Shown in pieces: positions 1 through 64,000 of a stretch of DNA of 64,000 nt. Where the stretch lies: contig JAJPCT020000022.1 in the NCBI GenBank assembly GCA_021323375.2, positions 1 through 64,000 on the forward strand, given 5' to 3'. A model generated the notes under the pieces. That model saw only the letters and a list, made by a program, of their open reading frames with translations. It made no database searches and was not told the DNA's origin. Each line of letters begins with the position of its first letter. Positions within the stretch are counted from its first letter, which is position 1. The DNA is from Candidatus Wolframiiraptor gerlachensis (lineage in GTDB: Archaea > Thermoproteota > Nitrososphaeria_A > Caldarchaeales > Wolframiiraptoraceae). Made by a program: the position numbers and the translations under genes.

Positions 1-528
1 CCTCGATCCAGCCATCAGATACTGGAGCGTTGGAATAGGTTCGGATTTCTCATTAACGCCGAGGATTCTCGCCACCCTAGAATTGTATCCATCAGCGCCG
101 ATGAGGACTGAGCACTCATACTCCGCTTTAGGGGTCCTCACAATCAGCCCATCCCCCCTTCTCACGAAATCTATGAACGGCTCATTGACATGGATCTCAG
201 CGCCATGTTCCGCCGCCTGAACCGCAATCTCCTGGAGAAGCAGGGTCTTGTTTATCAGATATCCGGTCTCCGGTATCTTTATGCTCCTTCCATTCGGCGC
301 ATACACCCTCGCGCTCACCCTATTCAATATCATGGGCGGCGTCGGCTTAACACCAGCCGTCTCGAATGTATGCGAGCTAACCGCCTGCCCACACGGCTTA
401 ATGGCCATTATGGCCGGGTTCTTCTCAAGCAGAAGAGTCTTGGCGCCTGTTTTAGCGGAGGCCTTTGCGGCGGCGATGCCCGCGGGCCCACCACCAACAA
501 CCACAACATCAAATCTCTTAGAACCCAT
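1..528 (-). CDS. FAD/NAD(P)-dependent oxidoreductase, geranylgeranyl reductase-like (partial, C-terminus runs off window)
   Basis: Minus strand from ATG at 528: MGSKRFDVVVVGGGPAGIAAAKASAKTGAKTLLLEKNPA..., Rossmann GxGxxG FAD motif; absent from the ORF track because it has no stop in the window. Confidence 0.75.
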   Translation of the reverse strand, partial: MGSKRFDVVVVGGGPAGIAAAKASAKTGAKTLLLEKNPAIMAIKPCGQAVSSHTFETAGVKPTPPMILNRVSARVYAPNGRSIKIPETGYLINKTLLLQEIAVQAAEHGAEIHVNEPFIDFVRRGDGLIVRTPKAEYECSVLIGADGYNSRVARILGVNEKSEPIPTLQYLMAGSR

Positions 529-605
529 CCTATGATCGCCGAGAAACGCGGCTTGCCCGAGCTTATAGTTTTTCCCTCACTAGGCTACATATGGTGGGCG
601 GGGCT

Positions 606-1481
606 TCACTCGATCGTGATCACGTGGTTTCTTATTGTCCCGATATTCTCGATCCACATCTCGACGACGTCCCCGGGCTGTAGGAGCTTTGGCTCCGGCT
701 TCTGGAATACCCCGACGCCCGCTGGAGTTCCCGTAGCTATTATGTCCCCGGGCTCGAGGGTCACCCCCTGACTCAGTATCGAGACTATCTCGGGGATCTT
801 CCTGATCATATTGGATGTGGAGGAGCTCTGCCTTACCTCCCCATTCACGGTCGTGAGCATCCTGAGGTTATGAGGGGCTCCAACCTCCTCCTTGGAAACT
901 AGGCATGGCCCCGTCGGCGCGAATGTGTCCATAATCTTTCCACGAGTCCACTGCCCATCCCTAAACTGTATATCCCTAGCCGATACATCGTTTAGGATCA
1001 TGTAGCCGAAGATGTTCTCATAGGCCTCCTTCGGCTCTATGTCCCTGCATCGGCTGCCTATCACAATAGCCAGCTCTATCTCGTAGTCCAGCTTCTCGAC
1101 ATGCCTCGGCTTTATGATGGGGTCGAACGGACCTGTGAGCGCCGTTGCAGGCTTCATGAATATCGGCATGCCCTCGGGAGGCTCCATCCCAGCCTCAAGC
1201 GCATGGTCGAGATAATTCAGGCCGAGACAGATTATCTTCCCGGGATTCGGTATCGGCGGACCCAGATGAAGTTCTTCAAGAGATGTAGATTCCACCGGAA
1301 CTTTATTAATAACGGACTCAATAAGCTCCACGAGCTCCCTATCCGGCAAGAGGTCTCTAACATCCCTTGGAAGAGTCATGCCGAGAGCACTCTCGAGAAA
1401 GTCTCTCGGTATCACGCTGTTCCCCAGGATTAGGAAGCCATAGTCCCGCTCATCTTCAAAGTCATAACTCACGATCCGCAT
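606..1481 (-). CDS. Fumarylacetoacetate hydrolase family protein
   Basis: KIICLGLNYLDHALEAG, YEIELAIVIGSRCRDI, NDVSARDIQFRDGQWTRGK, GDIIATGTPAGVG motifs. Confidence 0.93.
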   Translation of the reverse strand: MRIVSYDFEDERDYGFLILGNSVIPRDFLESALGMTLPRDVRDLLPDRELVELIESVINKVPVESTSLEELHLGPPIPNPGKIICLGLNYLDHALEAGMEPPEGMPIFMKPATALTGPFDPIIKPRHVEKLDYEIELAIVIGSRCRDIEPKEAYENIFGYMILNDVSARDIQFRDGQWTRGKIMDTFAPTGPCLVSKEEVGAPHNLRMLTTVNGEVRQSSSTSNMIRKIPEIVSILSQGVTLEPGDIIATGTPAGVGVFQKPEPKLLQPGDVVEMWIENIGTIRNHVITIE

Positions 1482-1530
1482 GCTGCCCCCCTAAAATGCG
1501 AGGATGATTTAATTGTTTACGGCGCGTCTC

Positions 1531-2547
1531 CTAGACGCCTGGCTTCGAGAATATGAGTATGCTCTCCCTCGCCTCCCCGATCTTTATCACCCTTCTAGTT
1601 GTCGCGACCCTCTTATTCACGGCTATCAGCCTCTCCGGCTCGAACCCGACTCTCTCGGCGAGCTCGAGTATCAGTTTATCCGACTCGACAACCCTATCGG
1701 GGAAGACTCCCCCGGCGACGACGAGGGCGACCCTCCCACCGGGCTTAAGAACCCTGAACATCTCCTCCAAGCAGAGCCGCATATCATGGAAATATGCCTT
1801 CGCAACCTCTGGCAGATTCAGCTCGGGAAACTGATCCACGATATTCTTCGGGTTCAGCCCGAGGTAAGACCTGACAGGATCGATCTTCACGTCACCAAAG
1901 AAGAGCTCATACTCGATTCTATATACCTTGGTATACTCGATCTTGTTGAGGTAGGGTGGCGAGGTTATTATCGCGTCGAACATCTCATCCTCAAGGAAAT
2001 CCATCCTCCTAGCATCACCCAAGTATACCTCGAGCCTGCATGGCTTGAAGCTCAGCCTCGTCAAATCCTTTATCATTCTCTTGACAAGTCTTCTGAAGAA
2101 TTTCCTGAATGGTGGGACGGGCTTGTCTCTCACCACCTTCAGGACAGCGCCATCCTTGTATGCTAGCGAGACCTTCATAGCTGCATTCATCAGAGCCAAT
2201 GTGAAAAAGTTCCTGACAACCGGGTCCTCAATCTCCCGAATCTTCTCCCTGAAGAAAATTATGTCCTCGAGCGACGGCTTTAGGAAGAATTGCCTAACGA
2301 ACCCGCTGACGCATGAGAGGTCCGGCCTTCTGAATGGCTGGCTTAAGAGCCATCTCGCGGTCTTCCTAAGCTTCTCGAGATCATAATCCGCTATCTTGAC
2401 CTTGCTCACGAAGACGGCGAGCGGGGCCACATCCACACCCACACCATCTATACCCAGCTCCTTGCATGCTAGAAGGGTCGTGCCGGATCCAAGGAATGGA
2501 TCCAAGACCATCGAGCCCGGGCCCACTTCAAACTCCCGGAGCATCAT
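1531..2547 (-). CDS. DNA methyltransferase-like protein (N4/N6 amino-MTase type); N-terminus probably in another frame up to 2668
   Basis: DPFLGSGTTLLACKELGIDGVGVDV and ITSPPYLNKIEYTKVYRIEYELFF motifs. Confidence 0.8.
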   Translation of the reverse strand: MMLREFEVGPGSMVLDPFLGSGTTLLACKELGIDGVGVDVAPLAVFVSKVKIADYDLEKLRKTARWLLSQPFRRPDLSCVSGFVRQFFLKPSLEDIIFFREKIREIEDPVVRNFFTLALMNAAMKVSLAYKDGAVLKVVRDKPVPPFRKFFRRLVKRMIKDLTRLSFKPCRLEVYLGDARRMDFLEDEMFDAIITSPPYLNKIEYTKVYRIEYELFFGDVKIDPVRSYLGLNPKNIVDQFPELNLPEVAKAYFHDMRLCLEEMFRVLKPGGRVALVVAGGVFPDRVVESDKLILELAERVGFEPERLIAVNKRVATTRRVIKIGEARESILIFSKPGV

Positions 2548-2717
2548 GTGGGCGAACTCGCGAGAGAAGCCCTCCTTAAAGAAAAAACCAGTTATAGATT
2601 GGGGTCTTCTTGTTCGGGACGAATGTGACCAGCTTGCCGAGATCCCAGCGCTCCTCGTAGATTACCATTCAACTATCTCCGAAGAGATATTTGTCAAGGC
2701 ATTTTATAGCGTTACCT

Positions 2718-3176
2718 CTAGCTTATGACCCTCAGGACGACCGCGGTCTCGGTGCTTTTCACCCCCTCTATCGCCCTTATCCTATCTATCCTCTCATTAA
2801 GCTCAGAGATTTTAGAAGCCGCGATCATCACCATCGCATCGAATCTTCCAGTAAGTTCATAGATCGCCCGGACCCCGGGCACCTTCGCTATCTTCTCGAG
2901 GATCTCGCCTGGAAGGCTGCTCGACTCGAACTGGAGGAAAATCACAGCGCTCACTTGGAAGCCCTCATCAACCTCGACAGTGAACCTCTTGATTATCCCC
3001 CGCTCCTGGAGCATCTTTACCCTCCTCCTGACAGCGGCCTCCGATAATCCAACCCTTTTCCCCAGCTCCACGAAAGGCATCCTACCATCCTTCTTCAGGA
3101 GCTCGATTATCTTGAGGTCCACAGGGTCGAGCGCATAATGCTCCTCCACCATCAGAATCCCAGCACATGAGGGCAT
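2718..3176 (-). CDS. Lrp/AsnC family transcriptional regulator
   Basis: LDPVDLKIIELLKKDGRMPFVELGKRVGLSEAAVRRRVKMLQERGIIKRF wHTH plus RAM-like C-terminus; true start may be internal. Confidence 0.93.
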   Translation of the reverse strand: MPSCAGILMVEEHYALDPVDLKIIELLKKDGRMPFVELGKRVGLSEAAVRRRVKMLQERGIIKRFTVEVDEGFQVSAVIFLQFESSSLPGEILEKIAKVPGVRAIYELTGRFDAMVMIAASKISELNERIDRIRAIEGVKSTETAVVLRVIS

Positions 3177-3255
3177 CGCCAGCTATAATTACTTAGCTGA
3201 AGCTCCCTCACTCCCACCGGAACTTTTATCTAGAGATTCTAAGCTGGGAAGAGCC

Positions 3256-4146
3256 ATGGATGGGGAGCTTCTCGTTTATATTAATGGCGAGTATTATCCC
3301 AAGGGCAAGGCCGCGATCTCAGTCTATGATCATGGCTTCCTTTATGGGGACGGAGTCTTCGAGGGCATTAGGGAGTATGATGGCGTGGTCTTCATGCTAA
3401 GAGAGCATATTGACAGACTCTATGACTCGGCGAAGGCGATAATGCTCGAGATACCATTAACTAAGGATGAGATGATCAGCGCAGTTGTCGAGACTCTTAG
3501 GAGGAATGGGCTGCGGGATGCTTATATCAGGCTCGTTGTCACGCGGGGGGTTGGCGATCTCGGCCTAGACCCGAGGAAGTGTGGGAAACCCAATGTCATA
3601 ATAATCACGGAGCCGGCTCTAACGCTCTACAGCAGGGAGGCTAAGATGAGGGGGATCTCCCTTATAATATCATCGGTTAGAAGGGATAGGGTTGACGCGA
3701 CAACCCATCAGATAAAGTCCCTGAACTACTTGAACAGCATACTTGCGAAGCTTGAGGCGATAAATGCTGGAGCGGACGACGCTGTCATGCTCGATGATAG
3801 GGGCTTCGTCGCCGAGACAACCTCAACGAACATCTTTATGGTCAGTGATGATGTGATAGCGACGCCTCCCCCGACAACCGGCATTCTCCCCGGAATAACT
3901 AGGGCATTTGTGATGAAGCTCGCAAGAAGGCTCGGATACCAGGTCGAGGAGAGGGAGATCACGCCATTCGAGCTAATCACGGCGGATGAGGTTTTCGTGA
4001 CGGGAACCGGGGCCGAGATCCTGCCAGTAACAAAGATCGCAGGGAGAATCATAGGAGATGGAAAAGCTGGAAAGATAACTCTCAAGCTAATGGAGGAGTT
4101 TGAGAAGGAGTGCAGAAACCCGGCAAACGGCGTAAAAGTCTACTAG
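3256..4146 (+). CDS. ilvE: Branched-chain-amino-acid aminotransferase (class IV PLP)
   Basis: YINGEYYPKGKAAISVYDHGFLYGDGVFEGIREY; HQIKSLNYLNSILAK; ETTSTNIF. Confidence 0.93.
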   Translation: MDGELLVYINGEYYPKGKAAISVYDHGFLYGDGVFEGIREYDGVVFMLREHIDRLYDSAKAIMLEIPLTKDEMISAVVETLRRNGLRDAYIRLVVTRGVGDLGLDPRKCGKPNVIIITEPALTLYSREAKMRGISLIISSVRRDRVDATTHQIKSLNYLNSILAKLEAINAGADDAVMLDDRGFVAETTSTNIFMVSDDVIATPPPTTGILPGITRAFVMKLARRLGYQVEEREITPFELITADEVFVTGTGAEILPVTKIAGRIIGDGKAGKITLKLMEEFEKECRNPANGVKVY

Positions 4147-4191
4147 CCCCAGTAAATTCAAAATAGAGGCATAGCTTAGTCTCCCACAAGC

Positions 4192-4300
4192 GCCGGGGTC
4201 CCATAGCCTGGTAGTGGGTCGGCCTGGAGACCCTTATTCGGCTGCCCCAGAAAGCCGATGCCCCTTCCGGGGCGCGTGGGTTCAAATCCCACCCCCGGCG
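4192..4300 (+). tRNA. tRNA-Ser(GGA) with 23-nt intron (4230..4252) at position 37/38
   Basis: Acceptor GCCGGGG/CCCCGGC, D-arm CCAT/GTGG, anticodon stem TCGGC/GCCGA, loop CTGGAG|A, long variable arm GCCCC-TTCC-GGGGC, T-arm GTGGG-TTCAAAT-CCCAC, discriminator G. Bulges AGA and AAA flank a 4-bp CTGG/CCAG helix (BHB-like). Confidence 0.92.
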
Positions 4301-4502
4301 CATAAAGCCCTTAAACATCCTACCTTATCTCGCAAGCGGCATCCGCAATAAAACTTAACTTTTCAGCCACCACTGCCCAGAGAAATAGGGCAATACAGCT
4401 AAAATATTCTAAGAATAACCTTGTTATTAAACTTGTAGCTGCCTCATGTTCAACATGTTTATTAGAAGACAAGTTTGGTAAAGATGTTGGAGGTGTTGAC
4501 AG

Positions 4503-5231
4503 ATGTCAATGGAGATCACACCATTAAGAGTTAGTGATATAGGAGGGCCTAAGCACGCGCCCCTCGACGCCCGAGCTATTGCAGGAGTCATAGAGCATAC
4601 ATTGTTGAAGCCCAATGCCACGGAGGATGATATTAAGAGGCTGTGTGAAGAGGCTAGGAAATATGGTTTCGCGACTGTTTGTATCAATCCAATATACATC
4701 CCGCTTGCGAAGGATCTGTTGAGGGGTTCTAATGTAAAGGTGTGCGTGGCTGTAGGGTTCCCGCTCGGAGCAACATTTAGTGAGGTTAAGGTCTTTGAGG
4801 CCAAGAAGTATGTTGAGGAAGGAGCTGATGAGATTGATATGGTGATGAATATCTCAATGTTTAAGTCTGGGAGGTATGATTATGTCTTGCGGGAGAAAAG
4901 AGAGGTTAAGGAAGCTGTTGGAGATAAGATGCTTAAGGTGATAATTGAGACATGTTACTTGAGTGATGAGGAGAAGGTGAGGGCGGCTAAGATCGTGGAA
5001 GAGGCTGGAGCGGATTTCGTTAAGACCTCGACAGGCTTCGGCCCCGCCGGGGCAAAAGTTGAGGATGTAAAGCTCCTTAGAGGCGTCTTATCACCTCGCG
5101 TAAGAATCAAAGCTTCTGGAGGCATTAGAACCGCGAAGCAGGTCATTGAGCTCGTAAAAGCGGGCGCAGACAGAATAGGGACAAGCTCCGGGGTTAACAT
5201 CATGAAAGAGCTTGAGAAAATGTCGTTATAA
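4503..5231 (+). CDS. deoC: Deoxyribose-phosphate aldolase
   Basis: IEHTLLKPNATEDDIKRLCEEA, ADEIDMVMNI, VIIETCYL, DFVKTSTGFGPAGA, RIKASGGIRT. Confidence 0.96.
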   Translation: MSMEITPLRVSDIGGPKHAPLDARAIAGVIEHTLLKPNATEDDIKRLCEEARKYGFATVCINPIYIPLAKDLLRGSNVKVCVAVGFPLGATFSEVKVFEAKKYVEEGADEIDMVMNISMFKSGRYDYVLREKREVKEAVGDKMLKVIIETCYLSDEEKVRAAKIVEEAGADFVKTSTGFGPAGAKVEDVKLLRGVLSPRVRIKASGGIRTAKQVIELVKAGADRIGTSSGVNIMKELEKMSL

Positions 5232-5268
5232 ACATGAACAAGCCTCAAAAAACCAATATGACCTCAAA

Positions 5269-6609
5269 CTATTTTGTTTGCACGCATTTCTTGAAGTACT
5301 CCTCTAATTGCTCCACATACTTGTAGCCGCTATCCGGGAAAATTAGGACTATGTTCCCCCTTTCCGGGGAGATCTTTCTGAATGCCTTGAAGACAGCCCC
5401 GGAGCTCAATCCTATGAGGAGGCCCTCCCTCCGCGCGACCTCGATCACTCCCTCGATCGCCTCATCCAGCGTCACATCAATTACCTCGTCGAGCTCGACC
5501 ATATGTATCCATTTCATCCCGGATTCGATCCTCCTTATCCCTGGGATGACGTGGCCTTGAGCTGGTTGGACGCCTACCACCTTGACACTGTCGCCATACT
5601 TGCTCTTGAAGTAGAATGATATGGCGCTCATGTGCCCGGATGTTCCGAGCCCGCCGATAATGTAGTCGGGCTTAATGCCTATGGACTCGAGTTGTTGATC
5701 AAGCTCCCTAGCAGTATACTTTAGATGCACCTTAAAGTTCGCGTCGTTCTCGAACTGGTTCAGGTGGGTTGCGCCATCCCTTTTCGCAGATGCTTCCACC
5801 TCTGAGATAGCCTCCACTGTCAGGCTGACCGGAACCCTGACGATCTCGGCGCCTAGGGCCCTGAGGAATACATCGCTAGCCTTCTGGATCGTCTTCGGGA
5901 TGAAGAGCTTAACCCTTCTTCCTAGAGCATTTGCTATCGAGGCCAGCGCTATCCCAGTGTTAGTGGATGTAGCCTCATATAGCAGATCTCCGAGGGAGCC
6001 GCGGCTCAGCGCATCCATTATCATCGCCCAGCCGATCCTATCCTTTACACTATTGCTGAACGGGTTGAAGGATTCGAGTTTCGCATAAACCCCCCTATAA
6101 TCGGATGAGAATGATCTTAGCCTTACAAGGGGTGTCGGCCAGTTCTCCACGAGCAGGGACAACGTATCATCATAAACCCTAAGCATACGTCTGTCAAGCC
6201 TCACATCTCCGTAGAGACAATCCAAAGGCACATTTATTGATGGGATGTCGATCAGGTACCTTATCTCGAAATCGCGAAGGGGGAGCCTGCCCCGCCCAAG
6301 CCGGAGCTCCTCAAGCAGATCGCCCACCTTGAGGAACTCCCCTGAGAGCCGCTTAATCACGACTTGATCCTGGCTAATAAGCAATGCTGGAGCCTTAGAA
6401 GCCGATAGAAGGTCTAGTGCCTCGAGAACCTCAACCCCTCCAACAACCATCCCCGTATTCCTCTCGACTATTAGTGGCTTGTCGAGGCGCCGGCTTCTCA
6501 AGATACGGTCATAAGCCTCCATGACTGAGGCTAGGCCGACCTCGAAAACCCTCTGTAGGGAGGCAAGATCAACGAGCTCGATATTATTCGAGGCCTCCAC
6601 CACCTTCAA
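5269..6609 (-). CDS. PLP-dependent cysteine synthase / O-phosphoserine sulfhydrylase-like, with N-terminal degenerate SerK/ParB-like domain
   Basis: FNPFSNSVKDRIGWAM PLP Lys motif, EATSTNTGIALASIANALG, GGLGTSGH; N-terminus LDKPLIVERNTGMVVGGVEVLEALDLL aligns to neighbouring SerK-like ORF. Confidence 0.85.
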   Translation of the reverse strand: MKVVEASNNIELVDLASLQRVFEVGLASVMEAYDRILRSRRLDKPLIVERNTGMVVGGVEVLEALDLLSASKAPALLISQDQVVIKRLSGEFLKVGDLLEELRLGRGRLPLRDFEIRYLIDIPSINVPLDCLYGDVRLDRRMLRVYDDTLSLLVENWPTPLVRLRSFSSDYRGVYAKLESFNPFSNSVKDRIGWAMIMDALSRGSLGDLLYEATSTNTGIALASIANALGRRVKLFIPKTIQKASDVFLRALGAEIVRVPVSLTVEAISEVEASAKRDGATHLNQFENDANFKVHLKYTARELDQQLESIGIKPDYIIGGLGTSGHMSAISFYFKSKYGDSVKVVGVQPAQGHVIPGIRRIESGMKWIHMVELDEVIDVTLDEAIEGVIEVARREGLLIGLSSGAVFKAFRKISPERGNIVLIFPDSGYKYVEQLEEYFKKCVQTK

Positions 6610-6672
6610 CCTCGAGAGAGCTGGGGATGATGCGATTATAAGTTTTCCCGAGAAAATTTAAATTACGTTGTT

Positions 6673-7182
6673 ATGCACATGATGGGGGTAAACATGATGC
6701 TGCTTGGACCTGCTGAAGAATATGTGGATGATGATAGTCTTAAGGATGTCCTCCGAGAACTTTCATCCCAGATTGTGATACTTCCTATCAGCCTTCTGAA
6801 GCCTCATGAGGATGTTGATCCGGGTTTTGTCAGGGAGCTCGCCGAGGATATCAAGAGATGCGGCCTTCTCAAGAAGCCTATAGTTGTTGATAGCGAGACT
6901 CTGATCATAATAGATGGCCATCACAGGGTTGAGGCCCTAAAAAGGCTGGGATGTAGGAGGATCCCGTGCCTCTTCGTGAATTACCGCTCCCCCAGAATCG
7001 CGGTCCTAAGCTGGAGGGGAGGGGAGCCACTTTCAAAGGAGCTTGTCTTAAATGCCGGCCTAAGGGGAGAACTTCTGCCCCCAAAGACTACACGTCACAT
7101 CATAATGCTTCATGGAAAGACATGCCACATATCTGAGATACAGTTCGACATCAACATCCCGTACAAAGAACTAATACCATGA
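6673..7182 (+). CDS. ParB-like domain protein, probable free L-serine kinase (SerK)
   Basis: SLLKPHEDVDPGFVRELAEDIKRCGLLKKPIVVDSETLIIIDGHHRVEALKRLGCRRIPCLFV; ParB/Srx fold GHHR motif and LLPPKTTRH. Start may be 6694 (GGGGGT ribosome-binding site upstream). Confidence 0.78.
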   Translation: MHMMGVNMMLLGPAEEYVDDDSLKDVLRELSSQIVILPISLLKPHEDVDPGFVRELAEDIKRCGLLKKPIVVDSETLIIIDGHHRVEALKRLGCRRIPCLFVNYRSPRIAVLSWRGGEPLSKELVLNAGLRGELLPPKTTRHIIMLHGKTCHISEIQFDINIPYKELIP

Positions 7183-7265
7183 TAGATTCGCGTGAAAACT
7201 ATCAATTTTTCGCCCCGCACGTGAATAAAAAGATGTGGGTATTGTGAGGTTGGGGGATGGCCTCG

Positions 7266-7880
7266 CTATCCTAGCAGCGCCTCAAGCCTCTTGCCAACCT
7301 CGTCCCAGTTGACTATGTTCCAAAATGCTTCCACAAAGTCCACCCTCCTGTTCTTGTAATCTATGTAGTATGCGTGCTCGAAGACGTCGAGGACCATTAT
7401 TATCGGGAATGCGGGGTAGATGTTGATGTTATGTTTCTCTATCTGCATTATCAGAGGCCTTCCTAGTATCCTGCAGAAAGCTAAGGCCGCCCAGCCGGAT
7501 CCCTCCACGCTAACAGCAGCCTGTGTGAACTCCTTCCTAAATCTCTCGAAGCTCCCAAACTCCTTCTCTATAATGTCGGCAAGCCTTCCACCCGGCTTCC
7601 CCCCACCCTTCTCTGGAGGCGCGAGGTTTCCCCAGAACGTCGAGTGGAGAACGTGCCCGCCTATGTTGAAGGAAAGCTCCTTCAAGGCGGCCTTCATGTC
7701 TATGTCAAGGTTCCCCTTGCGGGCCTCCTCAAGCCTTTTCAATATCGCGTTCGCGCCATTCACGTATGCCTGGTGGTGAATCGTATGGTGTATTCGGAGC
7801 TGTTCCTCGGACATGTAGGGGGTGAGATCGCCGTAGCCGTATGGTAGCTGCGGTAGGACGTAAAATTTCTCGGATGGCAT
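7266..7880 (-). CDS. sodA: Superoxide dismutase (Fe/Mn)
   Basis: [53 protein letters not shown]. Confidence 0.97.
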
Positions 7881-7967
7881 CCTACTTCACATTACATGGT
7901 TATCCTTCACAGCGTTATATACATTTCGCCGGATAAAGGTTTTTCAACGAGCCAGCTCCCAACATTA

Positions 7968-8159
7968 TGGGTGGTGCCTTTGGTGGCTGAGAGAAGAATT
8001 GGCGGCAGAGTCCTCTACTTCTGCGAGGAATGCGGGTTAGCCTATGAGGAGAGGATTTGGGCTGAGAAATGCGAGGATTTCTGTTTAAAGCATAACGCCT
8101 GCTCCCTAGAGATCACGAGACATGCTGTGAACGTGGATCCCGAGGATTTAGAGGAATAG
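7968..8159 (+). CDS. Small Cys-rich conserved protein
   Basis: VLYFCEECGLAYEERIWAEKCEDFCLKHNACSLEITRHAV; the track ORF starts at 7896 but homology-like residues begin later, so the start is uncertain. Confidence 0.55.
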   Translation, partial: WVVPLVAERRIGGRVLYFCEECGLAYEERIWAEKCEDFCLKHNACSLEITRHAVNVDPEDLEE

Positions 8160-8190
8160 CTCCTTAACCGTGAAATTTCTTCAAGATTAC

Positions 8191-8982
8191 TCATGTGAGT
8201 GATCTTATGAGACCACCATCCACCTGTATGACGACGCCGGTAACATAGCTGGCCCTTTCAGATGCTAGGAAAGCCACAACATCCGCTATCTCCTCGGGCT
8301 TCGCAAACCTCTTCAGTGGTATGTCAGCGGCCCACTCCCCTAATATTTCTTCTGTAGGCTTCCCCGTTCTATCGGCCTCCGCCCTTACAAGCTCCTCAAC
8401 CCTCCTTGTCAGAGTCCAACCCGGGCAGACCGCGTTAACGAGTATCCCGTATTCTGCGAGCTCTAAAGCAAGTGTCTTCGTCAATGCCAGTATGCCCGCT
8501 CTCAGCGTGTTTGAGAGGATCATTCCGCGCATGGGCTGTTTGGCGACAAATGACGCCATGTTTATGATCCTACCCCATCTCCTCCTCTTCATATGAGGTA
8601 TCACAAGACGACAAGCGTATATTGTGCCCATTAGCAGCTGGTTGACAGCATCAGTCCACATCTCATCAGAAGTTTCTTCGAAGAGGGCTGATGGTGGGCC
8701 GCCGGTATTATTCACCAGTATATCTATCCTGCCAAAGCTCTCGAGCGCCATATAGACCATGTGGGCGACCTGTTCCTTAACCCTTAGATCCGCCTCAACA
8801 GGAAGAACCTCTGACCCGGTCTCAGCCCTAATCTCCTCAGCAGCTTTAGCAATCCTATCCCAGCTCCTAGAGCATATAAGGAGCTTGCAGCCCTCCCGAG
8901 CCAACGCCATTGCTATGGCCTTACCTATCCCGCTGCTTGAGCCCGTGACAATCGCAACCCTACCATGAAGCCCCAGATCCAT
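8191..8982 (-). CDS. SDR family oxidoreductase
   Basis: GRVAIVTGSSSGIGKAIA, NNTGGPP, C-terminal YVTGVVIQVDGG. Confidence 0.92.
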   Translation of the reverse strand: MDLGLHGRVAIVTGSSSGIGKAIAMALAREGCKLLICSRSWDRIAKAAEEIRAETGSEVLPVEADLRVKEQVAHMVYMALESFGRIDILVNNTGGPPSALFEETSDEMWTDAVNQLLMGTIYACRLVIPHMKRRRWGRIINMASFVAKQPMRGMILSNTLRAGILALTKTLALELAEYGILVNAVCPGWTLTRRVEELVRAEADRTGKPTEEILGEWAADIPLKRFAKPEEIADVVAFLASERASYVTGVVIQVDGGLIRSLT

Positions 8983-9006
8983 CCCAAAATCATCCCCACG
9001 TGATTC

Positions 9007-9450
9007 TTAGATACTGTTATCCCTTACTATGAAGCGCCTATCTAGGTCCTCCATTCTGCCGCGTTTTATGTTCTCAACGAGCTCAAGCACCCTCCTTTTT
9101 ATCTCTTCTCTGATCCTCCTAGCTTCCTCTAGCGGCAGATCCGCTGGATCTGCTATATTCCACTCCAAGACCTTTTTAGCGTATATTACGGGGCACTGGG
9201 ATCCGCTACAGACTATGATGGCAAGATCGGCCTGCTCCTGAATCTCCCTATCAAGGAGCCTCGGCCTCTTGCCGCTTATATCTATTCCCTCCTCGAGCAT
9301 CAGCTTGACCGCATTTGGGTGAACCATCTCAGAGGGCTTCACACCAGCGCTAACCGCAGTCCAACCTTCCGGAGCATACTTGTTAAAATAGGCCTCAGCA
9401 ATCTGGCTCCTAAAACTATTCTCAACACATACGAAGAGAACTCGTCTCAT
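9007..9450 (-). CDS. Low-molecular-weight protein tyrosine phosphatase / arsenate reductase family
   Basis: MRRVLFVCVENSFRSQIAEAYFNKYAPEGWTAVSAGVKPS (Cx5R loop); track ORF extends to 9495. Confidence 0.88.
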   Translation of the reverse strand: MRRVLFVCVENSFRSQIAEAYFNKYAPEGWTAVSAGVKPSEMVHPNAVKLMLEEGIDISGKRPRLLDREIQEQADLAIIVCSGSQCPVIYAKKVLEWNIADPADLPLEEARRIREEIKRRVLELVENIKRGRMEDLDRRFIVRDNSI

Positions 9451-9553
9451 ACTCCTCGAGGACATAACTCCCGCATAAATTGTCGTGAATAGCATTACTT
9501 TAACGTTGTTTCGCCGAAATTCTTATAAATATGTTATAAACCTCTTAGAGGTA

Positions 9554-11083
9554 ATGAGCGGTCTTAAGCTGAGAAGCCCAGTTTTCTCCGGGATATATCG
9601 TGAGTCTAATGGGGTATATGAATTTGCGACGTTTGTTGGTGGGAAGTGGATCTGGAAAGATGAGATGATTGATGTTAGGAGCCCGATAGATTTGAGTATT
9701 ATCGGCAGGGTGCCGAGGCTTGACTGGGATGATATAGACCGCGCACTTGACGTGGTTTACTCGGCTGGAAGATGGAGTATCAGGGACACTCCAGGCTGGA
9801 GGAGGCTTGAGCTCCTTGAGAGGCTGGCTGACCTCATGGAGGAGCATAGAGATGATCTCGTGGAATCCCTGATAATCAACTCGGGGAAGACGCGAGGCCA
9901 AGCCGTGGGGGAGGTTAATGCAAGCATAGATCGGCTAAGAAGAGCTGATCTGGACGCGAGGAAGATTTACGGGGAGTATATGCCGGGGGACTGGGATCCA
10001 ACAACCCTCGAGACAGAGGCCGTGGTCAGGCGCGAGCCCCTCGGAGTGGTCCTCGCGATAATTCCCTTCAATTATCCGCTCTTCGACGCGGTCTCCAAGT
10101 TCACCTATAGCGTGGTCGCGGGTAATGCGGTTGTGATCAAGCCGCCCTCAGCTGACCCGATTCCGATACTGTTATTTGCAAAGCTGGTTGAGGAATCTGG
10201 CTTCCCGAAGGAAGCATTCTCAGTCCTAACCATTCCAGGCAGGGAATCTGACAGGCTTATATCGGATTGGAGAATTCAGGCCATAAGCTTCACGGGTAGC
10301 AGTGGGACTGGGAGAAAGGTTATCCAGGCCGCAGGCATCAAGCAGTTTATAATGGAGCTGGGAGGCGGCGATCCAGCCATAGTCCTGCCCGATGCAGATC
10401 TGGACTTCGCCGCTGAGAGGGTCGCGGCTGGAATTTACAGCTATGCGGGCCAGAGATGCGATGCCATAAAACTAGTTCTCGTCGCGAATGATATCTACCA
10501 GGACTTCAGAGACAAGCTCGTTTCACAGCTATCGAGAGTTGTTGTCGGAGATCCGCGAGACGAAAAGACCACCATGGGGCCGCTGATAAGCCCTGAATCG
10601 GCAGACGAGATGATGAACAGTATTGAGGAGGCGGTTAAGGCCGGCGGCAGAATATTGTATGGTGGAAGGAAGCTGGGAGAGACGTATGTCGAGCCGACAT
10701 TAATCGAGATATTGGATAAAAACGTGCTGAAGGGTCTAAAGCTGTATAGGGAGGAGGTTTTTGCGCCAGTAGCACTGATAACAAGCTTCAGTAATCTTGA
10801 TGAGGCGATAGAGCTGGCTAATGGGAGAGCCTATGGCCTCGATGCCGCGATCTTCGGCTATAACATGGATCAGGTGAGGAAACTTGCGAGATTACTCGAA
10901 TTCGGCGCGATATACATTAATGATATGCCGAGGCATGGTGTAGGATACTATCCATTCGGCGGTAGAAAGGACTCGGGAATAGGCAGGGAGGGCGTGGGAT
11001 ATTCTATAGAATATGTAACTACATATAAGACAATAGTGTATAACTATAGGGAGAAAGGTGTGTGGAGATATTTGGCGGATTAG
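9554..11083 (+). CDS. gapN: Non-phosphorylating glyceraldehyde-3-phosphate dehydrogenase (archaeal GAPN type)
   Basis: Recalled similarity to T. tenax GAPN: GEYMPGDWDPTTLETEAVVRREPLGVV, FIMELGGGDPAIVLPDADLD, GIYSYAGQRCDAIKLVL, AIYINDMPRHGVGYYPFGGRKDSGIGREG. Confidence 0.9.
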   Translation: MSGLKLRSPVFSGIYRESNGVYEFATFVGGKWIWKDEMIDVRSPIDLSIIGRVPRLDWDDIDRALDVVYSAGRWSIRDTPGWRRLELLERLADLMEEHRDDLVESLIINSGKTRGQAVGEVNASIDRLRRADLDARKIYGEYMPGDWDPTTLETEAVVRREPLGVVLAIIPFNYPLFDAVSKFTYSVVAGNAVVIKPPSADPIPILLFAKLVEESGFPKEAFSVLTIPGRESDRLISDWRIQAISFTGSSGTGRKVIQAAGIKQFIMELGGGDPAIVLPDADLDFAAERVAAGIYSYAGQRCDAIKLVLVANDIYQDFRDKLVSQLSRVVVGDPRDEKTTMGPLISPESADEMMNSIEEAVKAGGRILYGGRKLGETYVEPTLIEILDKNVLKGLKLYREEVFAPVALITSFSNLDEAIELANGRAYGLDAAIFGYNMDQVRKLARLLEFGAIYINDMPRHGVGYYPFGGRKDSGIGREGVGYSIEYVTTYKTIVYNYREKGVWRYLAD

Positions 11084-11088
11084 CAGCC

Positions 11089-11646
11089 CTAGAAGCCGAC
11101 GTATCTATCCTTTGACACGTTGCAAATTGGGCACTTCTCCGGGGGCTCGTCTCCCACATAAGTGTGTCCGCAGACCGGACATATCCAGACCTTACCCTTC
11201 AGCGGCCAATCCTGTCCTTGATCCACATAACTCTTAGCTTCCCTATATAGCTGAGCGTGAATCTTCTCAGCTTCATATGCGTAGCGGAAGCTTTGCTCTG
11301 CACCTTTGAAGCCCTGGAACTTCGCTATCTCTATGTAGACGGGGTACATCTCATTAACCTCATACTCCTCCCCCATTATGCCAAGTTCCAAGTTCTTCGA
11401 GGTGTTACCCGGGCCCGCCGGGGTTCCCGCGGCCACCTTGAAATCCTCCTTATAATCCCTCAAATTATTGTAGTGATTCCTCGCGTGGACGAACTCTGCA
11501 TATGCCACTGCTCTAAAGAGCCTCGCGACATTCGGGAACTTCTCCCTCTCGGCGATATCCGCGAAAATAAAATACCTCATATGGGCCATGGACTCGCCGG
11601 CGAAGGCGCTTAAAAGCGCATCCCTAGTCATGGGCCTTACAGACAT
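11089..11646 (-). CDS. Rubrerythrin
   Basis: Ferritin-like N-terminus and C-terminal rubredoxin WICPVCGHTYVGDEPPEKCPICNVSKDRY. Confidence 0.96.
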   Translation of the reverse strand: MSVRPMTRDALLSAFAGESMAHMRYFIFADIAEREKFPNVARLFRAVAYAEFVHARNHYNNLRDYKEDFKVAAGTPAGPGNTSKNLELGIMGEEYEVNEMYPVYIEIAKFQGFKGAEQSFRYAYEAEKIHAQLYREAKSYVDQGQDWPLKGKVWICPVCGHTYVGDEPPEKCPICNVSKDRYVGF

Positions 11647-11748
11647 ACATCCTCACACAGTTATTATCTGTAAAAATGCTGTTATATAAAGAATTTTCAA
11701 AGAAGCCTCTTCAGAAAATTTTTAAGCATCGTATCCAATTATAGTGAC

Positions 11749-12057
11749 ATGGCTCGTAAAGAACCCCTCTGCTTGAAATGTTTCAAGTATTCCCCCCATC
11801 CGATCTATCCCTCGATAATGATCTGCGTGGAGGATAATACTGTGATCTCGATGCCTAAGGAGGAGTGCTCGGGCTATGTTGAGAGGGAGTTTGAGGTCCT
11901 TGTCAAGCTGCTGCTCGAGAGGGGGTTCCTCTATTGCGCCGACTGCCAGCAGCCAATCTACTCCCCTGATGAGTTGCGCCATCATGCGAAGGATAGAGTG
12001 ATGGCATCAATTCCACCGGATGAGGTGGCTTGCGAGGAATCTCCAGCAGCGGATTAG
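11749..12057 (+). CDS. Conserved small protein with CxxC-type metal sites
   Basis: CLKCFKYSPHPIYPSIMIC and FLYCADCQQPIYSPDELRHH; directly upstream of korA-like gene. Confidence 0.6.
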   Translation: MARKEPLCLKCFKYSPHPIYPSIMICVEDNTVISMPKEECSGYVEREFEVLVKLLLERGFLYCADCQQPIYSPDELRHHAKDRVMASIPPDEVACEESPAAD

Positions 12058-12067
12058 GCGTGGGATT

Positions 12068-14915
<2,848 letters not shown>

Positions 14916-15043
14916 TTTAAATCCAGCCCGAGGGGGTGCAGGGGAATAGAAGCCGGCTAACGAGGCTTATACACCCCCCTTATTACATCCGAGATCTCCC
15001 ATTTTTGGCACAAAAATAAGAGGGGGGAGTGGATGGATTAGTT

Positions 15044-15790
15044 TTACGGCAGCGTGTAGCCACCGTCAATGATTATATTCTGGCCTGTTATGAAGCTCGA
15101 CTTATCACTCGCCAAGAAGAGCACCAAGTTTGCCACATCCTCCGGCTTTCCAAGCCTGCCTAGGGGTATTGCGTGCTTTAGCTGCTCTAGGGCTTCTTTA
15201 CCTAGTGATTGGAGAGCTGGGGTCTCAATCGGTCCTGGGGCTATAGAGTTCACGTTTATGCCATATTGGGCCACCTCAAGGGCCAGTGCCCTCGTGAATC
15301 CTGCTATCCCCGCCTTGCTCGCGGCATAATGAGCGGCATTTGGGAATCCAACTACGGAACCTATGGCGGATGATATGCTTATTATTTTGCCATACCTCTG
15401 CTCGATCATCTTCGGGAGAACAGCTCTGGTAAAGTTGAAGACTCCCTTAAGGTTTATGTCCAAGACCTTATCCCAGTCCTGCTCGCTCATAACCGCCAGC
15501 GGCTTGAAGGGCGCAATGCCCGCGTTGTTGACGAGGATGTCTATCCTGCCATACTTCTCCAACACCTGTCCCACAGCCTTATGAGCATCATCCCAGCTTG
15601 ATACATCACACTTGATGGCAAGGCCATCTCCACCCCGCCCCTTAATCTCCTCCAAAACATCGAATATCTTATCCGAGACATCTATCAGAGCAACCTTAGC
15701 GCCGCTGGCAGCCAACTGCAGGGCTATCTCCCTGCCTATCCCCTGCCCAGCCCCCGTCACTATCGCAACCTTACCATTCAGCTCGAACAT
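15044..15790 (-). CDS. SDR family oxidoreductase (FabG-like)
   Basis: MFELNGKVAIVTGAGQGIGREIA, NNAGIAP, ISISSAIG...YAASKAG, FITGQNIIIDGGYTLP. Confidence 0.93.
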   Translation of the reverse strand: MFELNGKVAIVTGAGQGIGREIALQLAASGAKVALIDVSDKIFDVLEEIKGRGGDGLAIKCDVSSWDDAHKAVGQVLEKYGRIDILVNNAGIAPFKPLAVMSEQDWDKVLDINLKGVFNFTRAVLPKMIEQRYGKIISISSAIGSVVGFPNAAHYAASKAGIAGFTRALALEVAQYGINVNSIAPGPIETPALQSLGKEALEQLKHAIPLGRLGKPEDVANLVLFLASDKSSFITGQNIIIDGGYTLP

Positions 15791-15900
15791 CACTTGTAAG
15801 ATAACAATGTCATAATTTAAGCATTCCTGCATAATCGTGAATGAAAAGATCAAAGCTTATATAGGGATTACGGAGTTATAATTTTGAAGGGTATTTCGCC

Positions 15901-16989
15901 TTGAGCTGTGGATGCGGTGTCCAGCATGGGCACGAGGGCGGAGGCGGGAGCTGCCATGTCTCTGCTCCTAGCCCTAGGAGGTGGTGTAGGGAGAGGCTCT
16001 TCGTAGTAGCTCTAGGCCTATTTGGTCTCTATATTGCTCATATTGTTCTGGATTATTTCGGCGTATCGGTTTTGGGCGGCCTATTCTCGGCACTTTATGA
16101 ATATGCTGGGATGATTTGGCTCCCGATGACTATTGGGCTGCTTGTAGGGGGTCTGATCGACCGATTTGTTCCATCCGAGTATATTTGGAGGGTTCTCGCC
16201 CAGCATAGGAGGAGAAGCATATTCTATTCAGTTGGATTGGGGTTCTTGGCTTCAGCCTGTTCTCACGGCATTCTCGCAATATCTATGGAGCTTTATAGGA
16301 AAGGTGCATCAACCCCAGCTGTTATATCCTTCCTTCTAGCCTCGCCATGGGCAAATATGCCGATCACAATACTGCTACTCGGCTTCTTCGGCGTCAAGGC
16401 TCTAATATTCATATTCACAGCAATACTCATCGCCATAGTGACTGGACTGCTTTACCAAGTGCTGGATAGAGCCGGTTTGGTGGAGCGCAATACTCATAGT
16501 GCCGTCCCCGAAAATAATTTCCCGCTCCTAGACGATATTAAGTCCCGGTGGCGCGCATATGACTTTAGGGCTAGGAGGCTAGTCAGCGACCTGATAGGAA
16601 TTCTTAGGAGCTCTTGGGAGCTGGCGAGGATGATCCTCTGGTGGATTGTCATCGGCATGCTCATCGCGGCGGCCATAAGCGCCTACATCCCAACGGAGAT
16701 ATTTATGAACCACATGGGCCCAACCTTGTCCGGCTTACTAGCGACATTGATCTTCGCTACGATCATAGAGATCTGCTCTGAGGGAACCTCACCGGTCGCG
16801 CTTGAGATATATAGGCAGACTGGCGCATTCGGGAACGCGCTAGTATTCTTGATGGCCGGTGTGGCGACAGACTATACGGAGATTGGGTTAATCTGGTCTA
16901 ATATAGGGAAGAGGGCAGCTCTATTGTTACCAGTAATAACGGTCCCCCAGATAGTGATAATCGGATATTTTCTGAACATGATTCTGTAA
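15901..16989 (+). CDS. Permease, DUF318/ArsP-like family, with His/Cys-rich N-terminus (TTG start)
   Basis: MSCGCGVQHGHEGGGGSCHV followed by about 10 hydrophobic segments; ASACSHGILAISMELYRKGASTPAVISFLLASPWANMP. Confidence 0.85.
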   Translation: MSCGCGVQHGHEGGGGSCHVSAPSPRRWCRERLFVVALGLFGLYIAHIVLDYFGVSVLGGLFSALYEYAGMIWLPMTIGLLVGGLIDRFVPSEYIWRVLAQHRRRSIFYSVGLGFLASACSHGILAISMELYRKGASTPAVISFLLASPWANMPITILLLGFFGVKALIFIFTAILIAIVTGLLYQVLDRAGLVERNTHSAVPENNFPLLDDIKSRWRAYDFRARRLVSDLIGILRSSWELARMILWWIVIGMLIAAAISAYIPTEIFMNHMGPTLSGLLATLIFATIIEICSEGTSPVALEIYRQTGAFGNALVFLMAGVATDYTEIGLIWSNIGKRAALLLPVITVPQIVIIGYFLNMIL

Positions 16990-17044
16990 ATTTCTAGAAG
17001 CTTGGATGAGGCTTAACCCGAGTTATCAATAGCTCTTTGTCAAA

Positions 17045-17053
17045 ATTTTATAT
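17045..17053 (+). promoter_or_regulatory. TATA-box-like promoter for trxB
   Basis: attttatatc about 25-30 bp upstream of ATG 17078, consistent with a leaderless transcript. Confidence 0.5.
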
Positions 17054-17077
17054 CAGCCCACTACTCCTTATTCGCGC

Positions 17078-18019
17078 ATGAGCTCCCAGAATGAATACGA
17101 TGTGATTATCATAGGTTCTGGGCCTGCTGGTTGTACTGCCGCGATCTACACATCTAGGGCTGGCCTAAGGACCCTTGTGATGGGCGGCGTAACTCCCGGC
17201 GGCCAGCTCATGAAGACCACGCTAGTCGAGAACTTCCCAGGGTTCTCGAATGGTATTAGGGGGCCGGATCTGATGATGGAGATGATGAAGCAGGCCGAGG
17301 GATTTGGCGCTGAGATAATCTATAGGAATGCCACGCGTGTGGACTTTTCATCCCACCCGCTCAAGGTCTTCGCCGACGACGAGGAATACTCCGCGCTATC
17401 CGTCATAATAGCGACTGGTGCTAAGCCTAAGATGCTTGGATTGGAGTCTGAGCAGAGGCTTATGGGTAGGGGCGTCTCGACCTGCGCGACATGTGATGCC
17501 CCGCTATATAAGGGCGCCAAGAACCTCGTAGTGGTGGGAGGTGGTGATAGCGCCGCTGAATATGCCCTCTTCTGCGCAAAGATAGCGGAGAGAGTGACCA
17601 TGATACATAGAAGGGATAGGCTCAGAGCCTCAAGAATTCTGCAGGATAGGCTATTCTCAGAGCCGAAGATAATGATACTCTGGAGTAGCATCGTCGAGGA
17701 TATTATTGGTGAGGATAGGGTTGAGGGGGTGCTTGTGAGAAACCTTGTTAATGGTGAGCTGAGTAGAATAGACTGTGAAGCGGTTTTCATAGCGATAGGG
17801 CATAAGCCCGAGACCGAGATCTTCCGAGGCTGGCTCGAGATGGATGATGAGGGCTACATAATTACAAGAGATTTCGTCAAGACTAGTATCGAAGGGGTCT
17901 TCGCCGCTGGTGAGGTAATGGATAAGAGGTATAGGCAAGCCATAACATCAGCTGGATTCGGGTGTATGGCCGCATTAGAGGCGATAAAGTACGTGGAAAT
18001 GATTAGAGGCTCTAAATAG
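17078..18019 (+). CDS. trxB: Thioredoxin-disulfide reductase
   Basis: DVIIIGSGPAGCTAAIYTSRAGL, GVSTCATCDAPLYKG, VVGGGDSAAEYALF, GVFAAGEVMDK. Confidence 0.95.
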   Translation: MSSQNEYDVIIIGSGPAGCTAAIYTSRAGLRTLVMGGVTPGGQLMKTTLVENFPGFSNGIRGPDLMMEMMKQAEGFGAEIIYRNATRVDFSSHPLKVFADDEEYSALSVIIATGAKPKMLGLESEQRLMGRGVSTCATCDAPLYKGAKNLVVVGGGDSAAEYALFCAKIAERVTMIHRRDRLRASRILQDRLFSEPKIMILWSSIVEDIIGEDRVEGVLVRNLVNGELSRIDCEAVFIAIGHKPETEIFRGWLEMDDEGYIITRDFVKTSIEGVFAAGEVMDKRYRQAITSAGFGCMAALEAIKYVEMIRGSK

Positions 18020-18067
18020 AACGGTCAACCTACTCATGCCTCTAGTTTATGTAATGATAACTGGATT

Positions 18068-19018
18068 CTAGCCCTCCTCTTCCACGGCTATTGGCACTTC
18101 TAAGTTGAAGGCCTTGTAATCCCTTATTATCTTGAGCCTAATCATCCCCCTTTCCATGTATTCCTCCAAGATCTTTCTTAAATCACCTACCTTACGAACT
18201 GAATGACCCATCGCCTCGATGATAATGTCCCCCTCCCTGATCCCACTTAGATATGCTGGACTTCCCCTGAGAACTCTTACGACTAGAAGACCCTCTGATG
18301 TCTTGAGTGAAAGGTATCTAGCGATATGTTCTCCCAAGGGTATGGTTATTACTCCGATCCACGGTCTTAGGGCTTTTCCATATCTCGAGAAAATCTCCAT
18401 AAACCTTTTTATCGTGTTTATTGGTATCGCGAAGCCTATTCCCTGTGCGTATGGTATCATAGCTGTGGTCATGCCTATGACCTCGCCCCTCATATTGAGG
18501 AGCGGGCCGCCGCTATTGCCCGGATTTATCGCGGCATCCGTCTGGATCAGGTCCTCCAAGATGAAGCCCTCGCCCTCAATAGTCCTACCAACGGCGCTCA
18601 CTACACCGAGGCTGACATTTGGTCCAAGAAGACCCAAAGGGCTGCCGATGGCAAGAACGAGCTCGCCAACCCTAATGCTATCCGAGTCGCCGAGTTTTAG
18701 GGGCTTAAGCTCGTCCTCCATGACTCTTAAGAGCGCTACATCGCGTGATGGAGATCGAGTTACAACAACACCCTCAAACCTCCTCCCACCTATTAAGACT
18801 TCTATAGAACCAGTCTCAGAGACTACATGATTATTGGTTACAAGATATCCATCATGCGAGATCACGAAAGCGGACCCGACACCCCTGACTGGGACAGGCC
18901 TTAGGAAGGCATCCATCCTTATCCCAGCAACTATCACGCTGGCAACACTATCCCACGAGTCTTCAACAAGCTTACTAATCTCATTCGAAAGCGGTTCTAG
19001 TAAATTCTCTTTCATCAA
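18068..19018 (-). CDS. HtrA/DegP-like trypsin-type serine protease with PDZ domain
   Basis: GSAFVISHDGYLVTNNHVV, SRDVALLRV, TDAAINPGNSGGPLLNMRGEVIG. Confidence 0.95.
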   Translation of the reverse strand: MMKENLLEPLSNEISKLVEDSWDSVASVIVAGIRMDAFLRPVPVRGVGSAFVISHDGYLVTNNHVVSETGSIEVLIGGRRFEGVVVTRSPSRDVALLRVMEDELKPLKLGDSDSIRVGELVLAIGSPLGLLGPNVSLGVVSAVGRTIEGEGFILEDLIQTDAAINPGNSGGPLLNMRGEVIGMTTAMIPYAQGIGFAIPINTIKRFMEIFSRYGKALRPWIGVITIPLGEHIARYLSLKTSEGLLVVRVLRGSPAYLSGIREGDIIIEAMGHSVRKVGDLRKILEEYMERGMIRLKIIRDYKAFNLEVPIAVEEEG

Positions 19019-19065
19019 AGTAAAAATAAATTAGGCTGTATAAAAACTGGTTCTTCAGCTATGAC

Positions 19066-20505
19066 TCAATAACGTATCTTTATGTGTTTTGGCTCAAGAT
19101 ATTGCATCAAGCCGCTTCTCCCCAGATCATGACCCAGCCCACTCTGCTTCCAAGCCGGGTATGGAGCCTCAACGGAGGTAACGTCAACGTTGTTCACTCC
19201 AACGCTCCCGAACTCAAGCCTTTGAGCGACATCACGCGCAAGCTTAAGACTATTAGTATATACATACGCCACTAGACCGTATTCTGTCTGGTTAGCCCAT
19301 TCTATCGCATAATCGGTTGATTCAAATGGCATTACACCTACCACAGGCCCAAATGTTTCTTCCCTCATGACTTTCATCTCGTGATTCACATTAACCAATA
19401 TTGTTGGCTCATACCAGTAACCCTTAAGAAATAACTCACCCTCCGGTCTTTTGCCGCCACAGAGTACTTTAGCACCCTTGCTAACCGCGTCATTAACATG
19501 GTCTATTACTTTGCTCAAGGCTTCTTTATTGGACATCGGGCCTAGATCTGTGCTTGGATCAAATGGATCTCCGATTTTGAGTTTCTTGGTTTCTTCCACG
19601 AACTTCTCAACGAATTCGGCGTATATGCTTTTCTGCACGTATATTCTGTTGATGGAGTTGCATATCTGGCCCATGTTCCTGAATGATCTCCTAACAGCTC
19701 CCTTGACGGCCAAGTCTAGGTCGGCATCTGCGAATACTATCATCGGGGTCTGATTACCTAGCTCGAGAGTTAGCCTCTTCAAGCCTCGTGATGCGAGTGC
19801 CATTATCCTCCTGCCAACCTCGGTTGAGCCGGTGAAAGTCACCTTCCTAACAAGTGGATGCGATACGAGGGCTTCACCCACATCCTTGCCAGATCCTGTG
19901 ACTATATTAATCACACCTCTTGGGACTCCGGCCTCGGCGAAGCATTCCACGAATTTTATGGGTGATATGGGTGTATATGATGACGGCTTCGCGACAATCG
20001 TGCATCCAGCGGCTAGCGCTGCCCCAATCTTCCAAGATAATAGCTGGACTGGATAATTCCATGGTGTTATAGACGCCACCACACCAACCGGCTGCCATAT
20101 GACAATACTATCATGATCTTTATCTGGTAGGGGGATGACTTGGCCATAAACCCTGAAAATCTCCTCGGTGAAGTATCTTAGAGCATAAGCGGCATTCAAA
20201 ACCTCGTTTAATGCTTGTTTTATGGGCTTCCCCTGTTCCATTGTCAGATATCTCGCTATCTCTTCTGCACGCTTCTCAACGATGTCCGCAACCTTGTGCA
20301 GAAGGCTTCTGCGATCATTCAAGGAGCTCTCAGACCATTCCCTAAATGCCCTATAAGCGGCCTGAACTGCACGATCCACGTCCGCTGGGCCGCAGGAGGA
20401 AACCTCCGCGAAAACCTCTTCCGTCGCCGGATTCACAACCCCGAAATAACCTCCATCACTAGCTCCAACCCATTCTCCATCTATGAACATAAGAAAGCGC
20501 TCCAT
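19066..20505 (-). CDS. Aldehyde dehydrogenase family protein (succinate-semialdehyde DH-like)
   Basis: VASITPWNYPVQLLSWKIGAALAAGC, VTFTGSTEVGRRI, LTLELGNQTPMIVFADADLD, FRNMGQICNSINRIYV. Confidence 0.93.
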   Translation of the reverse strand: MERFLMFIDGEWVGASDGGYFGVVNPATEEVFAEVSSCGPADVDRAVQAAYRAFREWSESSLNDRRSLLHKVADIVEKRAEEIARYLTMEQGKPIKQALNEVLNAAYALRYFTEEIFRVYGQVIPLPDKDHDSIVIWQPVGVVASITPWNYPVQLLSWKIGAALAAGCTIVAKPSSYTPISPIKFVECFAEAGVPRGVINIVTGSGKDVGEALVSHPLVRKVTFTGSTEVGRRIMALASRGLKRLTLELGNQTPMIVFADADLDLAVKGAVRRSFRNMGQICNSINRIYVQKSIYAEFVEKFVEETKKLKIGDPFDPSTDLGPMSNKEALSKVIDHVNDAVSKGAKVLCGGKRPEGELFLKGYWYEPTILVNVNHEMKVMREETFGPVVGVMPFESTDYAIEWANQTEYGLVAYVYTNSLKLARDVAQRLEFGSVGVNNVDVTSVEAPYPAWKQSGLGHDLGRSGLMQYLEPKHIKIRY

Positions 20506-20528
20506 GAGCTCACCTCGATATGACTGTG

Positions 20529-20921
20529 TTATGACATGCTAATAAATATTGTGGGGCATAGACTACAGTGTAGGATGTCTATTTCCGGATCGAGCTTCTT
20601 GTGATATGCGCAGAAGTATTTCTTAGATAGAATGTAGGCGGTTATCTTCACTATCTTCTCCTGAATCTGGTTCTCGTCGAGCTCGTTTGCCATTATCTTG
20701 GTGGCAAGCTCCTCGATCATACGTGTAACATCGCCGAATCTTGTAAGCCTTATGCCAGCGCCCCTCTCGGACTTTATGTATCTCGTGATCGCCGAGCGTG
20801 ATAGGCCAAGGATCCTAGCGGCATCTGCCCTCAACATCCCCCTCATGACAAGCTCTTTCGCTAGGTGTCGCCTGATAGATGGTACGATGTATCTCGTGGC
20901 TAGCTCGAATACATCCCTCAT
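20529..20921 (-). CDS. HTH transcriptional regulator with C-terminal Cys/His cluster
   Basis: LVMRGMLRADAARILGLSRSAITRYIKSERG HTH; C-terminal FCAYHKKLDPEIDILHCSLC. Confidence 0.7.
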   Translation of the reverse strand: MRDVFELATRYIVPSIRRHLAKELVMRGMLRADAARILGLSRSAITRYIKSERGAGIRLTRFGDVTRMIEELATKIMANELDENQIQEKIVKITAYILSKKYFCAYHKKLDPEIDILHCSLCPTIFISMS

Positions 20922-20923
20922 GT

Positions 20924-22246
20924 CTATAACACCAAGATCTTCTTTCTAACCTCCTCCGGGTTGTTTATTATGTCCGTGAAGTCCTCGACTATCTCGACTG
21001 TTCCGAGGAGCTTGTTCTCCTCATTCTTCACGCCGACTATCAGGACCCTAACTATCCTGCCGCCAATTTTGGTCCAGAACTCCCTGTAATTGGCCTCGCC
21101 CATCTTTATATCATCAACAACTTTCCTGACTGCGGGCTCAAGCCTAGGCGGATGACAGTATTCAAGCCTCCTGCCGAGTATCGTTTTAGTTCTAACAAAC
21201 CTCTGATGGAAAATGCTCTCCGTGAAGAATCTGACCCGATCATCAGTATTAGCATAGGTGATCTCTAGCGGGAGGGATCTGAAGAGGGCCCTTACCTCCT
21301 CAAGGCTCAGAAATCCAGTCCCCAAGTCCAGATCATCCTTGGAGCGGACCTCATATGTGTCCGGCTGGACGCCATGTGAGAGCGCCATGGACCTGAACTC
21401 CTGCGGGAGCCTCTGAACCTGCTCCGGCGTTATCTCGGCCTTCAGCTGGTATGGTAGGATTGGCTCAGCATCCGTGCTCCACTTCTCCTTAACTTCTACT
21501 AGGTAGCCGAGGTCATCTGCTATATCCGCTATCGCGGCCCATTCGCCCTCGGTGAACAGTGCCCAGACCGCTGGGAAGAGGATCTTATTCTCCCTAAATA
21601 CAAGCTCGGATGCTTCTCGCGCGATCTCTAGGGCGCGGTTGGCCAGCTCATTTGCCCGCGATCTATCGAAATCGGTCTCAACCTTCTGGATAGCATCTAG
21701 GAGCCCTCGAAGCTTGACCCTGACCTGATCCTCCCTCCCCCACATTACTCTCGGAACGGCCACTATTCCCCTCCTCTCAAGATATGGGAATAAGAGCATC
21801 TGGATCTTCCGGTAATGTAGCCTGATCTTCGCCAGCTCGAGCGCAACCTGCTTAAGGTCGGCAAGAGCCCCTTTAGCCTCATCATCGCTCCCGGCCCTCA
21901 GCACCTTGGAGGCGTGTAGGCCTAGGGCATCAGCCTGCTTCAATATCCACTCATTCTCCCTTATAAGTAGGTCGAGGGGATGGCCCCTTGGAACGCCCTC
22001 AAGCTCCCTAGCGACAAGATATTCCCTGAACAGCTCGACGTGAAGATCACATAGCCTCAGTATATCCTCGATCTTAACGCCCTCCATAACAAGCTGCTGC
22101 TCGATCAAGGGGATATCAAAGGGGGATATCTGAGACAGGACGGCGCCGAACTCCCTTTTCAGCCTATCAATGCTCTCCCCGGCATGTAGTGCCTTAAGGA
22201 TCATCTTGACAGCTTCCACCTTATCTGGAGGTACCTTTGTTGACAC
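20924..22246 (-). CDS. DUF438 domain protein with hemerythrin-like (HHE) and PAS-like regions (GTG start)
   Basis: N-terminal DUF438-type sequence, His/Glu helical bundle (HYRKIQMLLFPYLERRG; RENKILFPAVWALF), PAS-like C-terminus. Confidence 0.82.
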   Translation of the reverse strand: MSTKVPPDKVEAVKMILKALHAGESIDRLKREFGAVLSQISPFDIPLIEQQLVMEGVKIEDILRLCDLHVELFREYLVARELEGVPRGHPLDLLIRENEWILKQADALGLHASKVLRAGSDDEAKGALADLKQVALELAKIRLHYRKIQMLLFPYLERRGIVAVPRVMWGREDQVRVKLRGLLDAIQKVETDFDRSRANELANRALEIAREASELVFRENKILFPAVWALFTEGEWAAIADIADDLGYLVEVKEKWSTDAEPILPYQLKAEITPEQVQRLPQEFRSMALSHGVQPDTYEVRSKDDLDLGTGFLSLEEVRALFRSLPLEITYANTDDRVRFFTESIFHQRFVRTKTILGRRLEYCHPPRLEPAVRKVVDDIKMGEANYREFWTKIGGRIVRVLIVGVKNEENKLLGTVEIVEDFTDIINNPEEVRKKILVL

Positions 22247-22256
22247 GCGTCAACAC
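22239..22256. promoter_or_regulatory. Perfect inverted repeat TGTTGAC-N4-GTCAACA overlapping the DUF438 start codon
   Basis: Read directly: tgttgac acgc gtcaaca; TATA-like atttataaa lies just upstream. Confidence 0.5.
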
Positions 22257-22371
22257 CTCAACGTATATTTATAAACAGCACCTAATAAATGTTTTCCGCA
22301 CCAAAGGTCCTTAAGATCGCCATGCATAAAATCTCTATAAAAGGGATAAACCGCTAATTTTGGCTCGAGAA

Positions 22372-22915
22372 ATGAATGTTCATAAGGCAATCGAGATAAG
22401 GAGATCCTATAGGGCTATTGAGCCGATTGAAATGTCTGATGATCTAATTGAGGGCTTGGCTTATCATGCCTCGCGCCCTCCTACATAATAATCAGCTATG
22501 GAGATTCGCTTTCATTAGGAGTAGAGAGAAGCTTGAGCGAATTTATAATGCGCTCTCGCCAGGTAATAACTGGGCTAGGAGCTCGTCCCTGATAATAGCT
22601 GTCTACTCTAAGCGCGAATACGATTGCATCATCCGCGATAGGGAATACTACTTGTTCGATACCGGGATAGCTGTAGGCTTCATGATTCTGAGAGCCGCAG
22701 AGCCCGGGCTTGTAGCTCACATAATAGCTGGATACAATTCAGAGATGATCAAAAAGGAGCTCAACCTGCTGGAAGATGTTAACCTGATAGTCCTTATAAT
22801 CATGGGCAGGCACTCGGAGAGGTTGATAGAAAAGCTCCCGCCACCCCAAAGGGAAAGAGAGGAGAGGCGCCCTCCTAGAAAGAGTTTCAACGAAATCGCT
22901 AAAATCATAAAATAA
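22372..22915 (+). pseudogene. Nitroreductase family protein with a frameshift near 22475
   Basis: MNVHKAIEIRRSYRAIEPIEMSDDLIEGLAYHAS from ATG 22372, stop at 22486; +1 frame continues NNQLWRFAFIRSREKLERIYNALS...REYYLFDTGIAVGFMILRA. Confidence 0.75.
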
Positions 22916-22971
22916 TAAATAGAAATAAAATAAGGTGGGATTTCTAATCCGCGTCTAGCCAATCTGGAGCC

Positions 22972-23193
22972 TCAGCATCCACACAAGTATAGATCGTCGT
23001 CGGATTCGGATGATAGATACTTCTCAGGATTTTTCCGGAATTCCTCCAAGCAGTACCCGCAGCAGAAATAGTATGTACTGCCTTTGTACTCCATCTTATA
23101 CGGTGTATCCTCGCTGACCTCCATCCCGCAAACCACGTCTTTAACCAACCTATCAGCCTCATCAAGGGAATGAAATAACCATGTTATAAACAT
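22972..23193 (-). CDS. YHS domain protein
   Basis: VKDVVCGMEVSEDTPYKMEYKGSTYYFCCGYCLEEFRKNPEKYL. Confidence 0.85.
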   Translation of the reverse strand: MFITWLFHSLDEADRLVKDVVCGMEVSEDTPYKMEYKGSTYYFCCGYCLEEFRKNPEKYLSSESDDDLYLCGC

Positions 23194-23276
23194 TACGGAC
23201 CTCCAGCATCAAGGTTCTTCTCATTGAGAAAGCAGAAATAAATGGGAGATGGTAGGGGTTAGAACTGTTACTCGGT

Positions 23277-23501
23277 TTATTCTGTGGATGATTGTTCTGA
23301 TGGCTGTGCCGCCTCTTCTTTGGGTGCTTCCTGTGGTGTGGGGATCTCCTCCGGAGGTGGAGCTGCCTCCACCTTCTTCCTCGGCCTCCGAGCCCTTCTC
23401 CTAACTCTTCTGACCTTTCTCACCCTCTTCTTAGCAGGCTTCCTCGCTCTTGCCTTCTTACCTCTCCTACCCCTTTTCCCTCCAGCTTTCCTGCATGCCA
23501 T
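23277..23501 (-). CDS. Small Arg/Lys-rich basic protein with Pro/Glu-rich tail
   Basis: MACRKAGGKRGRRGKKARARKPAKKRVRKVRRVRRRARRPRKKVEAAPPPEEIPTPQEAPKEEAAQPSEQSSTE. Confidence 0.55.
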   Translation of the reverse strand: MACRKAGGKRGRRGKKARARKPAKKRVRKVRRVRRRARRPRKKVEAAPPPEEIPTPQEAPKEEAAQPSEQSSTE

Positions 23502-23635
23502 GTCTTTTCACGAAAATTACATCGTTTACATGCTTATAATCTTTACATAATCAAACAGTCCTTCAAAAATGTGCTACAATTATCCAATCATAGCATACTT
23601 ACCCCGAGTTTCTTCATCGCTTGATTATCATAACC

Positions 23636-24169
23636 TTAACTTCTATGAGTTTTCCGGTTTAAGGCCTCTGTTATGAATGATTGAAGCCTCAACTTACACT
23701 CCCTTAGCTTACTTCTGACCTTTCTTCTCGCTCCAGCGCTCCAGTGGCCCTTCGCCTCAATCTCCTTAAACCATTTCTCAAGTGATTCTAGGGCGTTCTC
23801 AAGCTCCTCCGCTTCCTCTTCTGAGACGTTCCCCTTTTCGAGGTTCTCCTTTATCTCACGTAGAAACTCCTCACATTCCTCCAGCAGCTCTAAGTATTCT
23901 CTATTCCTGCTTTCCCTGAATACCTCAAACAGCTTTTTAGCATACTTTCTCTTTAATGGCCTCGAGACCATGATTATTGCTTTATTGATCTCCGAGTCAA
24001 GTAATATCTCCTCGACATCCTTCTCAATCTCCTTCCTGTATGGGATTAGGCAGAGTGAGAAGTTTGGGTATATCCCTCCCAAGTTCCTCAATCTTCTCCA
24101 GAGCTTGACCCTGACCCTGGATGGGTAGTTCGAGGAATCGTATAGTATTATCAGAAATTTCTCAGGCAT
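23636..24169 (-). CDS. ChrB N-terminal-like domain protein
   Basis: FLIILYDSSNYPSRVRVKLWRRLRNLGGIYPNFSLCLIPYRKEI resembles ChrB_N (PSxxRVxxWRxLrrlGa), then charged helical region. Confidence 0.5.
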   Translation of the reverse strand: MPEKFLIILYDSSNYPSRVRVKLWRRLRNLGGIYPNFSLCLIPYRKEIEKDVEEILLDSEINKAIIMVSRPLKRKYAKKLFEVFRESRNREYLELLEECEEFLREIKENLEKGNVSEEEAEELENALESLEKWFKEIEAKGHWSAGARRKVRSKLRECKLRLQSFITEALNRKTHRS

Positions 24170-24226
24170 GATATCATTCCCTCAGCTTGATGCTAATAAG
24201 CGTATGCCTCGCGGCAGAATGTTTAA

Positions 24227-24244
24227 ATGTAACGGCTGTTACAT
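24227..24244. promoter_or_regulatory. Perfect inverted repeat ATGTAAC-N4-GTTACAT next to TATA-like gtttaaat in divergent promoter region
   Basis: Read directly: atgtaac ggct gttacat. Confidence 0.55.
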
Positions 24245-24270
24245 CGAGGCGCAAGGATGGAGAGGAAAGA

Positions 24271-25221
24271 ATGATGATTGTGATCAGTCTCCAGAAAACC
24301 GCTAACTATATTCTGAGCAGGAGGGGGAAGGATGGGGGCTATCTCTACTATCAGTATCAAGGCATCTTCGACTCCAGCGCTGAGGACACATACTATGCCG
24401 TGAGATCGCTCAAGCTTCTAGGAATTGAACCGCCTAAACCCGAGGAGACAATAGATTTTCTTAAGAGCCTTCAAAGAGAGGATGGCACCTATCCAAGCCT
24501 CCGCACGGCATATTTTGCCATAAAGGCCCTAGAGGAGCTCGGCAGCGAGCCAAGAAAACCAAAGGAGGCAATTAATTATCTAGGATCCCAGCTTGAGAGA
24601 AATCTGGATAGGATCTCGGGGGCAGAGGCATATGCGAGTTCTGTCAAGGACATGAGACCTCTTATCGAGAATGGTGTTCTTAGGTCATGGGATTTAACCG
24701 ACAGACTCTATGTTGTTGAGATTTCCTCAGGCCTATCCAACCTGTCCATGATAATCGAGGCATTAAACATCTTGGGATGTGATATCAGTGATGGGGGGCG
24801 GCGGAAGATAATTGAAACTATCCTCTCATACATGCGGGAGGATGGAGGGTTTGGCGCATCATATTCCCTGATTGATGAGACATTTCACGCATTAAATGCT
24901 TTACATAATTTGAGATACGCGTTGACTGATCTGGGGAGGACTGTTGAATGGTTTGGAAGATGTGAGGATGAGTATGGGGGCTTTAAGCCTAACCCGGCTG
25001 TCAAACACTCCTACCTGATCTCCGACCTGTATTACGGCCTTGAGTCCATGAACCTGCTGAGATTATTTCCTAGATATAAAGGAGCTCATATCGAATTTGT
25101 CCTAAAGTGTTATAATGATAATGGGGGCTTTCGGGAGTCAATACATATAGGCTTATCCACGCTTGAGGCGACATTCTATGCGCTCTCATCGCTTACCATG
25201 CTTGGGGAGTTAAGGGTGTAG
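24271..25221 (+). CDS. Prenyltransferase/squalene-oxidase repeat (alpha/alpha-barrel) protein
   Basis: Repeats RGKDGGYLYYQY...DTYYAVRSLKLLG / REDGTYPSLRTAYFAIKALEELG / REDGGFGASYSLIDETFHALNAL / NDNGGFRES...EATFYALSSLTMLG. Confidence 0.8.
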   Translation: MMIVISLQKTANYILSRRGKDGGYLYYQYQGIFDSSAEDTYYAVRSLKLLGIEPPKPEETIDFLKSLQREDGTYPSLRTAYFAIKALEELGSEPRKPKEAINYLGSQLERNLDRISGAEAYASSVKDMRPLIENGVLRSWDLTDRLYVVEISSGLSNLSMIIEALNILGCDISDGGRRKIIETILSYMREDGGFGASYSLIDETFHALNALHNLRYALTDLGRTVEWFGRCEDEYGGFKPNPAVKHSYLISDLYYGLESMNLLRLFPRYKGAHIEFVLKCYNDNGGFRESIHIGLSTLEATFYALSSLTMLGELRV

Positions 25222-25224
25222 AAT

Positions 25225-25875
25225 ATGAGGAAGGATGAGGAGAAGGATGTGGTTTACATCTCCCTGAAAAGCGCGTTGATGGAGGAAGGATGCCCCATAT
25301 GCCTGCTCGTCTCCAAGAGAAGGGATCAGTGGATTGAGACCTTGTTTTACGAGCTTGTTACTAGTAGCGAGACTAGGAGGAAGCTGAGGGAGAGGGGCTT
25401 CTGCACACATCATCTCTGGTATATCTTGGACTATCTCGAGAAGAACTTGGGAATAGATGGGCTGGGCATCTCAATAATCCTGCATGACCTATTATCGACA
25501 AGCATCGAGCTGCTTGAGAGTATGAATGTGTCCAAGAAACGGCCTGAGTGCTTATTGTGCTCAATAATCAAGGAGTATGAGAGGGATTATCTAGATTCTC
25601 TGGCCGAGTGGATTACGACTCAGGAGTTCATGAGGATCCTTAGCGAGGGGGATTCTGTATTCTGTCTACCTCACTTAGCGGCGCTTCTAAGGAAGATTGA
25701 TAACAGGCATGGACTAGCTATTCTGAAGATCCAATTAGAGAAGATGAGGAGGATACTTGGAAGGCTGGAGCTTTTCATTAGTAAGTCGGACTACAGGTAT
25801 CTAGGAGATCTGCGGGGAGAGGAGGCTAAGGCGCGATATCTTGCCTTGCAGGTGCTCGGGGGGATAAATCTATGA
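25225..25875 (+). CDS. DUF6062-like Cys-rich protein
   Basis: EEGCPICLLVSKRRDQWIETLFYELV...GFCTHHLWYIL...ECLLCSIIKEYERDYLDSLAEW...FCLPHLAALL. Confidence 0.6.
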   Translation: MRKDEEKDVVYISLKSALMEEGCPICLLVSKRRDQWIETLFYELVTSSETRRKLRERGFCTHHLWYILDYLEKNLGIDGLGISIILHDLLSTSIELLESMNVSKKRPECLLCSIIKEYERDYLDSLAEWITTQEFMRILSEGDSVFCLPHLAALLRKIDNRHGLAILKIQLEKMRRILGRLELFISKSDYRYLGDLRGEEAKARYLALQVLGGINL

Positions 25876-25890
25876 AACTGCTCACCATTT

Positions 25891-27186
25891 TTGCGACTCA
25901 TTTTTCAGGACAGAGCTAATGATTTATACAGCTCCTTTTTACCTAGTTATCTTGTGAAGGAGATTTTAGAACATGTTAGGACGACTTCTTGGGAGCTTTT
26001 GGATGAGATTGTTAAGACATTTGTCGAGGTTCTGAGGATTCCGGCTATAAGTCCCTCGGCTGGCGGCCGTGGCGAGCTTAGGAGGGCTGAGAGGCTTCAA
26101 TTCATTCTATCGGAGCTTGGGATTGAACGGGTGAGGAGGGTGGATGTCCCCGATGAGAGGGCTGAGGGCGGTGTTAGGCCAAATATTATCGCGGTCTTGG
26201 AGGGCGAGGACTCCAGTAAGACCCTTTGGCTGATAGCTCACATAGATACCGTCCCTGAGGGCGATGTAAGGCTCTGGGAGACGGATCCATTCGAGCCCAT
26301 AGTCAGGAATGGGAGGATATATGCGCGGGGCGCGGAGGATAATGGCCAAGCGATTGCCTCGATGCTCCTAGCCGCGAGGATACTTATGGAGCTGGGCTTG
26401 AGGCCGAGAGTCGATCTGGGATTCGTCTTCGTCTCCGATGAAGAGGCTGGCAACAAGTATGGTTTAGAGCAGCTGGTCAGGATGGGGATATTCAAGGAGG
26501 GCGATGAGGCGGTTGTCTTGGATTACGGCTCCCCGGATGGTTCTGAGATGGAGATCGCGGAGAAGCACATGCTCTGGCTTAAGTTCATGGTGCGCGGCGT
26601 CCAAGCCCATGCGGCATTCCCGCATCATGGGGTAAATGCTCATAGGATTGGAGCACGGCTTCTCCTAACCCTCGACGAAATCTTGCATGAAAAGTTCCAC
26701 GAGCATGATGAGTTATACATTCCACCCGCCTCCACCTTCGAGCCAACCAAGAAGGAGTCGAACGTGGAGAACGTGAACACTATTCCCGGCATCGACGTCT
26801 TCTATTTCGACTGCAGGGTTCTGCCGAAATACTCTCTAGATGATGTTTTATCCACTGTTAGGGAGGTTTGCGGAAGATTCGAGTCCATGTATGGTGTAAG
26901 GATCGAGGTTGAGGAGGTCTTTAGGTGGGATTCTCCCCCACCCACGCCGCCGAGCGCGAATGTTGTCAGAAAGCTCTCGGAAGCCCTTAAGATCTCTAGA
27001 GGCGTGAATGCTAGGCTCATCGGTATTGGAGGCGGGACATGCGCGGCTCTCCTAAGAGCTCAGAATATCCCAGCCGTCGTCTGGTCAACCCTAGATGGCA
27101 TGGCCCATAAACCAAATGAATACTGCAAGATCGAGAATATTCGAAAGGATGCCGAGACGCTCGCAGTTCTCTCGCTCATTATCTAG
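25891..27186 (+). CDS. M20 family metallopeptidase (ArgE/DapE-like)
   Basis: LWLIAHIDTVPEGDVRLWETDPFEP, ARGAEDNGQAIASMLLA, FVFVSDEEAGNKYGLE; true start likely downstream of 25891. Confidence 0.92.
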   Translation: MRLIFQDRANDLYSSFLPSYLVKEILEHVRTTSWELLDEIVKTFVEVLRIPAISPSAGGRGELRRAERLQFILSELGIERVRRVDVPDERAEGGVRPNIIAVLEGEDSSKTLWLIAHIDTVPEGDVRLWETDPFEPIVRNGRIYARGAEDNGQAIASMLLAARILMELGLRPRVDLGFVFVSDEEAGNKYGLEQLVRMGIFKEGDEAVVLDYGSPDGSEMEIAEKHMLWLKFMVRGVQAHAAFPHHGVNAHRIGARLLLTLDEILHEKFHEHDELYIPPASTFEPTKKESNVENVNTIPGIDVFYFDCRVLPKYSLDDVLSTVREVCGRFESMYGVRIEVEEVFRWDSPPPTPPSANVVRKLSEALKISRGVNARLIGIGGGTCAALLRAQNIPAVVWSTLDGMAHKPNEYCKIENIRKDAETLAVLSLII

Positions 27187-28214
27187 CTCGGCCTCCTGCC
27201 GCTCCTCCAGATAGGAGGATATGTTCCCCTCTCCATTATCACGCGCTCCGTGTCCACAGCTATTCCATGATCCCTCTCAAGCATCTCCTCGGCATCCATT
27301 AGGCTTCTCCCGATGGCAACGAGCTCGCCCTTAAGCGTCATGATTGCGACCGGCGCGTCTCTCGTGACAGTATTCTCGACCTTGGCCACACCGACGACCG
27401 CGAGATTTGCTCCATGGCATATCGCATCAACAGCGGTATCAAGTATGAAGACCTTGGGCATATACTCCACTGCCTCCTCGACAGGTCTTAGAATATCCCT
27501 TAGGCGGCCCTCATTCCCGCTCTCCTTATACTCCATTAGCGCCGCATAGAGGTCCAGTAGTGTGTAGGCCTTCTCCTCGATGAATGGGCCGGCCCTAGTC
27601 CTCCGAAGCTCCTGCATATGGGCGCCGCATCTCAGGTATAGGCCGATATCCTTGCATAGTCTCCGGATATATGTCCCGCCTGAGCAGGCGACTTTCATCA
27701 ACACATTTCTCCCAATCCTCTCGATGAGCTCTATCCTATAGATGATCCTAGTCCTAATCCTCCGCGCGACACTCGACCTCACGGGCGGGACTTGATATAT
27801 CTCGCCCGTGAAGAATCTTAGCGCCCTTCCGAGATCCTCGTCCGATACATCACCATGGAGTCTCATGAGGCAGACATACTCCTTCCCACCTCCCATAACT
27901 GCCCCAGCACACTTCGTTGCTTCATCAACCAATATCGGGAGAACGCCCGAGACTGCCGGGTCGAGTGTTCCGCCGTGGCCAGCCTGCCTAGCGCCGAGAA
28001 GCTCCTTCACAGTAAATGCTACCTCATGGCTCGTCGGTCCACGAGGTTTATCCACATTAACTATACAGGCCCTAAGAAGCTTCTCAAGAGGCCTCTCATA
28101 TGGCGGACAGCCATAGCTGGGATCACTCTCAGCATCAACCCTAACCAGTATCTCGCGCTCAATCTCCCAAGGAGGCTTAGCGGCCTCGAAGATCATCCAC
28201 TTGGAGATTATCAC
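27183..28214 (-). CDS. cbf5: Cbf5/TruB-type pseudouridine synthase (H/ACA RNP)
   Basis: VDKPRGPTSHEVAFTVKELLGARQAGHGGTLDPAVSGVLPI; C-terminal PUA-like region. Confidence 0.96.
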   Translation of the reverse strand: MIISKWMIFEAAKPPWEIEREILVRVDAESDPSYGCPPYERPLEKLLRACIVNVDKPRGPTSHEVAFTVKELLGARQAGHGGTLDPAVSGVLPILVDEATKCAGAVMGGGKEYVCLMRLHGDVSDEDLGRALRFFTGEIYQVPPVRSSVARRIRTRIIYRIELIERIGRNVLMKVACSGGTYIRRLCKDIGLYLRCGAHMQELRRTRAGPFIEEKAYTLLDLYAALMEYKESGNEGRLRDILRPVEEAVEYMPKVFILDTAVDAICHGANLAVVGVAKVENTVTRDAPVAIMTLKGELVAIGRSLMDAEEMLERDHGIAVDTERVIMERGTYPPIWRSGRRPS

Positions 28215-28235
28215 CTCAGCTCAAAAAGGCTTCGT

Positions 28236-28526
28236 CTAGGCCAACGCCTCCAGCTCCACCTTAACCTTGGACTTCATATACTCTATTAGGCCAGCTGCCT
28301 CCAGAGCCTTCATCACCTCCTCGTCGCTAGCGCCCCTTTCGATCTCTATCTTATGAGGCGTGAATGCGAGATGCCTCACGTTAGCCCTCCTCCGCCGGAC
28401 GCCCGTCAACTCCTTCGGCCCGGTCACGAGCACGAAGTTCTTATCAATCACGTCAACTATCACGCACTTCTTCCCCGCCTCCCTACCCGAGACCTTCACA
28501 GCTATCCGGCCTATCTCCTCGATCAT
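28236..28526 (-). CDS. rpl14e: 50S ribosomal protein L14e
   Basis: [49 protein letters not shown]. Confidence 0.95.
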
Positions 28527-28635
28527 ACCCGCCCTAAAGCGGGCTAAAAATCACTATTTATGAATTGCCGGAAGCCCCGAAAGAAGGCTATAAAAGGCAA
28601 TTCTCTCCAGCCCACTCACTCCAGACAACCATTAC

Positions 28636-29050
28636 TCAATTACTAGTAGAGATAAACAATAGTTTTAGGTATATTGCCGCTATTGCGAGCGCGATTCCTG
28701 CGATCCTCTTAAATGTGATCACCTCGCCCAAGAAAGCTATGCTGAGAAAAACGGTTAATGCCCAAGCTTAGCCTAGCTATCGGCACGATTGTTGTCGCCT
28801 CACCGGCCCTTAGCCCATAGAGCATCGCCACCATGGCGACACATATCAGAACGCCCGAGAGAAATGCGTAGATGACGGTATCCCAATTTAGAGATATTCT
28901 CCACTCCTCCAGAAAACACTCTAGAAGGATGGTCGTTGTAAATGTTGCCAAAACCTCTACAGCATAATAGCTGACTGGTGATGGGCTTAGAGAGATACCT
29001 TTTCCTGAAAAATCACAAAGATCTATGCAGATAAAAGGTCGCCAATGCAA
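28636..29050 (-). pseudogene. EamA/DMT-type transporter remnant
   Basis: VIYAFLSGVLICVAMVAMLYGLRAGEATTIVPIA in one frame, then ALTVFLSIAFLGEVITFKRIAGIALAIAAIYLKLLF in another; N-terminal TM region absent. Confidence 0.7.
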
Positions 29051-29153
29051 ATAATATCTCAGTCTTAGGGATTTGAGACGTGCTTGGTGCTTCGGGGCTC
29101 AGCGATTTATATTTTGTCCGCCAGCTGTTCGCATCTTATGATGACCAGCGATA

Positions 29154-29675
29154 CTACTTCCTGAGCTTTGCTAGGCTAAGTATCTGCTCGGGCTTCAGCA
29201 CGGAGACGCCGGTATATGCTCCAACAACCTCTATCAGGACTATCCAGTCGGGGTTCTTCAAGTCAACCCGCCTATCAACATTCTTCGCGGCCACCTCTAT
29301 TATCTCGGAGCTCGAGAGCGACGTATGCCTCTTCTCGATTGTTATCCTGAAGCTCTGGCCCTCTGGGATCTTTGATGAAACTCTCTTAACAGCCTCGGCT
29401 ATCATCTCGAGATTCGACTCAACTACTTCCTCTATCGGGATTATCCTCATTAAGCTTCCAACCCTCCAAGGCTCCTCCTCAGCGATTACCTTAACCCTCT
29501 CAATAACCTCGAATGGATCGAGGCTAGTCCTCGCCGTCAATAGGCCCGAGATGCTCGTCATCGAGACCTGGGGCTCACGATCGCCGAGAAACCTTAGCAG
29601 ATCCTCAAGCTCTACCGCTGCGAGGTTTTCCATTCCCCTAGCGGTCGTAACTATGAGATTGAACCTCCTCACCAC
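29154..29675 (-). CDS. THUMP domain protein
   Basis: MVRRFNLIVTTARGMENLAAVELEDLL...SFRITIEKRHTSLSSSEIIEVAAKNVDRRVDLKNPDWIVLIEVVG. Confidence 0.9.
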   Translation of the reverse strand: MVRRFNLIVTTARGMENLAAVELEDLLRFLGDREPQVSMTSISGLLTARTSLDPFEVIERVKVIAEEEPWRVGSLMRIIPIEEVVESNLEMIAEAVKRVSSKIPEGQSFRITIEKRHTSLSSSEIIEVAAKNVDRRVDLKNPDWIVLIEVVGAYTGVSVLKPEQILSLAKLRK

Positions 29676-29750
29676 GATAAGAAAAAGCTCATCTCAACAT
29701 ATAAAGATGCAAGCAAGGAGGATGGCCAGAGATCCAAGTGCACGGCAGCA

Positions 29751-30407
29751 TCATGCCTCCGGGAGAGGTGTTAGCTCCACGTTAGGGGTATTCAGCCAGA
29801 TTCCACGCGCCCTGCACTCCTCCACTGCCTCAGGATGAGCCCATAGGGCATAAAATGCCTTAACCACCTTGCCCTTCAACAGCTCCGGCTCATGCCGCAT
29901 TATCGCCTCCAACTTCCTCTCAAGCATCTTAACATGTCTCGGGGCAAGCCTCGTTTTAGCCTCACCGATGATCGTCATCCCACCATCGGATCCATAAATA
30001 TCCAGCTCGATATACGGCCTGACGAGCGGGCTGAGCCTGATCTCGATCCCGCGCTGCCTAAGCCTTAGCTCCATCATCGATCTAGCCTCATCCTCAAGCA
30101 AGATACTAACCTCCTGTATGTGACGAAGAGCATATCGTAATGCCCTCCACATCCTCCTCTGCTCATCGGCCAGCCTAACAACAGCCTCTTCCAACCTTTT
30201 CTGGCCCTCAGTTAATCTCACGACAGCTTCTCTAAGCTCGGCCTGCCCACGCCTAAGATCCTCCAAGCCTATAAGACCGGCGATCGCGTACCTGAACTCC
30301 TCATCCTCTCTTAAAAGCCTTAGAATCCTCGATTTCAAGTTCGCCCTAGAGCCCATTCCCATCTCGGAGAGGGAAGTATCCAGTTTATAAGGAATCTCTA
30401 TCACCAT
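29751..30407 (-). CDS. Coiled-coil protein with PD-(D/E)XK nuclease-like core (DUF3782-like)
   Basis: Coiled coil LRRGQAELREAVVRLTEGQKRLEEAVVRLADEQRRMW then ELDIYGSDGGMTIIGEAKTRL (D...ExK). Confidence 0.7.
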   Translation of the reverse strand: MVIEIPYKLDTSLSEMGMGSRANLKSRILRLLREDEEFRYAIAGLIGLEDLRRGQAELREAVVRLTEGQKRLEEAVVRLADEQRRMWRALRYALRHIQEVSILLEDEARSMMELRLRQRGIEIRLSPLVRPYIELDIYGSDGGMTIIGEAKTRLAPRHVKMLERKLEAIMRHEPELLKGKVVKAFYALWAHPEAVEECRARGIWLNTPNVELTPLPEA

Positions 30408-30459
30408 TCAAGACACTTGGTATGTTAAGCCATTCAAGGAGGATGATTATGTGATGTGT

Positions 30460-31407
30460 TTAGATTTCTGGGACTATGCCGGGTATTCTTGGGAATGGCT
30501 GGACCTCTGCGACGTGCCGCGCTCCAACGATATATGCTATGAAACGCTCTATTCCGAGGCCGGCTCCAGCTGATGGCTTTAGGAGGCCCTCCTTAGCGAG
30601 GTCTAGCAGGATCTTATAGCTTGACTTGTCCAAGCCATCTCGCTCAAGCTTCTTTGCGAGCTTCTCATACTCGTATTCCCGCTCGGCTCCCGAGATCACC
30701 TCGCCATATCCCTCGGGGAGTATTAGGTCGTAGTTCCTCCACTCGCCGGTCTCCAAGTCCTCATAGTCATAGAATTGCCTTGGGATTCCTGTTACCCAGA
30801 TCGGGTCCTCGATCATCCTTGAGACCTCATCTTGCCATGATGCGCCATATTTTTCCTCGAGTTCGCTCATCTTATAGACCTTGAATGGCGTTCGCGGAAT
30901 CCTCAACTCCCTCCCTAGAACCTCCAGCTCGCGGGAGAGATGCTTTTTCACATGCTTTATCGACTCTGTTATGAGCTCCTCGTATATCCTGAAAATGTCC
31001 TGCATTTTAGCATACGCCACCTCGACTTCGAATTGCGTGAACTCATAAAGGTGTCTTCCGGTCGCTGCTCTATCCCTCTTCTCTATCCTTATGTTTGGTG
31101 ATAGGATGAATATCTTCTCCGGGCCTAGGGAGACGAGGACCCGCTTATGAACTATCATGCTCTGCATCGCTGAGACCTTCTCGCCATATATCTCGACCTC
31201 AACCTTCTTCTCTATACTGAATTCCGGGTCGGGCCAGAGCGGGTCCGTGGACTTGGAGAGGATGACTGGAAGTATCCAGTAGAAGCCCTCCTCGAGAAGA
31301 CGCTCCACCATGACCCTGAGTACCTCTGTCTGGATTCTGAGGATCGCCATCTTTCGGTCGCTCATCGGCTTCCTCAAGTCAAGCCCCTCAAGTATTAGCC
31401 CCCTCAT
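30460..31407 (-). CDS. Archaeal asparagine synthetase-like class II aaRS paralog (AspRS/AsnRS-related)
   Basis: About 315-aa catalytic core only: LSPNIRIEKRDRAATGRHLYEFTQFEVEVAYA, GYGEVISGAEREYEYEKL, SAGAGLGIERFIAYI; no N-terminal anticodon-binding OB domain. Confidence 0.82.
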   Translation of the reverse strand: MRGLILEGLDLRKPMSDRKMAILRIQTEVLRVMVERLLEEGFYWILPVILSKSTDPLWPDPEFSIEKKVEVEIYGEKVSAMQSMIVHKRVLVSLGPEKIFILSPNIRIEKRDRAATGRHLYEFTQFEVEVAYAKMQDIFRIYEELITESIKHVKKHLSRELEVLGRELRIPRTPFKVYKMSELEEKYGASWQDEVSRMIEDPIWVTGIPRQFYDYEDLETGEWRNYDLILPEGYGEVISGAEREYEYEKLAKKLERDGLDKSSYKILLDLAKEGLLKPSAGAGLGIERFIAYIVGARHVAEVQPFPRIPGIVPEI

Positions 31408-31574
31408 CTGGTGCTCTGTGATCGAGTTAAGAGCAGTATATTTGTCTTTTTAACGGGCATATCCGTCAGCTGGATGAGGAGTGCGGACCTGTTTATCTTC
31501 TTTCCCGACCATCTGCCGGCGTAGCCGCTGGCGCGAGAGCGTTATAGGCTCGAGGATCATCATAATACTCGTCA

Positions 31575-32849
31575 ATGAGGGAGCGGTTGAAGGGATTCTC
31601 GAGGCTGATTAGCATTGAGCATGCTCGGGAGATTCTGAGGGGCAAGATTACGCATAGGATAGTTGATGTTGAGGAAGTTGATCTTATCGCGGCTGCTGGC
31701 AGGGTCTGCGGCGAGGACATCAGGGCGCCTACAGACTTTCCAGCATATGATAGGAGTGCTGTTGATGGCTATGCTGTCGTGGCCGAGGATACTTTCGGCG
31801 CCTCCCCCACGAATCCCGTGGAGCTTAGGCTCGTCCATAGGATTGAGCTCGGCGCGGATCCATCAAGCCTCCCGGAGATTAGGAGAGGTGAGGCGGCTGA
31901 GATACCGACCGGCGGGCCGATACCGAGGGGCGCGAACGCTGTCGTCCCCCTCGAGCATACTAGGAGGATTAATGGCCGCCTGGAAGTGTATGAGCAGGTG
32001 CGGCCGCTTCAAAACATCTCTAGAAGGGGTGAGGATTATCGAAGTGGCGAGATCGTCTTGAGGAGGGGCTGGCTTATCAAGCCATGGCATATCGCGGCTC
32101 TAGCATCACTTGGCTTCAAGAGCTTGAGAGTTGTTAGGAGACCGCGTGTCGCCATACTCTCATCGGGTGGAGAGCTTGTCGAGCCGGGTGAGAAGCTCGC
32201 TCCAGGCAAGGTGTATAACTGCACCAAGCCCATGATATGGTCCATGCTCGCATTCTATGGCGCCGAGCCAATAGACTTGGGCATCGTCCCAGATGATGTC
32301 GACGTAATCTCCGAGAGAGTTTCGGATGGGCTGGCGATTTCTGATGCTGTGATAGTTACCGGCGGCACAAGTGTTGGGGAGCGGGATCTAGTCCCAGAGG
32401 CAATCTCGAGGATCGGCGAGATCGTGGTTCATGGGCTCGCGATAAGGCCCGGTAAGCCTATGGGCTTCGCGATAGCCTCCGGCAAGCCGGTATTTATGCT
32501 CTCAGGATTCCCCGTCGCGGCGCTGATAGGCTTACAGGAGCTGGTCATCCCAGCCCTAGAGCACATGCTTGGATGCAGGTTCGATCCACCTCCAAGGATA
32601 AGTGGGAGACTTACTAGGAGGGTGGCATCACCGCCAGGGATCAGAACCTATGTCAGGGTTAGGGTCTTCAGGGGCGCTGATGGAGAAGTCTTAATAGAGC
32701 CGCTGAGGGTTACCGGCTCAGGCATACTCTCAACACTCACTCGCGGGAATGGCCTGCTCGTCATCTCGGAGGAGCTTGAGGGCCTTGATGAGGGCTCCGA
32801 GGTTGAGGTCATCCTCCTCTCACCAATCTTCGAAGGTGGTGAGCCTTGA
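31575..32849 (+). CDS. moeA: Molybdopterin molybdenumtransferase MoeA
   Basis: TDFPAYDRSAVDGYAVVAEDT, PTGGPIPRGANAVVPLEHT, VTGGTSVGERDLVPE, RPGKPMGFAIASGKPVFMLSGFPV. Confidence 0.96.
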   Translation: MRERLKGFSRLISIEHAREILRGKITHRIVDVEEVDLIAAAGRVCGEDIRAPTDFPAYDRSAVDGYAVVAEDTFGASPTNPVELRLVHRIELGADPSSLPEIRRGEAAEIPTGGPIPRGANAVVPLEHTRRINGRLEVYEQVRPLQNISRRGEDYRSGEIVLRRGWLIKPWHIAALASLGFKSLRVVRRPRVAILSSGGELVEPGEKLAPGKVYNCTKPMIWSMLAFYGAEPIDLGIVPDDVDVISERVSDGLAISDAVIVTGGTSVGERDLVPEAISRIGEIVVHGLAIRPGKPMGFAIASGKPVFMLSGFPVAALIGLQELVIPALEHMLGCRFDPPPRISGRLTRRVASPPGIRTYVRVRVFRGADGEVLIEPLRVTGSGILSTLTRGNGLLVISEELEGLDEGSEVEVILLSPIFEGGEP

Positions 32850-34777
32850 GAAAGATTTTCCACGAGCTTCCAACACTCCGAGAGGCTCTTGAGCGCGTTC
32901 TTGAAAAGGTCTCCCCTCCCAGGGCCGAGGAAGTAGCTCTAGATGATGCTCTCGGCAGGGTCTTGGCATCCGACGTTTATGCGATGATTGATTCCCCACC
33001 ATTCGATAGATCTCTTGTTGATGGTTATGCTGTTAGGGCCGAGGATACTTATCAGGCTGATGAGGAGAATCCCGTGGAGCTTAAGCTCGTCGGCAGAGTT
33101 GATGTTGGCGAGAGGCCGTGTGTAACAATACGTGAGGGCGAGTGTGCCGAGATCTCGACGGGCGCGCCGATACCGCGTGGCGCGAATGCCGTTGTTATGG
33201 TCGAGTATACGAGCCAATTGGGTGATAGGGTGAGGGTTTTCAGGGCTGTTAGGCCCGGCGAGAATATAGCTCAAGTGGGCTCAGACATCTCCGCGGGAGA
33301 TCTCGTGCTGAGGAGGGGTAGGATGCTGACTGCGAGGGAGATCGCCGTGCTCGCCGGTCTCGGATATTCTAAGGTCATGGTCTATAAGAGGCCGAGGATC
33401 GCGGTCTTCTCTATTGGGAGGGAGCTCGTTAAGCCGGGGCAGCCGCTGGAGCTCGGGAAAATATACGATGTCAACGGCTACTCTATTCTCGGCCTTCTCA
33501 CGGAGCTCGGCCTCACCGCAACATTCAAGGGAATACTGCCCGATGATGAAGAAATAATTCTCAGGAGCCTCAGAGAAGCGTTGGACGAGAATGATGTGGT
33601 GATAACCTCAGGCGGGACATCAGCCGGCCTCGGAGACCTAACTTATAGAGTCTTCGAGAAGCTCGGGAGGGTAATCGTTCATGGGGTTAGGGTTAAGCCT
33701 GGGAAGCCGACGATAATCGCGATCACGCCTGATGGTAGGCTCTTGATCGGGCTACCCGGCTTCCCGCTATCCGCCATGATGATCTTCATCTCCCTAGTTA
33801 AGCCGATACTATTGAGGCTCATGGGCGCTGATGTGGAGGAGCCTGATACTATTCAAGCCGAGGCGGCATTTAGGCTGAACCTCGGCGGGAGGACCCACCT
33901 GATACCTGTGCATCTCATCGAGACCTCTAGGGGTCTTAGGGCTTATCCGATGCTGGGGGACTCGGGCTCAACCTCAGCATTACTCGATGCTGATGGATTC
34001 ATAGAAGTGCCCGGCGAGAAGCAGTATCTTGATGAGGGCGAGGTCGTGGAGGTCAGGCTCCTCAGGAGATACAGGCCTCCGAGCGCCGTGATCATTGGGA
34101 GCCATTGTCCCGCGCTCGACCTGCTGATAGACGTGGCCGGCTTGAGGAATATCAAGATGATAAGCGTCGGCTCACTTGGCGGGTGGTATGCGCTGAAGAG
34201 GGGCGAGGCCGACATCGCTGGAACACATCTCCTCGATGAGGAGACCATGAGATATAACATCCATATGCCGAAGAGGCTCGAGCTCGAGGAGGAGGTCGAG
34301 ATATACGGCGGCTACATCAGGGAGATAGGATTCATAACAGCTCCGGGCAACCCGAAGAATATCAAGGGTTTCGAGGATCTGCTGAGACCCGATGTCGTCT
34401 TCGTCAATAGGGTTCCCGGATCCGGGATAAGGACCTTCACAGATCTCCAGCTTAAGAGGCTTGGGATAATGGATCCGGAGAGGAGGATAAGGGGCTACAC
34501 ATATCAGGTGAGGACTCATACAGCGGTCGCAGCCGCCATCGCTCAAGGAAGAGCTGATGTGGGGATCGCGGTCGGATATGTAGCCAAGATCTATGGCCTC
34601 GAATTCATACATCTCGCGGATGAGAGATTCGACCTCGTCGTTCGCAGAGATAGGCTATACAAGAGCTCTGTTAAGGCGATTCTCGAGGCGCTGGGGAGCA
34701 GAAGCTTCGCTGAAAAGCTGAGCAAGCTACCACATTACAGGATTACGGATGAAACCGGGCGCAGGATCTATCCCTAA
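32846..34777 (+). CDS. moeA: MoeA fused to C-terminal periplasmic-binding-like (PBP) domain
   Basis: IDSPPFDRSLVDGYAVRAEDT, KPGKPTIIAITPDGRLLIGLPGFPLS, then SHCPALDLLIDVAG...FVNRVPGSGIRTFTDLQL...GRADVGIAVG. Confidence 0.95.
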   Translation: MRKIFHELPTLREALERVLEKVSPPRAEEVALDDALGRVLASDVYAMIDSPPFDRSLVDGYAVRAEDTYQADEENPVELKLVGRVDVGERPCVTIREGECAEISTGAPIPRGANAVVMVEYTSQLGDRVRVFRAVRPGENIAQVGSDISAGDLVLRRGRMLTAREIAVLAGLGYSKVMVYKRPRIAVFSIGRELVKPGQPLELGKIYDVNGYSILGLLTELGLTATFKGILPDDEEIILRSLREALDENDVVITSGGTSAGLGDLTYRVFEKLGRVIVHGVRVKPGKPTIIAITPDGRLLIGLPGFPLSAMMIFISLVKPILLRLMGADVEEPDTIQAEAAFRLNLGGRTHLIPVHLIETSRGLRAYPMLGDSGSTSALLDADGFIEVPGEKQYLDEGEVVEVRLLRRYRPPSAVIIGSHCPALDLLIDVAGLRNIKMISVGSLGGWYALKRGEADIAGTHLLDEETMRYNIHMPKRLELEEEVEIYGGYIREIGFITAPGNPKNIKGFEDLLRPDVVFVNRVPGSGIRTFTDLQLKRLGIMDPERRIRGYTYQVRTHTAVAAAIAQGRADVGIAVGYVAKIYGLEFIHLADERFDLVVRRDRLYKSSVKAILEALGSRSFAEKLSKLPHYRITDETGRRIYP

Positions 34778-34806
34778 GAAGAAGGGCTTGGGAGGGAAGT
34801 GAAGAC

Positions 34807-34817
34807 TTTTATATATA
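34807..34817 (+). promoter_or_regulatory. TATA-box-like promoter for AOR gene
   Basis: ttttatatata about 20-30 bp upstream of ATG 34837. Confidence 0.55.
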
Positions 34818-34836
34818 GCTCCAACATTATTTTTCC

Positions 34837-36660
34837 ATGACATCTATTAGTGGTTATGCGAATAAAATAGCTTGGGTTGATCTCTCGGAGAAGCGCGTTG
34901 AATATCTGGAAGTTGACGAGGATGAGGCTGCGAAGTTTATCGGCGGGAGAGGCCTTGGTGGAAGACTTCTCCTAAAGCATGCTGTTGGCAAGGATCCCCT
35001 ATCACCCGAGAACATTCTAGCGATAATGGTCGGCCCGCTGACCGGCAGCGATGCCCCCCTCTCAAACAGGATCGCCGCTGTCACTCGGTCTCCTCTAACA
35101 GGTGCATTCGCCGATAGCCATTGCGGCGGATATGCTGGTCCGGCGCTCAAGCTCTCGGGCTTCGATGGCGTGGTGCTTGCTGGCGCATCCGATGTGCCAG
35201 TCATACTAGTTGCCAAGAATGGTGAGCTCTTAATTGAGTATGCGGAGGCGCTCTGGGGCAAGACCACATTTGACACATACCAGTCGATTAAGAGAAGGTA
35301 TGGCGCGGAGGCCGTGTTCTATGGCATCGGGCCGGCTGGAGAGAACATGGTGAAGTTCGCGAACATTATGCATTTCAGCAGGTTTGCTCCCGGTGGTAGG
35401 GCTTCCGGGAGATGTGGCACGGGGGCTGTGATGGGGAGCAAGAGGGTTAAGGGGCTCGTCATGCTTCCCGACCTAAAGAAGAAGCCTCGGCCGGCAAACC
35501 CTGACAAGTTCAAAAAGGCGATTGAAGACTCGCTTACAAGAATCAGGGAGAGCAGTGTAACGAGCCCCGGGAAAGGCGGCTTATCCGTCTATGGGACATC
35601 GGTTCTTGTGAACGTGATCAACGAACTGGGGGCATTTCCAACAAGAAACGCGAAGCAGACGATGTTCGAGGAGGCATACTATATCTCGGGTGAGAACCTC
35701 CGTGGAACGATTCTGAGAAGGCAGTGGACATGCTTCATGTGCCCGGTAGCCTGCAAGAGGGAGTCCGAGGTCAAGGATGGGAAGTTCAAGCATGAGAGCG
35801 AGGGGCCCGAATATGAGACTGTATGGGCTCTCGGAGCCATGATCGGCCTCGGCCACATTGAGGCAGTATCGTACCTGAACTATCTCGCAAATCTCTATGG
35901 CCTCGACACGATAGAGCTCGGGAACACCCTTGCAGTCGCATGCGAGGCCTCGGAGAGGGGTCTGATAAAGGATTCTGTGAAATGGGGCGATGCAGACGCC
36001 TTCATCGAGCTCATTAAGAAGATTGCCTATCGCGAGGGCGAGCTCGGAAACCTGCTGGCCGAGGGAGGGGCGAATGCTGCTGAGAGGCTTGGCGCTCCCG
36101 AAATCTCCATGTCGGTGAAGAAGATGAGTATACCAGCATATGACCCGAGAGGCGCTAAGGGCATGGGGCTCACATACGCGACATCAAATAGGGGGGCCTG
36201 CCACCTAAGGGCCTACGCCATCTCCTCCGAGGTCCTCGGCATACCATACAAGACAGATCCACTAGCATATGATGGCAAGGTAGATGTCGTGATATATTTC
36301 GAGAGGCTGTTCGCGGTCATAGATAGCATGACGTTCTGCAAGTTCAGCAGCTTCGCGATGACGAAGGAGGATTACGCCGCCCTCTACTCCGGGCTAACCG
36401 GGATAGAGGTCACGCCAGACGACTTGGACAAGATAGGGGAGAGAATCTGGACTCAAGAGAGATACTTTAACCAGCTTCATGGCTTCTCCCGGAAAGACGA
36501 TATACTGCCGAGAAGGTTCTTTGAGGAGCCATCATCTCATGGCCAGGTCTATGATAGGGAGATGTTCGAGAAGATGCTCGACGAATATTATCGGAAGCAT
36601 GGATACGATCCCGATGGAAGGGTTCCCGAGGAGACCCTGAAAAGCCTTGGAATAATCTAG
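34837..36660 (+). CDS. Aldehyde:ferredoxin oxidoreductase family (tungstopterin)
   Basis: GGRGLGGRLLLKHAVGKDPLSPEN, PGGRASGRCGTGAVMGSKRVKGL, CFMCPVACKRES, YDPRGAKGMGLTYATSNRGACH. Confidence 0.96.
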   Translation: MTSISGYANKIAWVDLSEKRVEYLEVDEDEAAKFIGGRGLGGRLLLKHAVGKDPLSPENILAIMVGPLTGSDAPLSNRIAAVTRSPLTGAFADSHCGGYAGPALKLSGFDGVVLAGASDVPVILVAKNGELLIEYAEALWGKTTFDTYQSIKRRYGAEAVFYGIGPAGENMVKFANIMHFSRFAPGGRASGRCGTGAVMGSKRVKGLVMLPDLKKKPRPANPDKFKKAIEDSLTRIRESSVTSPGKGGLSVYGTSVLVNVINELGAFPTRNAKQTMFEEAYYISGENLRGTILRRQWTCFMCPVACKRESEVKDGKFKHESEGPEYETVWALGAMIGLGHIEAVSYLNYLANLYGLDTIELGNTLAVACEASERGLIKDSVKWGDADAFIELIKKIAYREGELGNLLAEGGANAAERLGAPEISMSVKKMSIPAYDPRGAKGMGLTYATSNRGACHLRAYAISSEVLGIPYKTDPLAYDGKVDVVIYFERLFAVIDSMTFCKFSSFAMTKEDYAALYSGLTGIEVTPDDLDKIGERIWTQERYFNQLHGFSRKDDILPRRFFEEPSSHGQVYDREMFEKMLDEYYRKHGYDPDGRVPEETLKSLGII

Positions 36661-36679
36661 CCTTCTCCACCCCCAATTT

Positions 36680-37459
36680 TTATTTTATTTTTCTGCAGGC
36701 AGGGCAGTTTGGGTTTCTCTTGATCTCTATTGTGTGGAAGGAGAGATCCATTCCATCTATTACTATGAGCTTCCCTATCGCTGGCTCGCCGAGCCCGGTG
36801 ATGACCTTTATCGCCTCTAGGGCCTCAAGAGCGCCGACTATCCCCGGAAGAGGCCCTAGAACCGGGATCTTATCATGCTCAGTTGGCTCATGTGGTATTA
36901 GGCATCTTAAGCATGGACCCATGCCTGGGATTATCGTCATCAGCCTACCCTCGGCTCCATATATCGCGCCGTGAATAAGCGGCTTCTCAAGCTCTACGCA
37001 TGCATCATTAAGGATGAACCTAGTCCTGAAGTTGTCGAGGCAGTCCACCGCCAGATCAGCATTTGATAACATCTCTCTAACGTTTTCCTCCGTCAGCTTC
37101 TCCCCCAGAGCCTCAACCTCGATCTCCGGGTTTAGTTCTCTGAGACGCTTGGCGGCAACATCGACCTTCCGCTTTCCTATGTCGCCGGTATCATAGAGTA
37201 TCTGCCTATTCAGGTTGCTAAGCTCCACGTAGCCGTCATCGATTATTCTCAGGAGGCCGACGCCGGCTGAGGCGAGGTAGAGGGCTGCAGCGGATCCAAG
37301 GCCACCAACGCCGACGACTAGGACCCTAGCTCTCTTCAGTTTTAGCTGGCTCTCAATACCGAATCCGAGGAGCCTTAGCTGCCTATCATACCTCTCAAGC
37401 TCCTCGGGCGATAGCTTATCCTCCTGCGACCGGCGGTATGAATGCGACTGAGTCCCCAT
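36680..37459 (-). CDS. moeB: ThiF/MoeB/HesA family adenylyltransferase
   Basis: ELERYDRQLRLLGFGIESQLKLKRARVLVVGVGGLGSAAALYLASAGVG; CRKI zinc Cys pairs. Confidence 0.94.
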   Translation of the reverse strand: MGTQSHSYRRSQEDKLSPEELERYDRQLRLLGFGIESQLKLKRARVLVVGVGGLGSAAALYLASAGVGLLRIIDDGYVELSNLNRQILYDTGDIGKRKVDVAAKRLRELNPEIEVEALGEKLTEENVREMLSNADLAVDCLDNFRTRFILNDACVELEKPLIHGAIYGAEGRLMTIIPGMGPCLRCLIPHEPTEHDKIPVLGPLPGIVGALEALEAIKVITGLGEPAIGKLIVIDGMDLSFHTIEIKRNPNCPACRKIK

Positions 37460-37694
37460 CCCTCAGCCTAGTCCTTAAACCATTTAAATATATTATCTCC
37501 CTACCATTAACTAGGATCTTCACGTTCGGGTTCTCGCCCACGAGCTTACCGACATCAAGCTTGGAGCCATATTGCTCCCTAAGCTTCTCCAGCAGGTCCT
37601 CAATAGTCGAGCCTTCGGGGAGCTCAAGATAGAGCATCCCGGTTCCGCCGAATATCTCCCGGAGGGTGGCGAAGGACTTGACTATTATCCTCAA
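37416..37694 (-). CDS. moaD: MoaD/ThiS family sulfur carrier protein
   Basis: MRIIVKSFATLREIFGGTGMLYLELPEGSTIEDLLEKL...DGDSVAFIPPVAGG, C-terminal GG. Confidence 0.94.
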   Translation of the reverse strand: MRIIVKSFATLREIFGGTGMLYLELPEGSTIEDLLEKLREQYGSKLDVGKLVGENPNVKILVNGREIIYLNGLRTRLRDGDSVAFIPPVAGG

Positions 37695-37751
37695 ACTACT
37701 CCTCCATGAGGTCCCGCATTTCCAAGATTTATCTCTTTAAACTATGTTTGC

Positions 37752-38540
37752 TTAGGCCTTTACCCACTCCACCCCGAGATCCTTGAGGATTGATAGTAAG
37801 AGGTCGCGATCATGCCCCCTCAACCCCTTCCAGTCTATGACGGCGAGCCTAGGCTTTTCAATAGTCTTCTCGAGAGCCTGCTCGACCATCAGTCTATCAA
37901 TGGGCATGGCGTATTTCGGACACATGTGGCCGAAGGAGTATTCTCCAGCTAGGGCGAACCTTGTGAATGATGGTGCATAATGTCCTCCACCGAACCCTAT
38001 GGCGGGCGGCGGACCGGAGCATGTCTCGCAAGCCGCGATGCATGCCCTAGCCACAGCCTCGACGGCTCTTTGATCCGGCTCCTCCAATGGCCCCCCAGCC
38101 TCGATGAAGATCGTTGGAACCGATGTGGCTGGGCCATGATGCGTGACCTCCAGACCGACGCTCCATCCCTCGAGCTCGAGCTCTAAGACCGCGTCGTGAA
38201 GCGCCCACAAAGCACCATATAGGGCCATGGCGCTTGTTGGCGATAGAGTTCTCGGAAGACCTCCCACAAGCACCTCATCACCCCAGTTGCCAACTGGATG
38301 TGTTAGGAGGGCTCTCACCCCGGCCTCGGACCTATGTGAGGAGGCGACGACTTGGAGCTCGGGCCTCAAGTCCTCCCCCAGCCCATTCACGTGAACATGC
38401 TTTTCAGCTATCACCTTGAGAAGTATGTCCCCTCTAGCATAGAGCCTATCCCCGATAGGCTTGAAGCCGTATCCCTCGATCAAGAGCCTTCCAGCCAGAA
38501 TCGAGGTTGGATCAGCCTCCGAGACCACTATCAGCCTCAA
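37752..38540 (-). CDS. dtdA: D-aminoacyl-tRNA deacylase, archaeal/plant (GEK1) type
   Basis: VVASSHRSEAGVRALLTHPVGNWG, EVTHHGPATSVPTIFIEAGG, GFGGGHYAPSFTRFAL, FGHMCPKYA. Confidence 0.95.
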   Translation of the reverse strand: MRLIVVSEADPTSILAGRLLIEGYGFKPIGDRLYARGDILLKVIAEKHVHVNGLGEDLRPELQVVASSHRSEAGVRALLTHPVGNWGDEVLVGGLPRTLSPTSAMALYGALWALHDAVLELELEGWSVGLEVTHHGPATSVPTIFIEAGGPLEEPDQRAVEAVARACIAACETCSGPPPAIGFGGGHYAPSFTRFALAGEYSFGHMCPKYAMPIDRLMVEQALEKTIEKPRLAVIDWKGLRGHDRDLLLSILKDLGVEWVKA

Positions 38541-38787
38541 CCCGCCTCACCCGAGAAATGAATAGCATATCTTCCTATGAATTCCTCTAAAATGTTGCTT
38601 TTCCAGCCCCTCGCCCAATCTAGCCGAACATTCATTTCATGGAAGCTATGTTAAAGTAAGGGTCAACAAGGCCTGAATTATGGTTAGCCATGATAGCGCC
38701 TCCCATCTATCACATCTCAAATATTTTGCGATAACGAGTTTATGCCTTTTATGTCGTAATTCAGGAGTGACTCTTGGACAGGAATTT

Positions 38788-39234
38788 TTATTCACCTGGG
38801 GGCGGTGGAAGTGATGTTACAGTAATTGTCGTCGTTGATGTAGATGTAACAGTTGTTGTAATGGTTCGCGTGGTTGTCGTCAGGCTTGTAATCGTCTCCG
38901 TGGTTGTTATGGAGTAGGTGGTTGTGGAGGTGATTGTTGTCGGGCTTATGCTCGTCACCGTTGTGGGGATAAAAGTAGCCTCTGTTTTTGTAGATATTTG
39001 GGTGAGCGTCGTAGGGCTCGTAATGATACTATAAACAGTTTCCATGCCTGTCACAGTTACTCTGACCGTTTCAGATGAGGTTTCCGTGGATATGACCGTA
39101 TGAGTAACTGTTGTCGGGCTAAAGATGGTAGTACTCCTAGCCTCGGTCAGGGTTGACATCGATAAAACCCCTATACCTATGATCATTAAAACAGCTATAA
39201 TCGATAAAGTTAACGCTATGATATTCAGCCTCAC
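38788..39234 (-). CDS. Signal-anchor plus Thr/Ser-rich low-complexity surface protein
   Basis: N-terminal hydrophobic segment IIALTLSIIAVLMIIGIGVL then Thr/Ser-rich tract ending TVTSLPPPPGE. Confidence 0.6.
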   Translation of the reverse strand: MRLNIIALTLSIIAVLMIIGIGVLSMSTLTEARSTTIFSPTTVTHTVISTETSSETVRVTVTGMETVYSIITSPTTLTQISTKTEATFIPTTVTSISPTTITSTTTYSITTTETITSLTTTTRTITTTVTSTSTTTITVTSLPPPPGE

Positions 39235-39456
39235 TCTTTCAGATATTTGTACGTCTGATAGGATTTAAGTCTTTCCGATGACGAGCTGTCAACCAGATAA
39301 TGCCTCTCTTTGGGCCCTATCACTAATGCATAGCCCTTTTATCAAATTCCTGCTGGCCAGCTTTTGCCCGCGCCTTTCTACCAAAGCTTAAGCCCGATTC
39401 ACTTTTCATGGTTAAGATTTTAAACTGTTTTATTATCTTTCTAGGCTAGGGGCTGG

Positions 39457-40317
39457 ATGAGATTTAGGTCCATTAGGAGGCCGCTGATATGTAGTCCGGC
39501 TGCTAGGCTGCTTCTTGAAGGTAAGCGCCGCGGCCTTAAAAGTGTTAGGACATCGCTGGATCTTGGGAGGAGCTATGTTGAGGTTGAGCTCCTCGATTAT
39601 GGCATACGCTATGGTGATGTGGAGCTTAGCTGGGATAATATCAACCTCGCTTGCTCCCGGGAGAGGGATATCTATGTTATCGAGGGCGGGGAGCTTATAC
39701 CGCTCTCAATAGCCTCGGAGCATTTTTACAAGCTCGTTCTCGTCAAGTGGGGTAAGCCGCCGACACTCGAGATAGATGGCATACACATGCATAGAATTCT
39801 AGATGTTACGCCCGATGTGGACTCGGAGATGAAGGTGGCTCTCCTAGGGAACATCAGGTGCTGGAGGGTTCTTGATGTTTGCACGGGGCTTGGATACACA
39901 GCGATAGCGGCGCTGAAGAGGGGTGCCTGCTCGATCCTGACAATAGAGAAGGATGAGAATGTGCTGAGGCTCGCCGCCCTCAATCCATGGTCGCGGGAGC
40001 TTGAGGATGATCGGGTTGAGCTTGTGCTCGGCGACGCATTCGAGGTCTTGGAGGAGTTTAAGAACGAGTTCGACGCCGTGATCCATGATCCCCCGAGGAT
40101 GCCCCTAGCAGGGAGCCTCTATAGCTTGGAGTTTTACGTGAAGCTGGCTAGGGCCCTCAAGCCCGGGGGAAAGATCGTGCATTATGTCGGCCAGCCGGGA
40201 ATCCATAGGGGTAGGAGGATTTGGAAGGGGGTTCTCGAGAGGCTTAGGCAGGCTGGATTCGATGCAAGCTATGATGAGAGGTCTCGATGCGTCTATGGTA
40301 GGAAACTGGGAAAATAA
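39457..40317 (+). CDS. Class I SAM-dependent methyltransferase-like protein
   Basis: WRVLDVCTGLGYTAIAALKRGACSILTIEKDENVLRLAALNPWS, AVIHDPPRMPLAG, ALKPGGKIVHYVGQPG. Confidence 0.88.
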   Translation: MRFRSIRRPLICSPAARLLLEGKRRGLKSVRTSLDLGRSYVEVELLDYGIRYGDVELSWDNINLACSRERDIYVIEGGELIPLSIASEHFYKLVLVKWGKPPTLEIDGIHMHRILDVTPDVDSEMKVALLGNIRCWRVLDVCTGLGYTAIAALKRGACSILTIEKDENVLRLAALNPWSRELEDDRVELVLGDAFEVLEEFKNEFDAVIHDPPRMPLAGSLYSLEFYVKLARALKPGGKIVHYVGQPGIHRGRRIWKGVLERLRQAGFDASYDERSRCVYGRKLGK

Positions 40318-40359
40318 GAATAATGATGGGTTTTTACTCTGATGGGATCTCGTCTCTCA

Positions 40360-40833
40360 GCCCATTAACCTAATAGATCGTCATGTCCTATAAATCGCTC
40401 CACACGTCGTCTAGATACTCCGGTAGCCCTGACCTTTCCACGATTCTGACACTACTGCGTACACCTCACTCATAGACTGTTATAGTATAGTGTGGTTCTA
40501 TCCTGTATGGTAGCCTGCCATGTTCTCTCATGAGATATGCTAGATCTCTTCATCCGTTGGGATTATTATCCAGTGAGATCTCCTCTAGAGCCTTATAAAA
40601 CTCCTCATTCCCGATCTCATGGTAATAGGGTGTATGTCTGAAAACTGAGACTTTAAGCCTCTTATTATCCCTGTCTCGGCAATACCATACCTGCGCCTCC
40701 TCGCCCAGCTCAGCAGCATACTTCTTCTCTACGTGGAAGATCTCATGCCTGTTCGCCCTCCGCTCGCGGGGAATCTCGACTCAGAGCCCCTCAACCTCCC
40801 TTAGCGCTCTCATTATGCCCCTTTCCCATGTTG
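40360..40833 (-). pseudogene. Degraded gene of unknown family, truncated at the IS110-like element junction
   Basis: Frame with stops: TWERGIMRALREVEGL*VEIPRERRANRHEIFHVEKKYAAELGEEAQVWYCRDRDNKRLKVSVFRHTPYYHEIGNEEFYKALEEISLDNNPNG*RDLAYLMREHGRLPYRIEPHY. Confidence 0.55.
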
Positions 40834-41930
40834 CATTTTCGGGCTGGCCCTCAATGAATAAGTTGAGGGTTCATGTTGAGGGTATGTGTGGGATGTAGAT
40901 GATTGGGGTTTACTATGTTGATACTGCAATTCCAAGTGACAGGAAGAAGAGGGGAAGAGTAAGACTCATACGGTCTTCGACGGGGGGCAAGGTATTCAAA
41001 GTGAGAAGATTAACCGAGCTGGAGGCGCCGACGAGATATACATCAATTCGCTGCTCCCGGAGCTATATGACGAGATCCTAGAATCGTTGAGGAGGGGTGT
41101 TAGGGTATACCTGCTGAAGGATGTCAGAAAGCTGATGAGGATGGAGAATAACTTGAAGAAGAATGATGAGAATAATGCTATGCTATTTTCAAGAATTCCA
41201 AGAGAGGCATTCAGGTTGTTGACGATTGAGGAGATAGAGCTTAAGGCGGAGACACATCCGTTGATAAATAAGTATGAGTGGCTTGTGCGGTGGAGGAAGC
41301 AGCTGAGGAAGTTGGTTAAGGACGGCTATGACTATAACTTCAAGGAATCAATAAGGCTCATGGAGATGGATAGGAGGAAAATATCCTCCGAGGAGATTAT
41401 CAGACAGGTGGACAGCCTCCCCATTTACGGGGAGATTTGGTGGAAAGCTTGCGAGATCCTTGGGGCTCAGGAAGAGCGCTGAGCTAGCCATACTGGCGAT
41501 AGGGTTGCCGCCTCATTTGCCGATGGTGAGTTGAAAACGTTATTGGGGTTGGTTCTAGGCGGAAATAGAGGACGGTACAACCATAGGTTAAGAGATCATA
41601 TTACGAGATTCGCAGTAAACCTTTACATAAACGCCGAGAAAGGATGCCAGTATTTCGGATAAGGTTATTGAGGTTGTTAATTGTCTGCCGAAAAAGCGGG
41701 CAATATCCAAATTAGAGTGATGATTCTAAAAATGCTACGATAGCATACCTTATGACGACAAATCCGCTGGCCAGCGGCAGTAAAAGCCATAAAAGCCGGT
41801 AAGGTTATTAGCGTTTCCCCACTATGGATGGGTTTATAAACCGTCCATAGATGGTTATGGCAGGATCTCCTGCCGGTCTTTATGGCTACGAGGACTCGCC
41901 GGCCAGCCACCTCCCCTTTTCCCCTAAAGC
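40834..41930 (+). mobile_element. Degenerate IS110-like (DEDD transposase) element, copy 1
   Basis: Frameshifted ORFs YYVDTAIPSDRKKRGR..., GADEIYINSLLPELYDEILESLRRGVRVYLLKDVRKLMRMENNLKKNDENNAMLF..., GRYNHRLRDHITRFAVNLY..., VSDKVIEVVNCLPKKRAISKLE; syntenic with copy 2 including non-coding ends. Confidence 0.6.
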
Positions 41931-42098
41931 TCACTCACTTTCATGATTATGAACTTCATGTGATACGAATATAGTAAACTGATACTTGGAGCTCGCGGAT
42001 TCGAACTTTCATACTTGTTAAATTTTTTCGGCCCATCCCTCCTAATACACTCCTAAGAGATCCCCTTATACTACCCTTAATCTAAGATTCTGCCGGAT

Positions 42099-43688
42099 AT
42101 GCCGAGGGAGATCATCGGGCATGGAACTTGGATGGATAAGGTGGCTGCTGAGCTTATTGAGAGGGAGAGGAGGCTTGGCAGGAGCCTAGATATGATAAGG
42201 ACTGAGAGCGGGCTCGGGGCTTCAGGGATACCGCATGTGGGTAGTATGGCGGATGCCGTGAGAGCTTATGGTGTAACCCTCGCCCTGAGAGAGCTTGGAT
42301 ACAACTCCGAGTGCATAGCATTCACCGATGATATGGATGGTCTTAGGAGGGTTCCAGCGGGGATGCCGAGAGAGCTTGAGAAGTATCTCCTCAAGCCCGT
42401 CTCATCGATCCCGGACCCGTACGGCTGCCACGAGTCGTTCGCCGCGCATATGAGCGGGATGCTGAGGGATGGGCTTGAGAAGGCTGGGATAGAGTGCAGA
42501 TATATGTCGGGGAGGCAGGCTTATGCCTCCGGGCTCCTAGCCGAGCAGATACATATGATCCTGCTAAATGCTAGGAGGGTTGGGGAGAAGATCGAGGAGC
42601 TAACAGGCCAGACGAAGTTCAAGCAGATCCTTCCATATTTCGCGGTATGCAGGAATTGTGGAAGGATATACACTACGCAGGCCTATGAGTATGATCCCGG
42701 AAGGAGGGTTGTAAGGTATAGGTGTGTTGGTGTGGAGGTTGGGGGGAGGTGGTTTGAGGGGTGCGGCTATGAGGGCGAGGCTGATATCAGGAGGGATGAT
42801 GGCAAGCTCGCCTGGAAGACGGAGTTCGCCGCGAGATGGGCCGCCCTAGACATAAGGTTTGAGGCATATGGAAAGGATATCGCGGACTCCGTCAAGGTGA
42901 ATGACTGGGTCTCGAGGGAGGTTCTGGGATTCGAGCCCCCAATGCACGTGCGGTATGAGATGTTTTTGGACGCATCGGGTAAAAAGATCTCGAAATCCCT
43001 TGGCAACGTCTTCACGCCCCAGCTCTGGTACAGGTATGGGACGCCTCAGAGTCTTCTCCTTCTGCTCTTCAAGCGGGCTATCGGGACCCGGGTGCTAACA
43101 CTCCAGACGATACCCAAGCTCATGGATGAGCTGGACTACTTGGAAGACGTGTACTTCGACAGGGTTAGGGTGGATAATGAGCTGGAAAGAGCTAGGCTTA
43201 AGGGATTATACCTTTACTCCTATCTCTTGAGACCACCTGAGAGGCCGTCGCCCCATATACCGTATTCGCTGATCGTGGAGCTGGCCTTGGTCGCGCCGGA
43301 GGGGAGGGAGCTCGAATTTATCATGGCCAGGCTCCGGAAATATGGCTATGAGCTTGATGAGAGGGCCATGGAGAAGATCAGGCTCGCGATAAACTATGCA
43401 AGAGATCTGGGCGCAGTTGAGAGGAGGCCTGTCGAGTTATCCGAGGAGGAGAGGAGGGCGATCATGGAGCTAATTAGGCTTGTTGAAGCGGCGCAGAGCG
43501 CTGATGAGGTTCAGTCAGCGATCTTCCAAGCGGCGAGGAGCGTGGGCCTAGATCCAAAGGAGTTCTTCAAGAAGCTGTACATGATCTTTTTGGGTAGGGA
43601 GAGCGGCCCAAGGCTCGGCCCTTTCCTCTGGGACCTGGGGAAGGATAGGGTGCTGGAGATCCTTCGCTCAAGCCTTCAGCGAAAATGA
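42099..43688 (+). CDS. lysS: Lysyl-tRNA synthetase, class I
   Basis: TESGLGASGIPHVGSMADAVRAYGV, DDMDGLRRVPAGMP, FLDASGKKISKSLGNVFTPQLWYRYG. Confidence 0.96.
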   Translation: MPREIIGHGTWMDKVAAELIERERRLGRSLDMIRTESGLGASGIPHVGSMADAVRAYGVTLALRELGYNSECIAFTDDMDGLRRVPAGMPRELEKYLLKPVSSIPDPYGCHESFAAHMSGMLRDGLEKAGIECRYMSGRQAYASGLLAEQIHMILLNARRVGEKIEELTGQTKFKQILPYFAVCRNCGRIYTTQAYEYDPGRRVVRYRCVGVEVGGRWFEGCGYEGEADIRRDDGKLAWKTEFAARWAALDIRFEAYGKDIADSVKVNDWVSREVLGFEPPMHVRYEMFLDASGKKISKSLGNVFTPQLWYRYGTPQSLLLLLFKRAIGTRVLTLQTIPKLMDELDYLEDVYFDRVRVDNELERARLKGLYLYSYLLRPPERPSPHIPYSLIVELALVAPEGRELEFIMARLRKYGYELDERAMEKIRLAINYARDLGAVERRPVELSEEERRAIMELIRLVEAAQSADEVQSAIFQAARSVGLDPKEFFKKLYMIFLGRESGPRLGPFLWDLGKDRVLEILRSSLQRK

Positions 43689-43743
43689 ATACTTATATAA
43701 TGGGCGATCGACAGGATGTCGTCCAAAAGGAGTCGTAAAGGAA

Positions 43744-44151
43744 ATGAGTGAATTGGTAAAGATAAGTCAGTTAAACCCGCGCTCTAGAAACGTAAACCTG
43801 ATCGCGAAGGTTGTCAGCAAGTCGCCGGAAAGGATTGTTTCATCGCAATATGATCAGAAGGAACATAGGCTTAGCGAGGCCCTTATAGCTGATGAGACAG
43901 GAGCGATAAACCTGATCCTCTGGGATGATAGAATAGACGATGTTAAAGAGGGCTCGACGATTAAGGTGACAAACGGCTTCATCAAGCTCTTCAAGGGGAA
44001 GATGCAGCTTAACTTGGGGCGATATGGATCGGTCGAGGAAGTCGATGAGGTCATAGAGGAGGTAAACCTCGATAACAACTTATCAGAGACCCCCCAGCCT
44101 CACATGAGATTTGGCGAGAGAAGACCTCCAAGACGGTTCAGGCGAAGATAG
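43744..44151 (+). CDS. OB-fold single-stranded DNA-binding protein with Arg-rich tail
   Basis: VNLIAKVVSKSPERIV...EALIADETGAINLILWDDRIDDVKEGSTIKVTNGFIKLFKGKMQLNLGRYG; tail RFGERRPPRRFRRR. Confidence 0.87.
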   Translation: MSELVKISQLNPRSRNVNLIAKVVSKSPERIVSSQYDQKEHRLSEALIADETGAINLILWDDRIDDVKEGSTIKVTNGFIKLFKGKMQLNLGRYGSVEEVDEVIEEVNLDNNLSETPQPHMRFGERRPPRRFRRR

Positions 44152-44225
44152 CCAGTAAAGGCAGGGTTCCGGGCCTCCCGGCGAAACCACTATTTTTATA
44201 TCCTATTTCAAGCTGATAAGATCAC

Positions 44226-45797
44226 GTGGTAGAAGATCTGGACAATAAGGATTTTGAGCTGATAGTTGCTGAGAGCCCGCAAATCGAAATTCCTATACCG
44301 CATGAGAAGCTTCTCTCTTTCATAAAGCTGGTTGAGGATCTAGGCTGGAATAAGGCGAGGATTAAGCGCTATATCACAACAGCTCTAAGATTGAGGGAGC
44401 TTGAGAAACGTTATGGGAAAAGCTATGCAGCCCTAGTCAAGACCTATGAGAAGCTCGTGAGCGACGAGGTCAAGCTCAGATACTCCATCGAGCAGCTCAT
44501 GGAGAAGCGCAGGCAGATGGAAGAGGACTTCAAGCTATATATGGAGCAGTATAAGCTGACCTTAGAGGCTGTTCAGAACGTTGGAAAGCTTGTCGAGGCA
44601 CTAAAGATGAGGGGCCTCGATCTAACCGACCTCGAGAAAGCCTTGAAGGCCCTTAGCTTCATGAAGGAGGCGGGACATGATGTCGAGGAGATCGTGAATA
44701 GACTGAAGAATATCGAGAGCTATGAGGCCTCGATCAAGGAGCTTGAGAGGATGATCGAGGAGATGGAAAAGAGCCTTGAGAATCTTGAGAACGAGAAGAA
44801 AAGGCTTCTCAAGGAGATTGAGGAGATACATGGGTTATCCGGGGATCTAGAGGACTTGAGGAGGGCGCGGGAGGTGCTGGAGGAGAGCATTAAGCAGGCC
44901 GAGGCGGAGCTTAACGAGGTATCTAAGAGGCTGGAGAGCGCTAGATCAGAGCTCGAGACCCTCATCGGATATAGGGCCTCATTCGAGGAGATGCGCAGGA
45001 TGCTCGATGAGCTCGAATCCGAGGTAAATAGGCTTAGGGCTGAGAGGGAGTCGCTCCAGAATGAGGTTGCACAGCTTCTTGGTGCGCGGAATGAGATAGG
45101 GGAGATTAGGAGGAAGCTGGAGGAGGGGCGGTCGAGGCTCGCGGCCATCGAGAAGGAGATCAGGGATAGGCAGTCCTATCTCGAAATACTGGAGGGCGAG
45201 CTCGCGGCCGCTTACTCCATCCTTAAACTCTTCACAGAGCCGGGCGGCGTTGAGGTTGAGGATCTCGAGCCCCTCGTCACACATCTCCAGAGGATCTTGA
45301 AGATTAAGAGGGGTGAGCTCCCGGCCCTGAAGCCCCTTGAGCCCCACATACTAAACAAGGTTAAGGAGGATCTAGCATCGCTGATTATGCCCTATGTGAG
45401 GGGCGAGTTTGTTCCCAAGAGGGCCTTCGACCAGCTTGAGAAGGAGGTTAAGAGATTGAGGGAGGAGAATGAGGCTTTGAGGGAGGAGCTAGAACCCCTC
45501 AGGAAGCTCTTGGAGGCTAGGCCGCCAACCGCACCAGCCGAGCAACCGAAGCCATTTCTCGAGGCTATTACTCCGAGCAGCGAGGTTTTAGAGCTTAAGA
45601 CGCTAGATCGGGGCAAGAGGTTTAGGATAAAGTGCCCATCATGTGGTGAGATATCGGTGGCAATCGCCCCGGCAATCGAAGAGCTTGGGGAGCTCGCGTC
45701 GAAGGGTTGTAAACTGAGGTTTACGTGCAGGTGCGGCAAAACAATAATCATTCCGCCCGATGTTCTCTTGAAGAAACTGGAGGCGGGCGGCGTTTGA
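44226..45797 (+). CDS. Long coiled-coil protein with C-terminal zinc-ribbon (GTG start)
   Basis: About 350 aa heptad-rich coiled coil then RFRIKCPSCGEISVAIAPAIEELGELASKGCKLRFTCRCGKTIIIPPDVLL. Confidence 0.8.
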   Translation: MVEDLDNKDFELIVAESPQIEIPIPHEKLLSFIKLVEDLGWNKARIKRYITTALRLRELEKRYGKSYAALVKTYEKLVSDEVKLRYSIEQLMEKRRQMEEDFKLYMEQYKLTLEAVQNVGKLVEALKMRGLDLTDLEKALKALSFMKEAGHDVEEIVNRLKNIESYEASIKELERMIEEMEKSLENLENEKKRLLKEIEEIHGLSGDLEDLRRAREVLEESIKQAEAELNEVSKRLESARSELETLIGYRASFEEMRRMLDELESEVNRLRAERESLQNEVAQLLGARNEIGEIRRKLEEGRSRLAAIEKEIRDRQSYLEILEGELAAAYSILKLFTEPGGVEVEDLEPLVTHLQRILKIKRGELPALKPLEPHILNKVKEDLASLIMPYVRGEFVPKRAFDQLEKEVKRLREENEALREELEPLRKLLEARPPTAPAEQPKPFLEAITPSSEVLELKTLDRGKRFRIKCPSCGEISVAIAPAIEELGELASKGCKLRFTCRCGKTIIIPPDVLLKKLEAGGV

Positions 45798-45808
45798 GTA
45801 GCCGTAAG

Positions 45809-46192
45809 ATGAACCCGATAGTAGTGATGCTCTCATGGAGGGCTAAGAAGCTCAGGGCCGAGGATGTTGAGAGGATACTCTCCGCGGTCGCTTCGATAAG
45901 CGAGGGGCCATTCACGCTCACGGACGTCATCGAGAGGCTCCCAGACGATGTCAAGATCGACAGGAACAAGAGGAGGAGGGTTGGAAATCTCCTCCAAGCC
46001 CTAGTCTCAATAGGATATCTCTCGAAGCCGAGTGAGCGGAAATGGGTTAAAAATGCGCCAACGCTGAGCCACTTCTTGAGCCAGCATCTCTTAGAGCTCT
46101 CATCTATCGAGATGCTCTCCCCGCGTCCTCCACCCGCTGGCGGGAAGGTGATCGGCCGCCGCCAGAAGCTTGATCGTGCATCCGCAACATGA
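45809..46192 (+). CDS. Conserved winged-helix-like protein
   Basis: MNPIVVMLSWRAKKLRAEDVERILSAVASISEGPFTLTDVIERLPDDVKIDRNKRRRVGNLLQALVSIGYLSKPSERKWVKN. Confidence 0.65.
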   Translation: MNPIVVMLSWRAKKLRAEDVERILSAVASISEGPFTLTDVIERLPDDVKIDRNKRRRVGNLLQALVSIGYLSKPSERKWVKNAPTLSHFLSQHLLELSSIEMLSPRPPPAGGKVIGRRQKLDRASAT

Positions 46193-46586
46193 TTGAGCCC
46201 CTCCAGCTCAATGGTATCTCGGTGAAGCTCCACTCCCTGTTGAGAAACCTGGCGGCTATGATAGGTTTCGGCCTTATCTCAGCTCCACACTGCGGGCACC
46301 TGACGATAAATAGCTTGCAGAACTCGAGGAGCCTCTCGACCTGGGAACTGTTCAGGAGCACATATGACTTGTTCGTAGATTTTACCTCGATTGCTAGGAG
46401 CTCGCCCGAGTCCACTGCGATCACATCTGGTTTCGGGAGCTTTCCAGAGCCGCTTCCAGGGGTCCTAACAGCATATGTCCCAGGCTTTCCCCTGTCTGCG
46501 AACATCCTCACGAGATAGTACTCGCCCTCATAGCCCATTCTAGCCTTATATCTTGGTGATGACGGGTTTCTCGGCCTCCTCGGCAT
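46104..46586 (-). CDS. hjc: Holliday junction resolvase Hjc-like
   Basis: KARMGYEGEYYLVRMFADRG...KPDVIAVDSGELLAIEVKSTNKSYVLL (E...D...ExK) plus CPQCG insertion. Confidence 0.8.
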   Translation of the reverse strand: MPRRPRNPSSPRYKARMGYEGEYYLVRMFADRGKPGTYAVRTPGSGSGKLPKPDVIAVDSGELLAIEVKSTNKSYVLLNSSQVERLLEFCKLFIVRCPQCGAEIRPKPIIAARFLNREWSFTEIPLSWRGSIMLRMHDQASGGGRSPSRQRVEDAGRASR

Positions 46587-46668
46587 AATCCCAGCAAGGC
46601 TAATGAGTTTGGTACAGTTATTATGGTTATCTCTTCAGGATTGATGACAAGCTATACCGCGAGATTCC

Positions 46669-48546
46669 TTAGAACTCGAACTCGTATGTTCGAGTTCTTA
46701 CAGCTCCCTGCATGATTGGGTAGAGCTTGGCTAGCGCCTCATCCAGCCCAAGCTCCATCAGCTTCTGCGGAGTTGGTATGCCGTTCTCATCCCAACCTCT
46801 CAGCTCATAATATGTTTTAAGCAACTCGGCGAACTTCTCCCTATCCAAGGTTATTCCCTTGGTCTCTCCCTCCGGCACCGGGTCCTCGAAATCCCTTGCC
46901 GGGAGGGTGTCATCCTTCGCGCATACCCTCTTCCTGAGGTAGGCGATGACCCTTACCAAGTTCCAGACCCTCTCGGAGCACTTGAGAAGATCATCCAGAG
47001 TCGTCTCCCTACCGGTAACCGCGGAATAAGCCTCCGCATAGATGTTTGGGTCGATCTTCAGCTCAACCCATGGAAGCCTGCATACTCCAAGCATGTCGAA
47101 TAATGGCCTGATGTGCTGGAGGTAGATCACCTTCTCAGCCTTATCGCGGCTATAGCTCGCCCGCCCAACTTCGACATCATATGTTATCGCCCAAGACCGA
47201 TTATGATGTGCTCCTATATCGCACGTAGCGTAGCTAAGGGCCATTGCCGTGGCGGCCCTATGATCATATGCACTTATCTCGAGGCCCTTCACATGCATCG
47301 CGAACCTCTCTGAGCCCCGCTTAACATAGCTCGCGACAGCCTTAACGCCCTGTGCTAGGAGGCTCCCTATCCCCCTCCTATAAGCTATCATCTCTATGAG
47401 CTGATAGATCTTCTCGGCTTCCCCCCATGAGATCTCGAAGCCGAGCTCATCCTTGGTTATCAAGCCCCTCTGGAAACACTCTATCAAGAATGCTATAACG
47501 GATCCCGTGCTTATCGTGTCGATGCCATAGTAGTCGCAAAGGTAATTCGCTTTAGCAACCTCCTGAAGCGTCCTTAACCCGAGGTTTGAGCCCAGCATCC
47601 CGAGGTTCTCGTAATCAACGACCACGAAGTCGTCATCAATTCTTAGCGTATGGCCGCATGGTATTATGCAGTTTGCGCAAGCGGAGACATAGACCTGAGA
47701 CTCGTGGACGGCTCTCCCGGAGATCGCGTCAGCATACTCGTAGACGGTCTTCTGGAAGTTGTATGTTGGGAGGGCCTCCACGCCATTAGCCCATTCAACA
47801 GTCATGTTCGTCCCATACTTCATCCAGCTATCATATGCTGGGCTCGACCTAACCTCTTCCATAAGCCTCCTATTCACCTCTCTAAGCCTCTCAGGGTCTG
47901 CGACATCTACGGATCCGCTTCCTCGAGCCACGATCGCCTTGAGGTTCTTGCTGCCCATCACCGCACCCATCCCCGTCCTCCCAGCCTGTGAGTGCCTCCG
48001 CTCCCTAAGCCCCCAATCCACGTTTATCGAGGCATAGACCACCATCTTCTCACCCGCAACCCCTATCGTCGCTATCGAGCAGTCTCCATACCTCTCTCGA
48101 AGCACGCGGTCGGCATCCTTCGAGCTCATCCCCCATAGGCTTGGATCCTCGACCACCTCGACACGCCCATCATCGACTAGGAGGTAGCTCGGTGCATTAG
48201 CCCTACCCCTTATCACCAGCGCATCTATGCCAGCCCTCCTCATCATATAGCCGAGGTATCCGCCGACACTGCTATCTCCATATATGCCAGTCTGGGGGCT
48301 TATTGCCGCGAAGCTCGTCTTGCATCCGCCGAGAAAGCCCGTCGCCGCCAACGGGCCCGTCGCAACCACAAGAACATTTGATGGATGGGTTCCATGAATT
48401 ATCTCATTAAGATTCTCGAAGATTATCTGCGCACACCAGCCCCTCCCGCCAATGAAGTCCCTAATCAGCCTCTCATCAGGATCATAGGTACGCACCCTAC
48501 CCTCCGTCAGATCTATCTCAGCTATCCTGCCATAGCCATGCATCAT
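46669..48546 (-). CDS. Aldehyde:ferredoxin oxidoreductase family, second paralog
   Basis: DFIGGRGWCAQIIFENL, GGYLGYMMRRAGIDALVIRGRA, HSQAGRTGMGAVMGSKNLKAI, CANCIIPCGH. Confidence 0.95.
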   Translation of the reverse strand: MMHGYGRIAEIDLTEGRVRTYDPDERLIRDFIGGRGWCAQIIFENLNEIIHGTHPSNVLVVATGPLAATGFLGGCKTSFAAISPQTGIYGDSSVGGYLGYMMRRAGIDALVIRGRANAPSYLLVDDGRVEVVEDPSLWGMSSKDADRVLRERYGDCSIATIGVAGEKMVVYASINVDWGLRERRHSQAGRTGMGAVMGSKNLKAIVARGSGSVDVADPERLREVNRRLMEEVRSSPAYDSWMKYGTNMTVEWANGVEALPTYNFQKTVYEYADAISGRAVHESQVYVSACANCIIPCGHTLRIDDDFVVVDYENLGMLGSNLGLRTLQEVAKANYLCDYYGIDTISTGSVIAFLIECFQRGLITKDELGFEISWGEAEKIYQLIEMIAYRRGIGSLLAQGVKAVASYVKRGSERFAMHVKGLEISAYDHRAATAMALSYATCDIGAHHNRSWAITYDVEVGRASYSRDKAEKVIYLQHIRPLFDMLGVCRLPWVELKIDPNIYAEAYSAVTGRETTLDDLLKCSERVWNLVRVIAYLRKRVCAKDDTLPARDFEDPVPEGETKGITLDREKFAELLKTYYELRGWDENGIPTPQKLMELGLDEALAKLYPIMQGAVRTRTYEFEF

Positions 48547-48768
48547 TGATGGTCCGCCAAGGTAAACAATATCCCCCTAATTAATTTATTGCCTCGCATA
48601 CCATGGGCTTAACATCGGCATAGATTTCCCCTAAATTGTTAGGGGGGAGGTTTCCGCCTAGCTTTGTCTTCTCTCCGCCATCAAGACCATAGGTTGTATA
48701 GGTCTCTGCCCTCCACCTATCAGCATCCGTGATCATTAATTAATATCCTTTTATAGAGTGTTTTTGCC

Positions 48769-49790
48769 ATTTTCGGGATGGTCCTCAATGAATAAGGGGA
48801 GGGCTCGTATTGGAGGTATGTGTGGGTGTGGATGGCTAGGGTTTATTATGTTGATGTGGCGATTCCCGCTGACAAGAAGAGGGGGAGGCATAAGACGCAT
48901 GCGGTCTTTGATGGGGGCAGGGTTTTCAGGGTCAAGAAGCTGACGGAACTTGAGGGTGCCAGCGAGATATCTGCTAAAGGATATTGCCAAGCTGAAGAGG
49001 CTGAGGATGGAGAATAATATGAGGAAGAGTGATGAGAATGATGCAATGCTACTTGTACAGATTCTAAAGGAGACATTTAGGTCGTTAATTATCAAGGAAC
49101 TAGAGCTTAAAATGAAGATGAGACCATTAGTGAAAGAATATGAGAAAATCATGCGTTAGAGAAGAAGATTGACGACACTAATAAAACACGGCTTCGACTA
49201 CAACTTCAAAGAGTCAATAAGACTTATGAATGTAGCTAGAATAAGGATTTCTGGAAAGATTGCTAGTCAGATAGCCATCCTTCATATACTTCATAATATA
49301 CGAAGAAGTTTATAAGAAGGCTTGTAAAATTCTCGGTCTCAAGGAATAACGCTGAACGCGCAATCCTAGCAATAGAACTACCGCTTCATCTACCACTAGT
49401 AAGACTGAAAGGGCGATATAATCATAGACTGAGAAGGCATATCGCAAGGCTTGCAACAAGCCTTTACAAAAAAAAATGTTAGTTAGTTAGTTTTAGAAAG
49501 AACATAAGATTTTTCGAATGAGATTGCAGAAGTTAGTAATCGCCTGCCAAAGAAGCAGACAATAGTCGGATTAGAACTACTCATTTTGAAAGCACTGCGA
49601 GTAGCATATCTTATGACTGTGAAGCCGCTGGCGGCGAGTAGTAAAAGCCATAAAGGCCGGTAAGGTCGTTGCCGGCATCCCAGCATGGAAGATCCCATGA
49701 ATTCATGTATGGTTTTAGGTTTGATACCTGCCGGCTTTTTATAGTTATGAAGACCGCCAGCCCACCCCGCTTTTAACCTTTTATTAGTAA
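48769..49790 (+). mobile_element. Degenerate IS110-like (DEDD transposase) element, copy 2
   Basis: ARVYYVDVAIPADKKRGRHKTHAVFDGGRVFRVKKLTELEGAS..., RYLLKDIAKLKRLRMENNMRKSDENDAMLL (DxxDA), RLKGRYNHRLRRHIARLATSLY, NRLPKKQTIVGLELLILKALRVAYLMTVKPLAASSKSHKGR*. Confidence 0.6.
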
Positions 49791-49900
49791 GGCTTTTCAC
49801 GACCTACAACGTTTAAAGGCCCTCCTCGACAAAGTACTAGTAATTCAATTTTCCCAAAACGCCTAAAGCTGGAAAATGATCAAATTAAAGAATTCTCATG

Positions 49901-50203
49901 CTATCTCATGGAGCATTGGCAGGGTTTTGAGCCGCAGGCCGGGCATCCCGACCCATATCTGGCTAAAACAGCGTCCTCAAGATCTATTCCAACCACGTTG
50001 CAGAAGCTGAGAAGCCATGCGAGGAGATCTGCAACCTCGCATTCAAGACCCTTCCTATCATTCTTGAGGAAGGCATCCGCCACCTCTCCAGCTTCCGAGA
50101 GCATCCAGAGAAGCGTCTTTTCAGCACCCCTCCGACTATCACGATCAAGGTAGGTCTCAGCCATGAGTCTTTGAAGATCCCTCAACCTCATGTCAGCGAT
50201 CAA
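49901..50203 (-). CDS. MazG-like nucleotide pyrophosphohydrolase
   Basis: TLLWMLSEAGEVADAFLKNDRKGLECEVADLLAWLLSFCNVVGIDLEDAV; tail CPACGSKPCQC. Confidence 0.88.
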   Translation of the reverse strand: MIADMRLRDLQRLMAETYLDRDSRRGAEKTLLWMLSEAGEVADAFLKNDRKGLECEVADLLAWLLSFCNVVGIDLEDAVLARYGSGCPACGSKPCQCSMR

Positions 50204-50241
50204 GATCTAGCATGGCTCTAAAAAACTTAGCTTCAAGGCCG

Positions 50242-51219
50242 TTATCTCACCCCCTGAGCAAGGGTTTGAGGCGGGTTCGAGGCTAGGGCTATCGCGCCAT
50301 ATAAAACAACATCACCTCCAAGCGGCGTGATTATTATCTTAGGAGCCCTATTCGCAGTATATCCCCCTATGTTCGCTATTATCGGCTTGAGCACCAGCTC
50401 CAGGTTATTCAGCGCGATCGAGCCACCGACGGTAATCAGCTCCGGATCATAGAGCGTGTTGACATTGGCGAAGCCTATAGCATTCAGCCTGCCAACCTCC
50501 TCGATGATCTTGAGAGCCCCCTTATCACCCCTCCTTGCCAACTCGAAGAGTGACTTGGGGGTCAGTTCGCCCCTCCCTACAAGATCCTCCACCAATGTTC
50601 CGCAGAAATAATCCGGCCTGCTCTCGATCAGATATTTAGCGAGCTTCGGTATCCCAGAGCCTGAGCAGTATGCCTCCCGATGTCCTCTACCACCACAGTT
50701 GCATGCTAGCCTCTCCTCGAAGTCTATCACCATATGCCCTATCTCAGCGGCGTTTCCATCCTTTCCAATTAGGGGGATGCCATCCACGACCACTCCTCCA
50801 CCGATGCCCGAGCTGAGTGTTATGTAAGCGAGGTTCTTCAACCCCCTGCCGGCCCCAAAGACCCATTCTCCCAAGGCCGCGGTCGTGCAGTCATTAAGCA
50901 GGTAGACTGGAACCCTGAACATATCCCGGAGGGTCTCGACTATATGCACATTCTTGAATGGGACGTTCGGCGGGTTAAGTATCACACCCCTCCAGCAATC
51001 AAGAGGCCCTATCGAGCCTATTCCAATAGCTCTAACCTTATCCAAGTCGTTCGCCGAGACCATTCTTATCAGGCGGATAAACTGCTGGATTACATCATCC
51101 GGGGACTCTGATTGAACAGTCTTCTCCTCAACCCTCCTGAGAATCCCGGATTCAATGTTGCCCAGCGCCGCCCGAATATTCGTCGCGCCCAGATCTACAC
51201 CAATAACAAGCCCCGGCAT
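50242..51219 (-). CDS. ROK family sugar kinase (glucokinase-like)
   Basis: VIGVDLGATNIRAALG, LNDCTTAALGEWVFGAG, GSGIGGGVVVDG, CNCGGRGHREAYCSGSGI. Confidence 0.95.
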   Translation of the reverse strand: MPGLVIGVDLGATNIRAALGNIESGILRRVEEKTVQSESPDDVIQQFIRLIRMVSANDLDKVRAIGIGSIGPLDCWRGVILNPPNVPFKNVHIVETLRDMFRVPVYLLNDCTTAALGEWVFGAGRGLKNLAYITLSSGIGGGVVVDGIPLIGKDGNAAEIGHMVIDFEERLACNCGGRGHREAYCSGSGIPKLAKYLIESRPDYFCGTLVEDLVGRGELTPKSLFELARRGDKGALKIIEEVGRLNAIGFANVNTLYDPELITVGGSIALNNLELVLKPIIANIGGYTANRAPKIIITPLGGDVVLYGAIALASNPPQTLAQGVR

Positions 51220-51393
51220 ACTCGGAATCAGGAATCAAACTCGCAGCCCTAAACTTTTACACCCCACTAGAATCCTCTCATAAGGCCGCAAAGCAGCTCC
51301 TTCAAGCTTAAGAGAAGAACTCTAGGATGGAAGCTCAATGTAAGTTTGTTCCACCCTTGAAACCTTGATTGTTTGTAAGAGTTGTAAGCTGGT

Positions 51394-51870
51394 TTAGACC
51401 CTCCTTCCTCTTCTTCCACCCTTTCTCCTGACCGAGTCATGGGGTATTGGTGTCACGTCCTCTATCCTCCCGATTATTACTCCTGATCTCGCGATCGCCC
51501 TGATAGCTGCCTGTGTTCCCGGCCCCGGGGTCTTCGCCTTAACCCCTCCAGGTGCCCTCACCCTTATGTGGACAGCCTCTATACCCTTTTGCTTCGCTAT
51601 CTCCATCACATAGCTCGCGGCCCTTGTCGCAGCATATGGTGTCGGCTCAAGCCTTCCAGCATCCACGAACATGCCGCCGGAGGCCCTGGCAATCGTCTCG
51701 GCGCCGGTAAGATCTGTCAAGTGGACGATAATGTTGTTATAGCTCGAGTATATGTGGACGATACCCCATTTAAGGGTCTTCTTGGGCGCTGTAGCTACTG
51801 CCCTCTCAGCTTCCTGAGCTTCCTTCTCCTCCGGCTTCTTCTCAACCTCTTCCGCCTGAGCGCTGCTCAT
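51394..51870 (-). CDS. rps11: 30S ribosomal protein S11 (uS11)
   Basis: [32 protein letters not shown]...[44 protein letters not shown]. Confidence 0.97.
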
Positions 51871-51974
51871 TCTGGGGGCTAGTTGGAGACGCCATATTTA
51901 AGACTTCATCCCCCCTCAAGTGTCCCCGCATCATTTATTACTACGCTATAGCGGCTTTCAGCTAAGTAGGAGGA

Positions 51975-53498
51975 ATGACTGAAAGGCTTTACCTGCCCGA
52001 TTTACTGGCGATTCAGCTTAAGTCCGTGGTGCATCTAGTTGAGAGTGGGCTTCTTAAGGAGGGGAAGGTCCTCATACACCGCGGTCTCGTGGCGGAGGCG
52101 GAGAGGCTGGCCTCCGAGGGAGATACACTGGCCCTCGAGGGGCTTGAGAAGCTGGCAACCGCCTGCAGGGCCGCGGGCATAGTTATCGAATATGTTGGGG
52201 CGAGCTCTAATGGTGATCGGCTAGCGATCCTCGAGGAGGCGAGGAAGAGGGGCGCCAGCCTCGTGACATGCGACCCAATCACGGCCAAGATGGCCTCATC
52301 GCTGGGGGTTGAGGTGCTTTATGAGATGCCGCCGCCCCCATTCCGCATTCAGGAAGTCTTCACAGATGAAGTTATGAGCTTGCATCTAAAGGGGGGACTT
52401 CCGCCTAGGGTTAAACGGGGCTCGCCGAGAAGCTGGAGGCTCGAGGAGATACTGGATAAGCCGGTCACGAGGGAGGAGATGGAGCTAACCCTCGCCTATC
52501 TAATGAGGGAGGCTTACACGTCGCTGGGAACGGATGCCTTCCTTGAGGTCGATAAGCCAGCCGTCAAGATATTCCAGCTAAGGGACTTCAGGATCGTGGC
52601 CACTAGGCCGCCGTTCTCAGACGGCTTCGAGCTCACGATAGTCAAGCCGAAGATCAGGAGAAGGCTCGCGGACTACAGCCTACCGATGAAGGTTATCGAG
52701 AGGCTGGAGACGCAGGCGGAGGGGATACTAATAGCTGGGCCGCCTGGGATGGGCAAGTCGACCTTCGCGCAGGCCCTCGCCGAGCATTATAAGTCGCTGA
52801 ACAAGATTGTTAAGACTATTGAGAGCCCGCGAGACCTCCAGGTGTCGCCCGAGATAACCCAGTACTCGAAGGCTGCCTCGAGGCATAACGAGCTTCATGA
52901 TGTCCTTCTGCTGAGCAGGCCCGATTACACGATCTTTGATGAGATACGTGGGCCCGAGGACTTCGACCTCTTCATAGACCTGAGGCTCGCCGGGATAGGG
53001 ATGATAGGTGTTATACATGCGACAACGCCGATAGATGCTATTCAGAGGATAGCGAATAGAATAGACTTGGGCATGCTGCCGTCAGTAATAGACACGGTCA
53101 TATTCATGGATAAGGGTGAGGTAGAGAAAATATACTCCCTCGAGATGACAGTTAAGGTGCCAGCCGGTCTGAAGAAGGAGGATCTCGCGAGGCCAACGGT
53201 GATTGTCAAGGACTTCCTGACCGATGAGCCGAAATTCGAGCTCTACGTCTTTGGTGAGAGGAACTTCGTGGTGCCGATAAAGAAAGAGGCGCGCGGAGAG
53301 GCCATGAGCAGGCCAGCATTCAAGATCACGAGCCTGCTCCAAGAATACATACCGGACTTCAGGATCGAGGAGGACAAGAACGTCATAAGGCTATACATCC
53401 CGGAGCAATACTACAGGATATATATCAAGAAATGCCAGAACAAGCTCCTTAAGATCGCGAGAAAATACAGGATAAACATCGAGGCGTATCCGAGCTAA
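51975..53498 (+). CDS. PIN domain + PilT/VirB11-type ATPase + KH-like C-terminal protein
   Basis: PIN-like N-terminus VTCDPITAKMASSLGVEVLYE, AGPPGMGKSTFAQALAEHY Walker A, DYTIFDEIRGPEDFDLF, GVIHATTPIDAIQRI. Confidence 0.9.
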   Translation: MTERLYLPDLLAIQLKSVVHLVESGLLKEGKVLIHRGLVAEAERLASEGDTLALEGLEKLATACRAAGIVIEYVGASSNGDRLAILEEARKRGASLVTCDPITAKMASSLGVEVLYEMPPPPFRIQEVFTDEVMSLHLKGGLPPRVKRGSPRSWRLEEILDKPVTREEMELTLAYLMREAYTSLGTDAFLEVDKPAVKIFQLRDFRIVATRPPFSDGFELTIVKPKIRRRLADYSLPMKVIERLETQAEGILIAGPPGMGKSTFAQALAEHYKSLNKIVKTIESPRDLQVSPEITQYSKAASRHNELHDVLLLSRPDYTIFDEIRGPEDFDLFIDLRLAGIGMIGVIHATTPIDAIQRIANRIDLGMLPSVIDTVIFMDKGEVEKIYSLEMTVKVPAGLKKEDLARPTVIVKDFLTDEPKFELYVFGERNFVVPIKKEARGEAMSRPAFKITSLLQEYIPDFRIEEDKNVIRLYIPEQYYRIYIKKCQNKLLKIARKYRINIEAYPS

Positions 53499-53517
53499 GC
53501 CTATCCCCAATAGACTA

Positions 53518-54648
53518 TTAGACTCTTCTTCCGGGGAGCGGGTATCTTCCGTGTTTTCTCGCCTTATCAACCATTGTGAATATGTTCTCCACCTTCACAT
53601 TCATGTGAAGCGAGTTGCTGGATGTAAGTATGAATCCACCGCCCTCCGCCGCCGCATCTATACATCTCCTAACATCTCTCCTCACATCCTCCGTCCCATA
53701 GGAAAGGACGTACTTGCAATCAACATTCCCCATTACACATATCCTGTCCCCATATCTCCTCTTAACATCTCCCATATCCATGACGCCGGGCTCCATTGGG
53801 TGTAGCGCCGAGATACTCGTATTTACTATGTCATCTAGGATGGTGTAGAGATTTCCATCAGAATGCTTCAGAAACAGGAATCCCATATCTCTTGCCTATA
53901 TTGACAATAGCCTTCAAGTATGGGAGCTCATACTCCCTAAACATTATTGGGTTCATGAATGGGCCATTTTCCCCAGCATAGTTATCCGTAACCCATAGCG
54001 CATCTACACCAACCTCCGCCATCGCCTTAGCATAGCTTTGACAGGCTCTTGCTAACTTATCCAATAGATTTCTCGCGAGGAAGGGCCTATTGAAAGTCTA
54101 GAAGGATCTTGTCAATACCTCCCCTAACTTGGAAGGCGAAGTGCCAGCCACTATGGCATTGCCCTATCATAACGATACGATATCCTCCCCCCTTACACTC
54201 CTCATTATTCGCTCCATCATCTCGTAGATATCGGGATGGAAGGCATTAGGCGGCTCATAGGATTCCAGATCCTCCGGCGTTTTCACCACACCATCCACAA
54301 AGAAGGTTGTCCTGCTTCTCTGATTCGCCTGCATCACCCTACCCTAATGATCAACGTACCTATCCTTATCGACATATCTCGGCTTATAATCTCTAGGCGT
54401 TAAAGAATAGTCTGATAGCACGACAGCGGCATCGAAGTCAAGCTTCTTGCACGCCTCAACCAACAATAACCTATAGGTTATCGCTTAATCCCAGCTGGTA
54501 CTGCCGCAGCCGTAGTGTAGACCTGACTCATAATAGGTCTACCAAGAACCTGCTCAACTATAGGAGGATCAAGCGCGAAATCTGTTATAGGGACATAATC
54601 TGGCTCGCCCAGCTCAAGAGCCCTGAAAAAGCGCTCCTTATGATTCAT
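53518..54648 (-). pseudogene. Uroporphyrinogen decarboxylase-family (MtaA/CmuA-like) pseudogene
   Basis: MNHKERFFRALELGEPDYVPITDFALDPPIVEQVLGRPIMSQVYTTAAAVPAGIKR* then frameshifts; VDGVVKTPEDLESYEPPN; DALWVTDNYAGENGPFMNPIMFREYELPYLKAIV; HSDGNLYTILDDIVNTSISALHPMEPGVMD. Confidence 0.87.
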
Positions 54649-54736
54649 TGTAAGATACGCATATCTTGGTCTAGATAAATAGTTTTATGGCCGGGAAGGT
54701 GGAAAGATTAAAAGCCGAGAATGAATTAGTTTTCTC

Positions 54737-54801
54737 ATTGGGGGATGAGGCAGCCGCTCCAGACTGAACTGTGATGCAGGAAGAGCCGGGCCGACCCAAA
54801 T
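54737..54801 (+). ncRNA. Candidate C/D-box sRNA
   Basis: Box C GGGATGA (54742), D' CTGA (54764), C' GTGATGC (54771), D CCGA (54791), flanked by TTGG/CCAA terminal pairing; three of four boxes carry one mismatch. Confidence 0.35.
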
Positions 54802-54817
54802 ATTCTCACTAAACTGG

Positions 54818-55293
54818 TTATGCTCTTGCTTGGCGTTTCTTTTGATACGTCCTAATTATTTCATTGTAGTCTTCTTCGCTTATCCTCTTTGTCGATCCCA
54901 TGAATGCCCTCATTGGGTTCCTGAACCTCCTGAGGAATGAGAGCCTGTTATGTATTTCTGTTGGCGAAATTGCTATCTCCCACACCTCCGCCTCCTTGAA
55001 GCCCATCGCATATTGGAACGCGTTTGATAGTTCTCCGATTACATGGAATCTCTGTTCCTCCGTTATTGGGTGAGCTGGCCCAGCTAATATTCCCTCACCA
55101 TGAACCCCTTTCTCTTGGCTTCTGCGATGTAGAAGATTACTTTGTCGCCCTTCTCGAGCCTCCTGAGATTTGGGGGCTCTAACATTCAGCGACCGGAACC
55201 TGTTTTCATCCTGTTTGATAGGACCTCGCTCGCGGGTGCAATTCTTCCCATATGCACATGATCCTTCACAAGGAAGACCCAATAGTTGACCAT
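54818..55293 (-). pseudogene. EVE-domain protein, frameshifted
   Basis: MVNYWVFLVKDHVHMGRIAPASEVL... / FRSLNVRAPKSQEA / LEKGDKVIFYIAEAKRKGFMVREY / PITEEQRFHVIGELSNAFQYAMGFKEAEVWEI...RISEEDYNEIIRTY spread over several frames. Confidence 0.75.
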
Positions 55294-55327
55294 GCTCTAT
55301 GCATGGGATCTCAATCTTATAAGAGAG

Positions 55328-56755
55328 TTAGGTGAGCCTTATCCTCCTCCACGGCCTCTCCTCCGAGCCCCTCTTAGCATAATCATCCAAGTTTATCCCC
55401 ATCTTCTTCGCCTTTCTTCTTATCGCTGCTAGGGTCGGTTTCCTATACTCTCTAACAGTCTCGAGGATCAGCTCTCCAATCCTCTCATCGCCCCTCGCTA
55501 TTATGGCCTGGAGATATGCCTGCCTTATCCCATCAGTGCTCAGGATCCTGCCAAGCTCCCTTCTCAGGAACTTAAGCTTCCTCCTTAGGATTCTTGGATC
55601 CTCAAACTCCTCGCTCTCCATTGGTGTATGAGGCTTTGGGACGAATGGGTTCGCGCTCACCCTCACCCTGAATCCCAGATCCTTTATCTCCCTAACAAGC
55701 TTCACCGCCTCCTCTAAGTCCTTCATGGTCTCCCCCGGTAATCCGAACATCATGTAAAGCTTTATCCGGGTGATCCCATGCTTCTTGAGCAGCTTGCACA
55801 CATTGAGGAGCGATTCATCTGGAAATCCCTTTCCTATCCTATATCTGAGCTCCTCACATGTCTCGGGGGCGATCGTTATGGTCTTCTCACCGCTCTCCGC
55901 CAAGAGTTCTAAGAGCATCTCGCTCATCGCATCGGCCCTCAAGGATGGCGCTATTAGCCTAAAGCTTCTATCCCTCCTGAGCTCCCTCGCGATCTCTATT
56001 AGCTCCTCGAGCCTGCTATATCTCGAAAGGTCGCTGGCTATTAGGGCTACGGCCTCATAATCCCCCCTTATCACCCCCTCCCGCATAACCTCTGCCAGCT
56101 GATCTAGACTCCTCTCCCTATATGGCGCGTAGAAGTTTTTCCCTAGGCAGAAGAGGCAGCTCCACCCACATCCCCTGCTTACGTCGAGTAGGAGAGCATC
56201 GCCGAAGATGCTCCGCCTGCTGGAGACCTGAAGCGCCGGGAGAAACGTGTCAAGCCTTCGTGGATATGTTCTTCTCACCGCCTCGGAGACCCCTGCGATG
56301 AATAACCCCTCTAAGCTTGCTAGGTTCTTTGGGCTCGCGCCGTCCATCATCTCCTCGATGAGTTTCATCAGCCCGCTCTCCGCCTCTCCGATGTAAACAT
56401 AGTCTGTAAGGCATTTGAGAGGGTATGGATTGCATGTACATGGGCCGCCGATAATCTTGGGCTTATCGAAGAGGTTTAGCCTAGCTATCTGGTGCGCCAT
56501 CTCGAGGAAATCCAGCTCATACTGGTAGCTGAACATTATCAGGTCAAACTCGCTGAGATGGGAGCCGGTCTCAATACTCCTATCACTCTCAGCGGTAAAG
56601 CGCTCGCAATAGATCCTGTCATCGAGGTTTAGGAGGTGGTAGATTATCCTGATGCCGAGGTTTGATATCGCGACCTCATACGTGCTCGGGTAGACTAGGG
56701 CTATCCTGAACTTACCCCTAACCCTCTTCCTTACAACGAACTTCTCATCTAGCAT
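55328..56755 (-). CDS. Radical SAM protein with B12-binding-like N-terminus
   Basis: RIALVYPSTYEVAISNLGIRIIYHLLN, DVSRGCGWSCLFCLGKNFY, KLYMMFGLPGETMKDLEEAV. Confidence 0.93.
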   Translation of the reverse strand: MLDEKFVVRKRVRGKFRIALVYPSTYEVAISNLGIRIIYHLLNLDDRIYCERFTAESDRSIETGSHLSEFDLIMFSYQYELDFLEMAHQIARLNLFDKPKIIGGPCTCNPYPLKCLTDYVYIGEAESGLMKLIEEMMDGASPKNLASLEGLFIAGVSEAVRRTYPRRLDTFLPALQVSSRRSIFGDALLLDVSRGCGWSCLFCLGKNFYAPYRERSLDQLAEVMREGVIRGDYEAVALIASDLSRYSRLEELIEIARELRRDRSFRLIAPSLRADAMSEMLLELLAESGEKTITIAPETCEELRYRIGKGFPDESLLNVCKLLKKHGITRIKLYMMFGLPGETMKDLEEAVKLVREIKDLGFRVRVSANPFVPKPHTPMESEEFEDPRILRRKLKFLRRELGRILSTDGIRQAYLQAIIARGDERIGELILETVREYRKPTLAAIRRKAKKMGINLDDYAKRGSEERPWRRIRLT

Positions 56756-56836
56756 CCCAGCTTCCTACTCGCTCCTATGCAATCATCCATAACTTTCTCT
56801 ATAAAGGTTTGAACGCGGTCCAAGGGTTAAGTTTTC

Positions 56837-57808
56837 ATGTCGCCTCCAGCCCATGATCTAGTAAGGATCATGAGTAAGATCATGCTCAGTGATGATTTGA
56901 GGAGCTATCTTGATAGGCTTCCGGACGTGGAGCTGGATCTCCTGCTTGAGGCTTATGAGAGGCCCTTACCCGAGGCCTTTAGAGTTAATACCCTGAAGGC
57001 TTCTGAGGAGAAGATTCTGGAGAGGCTAAGGTCTAGGGGATATAGTATTGAGCCTATTCCATGGGCTCGACATGGCTATATGGCTTCGGGCGGCGAGGAT
57101 CTTGGGAAGTCGCTGGAGCATATGCTCGGGCTGATCTATATTCAGGGGCCTGTCTCCATGGCGCCTGTTGAGGCCTTGGACCCGAGGCCGGGCGAGGTGA
57201 TCCTCGACCTATGCGCCGCTCCGGGAAGCAAGAGCACGCAGATCGCGCAGCTCCTCCGCGGCGAGGGGGTCCTAGTCGCGAATGATATCAGTTTCGACAG
57301 GGTTAAGGCGCTCTCATCAAACCTCCAGAGATTCGGCGTGCTAAACTGCGTTATCACGCTCGCCGATGGGAGGAAGTATCCACGATTTGCTAGAGAGTTC
57401 TTTGACAGGGTTCTTGTGGATGCTCCATGCAGCTCCCTCGGAATAATTAGCAAGAACTGGGGTATAGCGAGGGCGTGGTCCATTGGGATCGTCAAGAGGC
57501 TTAGCGAGCTCCAGAAAAGGCTGATCCTAGCCGCCTTCGACTGCCTCAAGCCCGGCGGCACCCTAGTATACTCCACGTGTACGCTGACAGTTGAGGAGAA
57601 TGAGCTTGTGGTGAACTGGCTTCTCGAGAACCGGGAAGATGCAAAGGTAAGCGAGATAAGGCTCAAGGATCTTAGGCATAGGCCGGGGATAACCGAGTAT
57701 GGCGGGGTAAGAATGAAGGATGAGATCTCGAAAACGATGCGGATAATGCCCTATGACAACTGGGCTGAAGGATTCTATATCGCGAGGATCACAAAGGAGG
57801 TGAGATGA
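56837..57808 (+). CDS. NOL1/NOP2/Sun family RNA (cytosine-5) methyltransferase
   Basis: ILDLCAAPGSKSTQIAQLL, VLVDAPCSSLGI, GGTLVYSTCTLTVEENE. Confidence 0.95.
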   Translation: MSPPAHDLVRIMSKIMLSDDLRSYLDRLPDVELDLLLEAYERPLPEAFRVNTLKASEEKILERLRSRGYSIEPIPWARHGYMASGGEDLGKSLEHMLGLIYIQGPVSMAPVEALDPRPGEVILDLCAAPGSKSTQIAQLLRGEGVLVANDISFDRVKALSSNLQRFGVLNCVITLADGRKYPRFAREFFDRVLVDAPCSSLGIISKNWGIARAWSIGIVKRLSELQKRLILAAFDCLKPGGTLVYSTCTLTVEENELVVNWLLENREDAKVSEIRLKDLRHRPGITEYGGVRMKDEISKTMRIMPYDNWAEGFYIARITKEVR

Positions 57809-58260
57809 TGAGGTTGCTAACCTCCGCAGAAAGGAGATACCTCGCTAAGAGGCTTGAGGACCAGCATGGCGTCGAGAATGCCTTCGATGATCTAGTCCTC
57901 ATCCGGACTGGGCAGGGGAGGATAAGAGCCACGTCCAAGGAGGCTTATGATGTTGCCTGCAGGCTTAGGAGAGTTCAGCAAGTGGGGCTCTATGTCGCGA
58001 AGATGGTGAAGGGCGATGTAATTCTCTCGATAGAGGGTAGCCAGTTGCTCGGCGCCGCGATAACGAAGAATGTAATAGAGCTGAGCGAGGAGGAGGCTGA
58101 GGAGTGGATGAAGGCCGCGCCCATAGAGAGGTCTGAGAAGATTGAGGCGAGATATGTTGTTGCGAGATGCGGCGACTTCTACCTTGGATCGGGCAGAGTC
58201 TCTAGGGATGGGAGGATATATCCACAGGTGGCCAAATGGAGGCGAATCCCTGAGGAATAG
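57805..58260 (+). CDS. PUA domain protein (Nip7-like)
   Basis: GLYVAKMVKGDVILSIEGSQLLGAAITKNVIELSEEEAEEWMKA; overlaps the Sun MTase stop by 4 nt. Confidence 0.78.
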   Translation: MMRLLTSAERRYLAKRLEDQHGVENAFDDLVLIRTGQGRIRATSKEAYDVACRLRRVQQVGLYVAKMVKGDVILSIEGSQLLGAAITKNVIELSEEEAEEWMKAAPIERSEKIEARYVVARCGDFYLGSGRVSRDGRIYPQVAKWRRIPEE

Positions 58261-58265
58261 AATCA

Positions 58266-60491
58266 TTACTTGGATTTTATGGTTATCTTGTATGGCACGT
58301 ATCTATCGGCGTAGTAGATCGCATATCCAGCCCCCAGCCCCGCCTCCTCATATCTATTAACCTCGAGGCTGAGCTCTATCGCTGGGTTAAACCATCCATC
58401 AACAAAGCTGAATGTGCATACCATGTAGAGCACCCTATCACGGCGATCCTCCGGAATCCCTTCAAGAATTCTGGAGAGGTCCTCCTCAACTATGAGGAGC
58501 GACATGTTGACCCTCGTCATGTAGTAGAGCTTGCTTATGAGCGGCGTGGTCTTAAGGACCATGTAGTCCGAGAGCTTGAGAAGCCTACCAACCTCCTCTT
58601 CGCTCAGGACATCCGGTCCCTCGATGAAGATGGGTATCCAGGTTCGCGCCCTCAATCTCTCGAGAAGCGGCATGATGTGCTGCAGCCTATCATCTGATGA
58701 TATTCTCCAGCTATCCCAAGCCATGAGATATACACCATCAAACCCGAAGTCCCTGACCACCTTCTCCAGCTTGCTTGAGAAGAACTCCGCATAGCTGACG
58801 CCGTTCAAGCTATTGTTAAAGAGTAGGAGGTTCTCGGCCCCAAGCAAGTTCGGATGCCTGCTGATCCACTTTATGTCGAATCCCTGGACCCCGTACCTGT
58901 ATATCGGCCCCTCAGCCTTGAGATAGACTCCGAGGAGCACCTTAACACCGCGCGATTTCAAGCTTCTCACGAGCCATAGTAGGTCTGACTGGCTCCACCT
59001 ATCAGCCTCGATCCTGAACCTAAAGTACTTGGTCACGTCTTGGGAGGGATCAAATCCATTATAGGTGTTGATGAAGTCCGGGGACATTATAAGGACAACA
59101 TGCGTGACGTTATAGTGCCTTAGGAACTGGCTCACGCTTTCATCGGATCCCGGCGTGAAGGCGGAGTCGGGGCTCTCCGGGACCCCTATCCTGATTGGAT
59201 CATTTGGGAGCGCCACTGCGAGGGGTGGCGGCATTACTGAGGCGAGGCCGAGCGCAATCACAACACCATATACGAGTACATTCCACTTGCTGAGATACGC
59301 TGTATCATATTTCTGGAGACTGAAATAATCCATCATTAATGCTAGGAGCCTCGTCCCGCCGAATATACCAGCTACAATCTGCAGGATATATGGCAGTCCA
59401 ATTTCATAGCTCTCTGGAACATATATCCTCCCAATACATGCTGGGCTGAATCCATTCATGGTGATCCAAGCGCCCGCGAGCCATGCCACGGCCGAGAGCA
59501 TCAACATGATGAGGTTTCTCTTAACATTCCTCGAGACCCATAGATCCCTAGAGATTAGTATCATCGGGATTAGGAAGTTTATGTGCTGAATGTTTACCTT
59601 CGGCGATACTGCTAGGAATGATGTGAGAGTGAGCGTTAGCGCCCACACTAGGCTATGGTCGTCGGGCCTTATCCTCCTCGCAATCATCACGAGTATTATG
59701 CTGAATGCCGCGATCGGTATGAACCAGAAGCTTGAGAGATTGAAGAAGGTTGAGAGGGCCATCCAGTAGGTGAATCCGCCGACGCTCTTGGCGTGGAAGA
59801 ATATTGCCTCGAAATATTCCATCGGCGTTGTTAGGAAGGGTGTGGAGACCGCTAGAAATGTTATGGATGTTGGGAGGATCAGCTTTAGGACGGCTTCTCT
59901 GAGGCCGCATTCCCCCCGCCTGATAAGGTGTATCATAGCCGGGATTACTATGAGGGCTGGGATTAGCTTGATAGACGCCCCGATCCCCGCCATGACCCCG
60001 GCCGAGATGAGCCTCCGCCTGAGGAGCATGTAGATCGCGAGGAGCTGGAAGAGGACCGCTATCGAGTCAAACATCCCCCAAAACGATGAGATGAAATACG
60101 TGATTGGGTTGAAGAGCCATATTGCCGAGGCTACTAGCGATTTGTCCTCATCGAATTTGAGCATCCTCATGATCTGGTATATCATGATAGCTGATGCTAT
60201 GTCAGCGAGGATTATCGGGAGCTTTATCATGAATATTCTGAATAATGTTCCCCCGCCAAGCAGGGCGACGACTATCAGCCAGTAGAGCCATCCAGGCGGA
60301 TATGCGTAGAAGCCCCAGGGATACTCGACGTAATCCCCGAACTTGTAGATGTTTAGGTCCTGTAGGCCGAGCTCGCCGGACTTGAACCAGATATACATAT
60401 CCCATGGATGGGCGTAGAATGGCGCTGGAATCAGCCGAGCCAAGACGCCGATCAGCAATATTATTAGTAACTTCCGCCGCGCCGGCGTCAT
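58266..60491 (-). CDS. Membrane glycosyltransferase-like protein with C-terminal extracytoplasmic glycoside-hydrolase-like domain
   Basis: N-terminal multi-TM HPWDMYIWFKSGELGLQDLNIY...YPPGWLYWLIV; C-terminal about 300 aa LKSRGVKVLLGVYLKAEGPIY...FGFDGVYLMAWDSWRISSDD. Confidence 0.75.
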   Translation of the reverse strand: MTPARRKLLIILLIGVLARLIPAPFYAHPWDMYIWFKSGELGLQDLNIYKFGDYVEYPWGFYAYPPGWLYWLIVVALLGGGTLFRIFMIKLPIILADIASAIMIYQIMRMLKFDEDKSLVASAIWLFNPITYFISSFWGMFDSIAVLFQLLAIYMLLRRRLISAGVMAGIGASIKLIPALIVIPAMIHLIRRGECGLREAVLKLILPTSITFLAVSTPFLTTPMEYFEAIFFHAKSVGGFTYWMALSTFFNLSSFWFIPIAAFSIILVMIARRIRPDDHSLVWALTLTLTSFLAVSPKVNIQHINFLIPMILISRDLWVSRNVKRNLIMLMLSAVAWLAGAWITMNGFSPACIGRIYVPESYEIGLPYILQIVAGIFGGTRLLALMMDYFSLQKYDTAYLSKWNVLVYGVVIALGLASVMPPPLAVALPNDPIRIGVPESPDSAFTPGSDESVSQFLRHYNVTHVVLIMSPDFINTYNGFDPSQDVTKYFRFRIEADRWSQSDLLWLVRSLKSRGVKVLLGVYLKAEGPIYRYGVQGFDIKWISRHPNLLGAENLLLFNNSLNGVSYAEFFSSKLEKVVRDFGFDGVYLMAWDSWRISSDDRLQHIMPLLERLRARTWIPIFIEGPDVLSEEEVGRLLKLSDYMVLKTTPLISKLYYMTRVNMSLLIVEEDLSRILEGIPEDRRDRVLYMVCTFSFVDGWFNPAIELSLEVNRYEEAGLGAGYAIYYADRYVPYKITIKSK

Positions 60492-60532
60492 CTTGCAGAT
60501 ATTTCGCGAGAGTATTTTATATCGGTTACCGC

Positions 60533-61432
60533 ATGACTCCTCAGCATCCGATGAGCAGAGATTGGATTAGGTTCTTATTTTATAAGGGGCCATCCTTTGT
60601 CGGAACTGATGCGAGCTTCGAGGATGCCGATTATGCGGTCTTCGGCGTGCCCTTTGATGCTACCGCGAGCTTTAGACCCGGGTCGAGATTCGCTCCCCTC
60701 AGCCTGAGGATCATGTCTGAATATCTTGAGCTCCCGGCCGAGAAATCGATAAGAATATGCGACTTAGGCGATCTGCATCCAACGGTTAGCGTTGATGTGA
60801 TGCTACGGAGGGTTGGTGAGGCTGTTGAGAGGATTGTAGAGGCTGGCAAGATCCCCGTTATCCTCGGAGGAGAGCATACGCTCACTCTTGGATCCATCCC
60901 GAGGCTGGGAGGCATCGGCGGATTAGTGATCTTCGATGCTCACCTAGATATGAGGGACGAGTTCATGGATACTAGGATAAATCATACCACTTGGCTTAGA
61001 AGGCTTCTAGAGGAGAAGAGGATGGAGCATGTCATAGTTGTTGGGGCTAGAGCCTATACGGAGGAGGAATTCGCCGTGGCCGATGATATGGGTGTCCAGC
61101 TCGTCACGAGCTCCGAGATATTCCTAGACTTCAGGGGTGCCGTGAAGAAGCTTGACGCGCTCACATCCGGGCTGAAGAACATCTATCTAAGCATAGATGT
61201 TGATGTTCTTGATCCGGGCTATGCGCCAGGCGTTAGTAATCCGGAGCCTGGTGGGATTGCGCCAATCCACCTCTATGAGCTCATTAAGATTGTCGCGGCG
61301 AGGGGGCTTATGGCGATGGATATCGTCGAGGTGAATCCGCTCTTCGATAATTGGTCGGCGGCAGCCTGCGCCATCTACGCCGCATATTATGCCATGTTAT
61401 CATCTACCACCTCCTCCTCAGCTTCGCGATGA
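60533..61432 (+). CDS. speB: Agmatinase/arginase family ureohydrolase
   Basis: FGVPFDATASFRPGSRFAPLSLR, ILGGEHTLTLG, VIFDAHLDMRDEF, SIDVDVLDPGYAPGVSNPEPGGI. Confidence 0.94.
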   Translation: MTPQHPMSRDWIRFLFYKGPSFVGTDASFEDADYAVFGVPFDATASFRPGSRFAPLSLRIMSEYLELPAEKSIRICDLGDLHPTVSVDVMLRRVGEAVERIVEAGKIPVILGGEHTLTLGSIPRLGGIGGLVIFDAHLDMRDEFMDTRINHTTWLRRLLEEKRMEHVIVVGARAYTEEEFAVADDMGVQLVTSSEIFLDFRGAVKKLDALTSGLKNIYLSIDVDVLDPGYAPGVSNPEPGGIAPIHLYELIKIVAARGLMAMDIVEVNPLFDNWSAAACAIYAAYYAMLSSTTSSSASR

Positions 61433-62714
61433 AGAAGCCGTTACAGTAGTCCCTGTGTGGATAGAGGCGGCGGGTCTCTGCCAAGCCCCTCAGCCCATCC
61501 ATGCCCAGCCTCGGCTCAAGATCCACGAGCTCAAACTCTGGATGAATCTTGAGGAAATCCTCGATAAGCAGCTCATTCTCCTCGAGCGATATGCTGCATG
61601 TCGAGTAGATTATGTGGCCTCCCCTCTTAACATGGGGCGCGGAGTTCCTGAGCATCTTAGCCTGGAGCCTCGCAAACATTTTCACGTGCCTAGGCTTCAC
61701 GATCTGCCTGTATATTGGCTCCCTCCAGAAGAGCCCCGTGGAGCTGCATGGCGGATCAAGGAGCAACGCGTCCGCCTCCAGCCTCAGAGGCAGCGGCTTT
61801 GTCGCGTCAGCGGCCAAGTCCTCCACAATCCGCAGCCCAGCCCCTCTAACCCGCCTCAAATGAGTCCTGAGCCTGCTTATCGAGGAGTCAATCGAGATTA
61901 TCAGACCCCTATTCCTCATCCGGATGCCCGCGAGGATAGTTTTCGAGCCCGGCGCCGCGCATATATCAAGGATCCTTTGGCCCGGCCTCGGATCAAGCGC
62001 GTAAACCGCATAATAACTTGAGAGATCTTGGATTAGGAGTAGCATCCTCCTCGTTAGCGATATCAGGCTCCGGGTATCATCCACGCGCTCAAGTATGTAA
62101 AGGCCTGGAAGCCTCCGATCAGGAAGCAGGTGGACTCCATTCTTCTCAGCCTCTTCAAGTATATCCTCCTGAGAGGCGAGGAGCGTGTTCAGCGCAACAT
62201 ATGTTCTCGGCCGATTCTCATCTTGGAATCTCAGTAGCATGCTGGCCTCAGATCTCCCGAGCACCCTTGTTACGAGCTTGATGAACCATGGCTGATAACT
62301 TGGATATATCTGGAGATTGAGCCCAGCTTTATGGGCTGATCTTATTAGCCCTATCCAGGGCTCGGCCCCCCTTGGCCAAAGCCTACCCATCACCCTTCTA
62401 AGAGCCTTTACAAGCTCCTCGGGGTCTCCCAAGTCCAAACCCGCCCAGATGGAGCATAAGAGCAAGCCTAGCAGTATCATCGAGTCCTGATCCAGCTCTT
62501 CCCTAGAAAGCCTTCTCAGGAGACTGAGAGCTTGATAGCTTCCAAGGGCATATATGTGGAGCATCTTGCGGGCGAGCCTCAGAACCCGGGTAGCAGGTTT
62601 ATATGCTTGGATGGACGCGTAGAGGGCTGATTTAAGGGAGATCTCCTGTTCTAGATGTTTTTTAATCGCCACGAATGCTAGAGAAACTGCTTCGGCCACC
62701 TCCTCGACATTCAT
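61404..62714 (-). CDS. RsmB/Sun-type RNA (cytosine-5) methyltransferase, second paralog
   Basis: ILDICAAPGSKTILAGIRM, ALLLDPPCSSTGLFWREP, GGHIIYSTCSISLEENE; helical N-terminus. Confidence 0.93.
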   Translation of the reverse strand: MNVEEVAEAVSLAFVAIKKHLEQEISLKSALYASIQAYKPATRVLRLARKMLHIYALGSYQALSLLRRLSREELDQDSMILLGLLLCSIWAGLDLGDPEELVKALRRVMGRLWPRGAEPWIGLIRSAHKAGLNLQIYPSYQPWFIKLVTRVLGRSEASMLLRFQDENRPRTYVALNTLLASQEDILEEAEKNGVHLLPDRRLPGLYILERVDDTRSLISLTRRMLLLIQDLSSYYAVYALDPRPGQRILDICAAPGSKTILAGIRMRNRGLIISIDSSISRLRTHLRRVRGAGLRIVEDLAADATKPLPLRLEADALLLDPPCSSTGLFWREPIYRQIVKPRHVKMFARLQAKMLRNSAPHVKRGGHIIYSTCSISLEENELLIEDFLKIHPEFELVDLEPRLGMDGLRGLAETRRLYPHRDYCNGFFIAKLRRRW

Positions 62715-62797
62715 TCTTCATCCTATCCTCTTATGGGCTCTAAGACATCTTAGGCGCTAAAACCCTATATTAGCCTAATTCGGGTAAATGATTTAGA

Positions 62798-64000
62798 ATG
62801 GGTCAGACACGCCTCGACGATCACATTCATCGCGATATCTACTTCTTGATCGGCTGCAGCTATGATGGTAAGACTGGGAAAGCCTATCTCAAGCTCTTAA
62901 ACCCCGAGACCCAGGAGGTCAAGCTGGTATATGATGAGAGCGATCATAAGCCATACTGCTATGTCAAGGAGCCCATTGAGGAGGTTAGGAGGCTGGGGTT
63001 GCCCGGCGTCGTGGACCTTACCCGTGAGAAAAAATATGATCTGCTCAGGGATCAGGAGGTTGAGCTGACGAAGATAATCGCAAGTGATCCTCTCGCGATA
63101 GGTGGAGGTAGTAACTCGATAAGGGAAAAGATAAGGGCGTGGGAGGCCGATATACCGTATCACCTCTGCTACCTCTATGACGCGGGACTTACGCCATGCA
63201 TGCCATACACTCTAGCGGATAATAGGCTACGCGAGTTCCTGCCAAGTGATGAGAAGATTAGGGATATTGTGGAGAGGGTCTTCGGCGACCTCCCAGACGA
63301 TGAGAAGAAGCTACTAGCAGAGTGGATAAGCCTCTTCGAGGCAGATCAGCCGACATTCAAGCATCTCTCAATGGATATAGAGGTCTTATCACCGGTCGCG
63401 ACTAGGGTTCCATCCCCGAGCAAGGCTCGAGATAAGATTGGGACGATATCATTCGTTGGAAGCGATGGTAGGAGGGAGGTTTACCTGTTAAGGACACCAA
63501 AGCTTGGAGAGGTCTCAAACACTGATCTCTACGAGGTTAAAGTATACGATGATGAGGCTGAAATGCTCAGGGACGCCTTTGAGGTCATCAAACAATACCC
63601 GGTGCTAGCGACATTTAATGGCGATGACTTCGACCTACCATATCTCAGGCATAGAGCTGAGGTTCTCAAGATACCGAAGGAGCAGATCCCGATAACGTTG
63701 GGAAAGGAGGGTGCCTCACTGAGACATGGTGTGCACATAGATCTCTATAAATTCTTCATGAATCGAAGCATACAGGTCTATGCCTTCGATAACAAGTATA
63801 GGGAGCATACGCTCGAGGCCGTGGCCCAAGCTATACTCGGCAAGGGGAAGATCGCGATAGAGAAGCCCATAGGAGAGCTATCTGGGGAGGAGCTTGCGAG
63901 ATACTGCTTCCAAGATGCTCTCCTAGTCCATGAACTCCTTACTATGGATAATGAGCTCGTGCTCAAGCTCCTAGTAGTCCTCTCGAGGATAAGCAGGATG
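62798..64000 (+). CDS. polB: Family B DNA polymerase (partial, N-terminal and exonuclease regions)
   Basis: ATG 62798: MGQTRLDDHIHRDIYFLIGCSYDGKTGKAYLKLLN...; Exo I-like LSMDIEVLSP, Exo II-like VLATFNGDDFDLPYLRHRA, YCFQDALLVHEL; open at window end. Confidence 0.93.
   Translation, partial: MGQTRLDDHIHRDIYFLIGCSYDGKTGKAYLKLLNPETQEVKLVYDESDHKPYCYVKEPIEEVRRLGLPGVVDLTREKKYDLLRDQEVELTKIIASDPLAIGGGSNSIREKIRAWEADIPYHLCYLYDAGLTPCMPYTLADNRLREFLPSDEKIRDIVERVFGDLPDDEKKLLAEWISLFEADQPTFKHLSMDIEVLSPVATRVPSPSKARDKIGTISFVGSDGRREVYLLRTPKLGEVSNTDLYEVKVYDDEAEMLRDAFEVIKQYPVLATFNGDDFDLPYLRHRAEVLKIPKEQIPITLGKEGASLRHGVHIDLYKFFMNRSIQVYAFDNKYREHTLEAVAQAILGKGKIAIEKPIGELSGEELARYCFQDALLVHELLTMDNELVLKLLVVLSRISRM

Follow-up and report, generated by a model that had tools for sequence, protein, structure and literature searches.

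A degenerate SerK domain on a likely O-phosphoserine sulfhydrylase of Wolframiiraptor, encoded divergently from a compact SerK-family protein

Among the described systems closest to the locus reported here, SerK of Thermococcus kodakarensis (TK0378; PDB 5x0b) is an ADP-dependent free serine kinase with a ~100-residue SerK_C domain (PF18231), and the O-phosphoserine sulfhydrylase (OPSS) of Aeropyrum pernix (CysO; PDB 1wkv, 3vsc, 6l0p; ApOPSS below) is the best solved relative of the PLP enzyme considered here. In Staphylococcus, the SerK-type kinase SbnI gives phosphoserine to the fold-II PLP enzyme SbnA, encoded in the same gene cluster, in staphyloferrin B synthesis; to our knowledge, SbnA has no dead kinase domain and makes a product other than cysteine. 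ATP-dependent full-length SerKs have been reported more recently from Desulfurococcales. They are of the longer form and are distinct from the SerK-family proteins without SerK_C that we call "compact SerK". The literature covers SerK, SbnI, OPSS and many fusions of ParB-fold domains (PMC5120207, PMC12704722); a search of the main texts of openly available papers found no SerK-OPSS fusion, no dead SerK domain on OPSS, no account of the N-terminal domain of ApOPSS and no compact SerK.

The window, that is, the whole stretch of 64,000 nucleotides analysed, comes from the genome of a heat-loving archaeon, a Wolframiiraptor, whose closest named relative is Candidatus Wolframiiraptor allenii (87% identity across the entire 446-aa protein described below). 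An earlier note on this DNA had pointed out a divergent pair formed by a SerK-family gene and a gene for a PLP-dependent sulfhydrylase, and both ORFs were found where it had placed them (Table 1). The AT-rich boxes between the two genes are conserved in two Wolframiiraptor relatives, and the intergenic region probably bears promoters for both genes. The divergent pair of compact SerK and OPSS is also present in two further members of Wolframiiraptor (L006, L007), and in a third (G003) SerK is divergent from a SufS-OPSS operon. In two Wolframiiraptor relatives, OPSS is directly preceded on its strand by a gene for a SufS-type cysteine desulfurase (L009:272-1501 and L008:2818-4071), which overlaps OPSS in L009, an arrangement that links cysteine synthesis to sulfur mobilisation. 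Elsewhere in the window, at 4082-4318 on the minus strand, a 78-aa ORF contains an RRGWDLNPR-type sequence, which is usually a spurious product; ARAGORN found no tRNA at this position.

Table 1. Positions of the two genes and their functional parts in the window
Feature	Position	Strand	Basis
ORF with degenerate SerK domain fused to OPSS, 446 aa, TTG start	5269..6609	-	ORF call, homology
PLP-dependent OPSS catalytic domain, residues 145-436	5302..6177	-	phmmer to 1wkv, Pfam PALP
Arg359 = A. pernix Arg297, phosphoserine recognition	5533..5535	-	alignment; invariant among family members aligned; PMC5120207
Lys189, PLP lysine = A. pernix Lys127	6043..6045	-	alignment; invariant among family members aligned
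Degenerate SerK (ParB-fold) domain, residues 1 to about 140	6190..6609	-	hhalign, AlphaFold2, Foldseek
GGVEV (residues 57-61) in place of kinase motif DGHHR	6427..6441	-	alignment to SerKs
Divergent intergenic region common to both genes, 63 bp between starts	6610..6672	.	AT-rich boxes
Compact SerK-family, free-serine-kinase-like ORF, 169 aa, without SerK_C	6673..7182	+	ORF call, homology
His45-Glu46 = SerK His29-Glu30, catalytic Glu	6805..6810	+	alignment; 100% in 34 compact SerKs
DGHHR motif = SerK 69-73	6913..6927	+	alignment
Trp114 = SerK Trp102	7012..7014	+	alignment
KTTRH motif = SerK 221-225, past missing SerK_C domain	7084..7098	+	alignment

The plus-strand ORF does belong to the SerK family, as had been proposed. 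Its alignment to T. kodakarensis SerK falls into two blocks (18-103 and 204-229), which a family profile of compact SerK widens to 13-104 and 204-241 (E 7.5e-23), and the ORF retains the HE, DGHHR, W (W102 of SerK) and KTTRH motifs. SerK_C was found neither in this ORF nor in the compact form of A. pernix, and was found in a full-length archaeal control (L195). The alternative that the ORF is a chromosome-partitioning ParB was rejected: it scores 17.5 against a cut-off of 58.45 bits with TIGR00180, its weak ParB_N match is below the cut-off, and it has no HTH domain. Since ParB_N scores below the Pfam cut-off, surveys based on PF02195 could miss compact SerK. From its conserved motifs, compact SerK is predicted to have free-serine kinase activity.

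The first ~140 residues of the 446-aa protein are confirmed as a genuine but catalytically dead SerK domain, with the SerK/ParB fold and with homology over the whole domain. Pfam gives no match in this part of the protein, but three independent lines (profile comparison, a profile search of the PDB and a structure model) concur. The earlier note had aligned an N-terminal segment to the SerK ORF, and this alignment could be both reproduced and extended: a BLASTP comparison of residues 1-148 with the SerK ORF gives E 8e-7 (75 residues, 28% identity), and hhalign of 12 such N-terminal domains (N-domains) against 14 compact SerKs gives a probability of 99.5% and E 8e-23 over 136 columns, a match that spans the GHHR region and continues into the KTTRH region, i.e. 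the whole domain and not just the segment originally quoted. A PDB profile search with 20 N-domains, free of SerK sequences, places SbnI at the top (E 1.5e-4) and ParB second. The possibility of an unrelated fold, raised in the same note, is ruled out by an AlphaFold2 model of the N-domain, made from an alignment without SerK rows (mean pLDDT 87.7), for which the nine best PDB matches in Foldseek are three SbnI and six SerK structures, followed by sulfiredoxin and ParB. SbnI, which is the top structural match, is thus a point of likeness to the Staphylococcus system.

What the N-domain has lost is the catalytic apparatus of the kinase. The absence of the GHHR motif had been noticed before, DGHHR being changed to GGVEV, and Phe22 stands where T. 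kodakarensis SerK has its catalytic Glu30. More generally, Glu30, the His-Arg of GHHR, Trp102 and the Thr and His of KTTRH are found in none of 21 N-domains; in compact SerK numbering, His45, Glu46, His84, Arg85, Tyr104, Val111, Trp114, Thr139 and His142 are present in 97-100% of 34 compact SerKs and in 0% of these N-domains. By contrast, positions important to the fold (core leucines, a glycine and a proline) are common to SerKs and N-domains at near 100%. A working kinase is ruled out for the N-domain because the catalytic residues are missing from all N-domains compared. The N-domains also carry conserved residues that set them apart (Y33, L67, S69 and F114), and a tree separates them and compact SerKs into two clades, both with 100/100 support. 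The dN/dS of the N-domain is 0.14-0.36, compared with 0.06-0.09 in the OPSS part and 0.09-0.11 in SerK (by the simple Nei-Gojobori method, with some pairs saturated), and the N-domain evolves faster than the remainder of the protein. Judged from these sequences, the dead SerK domain is a pseudokinase domain maintained under selection.

The remainder of the 446-aa protein is a fold-II PLP domain with its Schiff-base lysine (Pfam PALP, E 3e-52; Lys189 aligned to Lys127 of ApOPSS), and it is the strongest of four PALP matches in the genome of the window. For residues 145-436, the best solved relative is ApOPSS (1wkv, phmmer E 4.8e-65), followed by cysteine synthases near 1e-37. Arg297 of ApOPSS is involved in phosphoserine recognition (PMC5120207) and is conserved in the window enzyme. 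However, OASS-B also has Arg (R210) at this position (PMC3805590), so that Arg359 is not exclusive to OPSS and is not by itself proof of substrate choice. No serine acetyltransferase (CysE) was found above the cut-off in the genome (35.9 against 210.65 bits). Taken together, the OPSS relationship, the conserved Arg297 and the lack of a CysE over the cut-off make phosphoserine the likely substrate, and the use of O-acetylserine, which the earlier note had named as an outcome that would count against it, is unlikely. As a side observation, a second PALP gene of this genome (G000:C25:30831-31746; L003, L004) is broken into two frames separated by 4 bp, through a frameshift or an assembly indel.

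Of 398 Thermoproteota genomes sampled, 72 encode a compact SerK; A. pernix, the source of the model OPSS, is one of them, with the gene at L135:1423-1920. An OPSS of the present family also occurs in 34 of these 72, and in 20 of the 34 the two genes are at most 1 kb apart, mainly head to tail and often overlapping; for two random genes, we estimate that about one genome per thousand would show such proximity by chance. Compact SerK is present in 34 of 65 genomes with an N-domain OPSS, versus 2 of 67 with an OPSS lacking the N-domain (Fisher 3e-11, uncorrected for relatedness; the genomes are related, so that the counts are not independent, for six genomes the N-domain is scored only from frame length, and the totals include two weaker SerK hits adjoining OPSS). 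Thus, for about half of the genomes with an N-domain OPSS no compact SerK was found. Among four genomes of this kind, one encodes a full-length SerK in which DGHHR is intact, two encode longer SerK-like proteins whose motifs vary, and the fourth has a shorter divergent relative. Longer SerK-like proteins of 286-295 aa (L192 and L193), from Thermoproteota with an N-domain OPSS, have DGVHR or DGMHR together with KATRH and a C-terminal extension, and possibly represent another serine kinase branch. At L017:953-1255 (G018), an unrelated-looking 100-aa ORF takes the place of compact SerK upstream of OPSS and overlaps the OPSS start.

In some archaea, SerK and OPSS are encoded as a single chain. Five proteins of 572-598 aa (L040, L041/L118, L044, L120 and L126), the L041 chain having 573 aa, contain compact SerK, dead SerK and OPSS in this order without a break. 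Their kinase part has DGEHR instead of DGHHR, and when the chain is aligned with rows of separate SerK and OPSS, the SerK rows fall on the dead domain. In the tree, the fused kinase parts group among compact SerKs and the fused dead domains among N-domains, which indicates that the dead domain was already part of OPSS when the kinase was added. An assembly error in one genome was rejected as a source of the fusion, given that many genomes share the long N-domain OPSS and that five independent assemblies contain the three-part chain. A further protein, L043:4935-6305, starts like a three-part chain (MSENYGEIH) and then picks up with the closing stretch of that domain order's kinase (IERKVGVPLEFLKS), the kinase core seemingly having been cut out; the gap is either a real deletion or an assembly artefact.

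We propose that the two window genes would carry out consecutive steps from serine through phosphoserine to cysteine. The front of the OPSS would be an ancient copy of SerK that lost its catalytic residues and kept its fold, and it may act as a scaffold or partner built into the enzyme and hold the active SerK beside the OPSS active site, in trans or, in the fused forms, in cis, so that phosphoserine would be handed over locally. The earlier note had offered docking for substrate channelling and allosteric sensing as alternatives. Co-occurrence, adjacency and the single-chain fusions of compact SerK and OPSS favour docking; in particular, the adjacent kinase gene and the three-part chains make the two steps look physically linked. 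On this evidence, the likeliest reading, to which we give an even chance, is a docking or scaffold module by which phosphoserine would be produced close to where it is used.

The main rival, which we consider rather unlikely, is that the domain is a structural relic of an ancient kinase-OPSS fusion and would only stabilise the OPSS dimer or shape the active-site entrance, with no contact to a kinase. A relic would fit the stepwise shortening of the N-domain across lineages, from ~140 aa in the window to ~85-100 aa in many lineages including A. pernix and to absence in others, and also the full-length model, which is confident as a single unit (pLDDT 90.8, pTM 0.90) and on which the A. pernix N-terminus superposes. 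Against it stand the strong co-occurrence and adjacency of N-domain OPSS and compact SerK, and the conserved signature residues, which are specific to the N-domain and absent or rare in SerK. The many genomes that have the N-domain without compact SerK again favour a relic, as does the retention of the dead domain in the single-chain fusions, where a tether would be redundant.

Two other explanations were weighed. The dead domain could be an allosteric sensor that binds nucleotide, serine, phosphoserine or cysteine and regulates OPSS, since it has a ParB-type nucleotide-binding fold and since ParB-fold domains fused to other domains elsewhere can bind CTP, ATP or GTP (PMC12704722). The pocket residues of SerK (HE, HHR, Y104, W114 and KTTRH) are, however, lost in the N-domains, with no conserved polar replacement except Glu60; with the residues of the nucleotide and serine pocket gone, docking is preferred over sensing, and a sensor seems very doubtful. 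Alternatively, the compact SerK-like protein might have no serine kinase activity and act instead as an accessory or regulator of OPSS that binds nucleotides, phosphoserine being supplied from 3-phosphoglycerate. In favour of this, the 169-aa ORF lacks SerK_C and scores 64.6 bits against a cut-off of 380 with the NCBIfam SerK equivalog model, which includes that domain, and the genome has three dehydrogenases of the phosphoglycerate dehydrogenase superfamily, though none of the three is above the PGDH cut-off. Because 34 compact SerKs retain the catalytic motifs at 80-100% and match SerK both before and after the missing domain, we regard a non-kinase role as improbable.

The docking reading could be carried over to the crystallised enzyme. 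The short N-terminus of ApOPSS is homologous to the N-domain of the window, differing in that it is cut down to ~80 residues, and it appears to be a shortened form of this dead domain: the profile of short N-domains, including ApOPSS, matches that of the long N-domains at 97.9% and that of compact SerK at 96.9%. In Foldseek with the full-length window model, ApOPSS gives a query TM of 0.71-0.74 over 437-447 columns and cysteine synthases 0.54-0.59 over about 285-330; the longer and better superposition on ApOPSS therefore reflects extra agreement in the N-terminal part. The dead kinase domain would explain where the extra N-terminal part of ApOPSS came from. Extending this, we tentatively suggest, on what is still the doubtful side, an archaeal serine-to-cysteine complex in which an active compact SerK would pair with its dead paralogue in OPSS for direct phosphoserine transfer, the N-terminus of ApOPSS being a remnant of the docking module. 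The dead domain itself is a clear example of how a paralogue of one enzyme can be taken up, without catalytic role, into the enzyme that follows in the pathway, and the natural single-chain fusions make the proposed substrate handover directly testable with purified thermostable proteins. In A. pernix itself, a genome (G141) with an OPSS fragment 100% identical to ApOPSS encodes a compact SerK with all motifs; unlike in the window, its gene is not adjacent to OPSS and lies about 0.54 Mb away.
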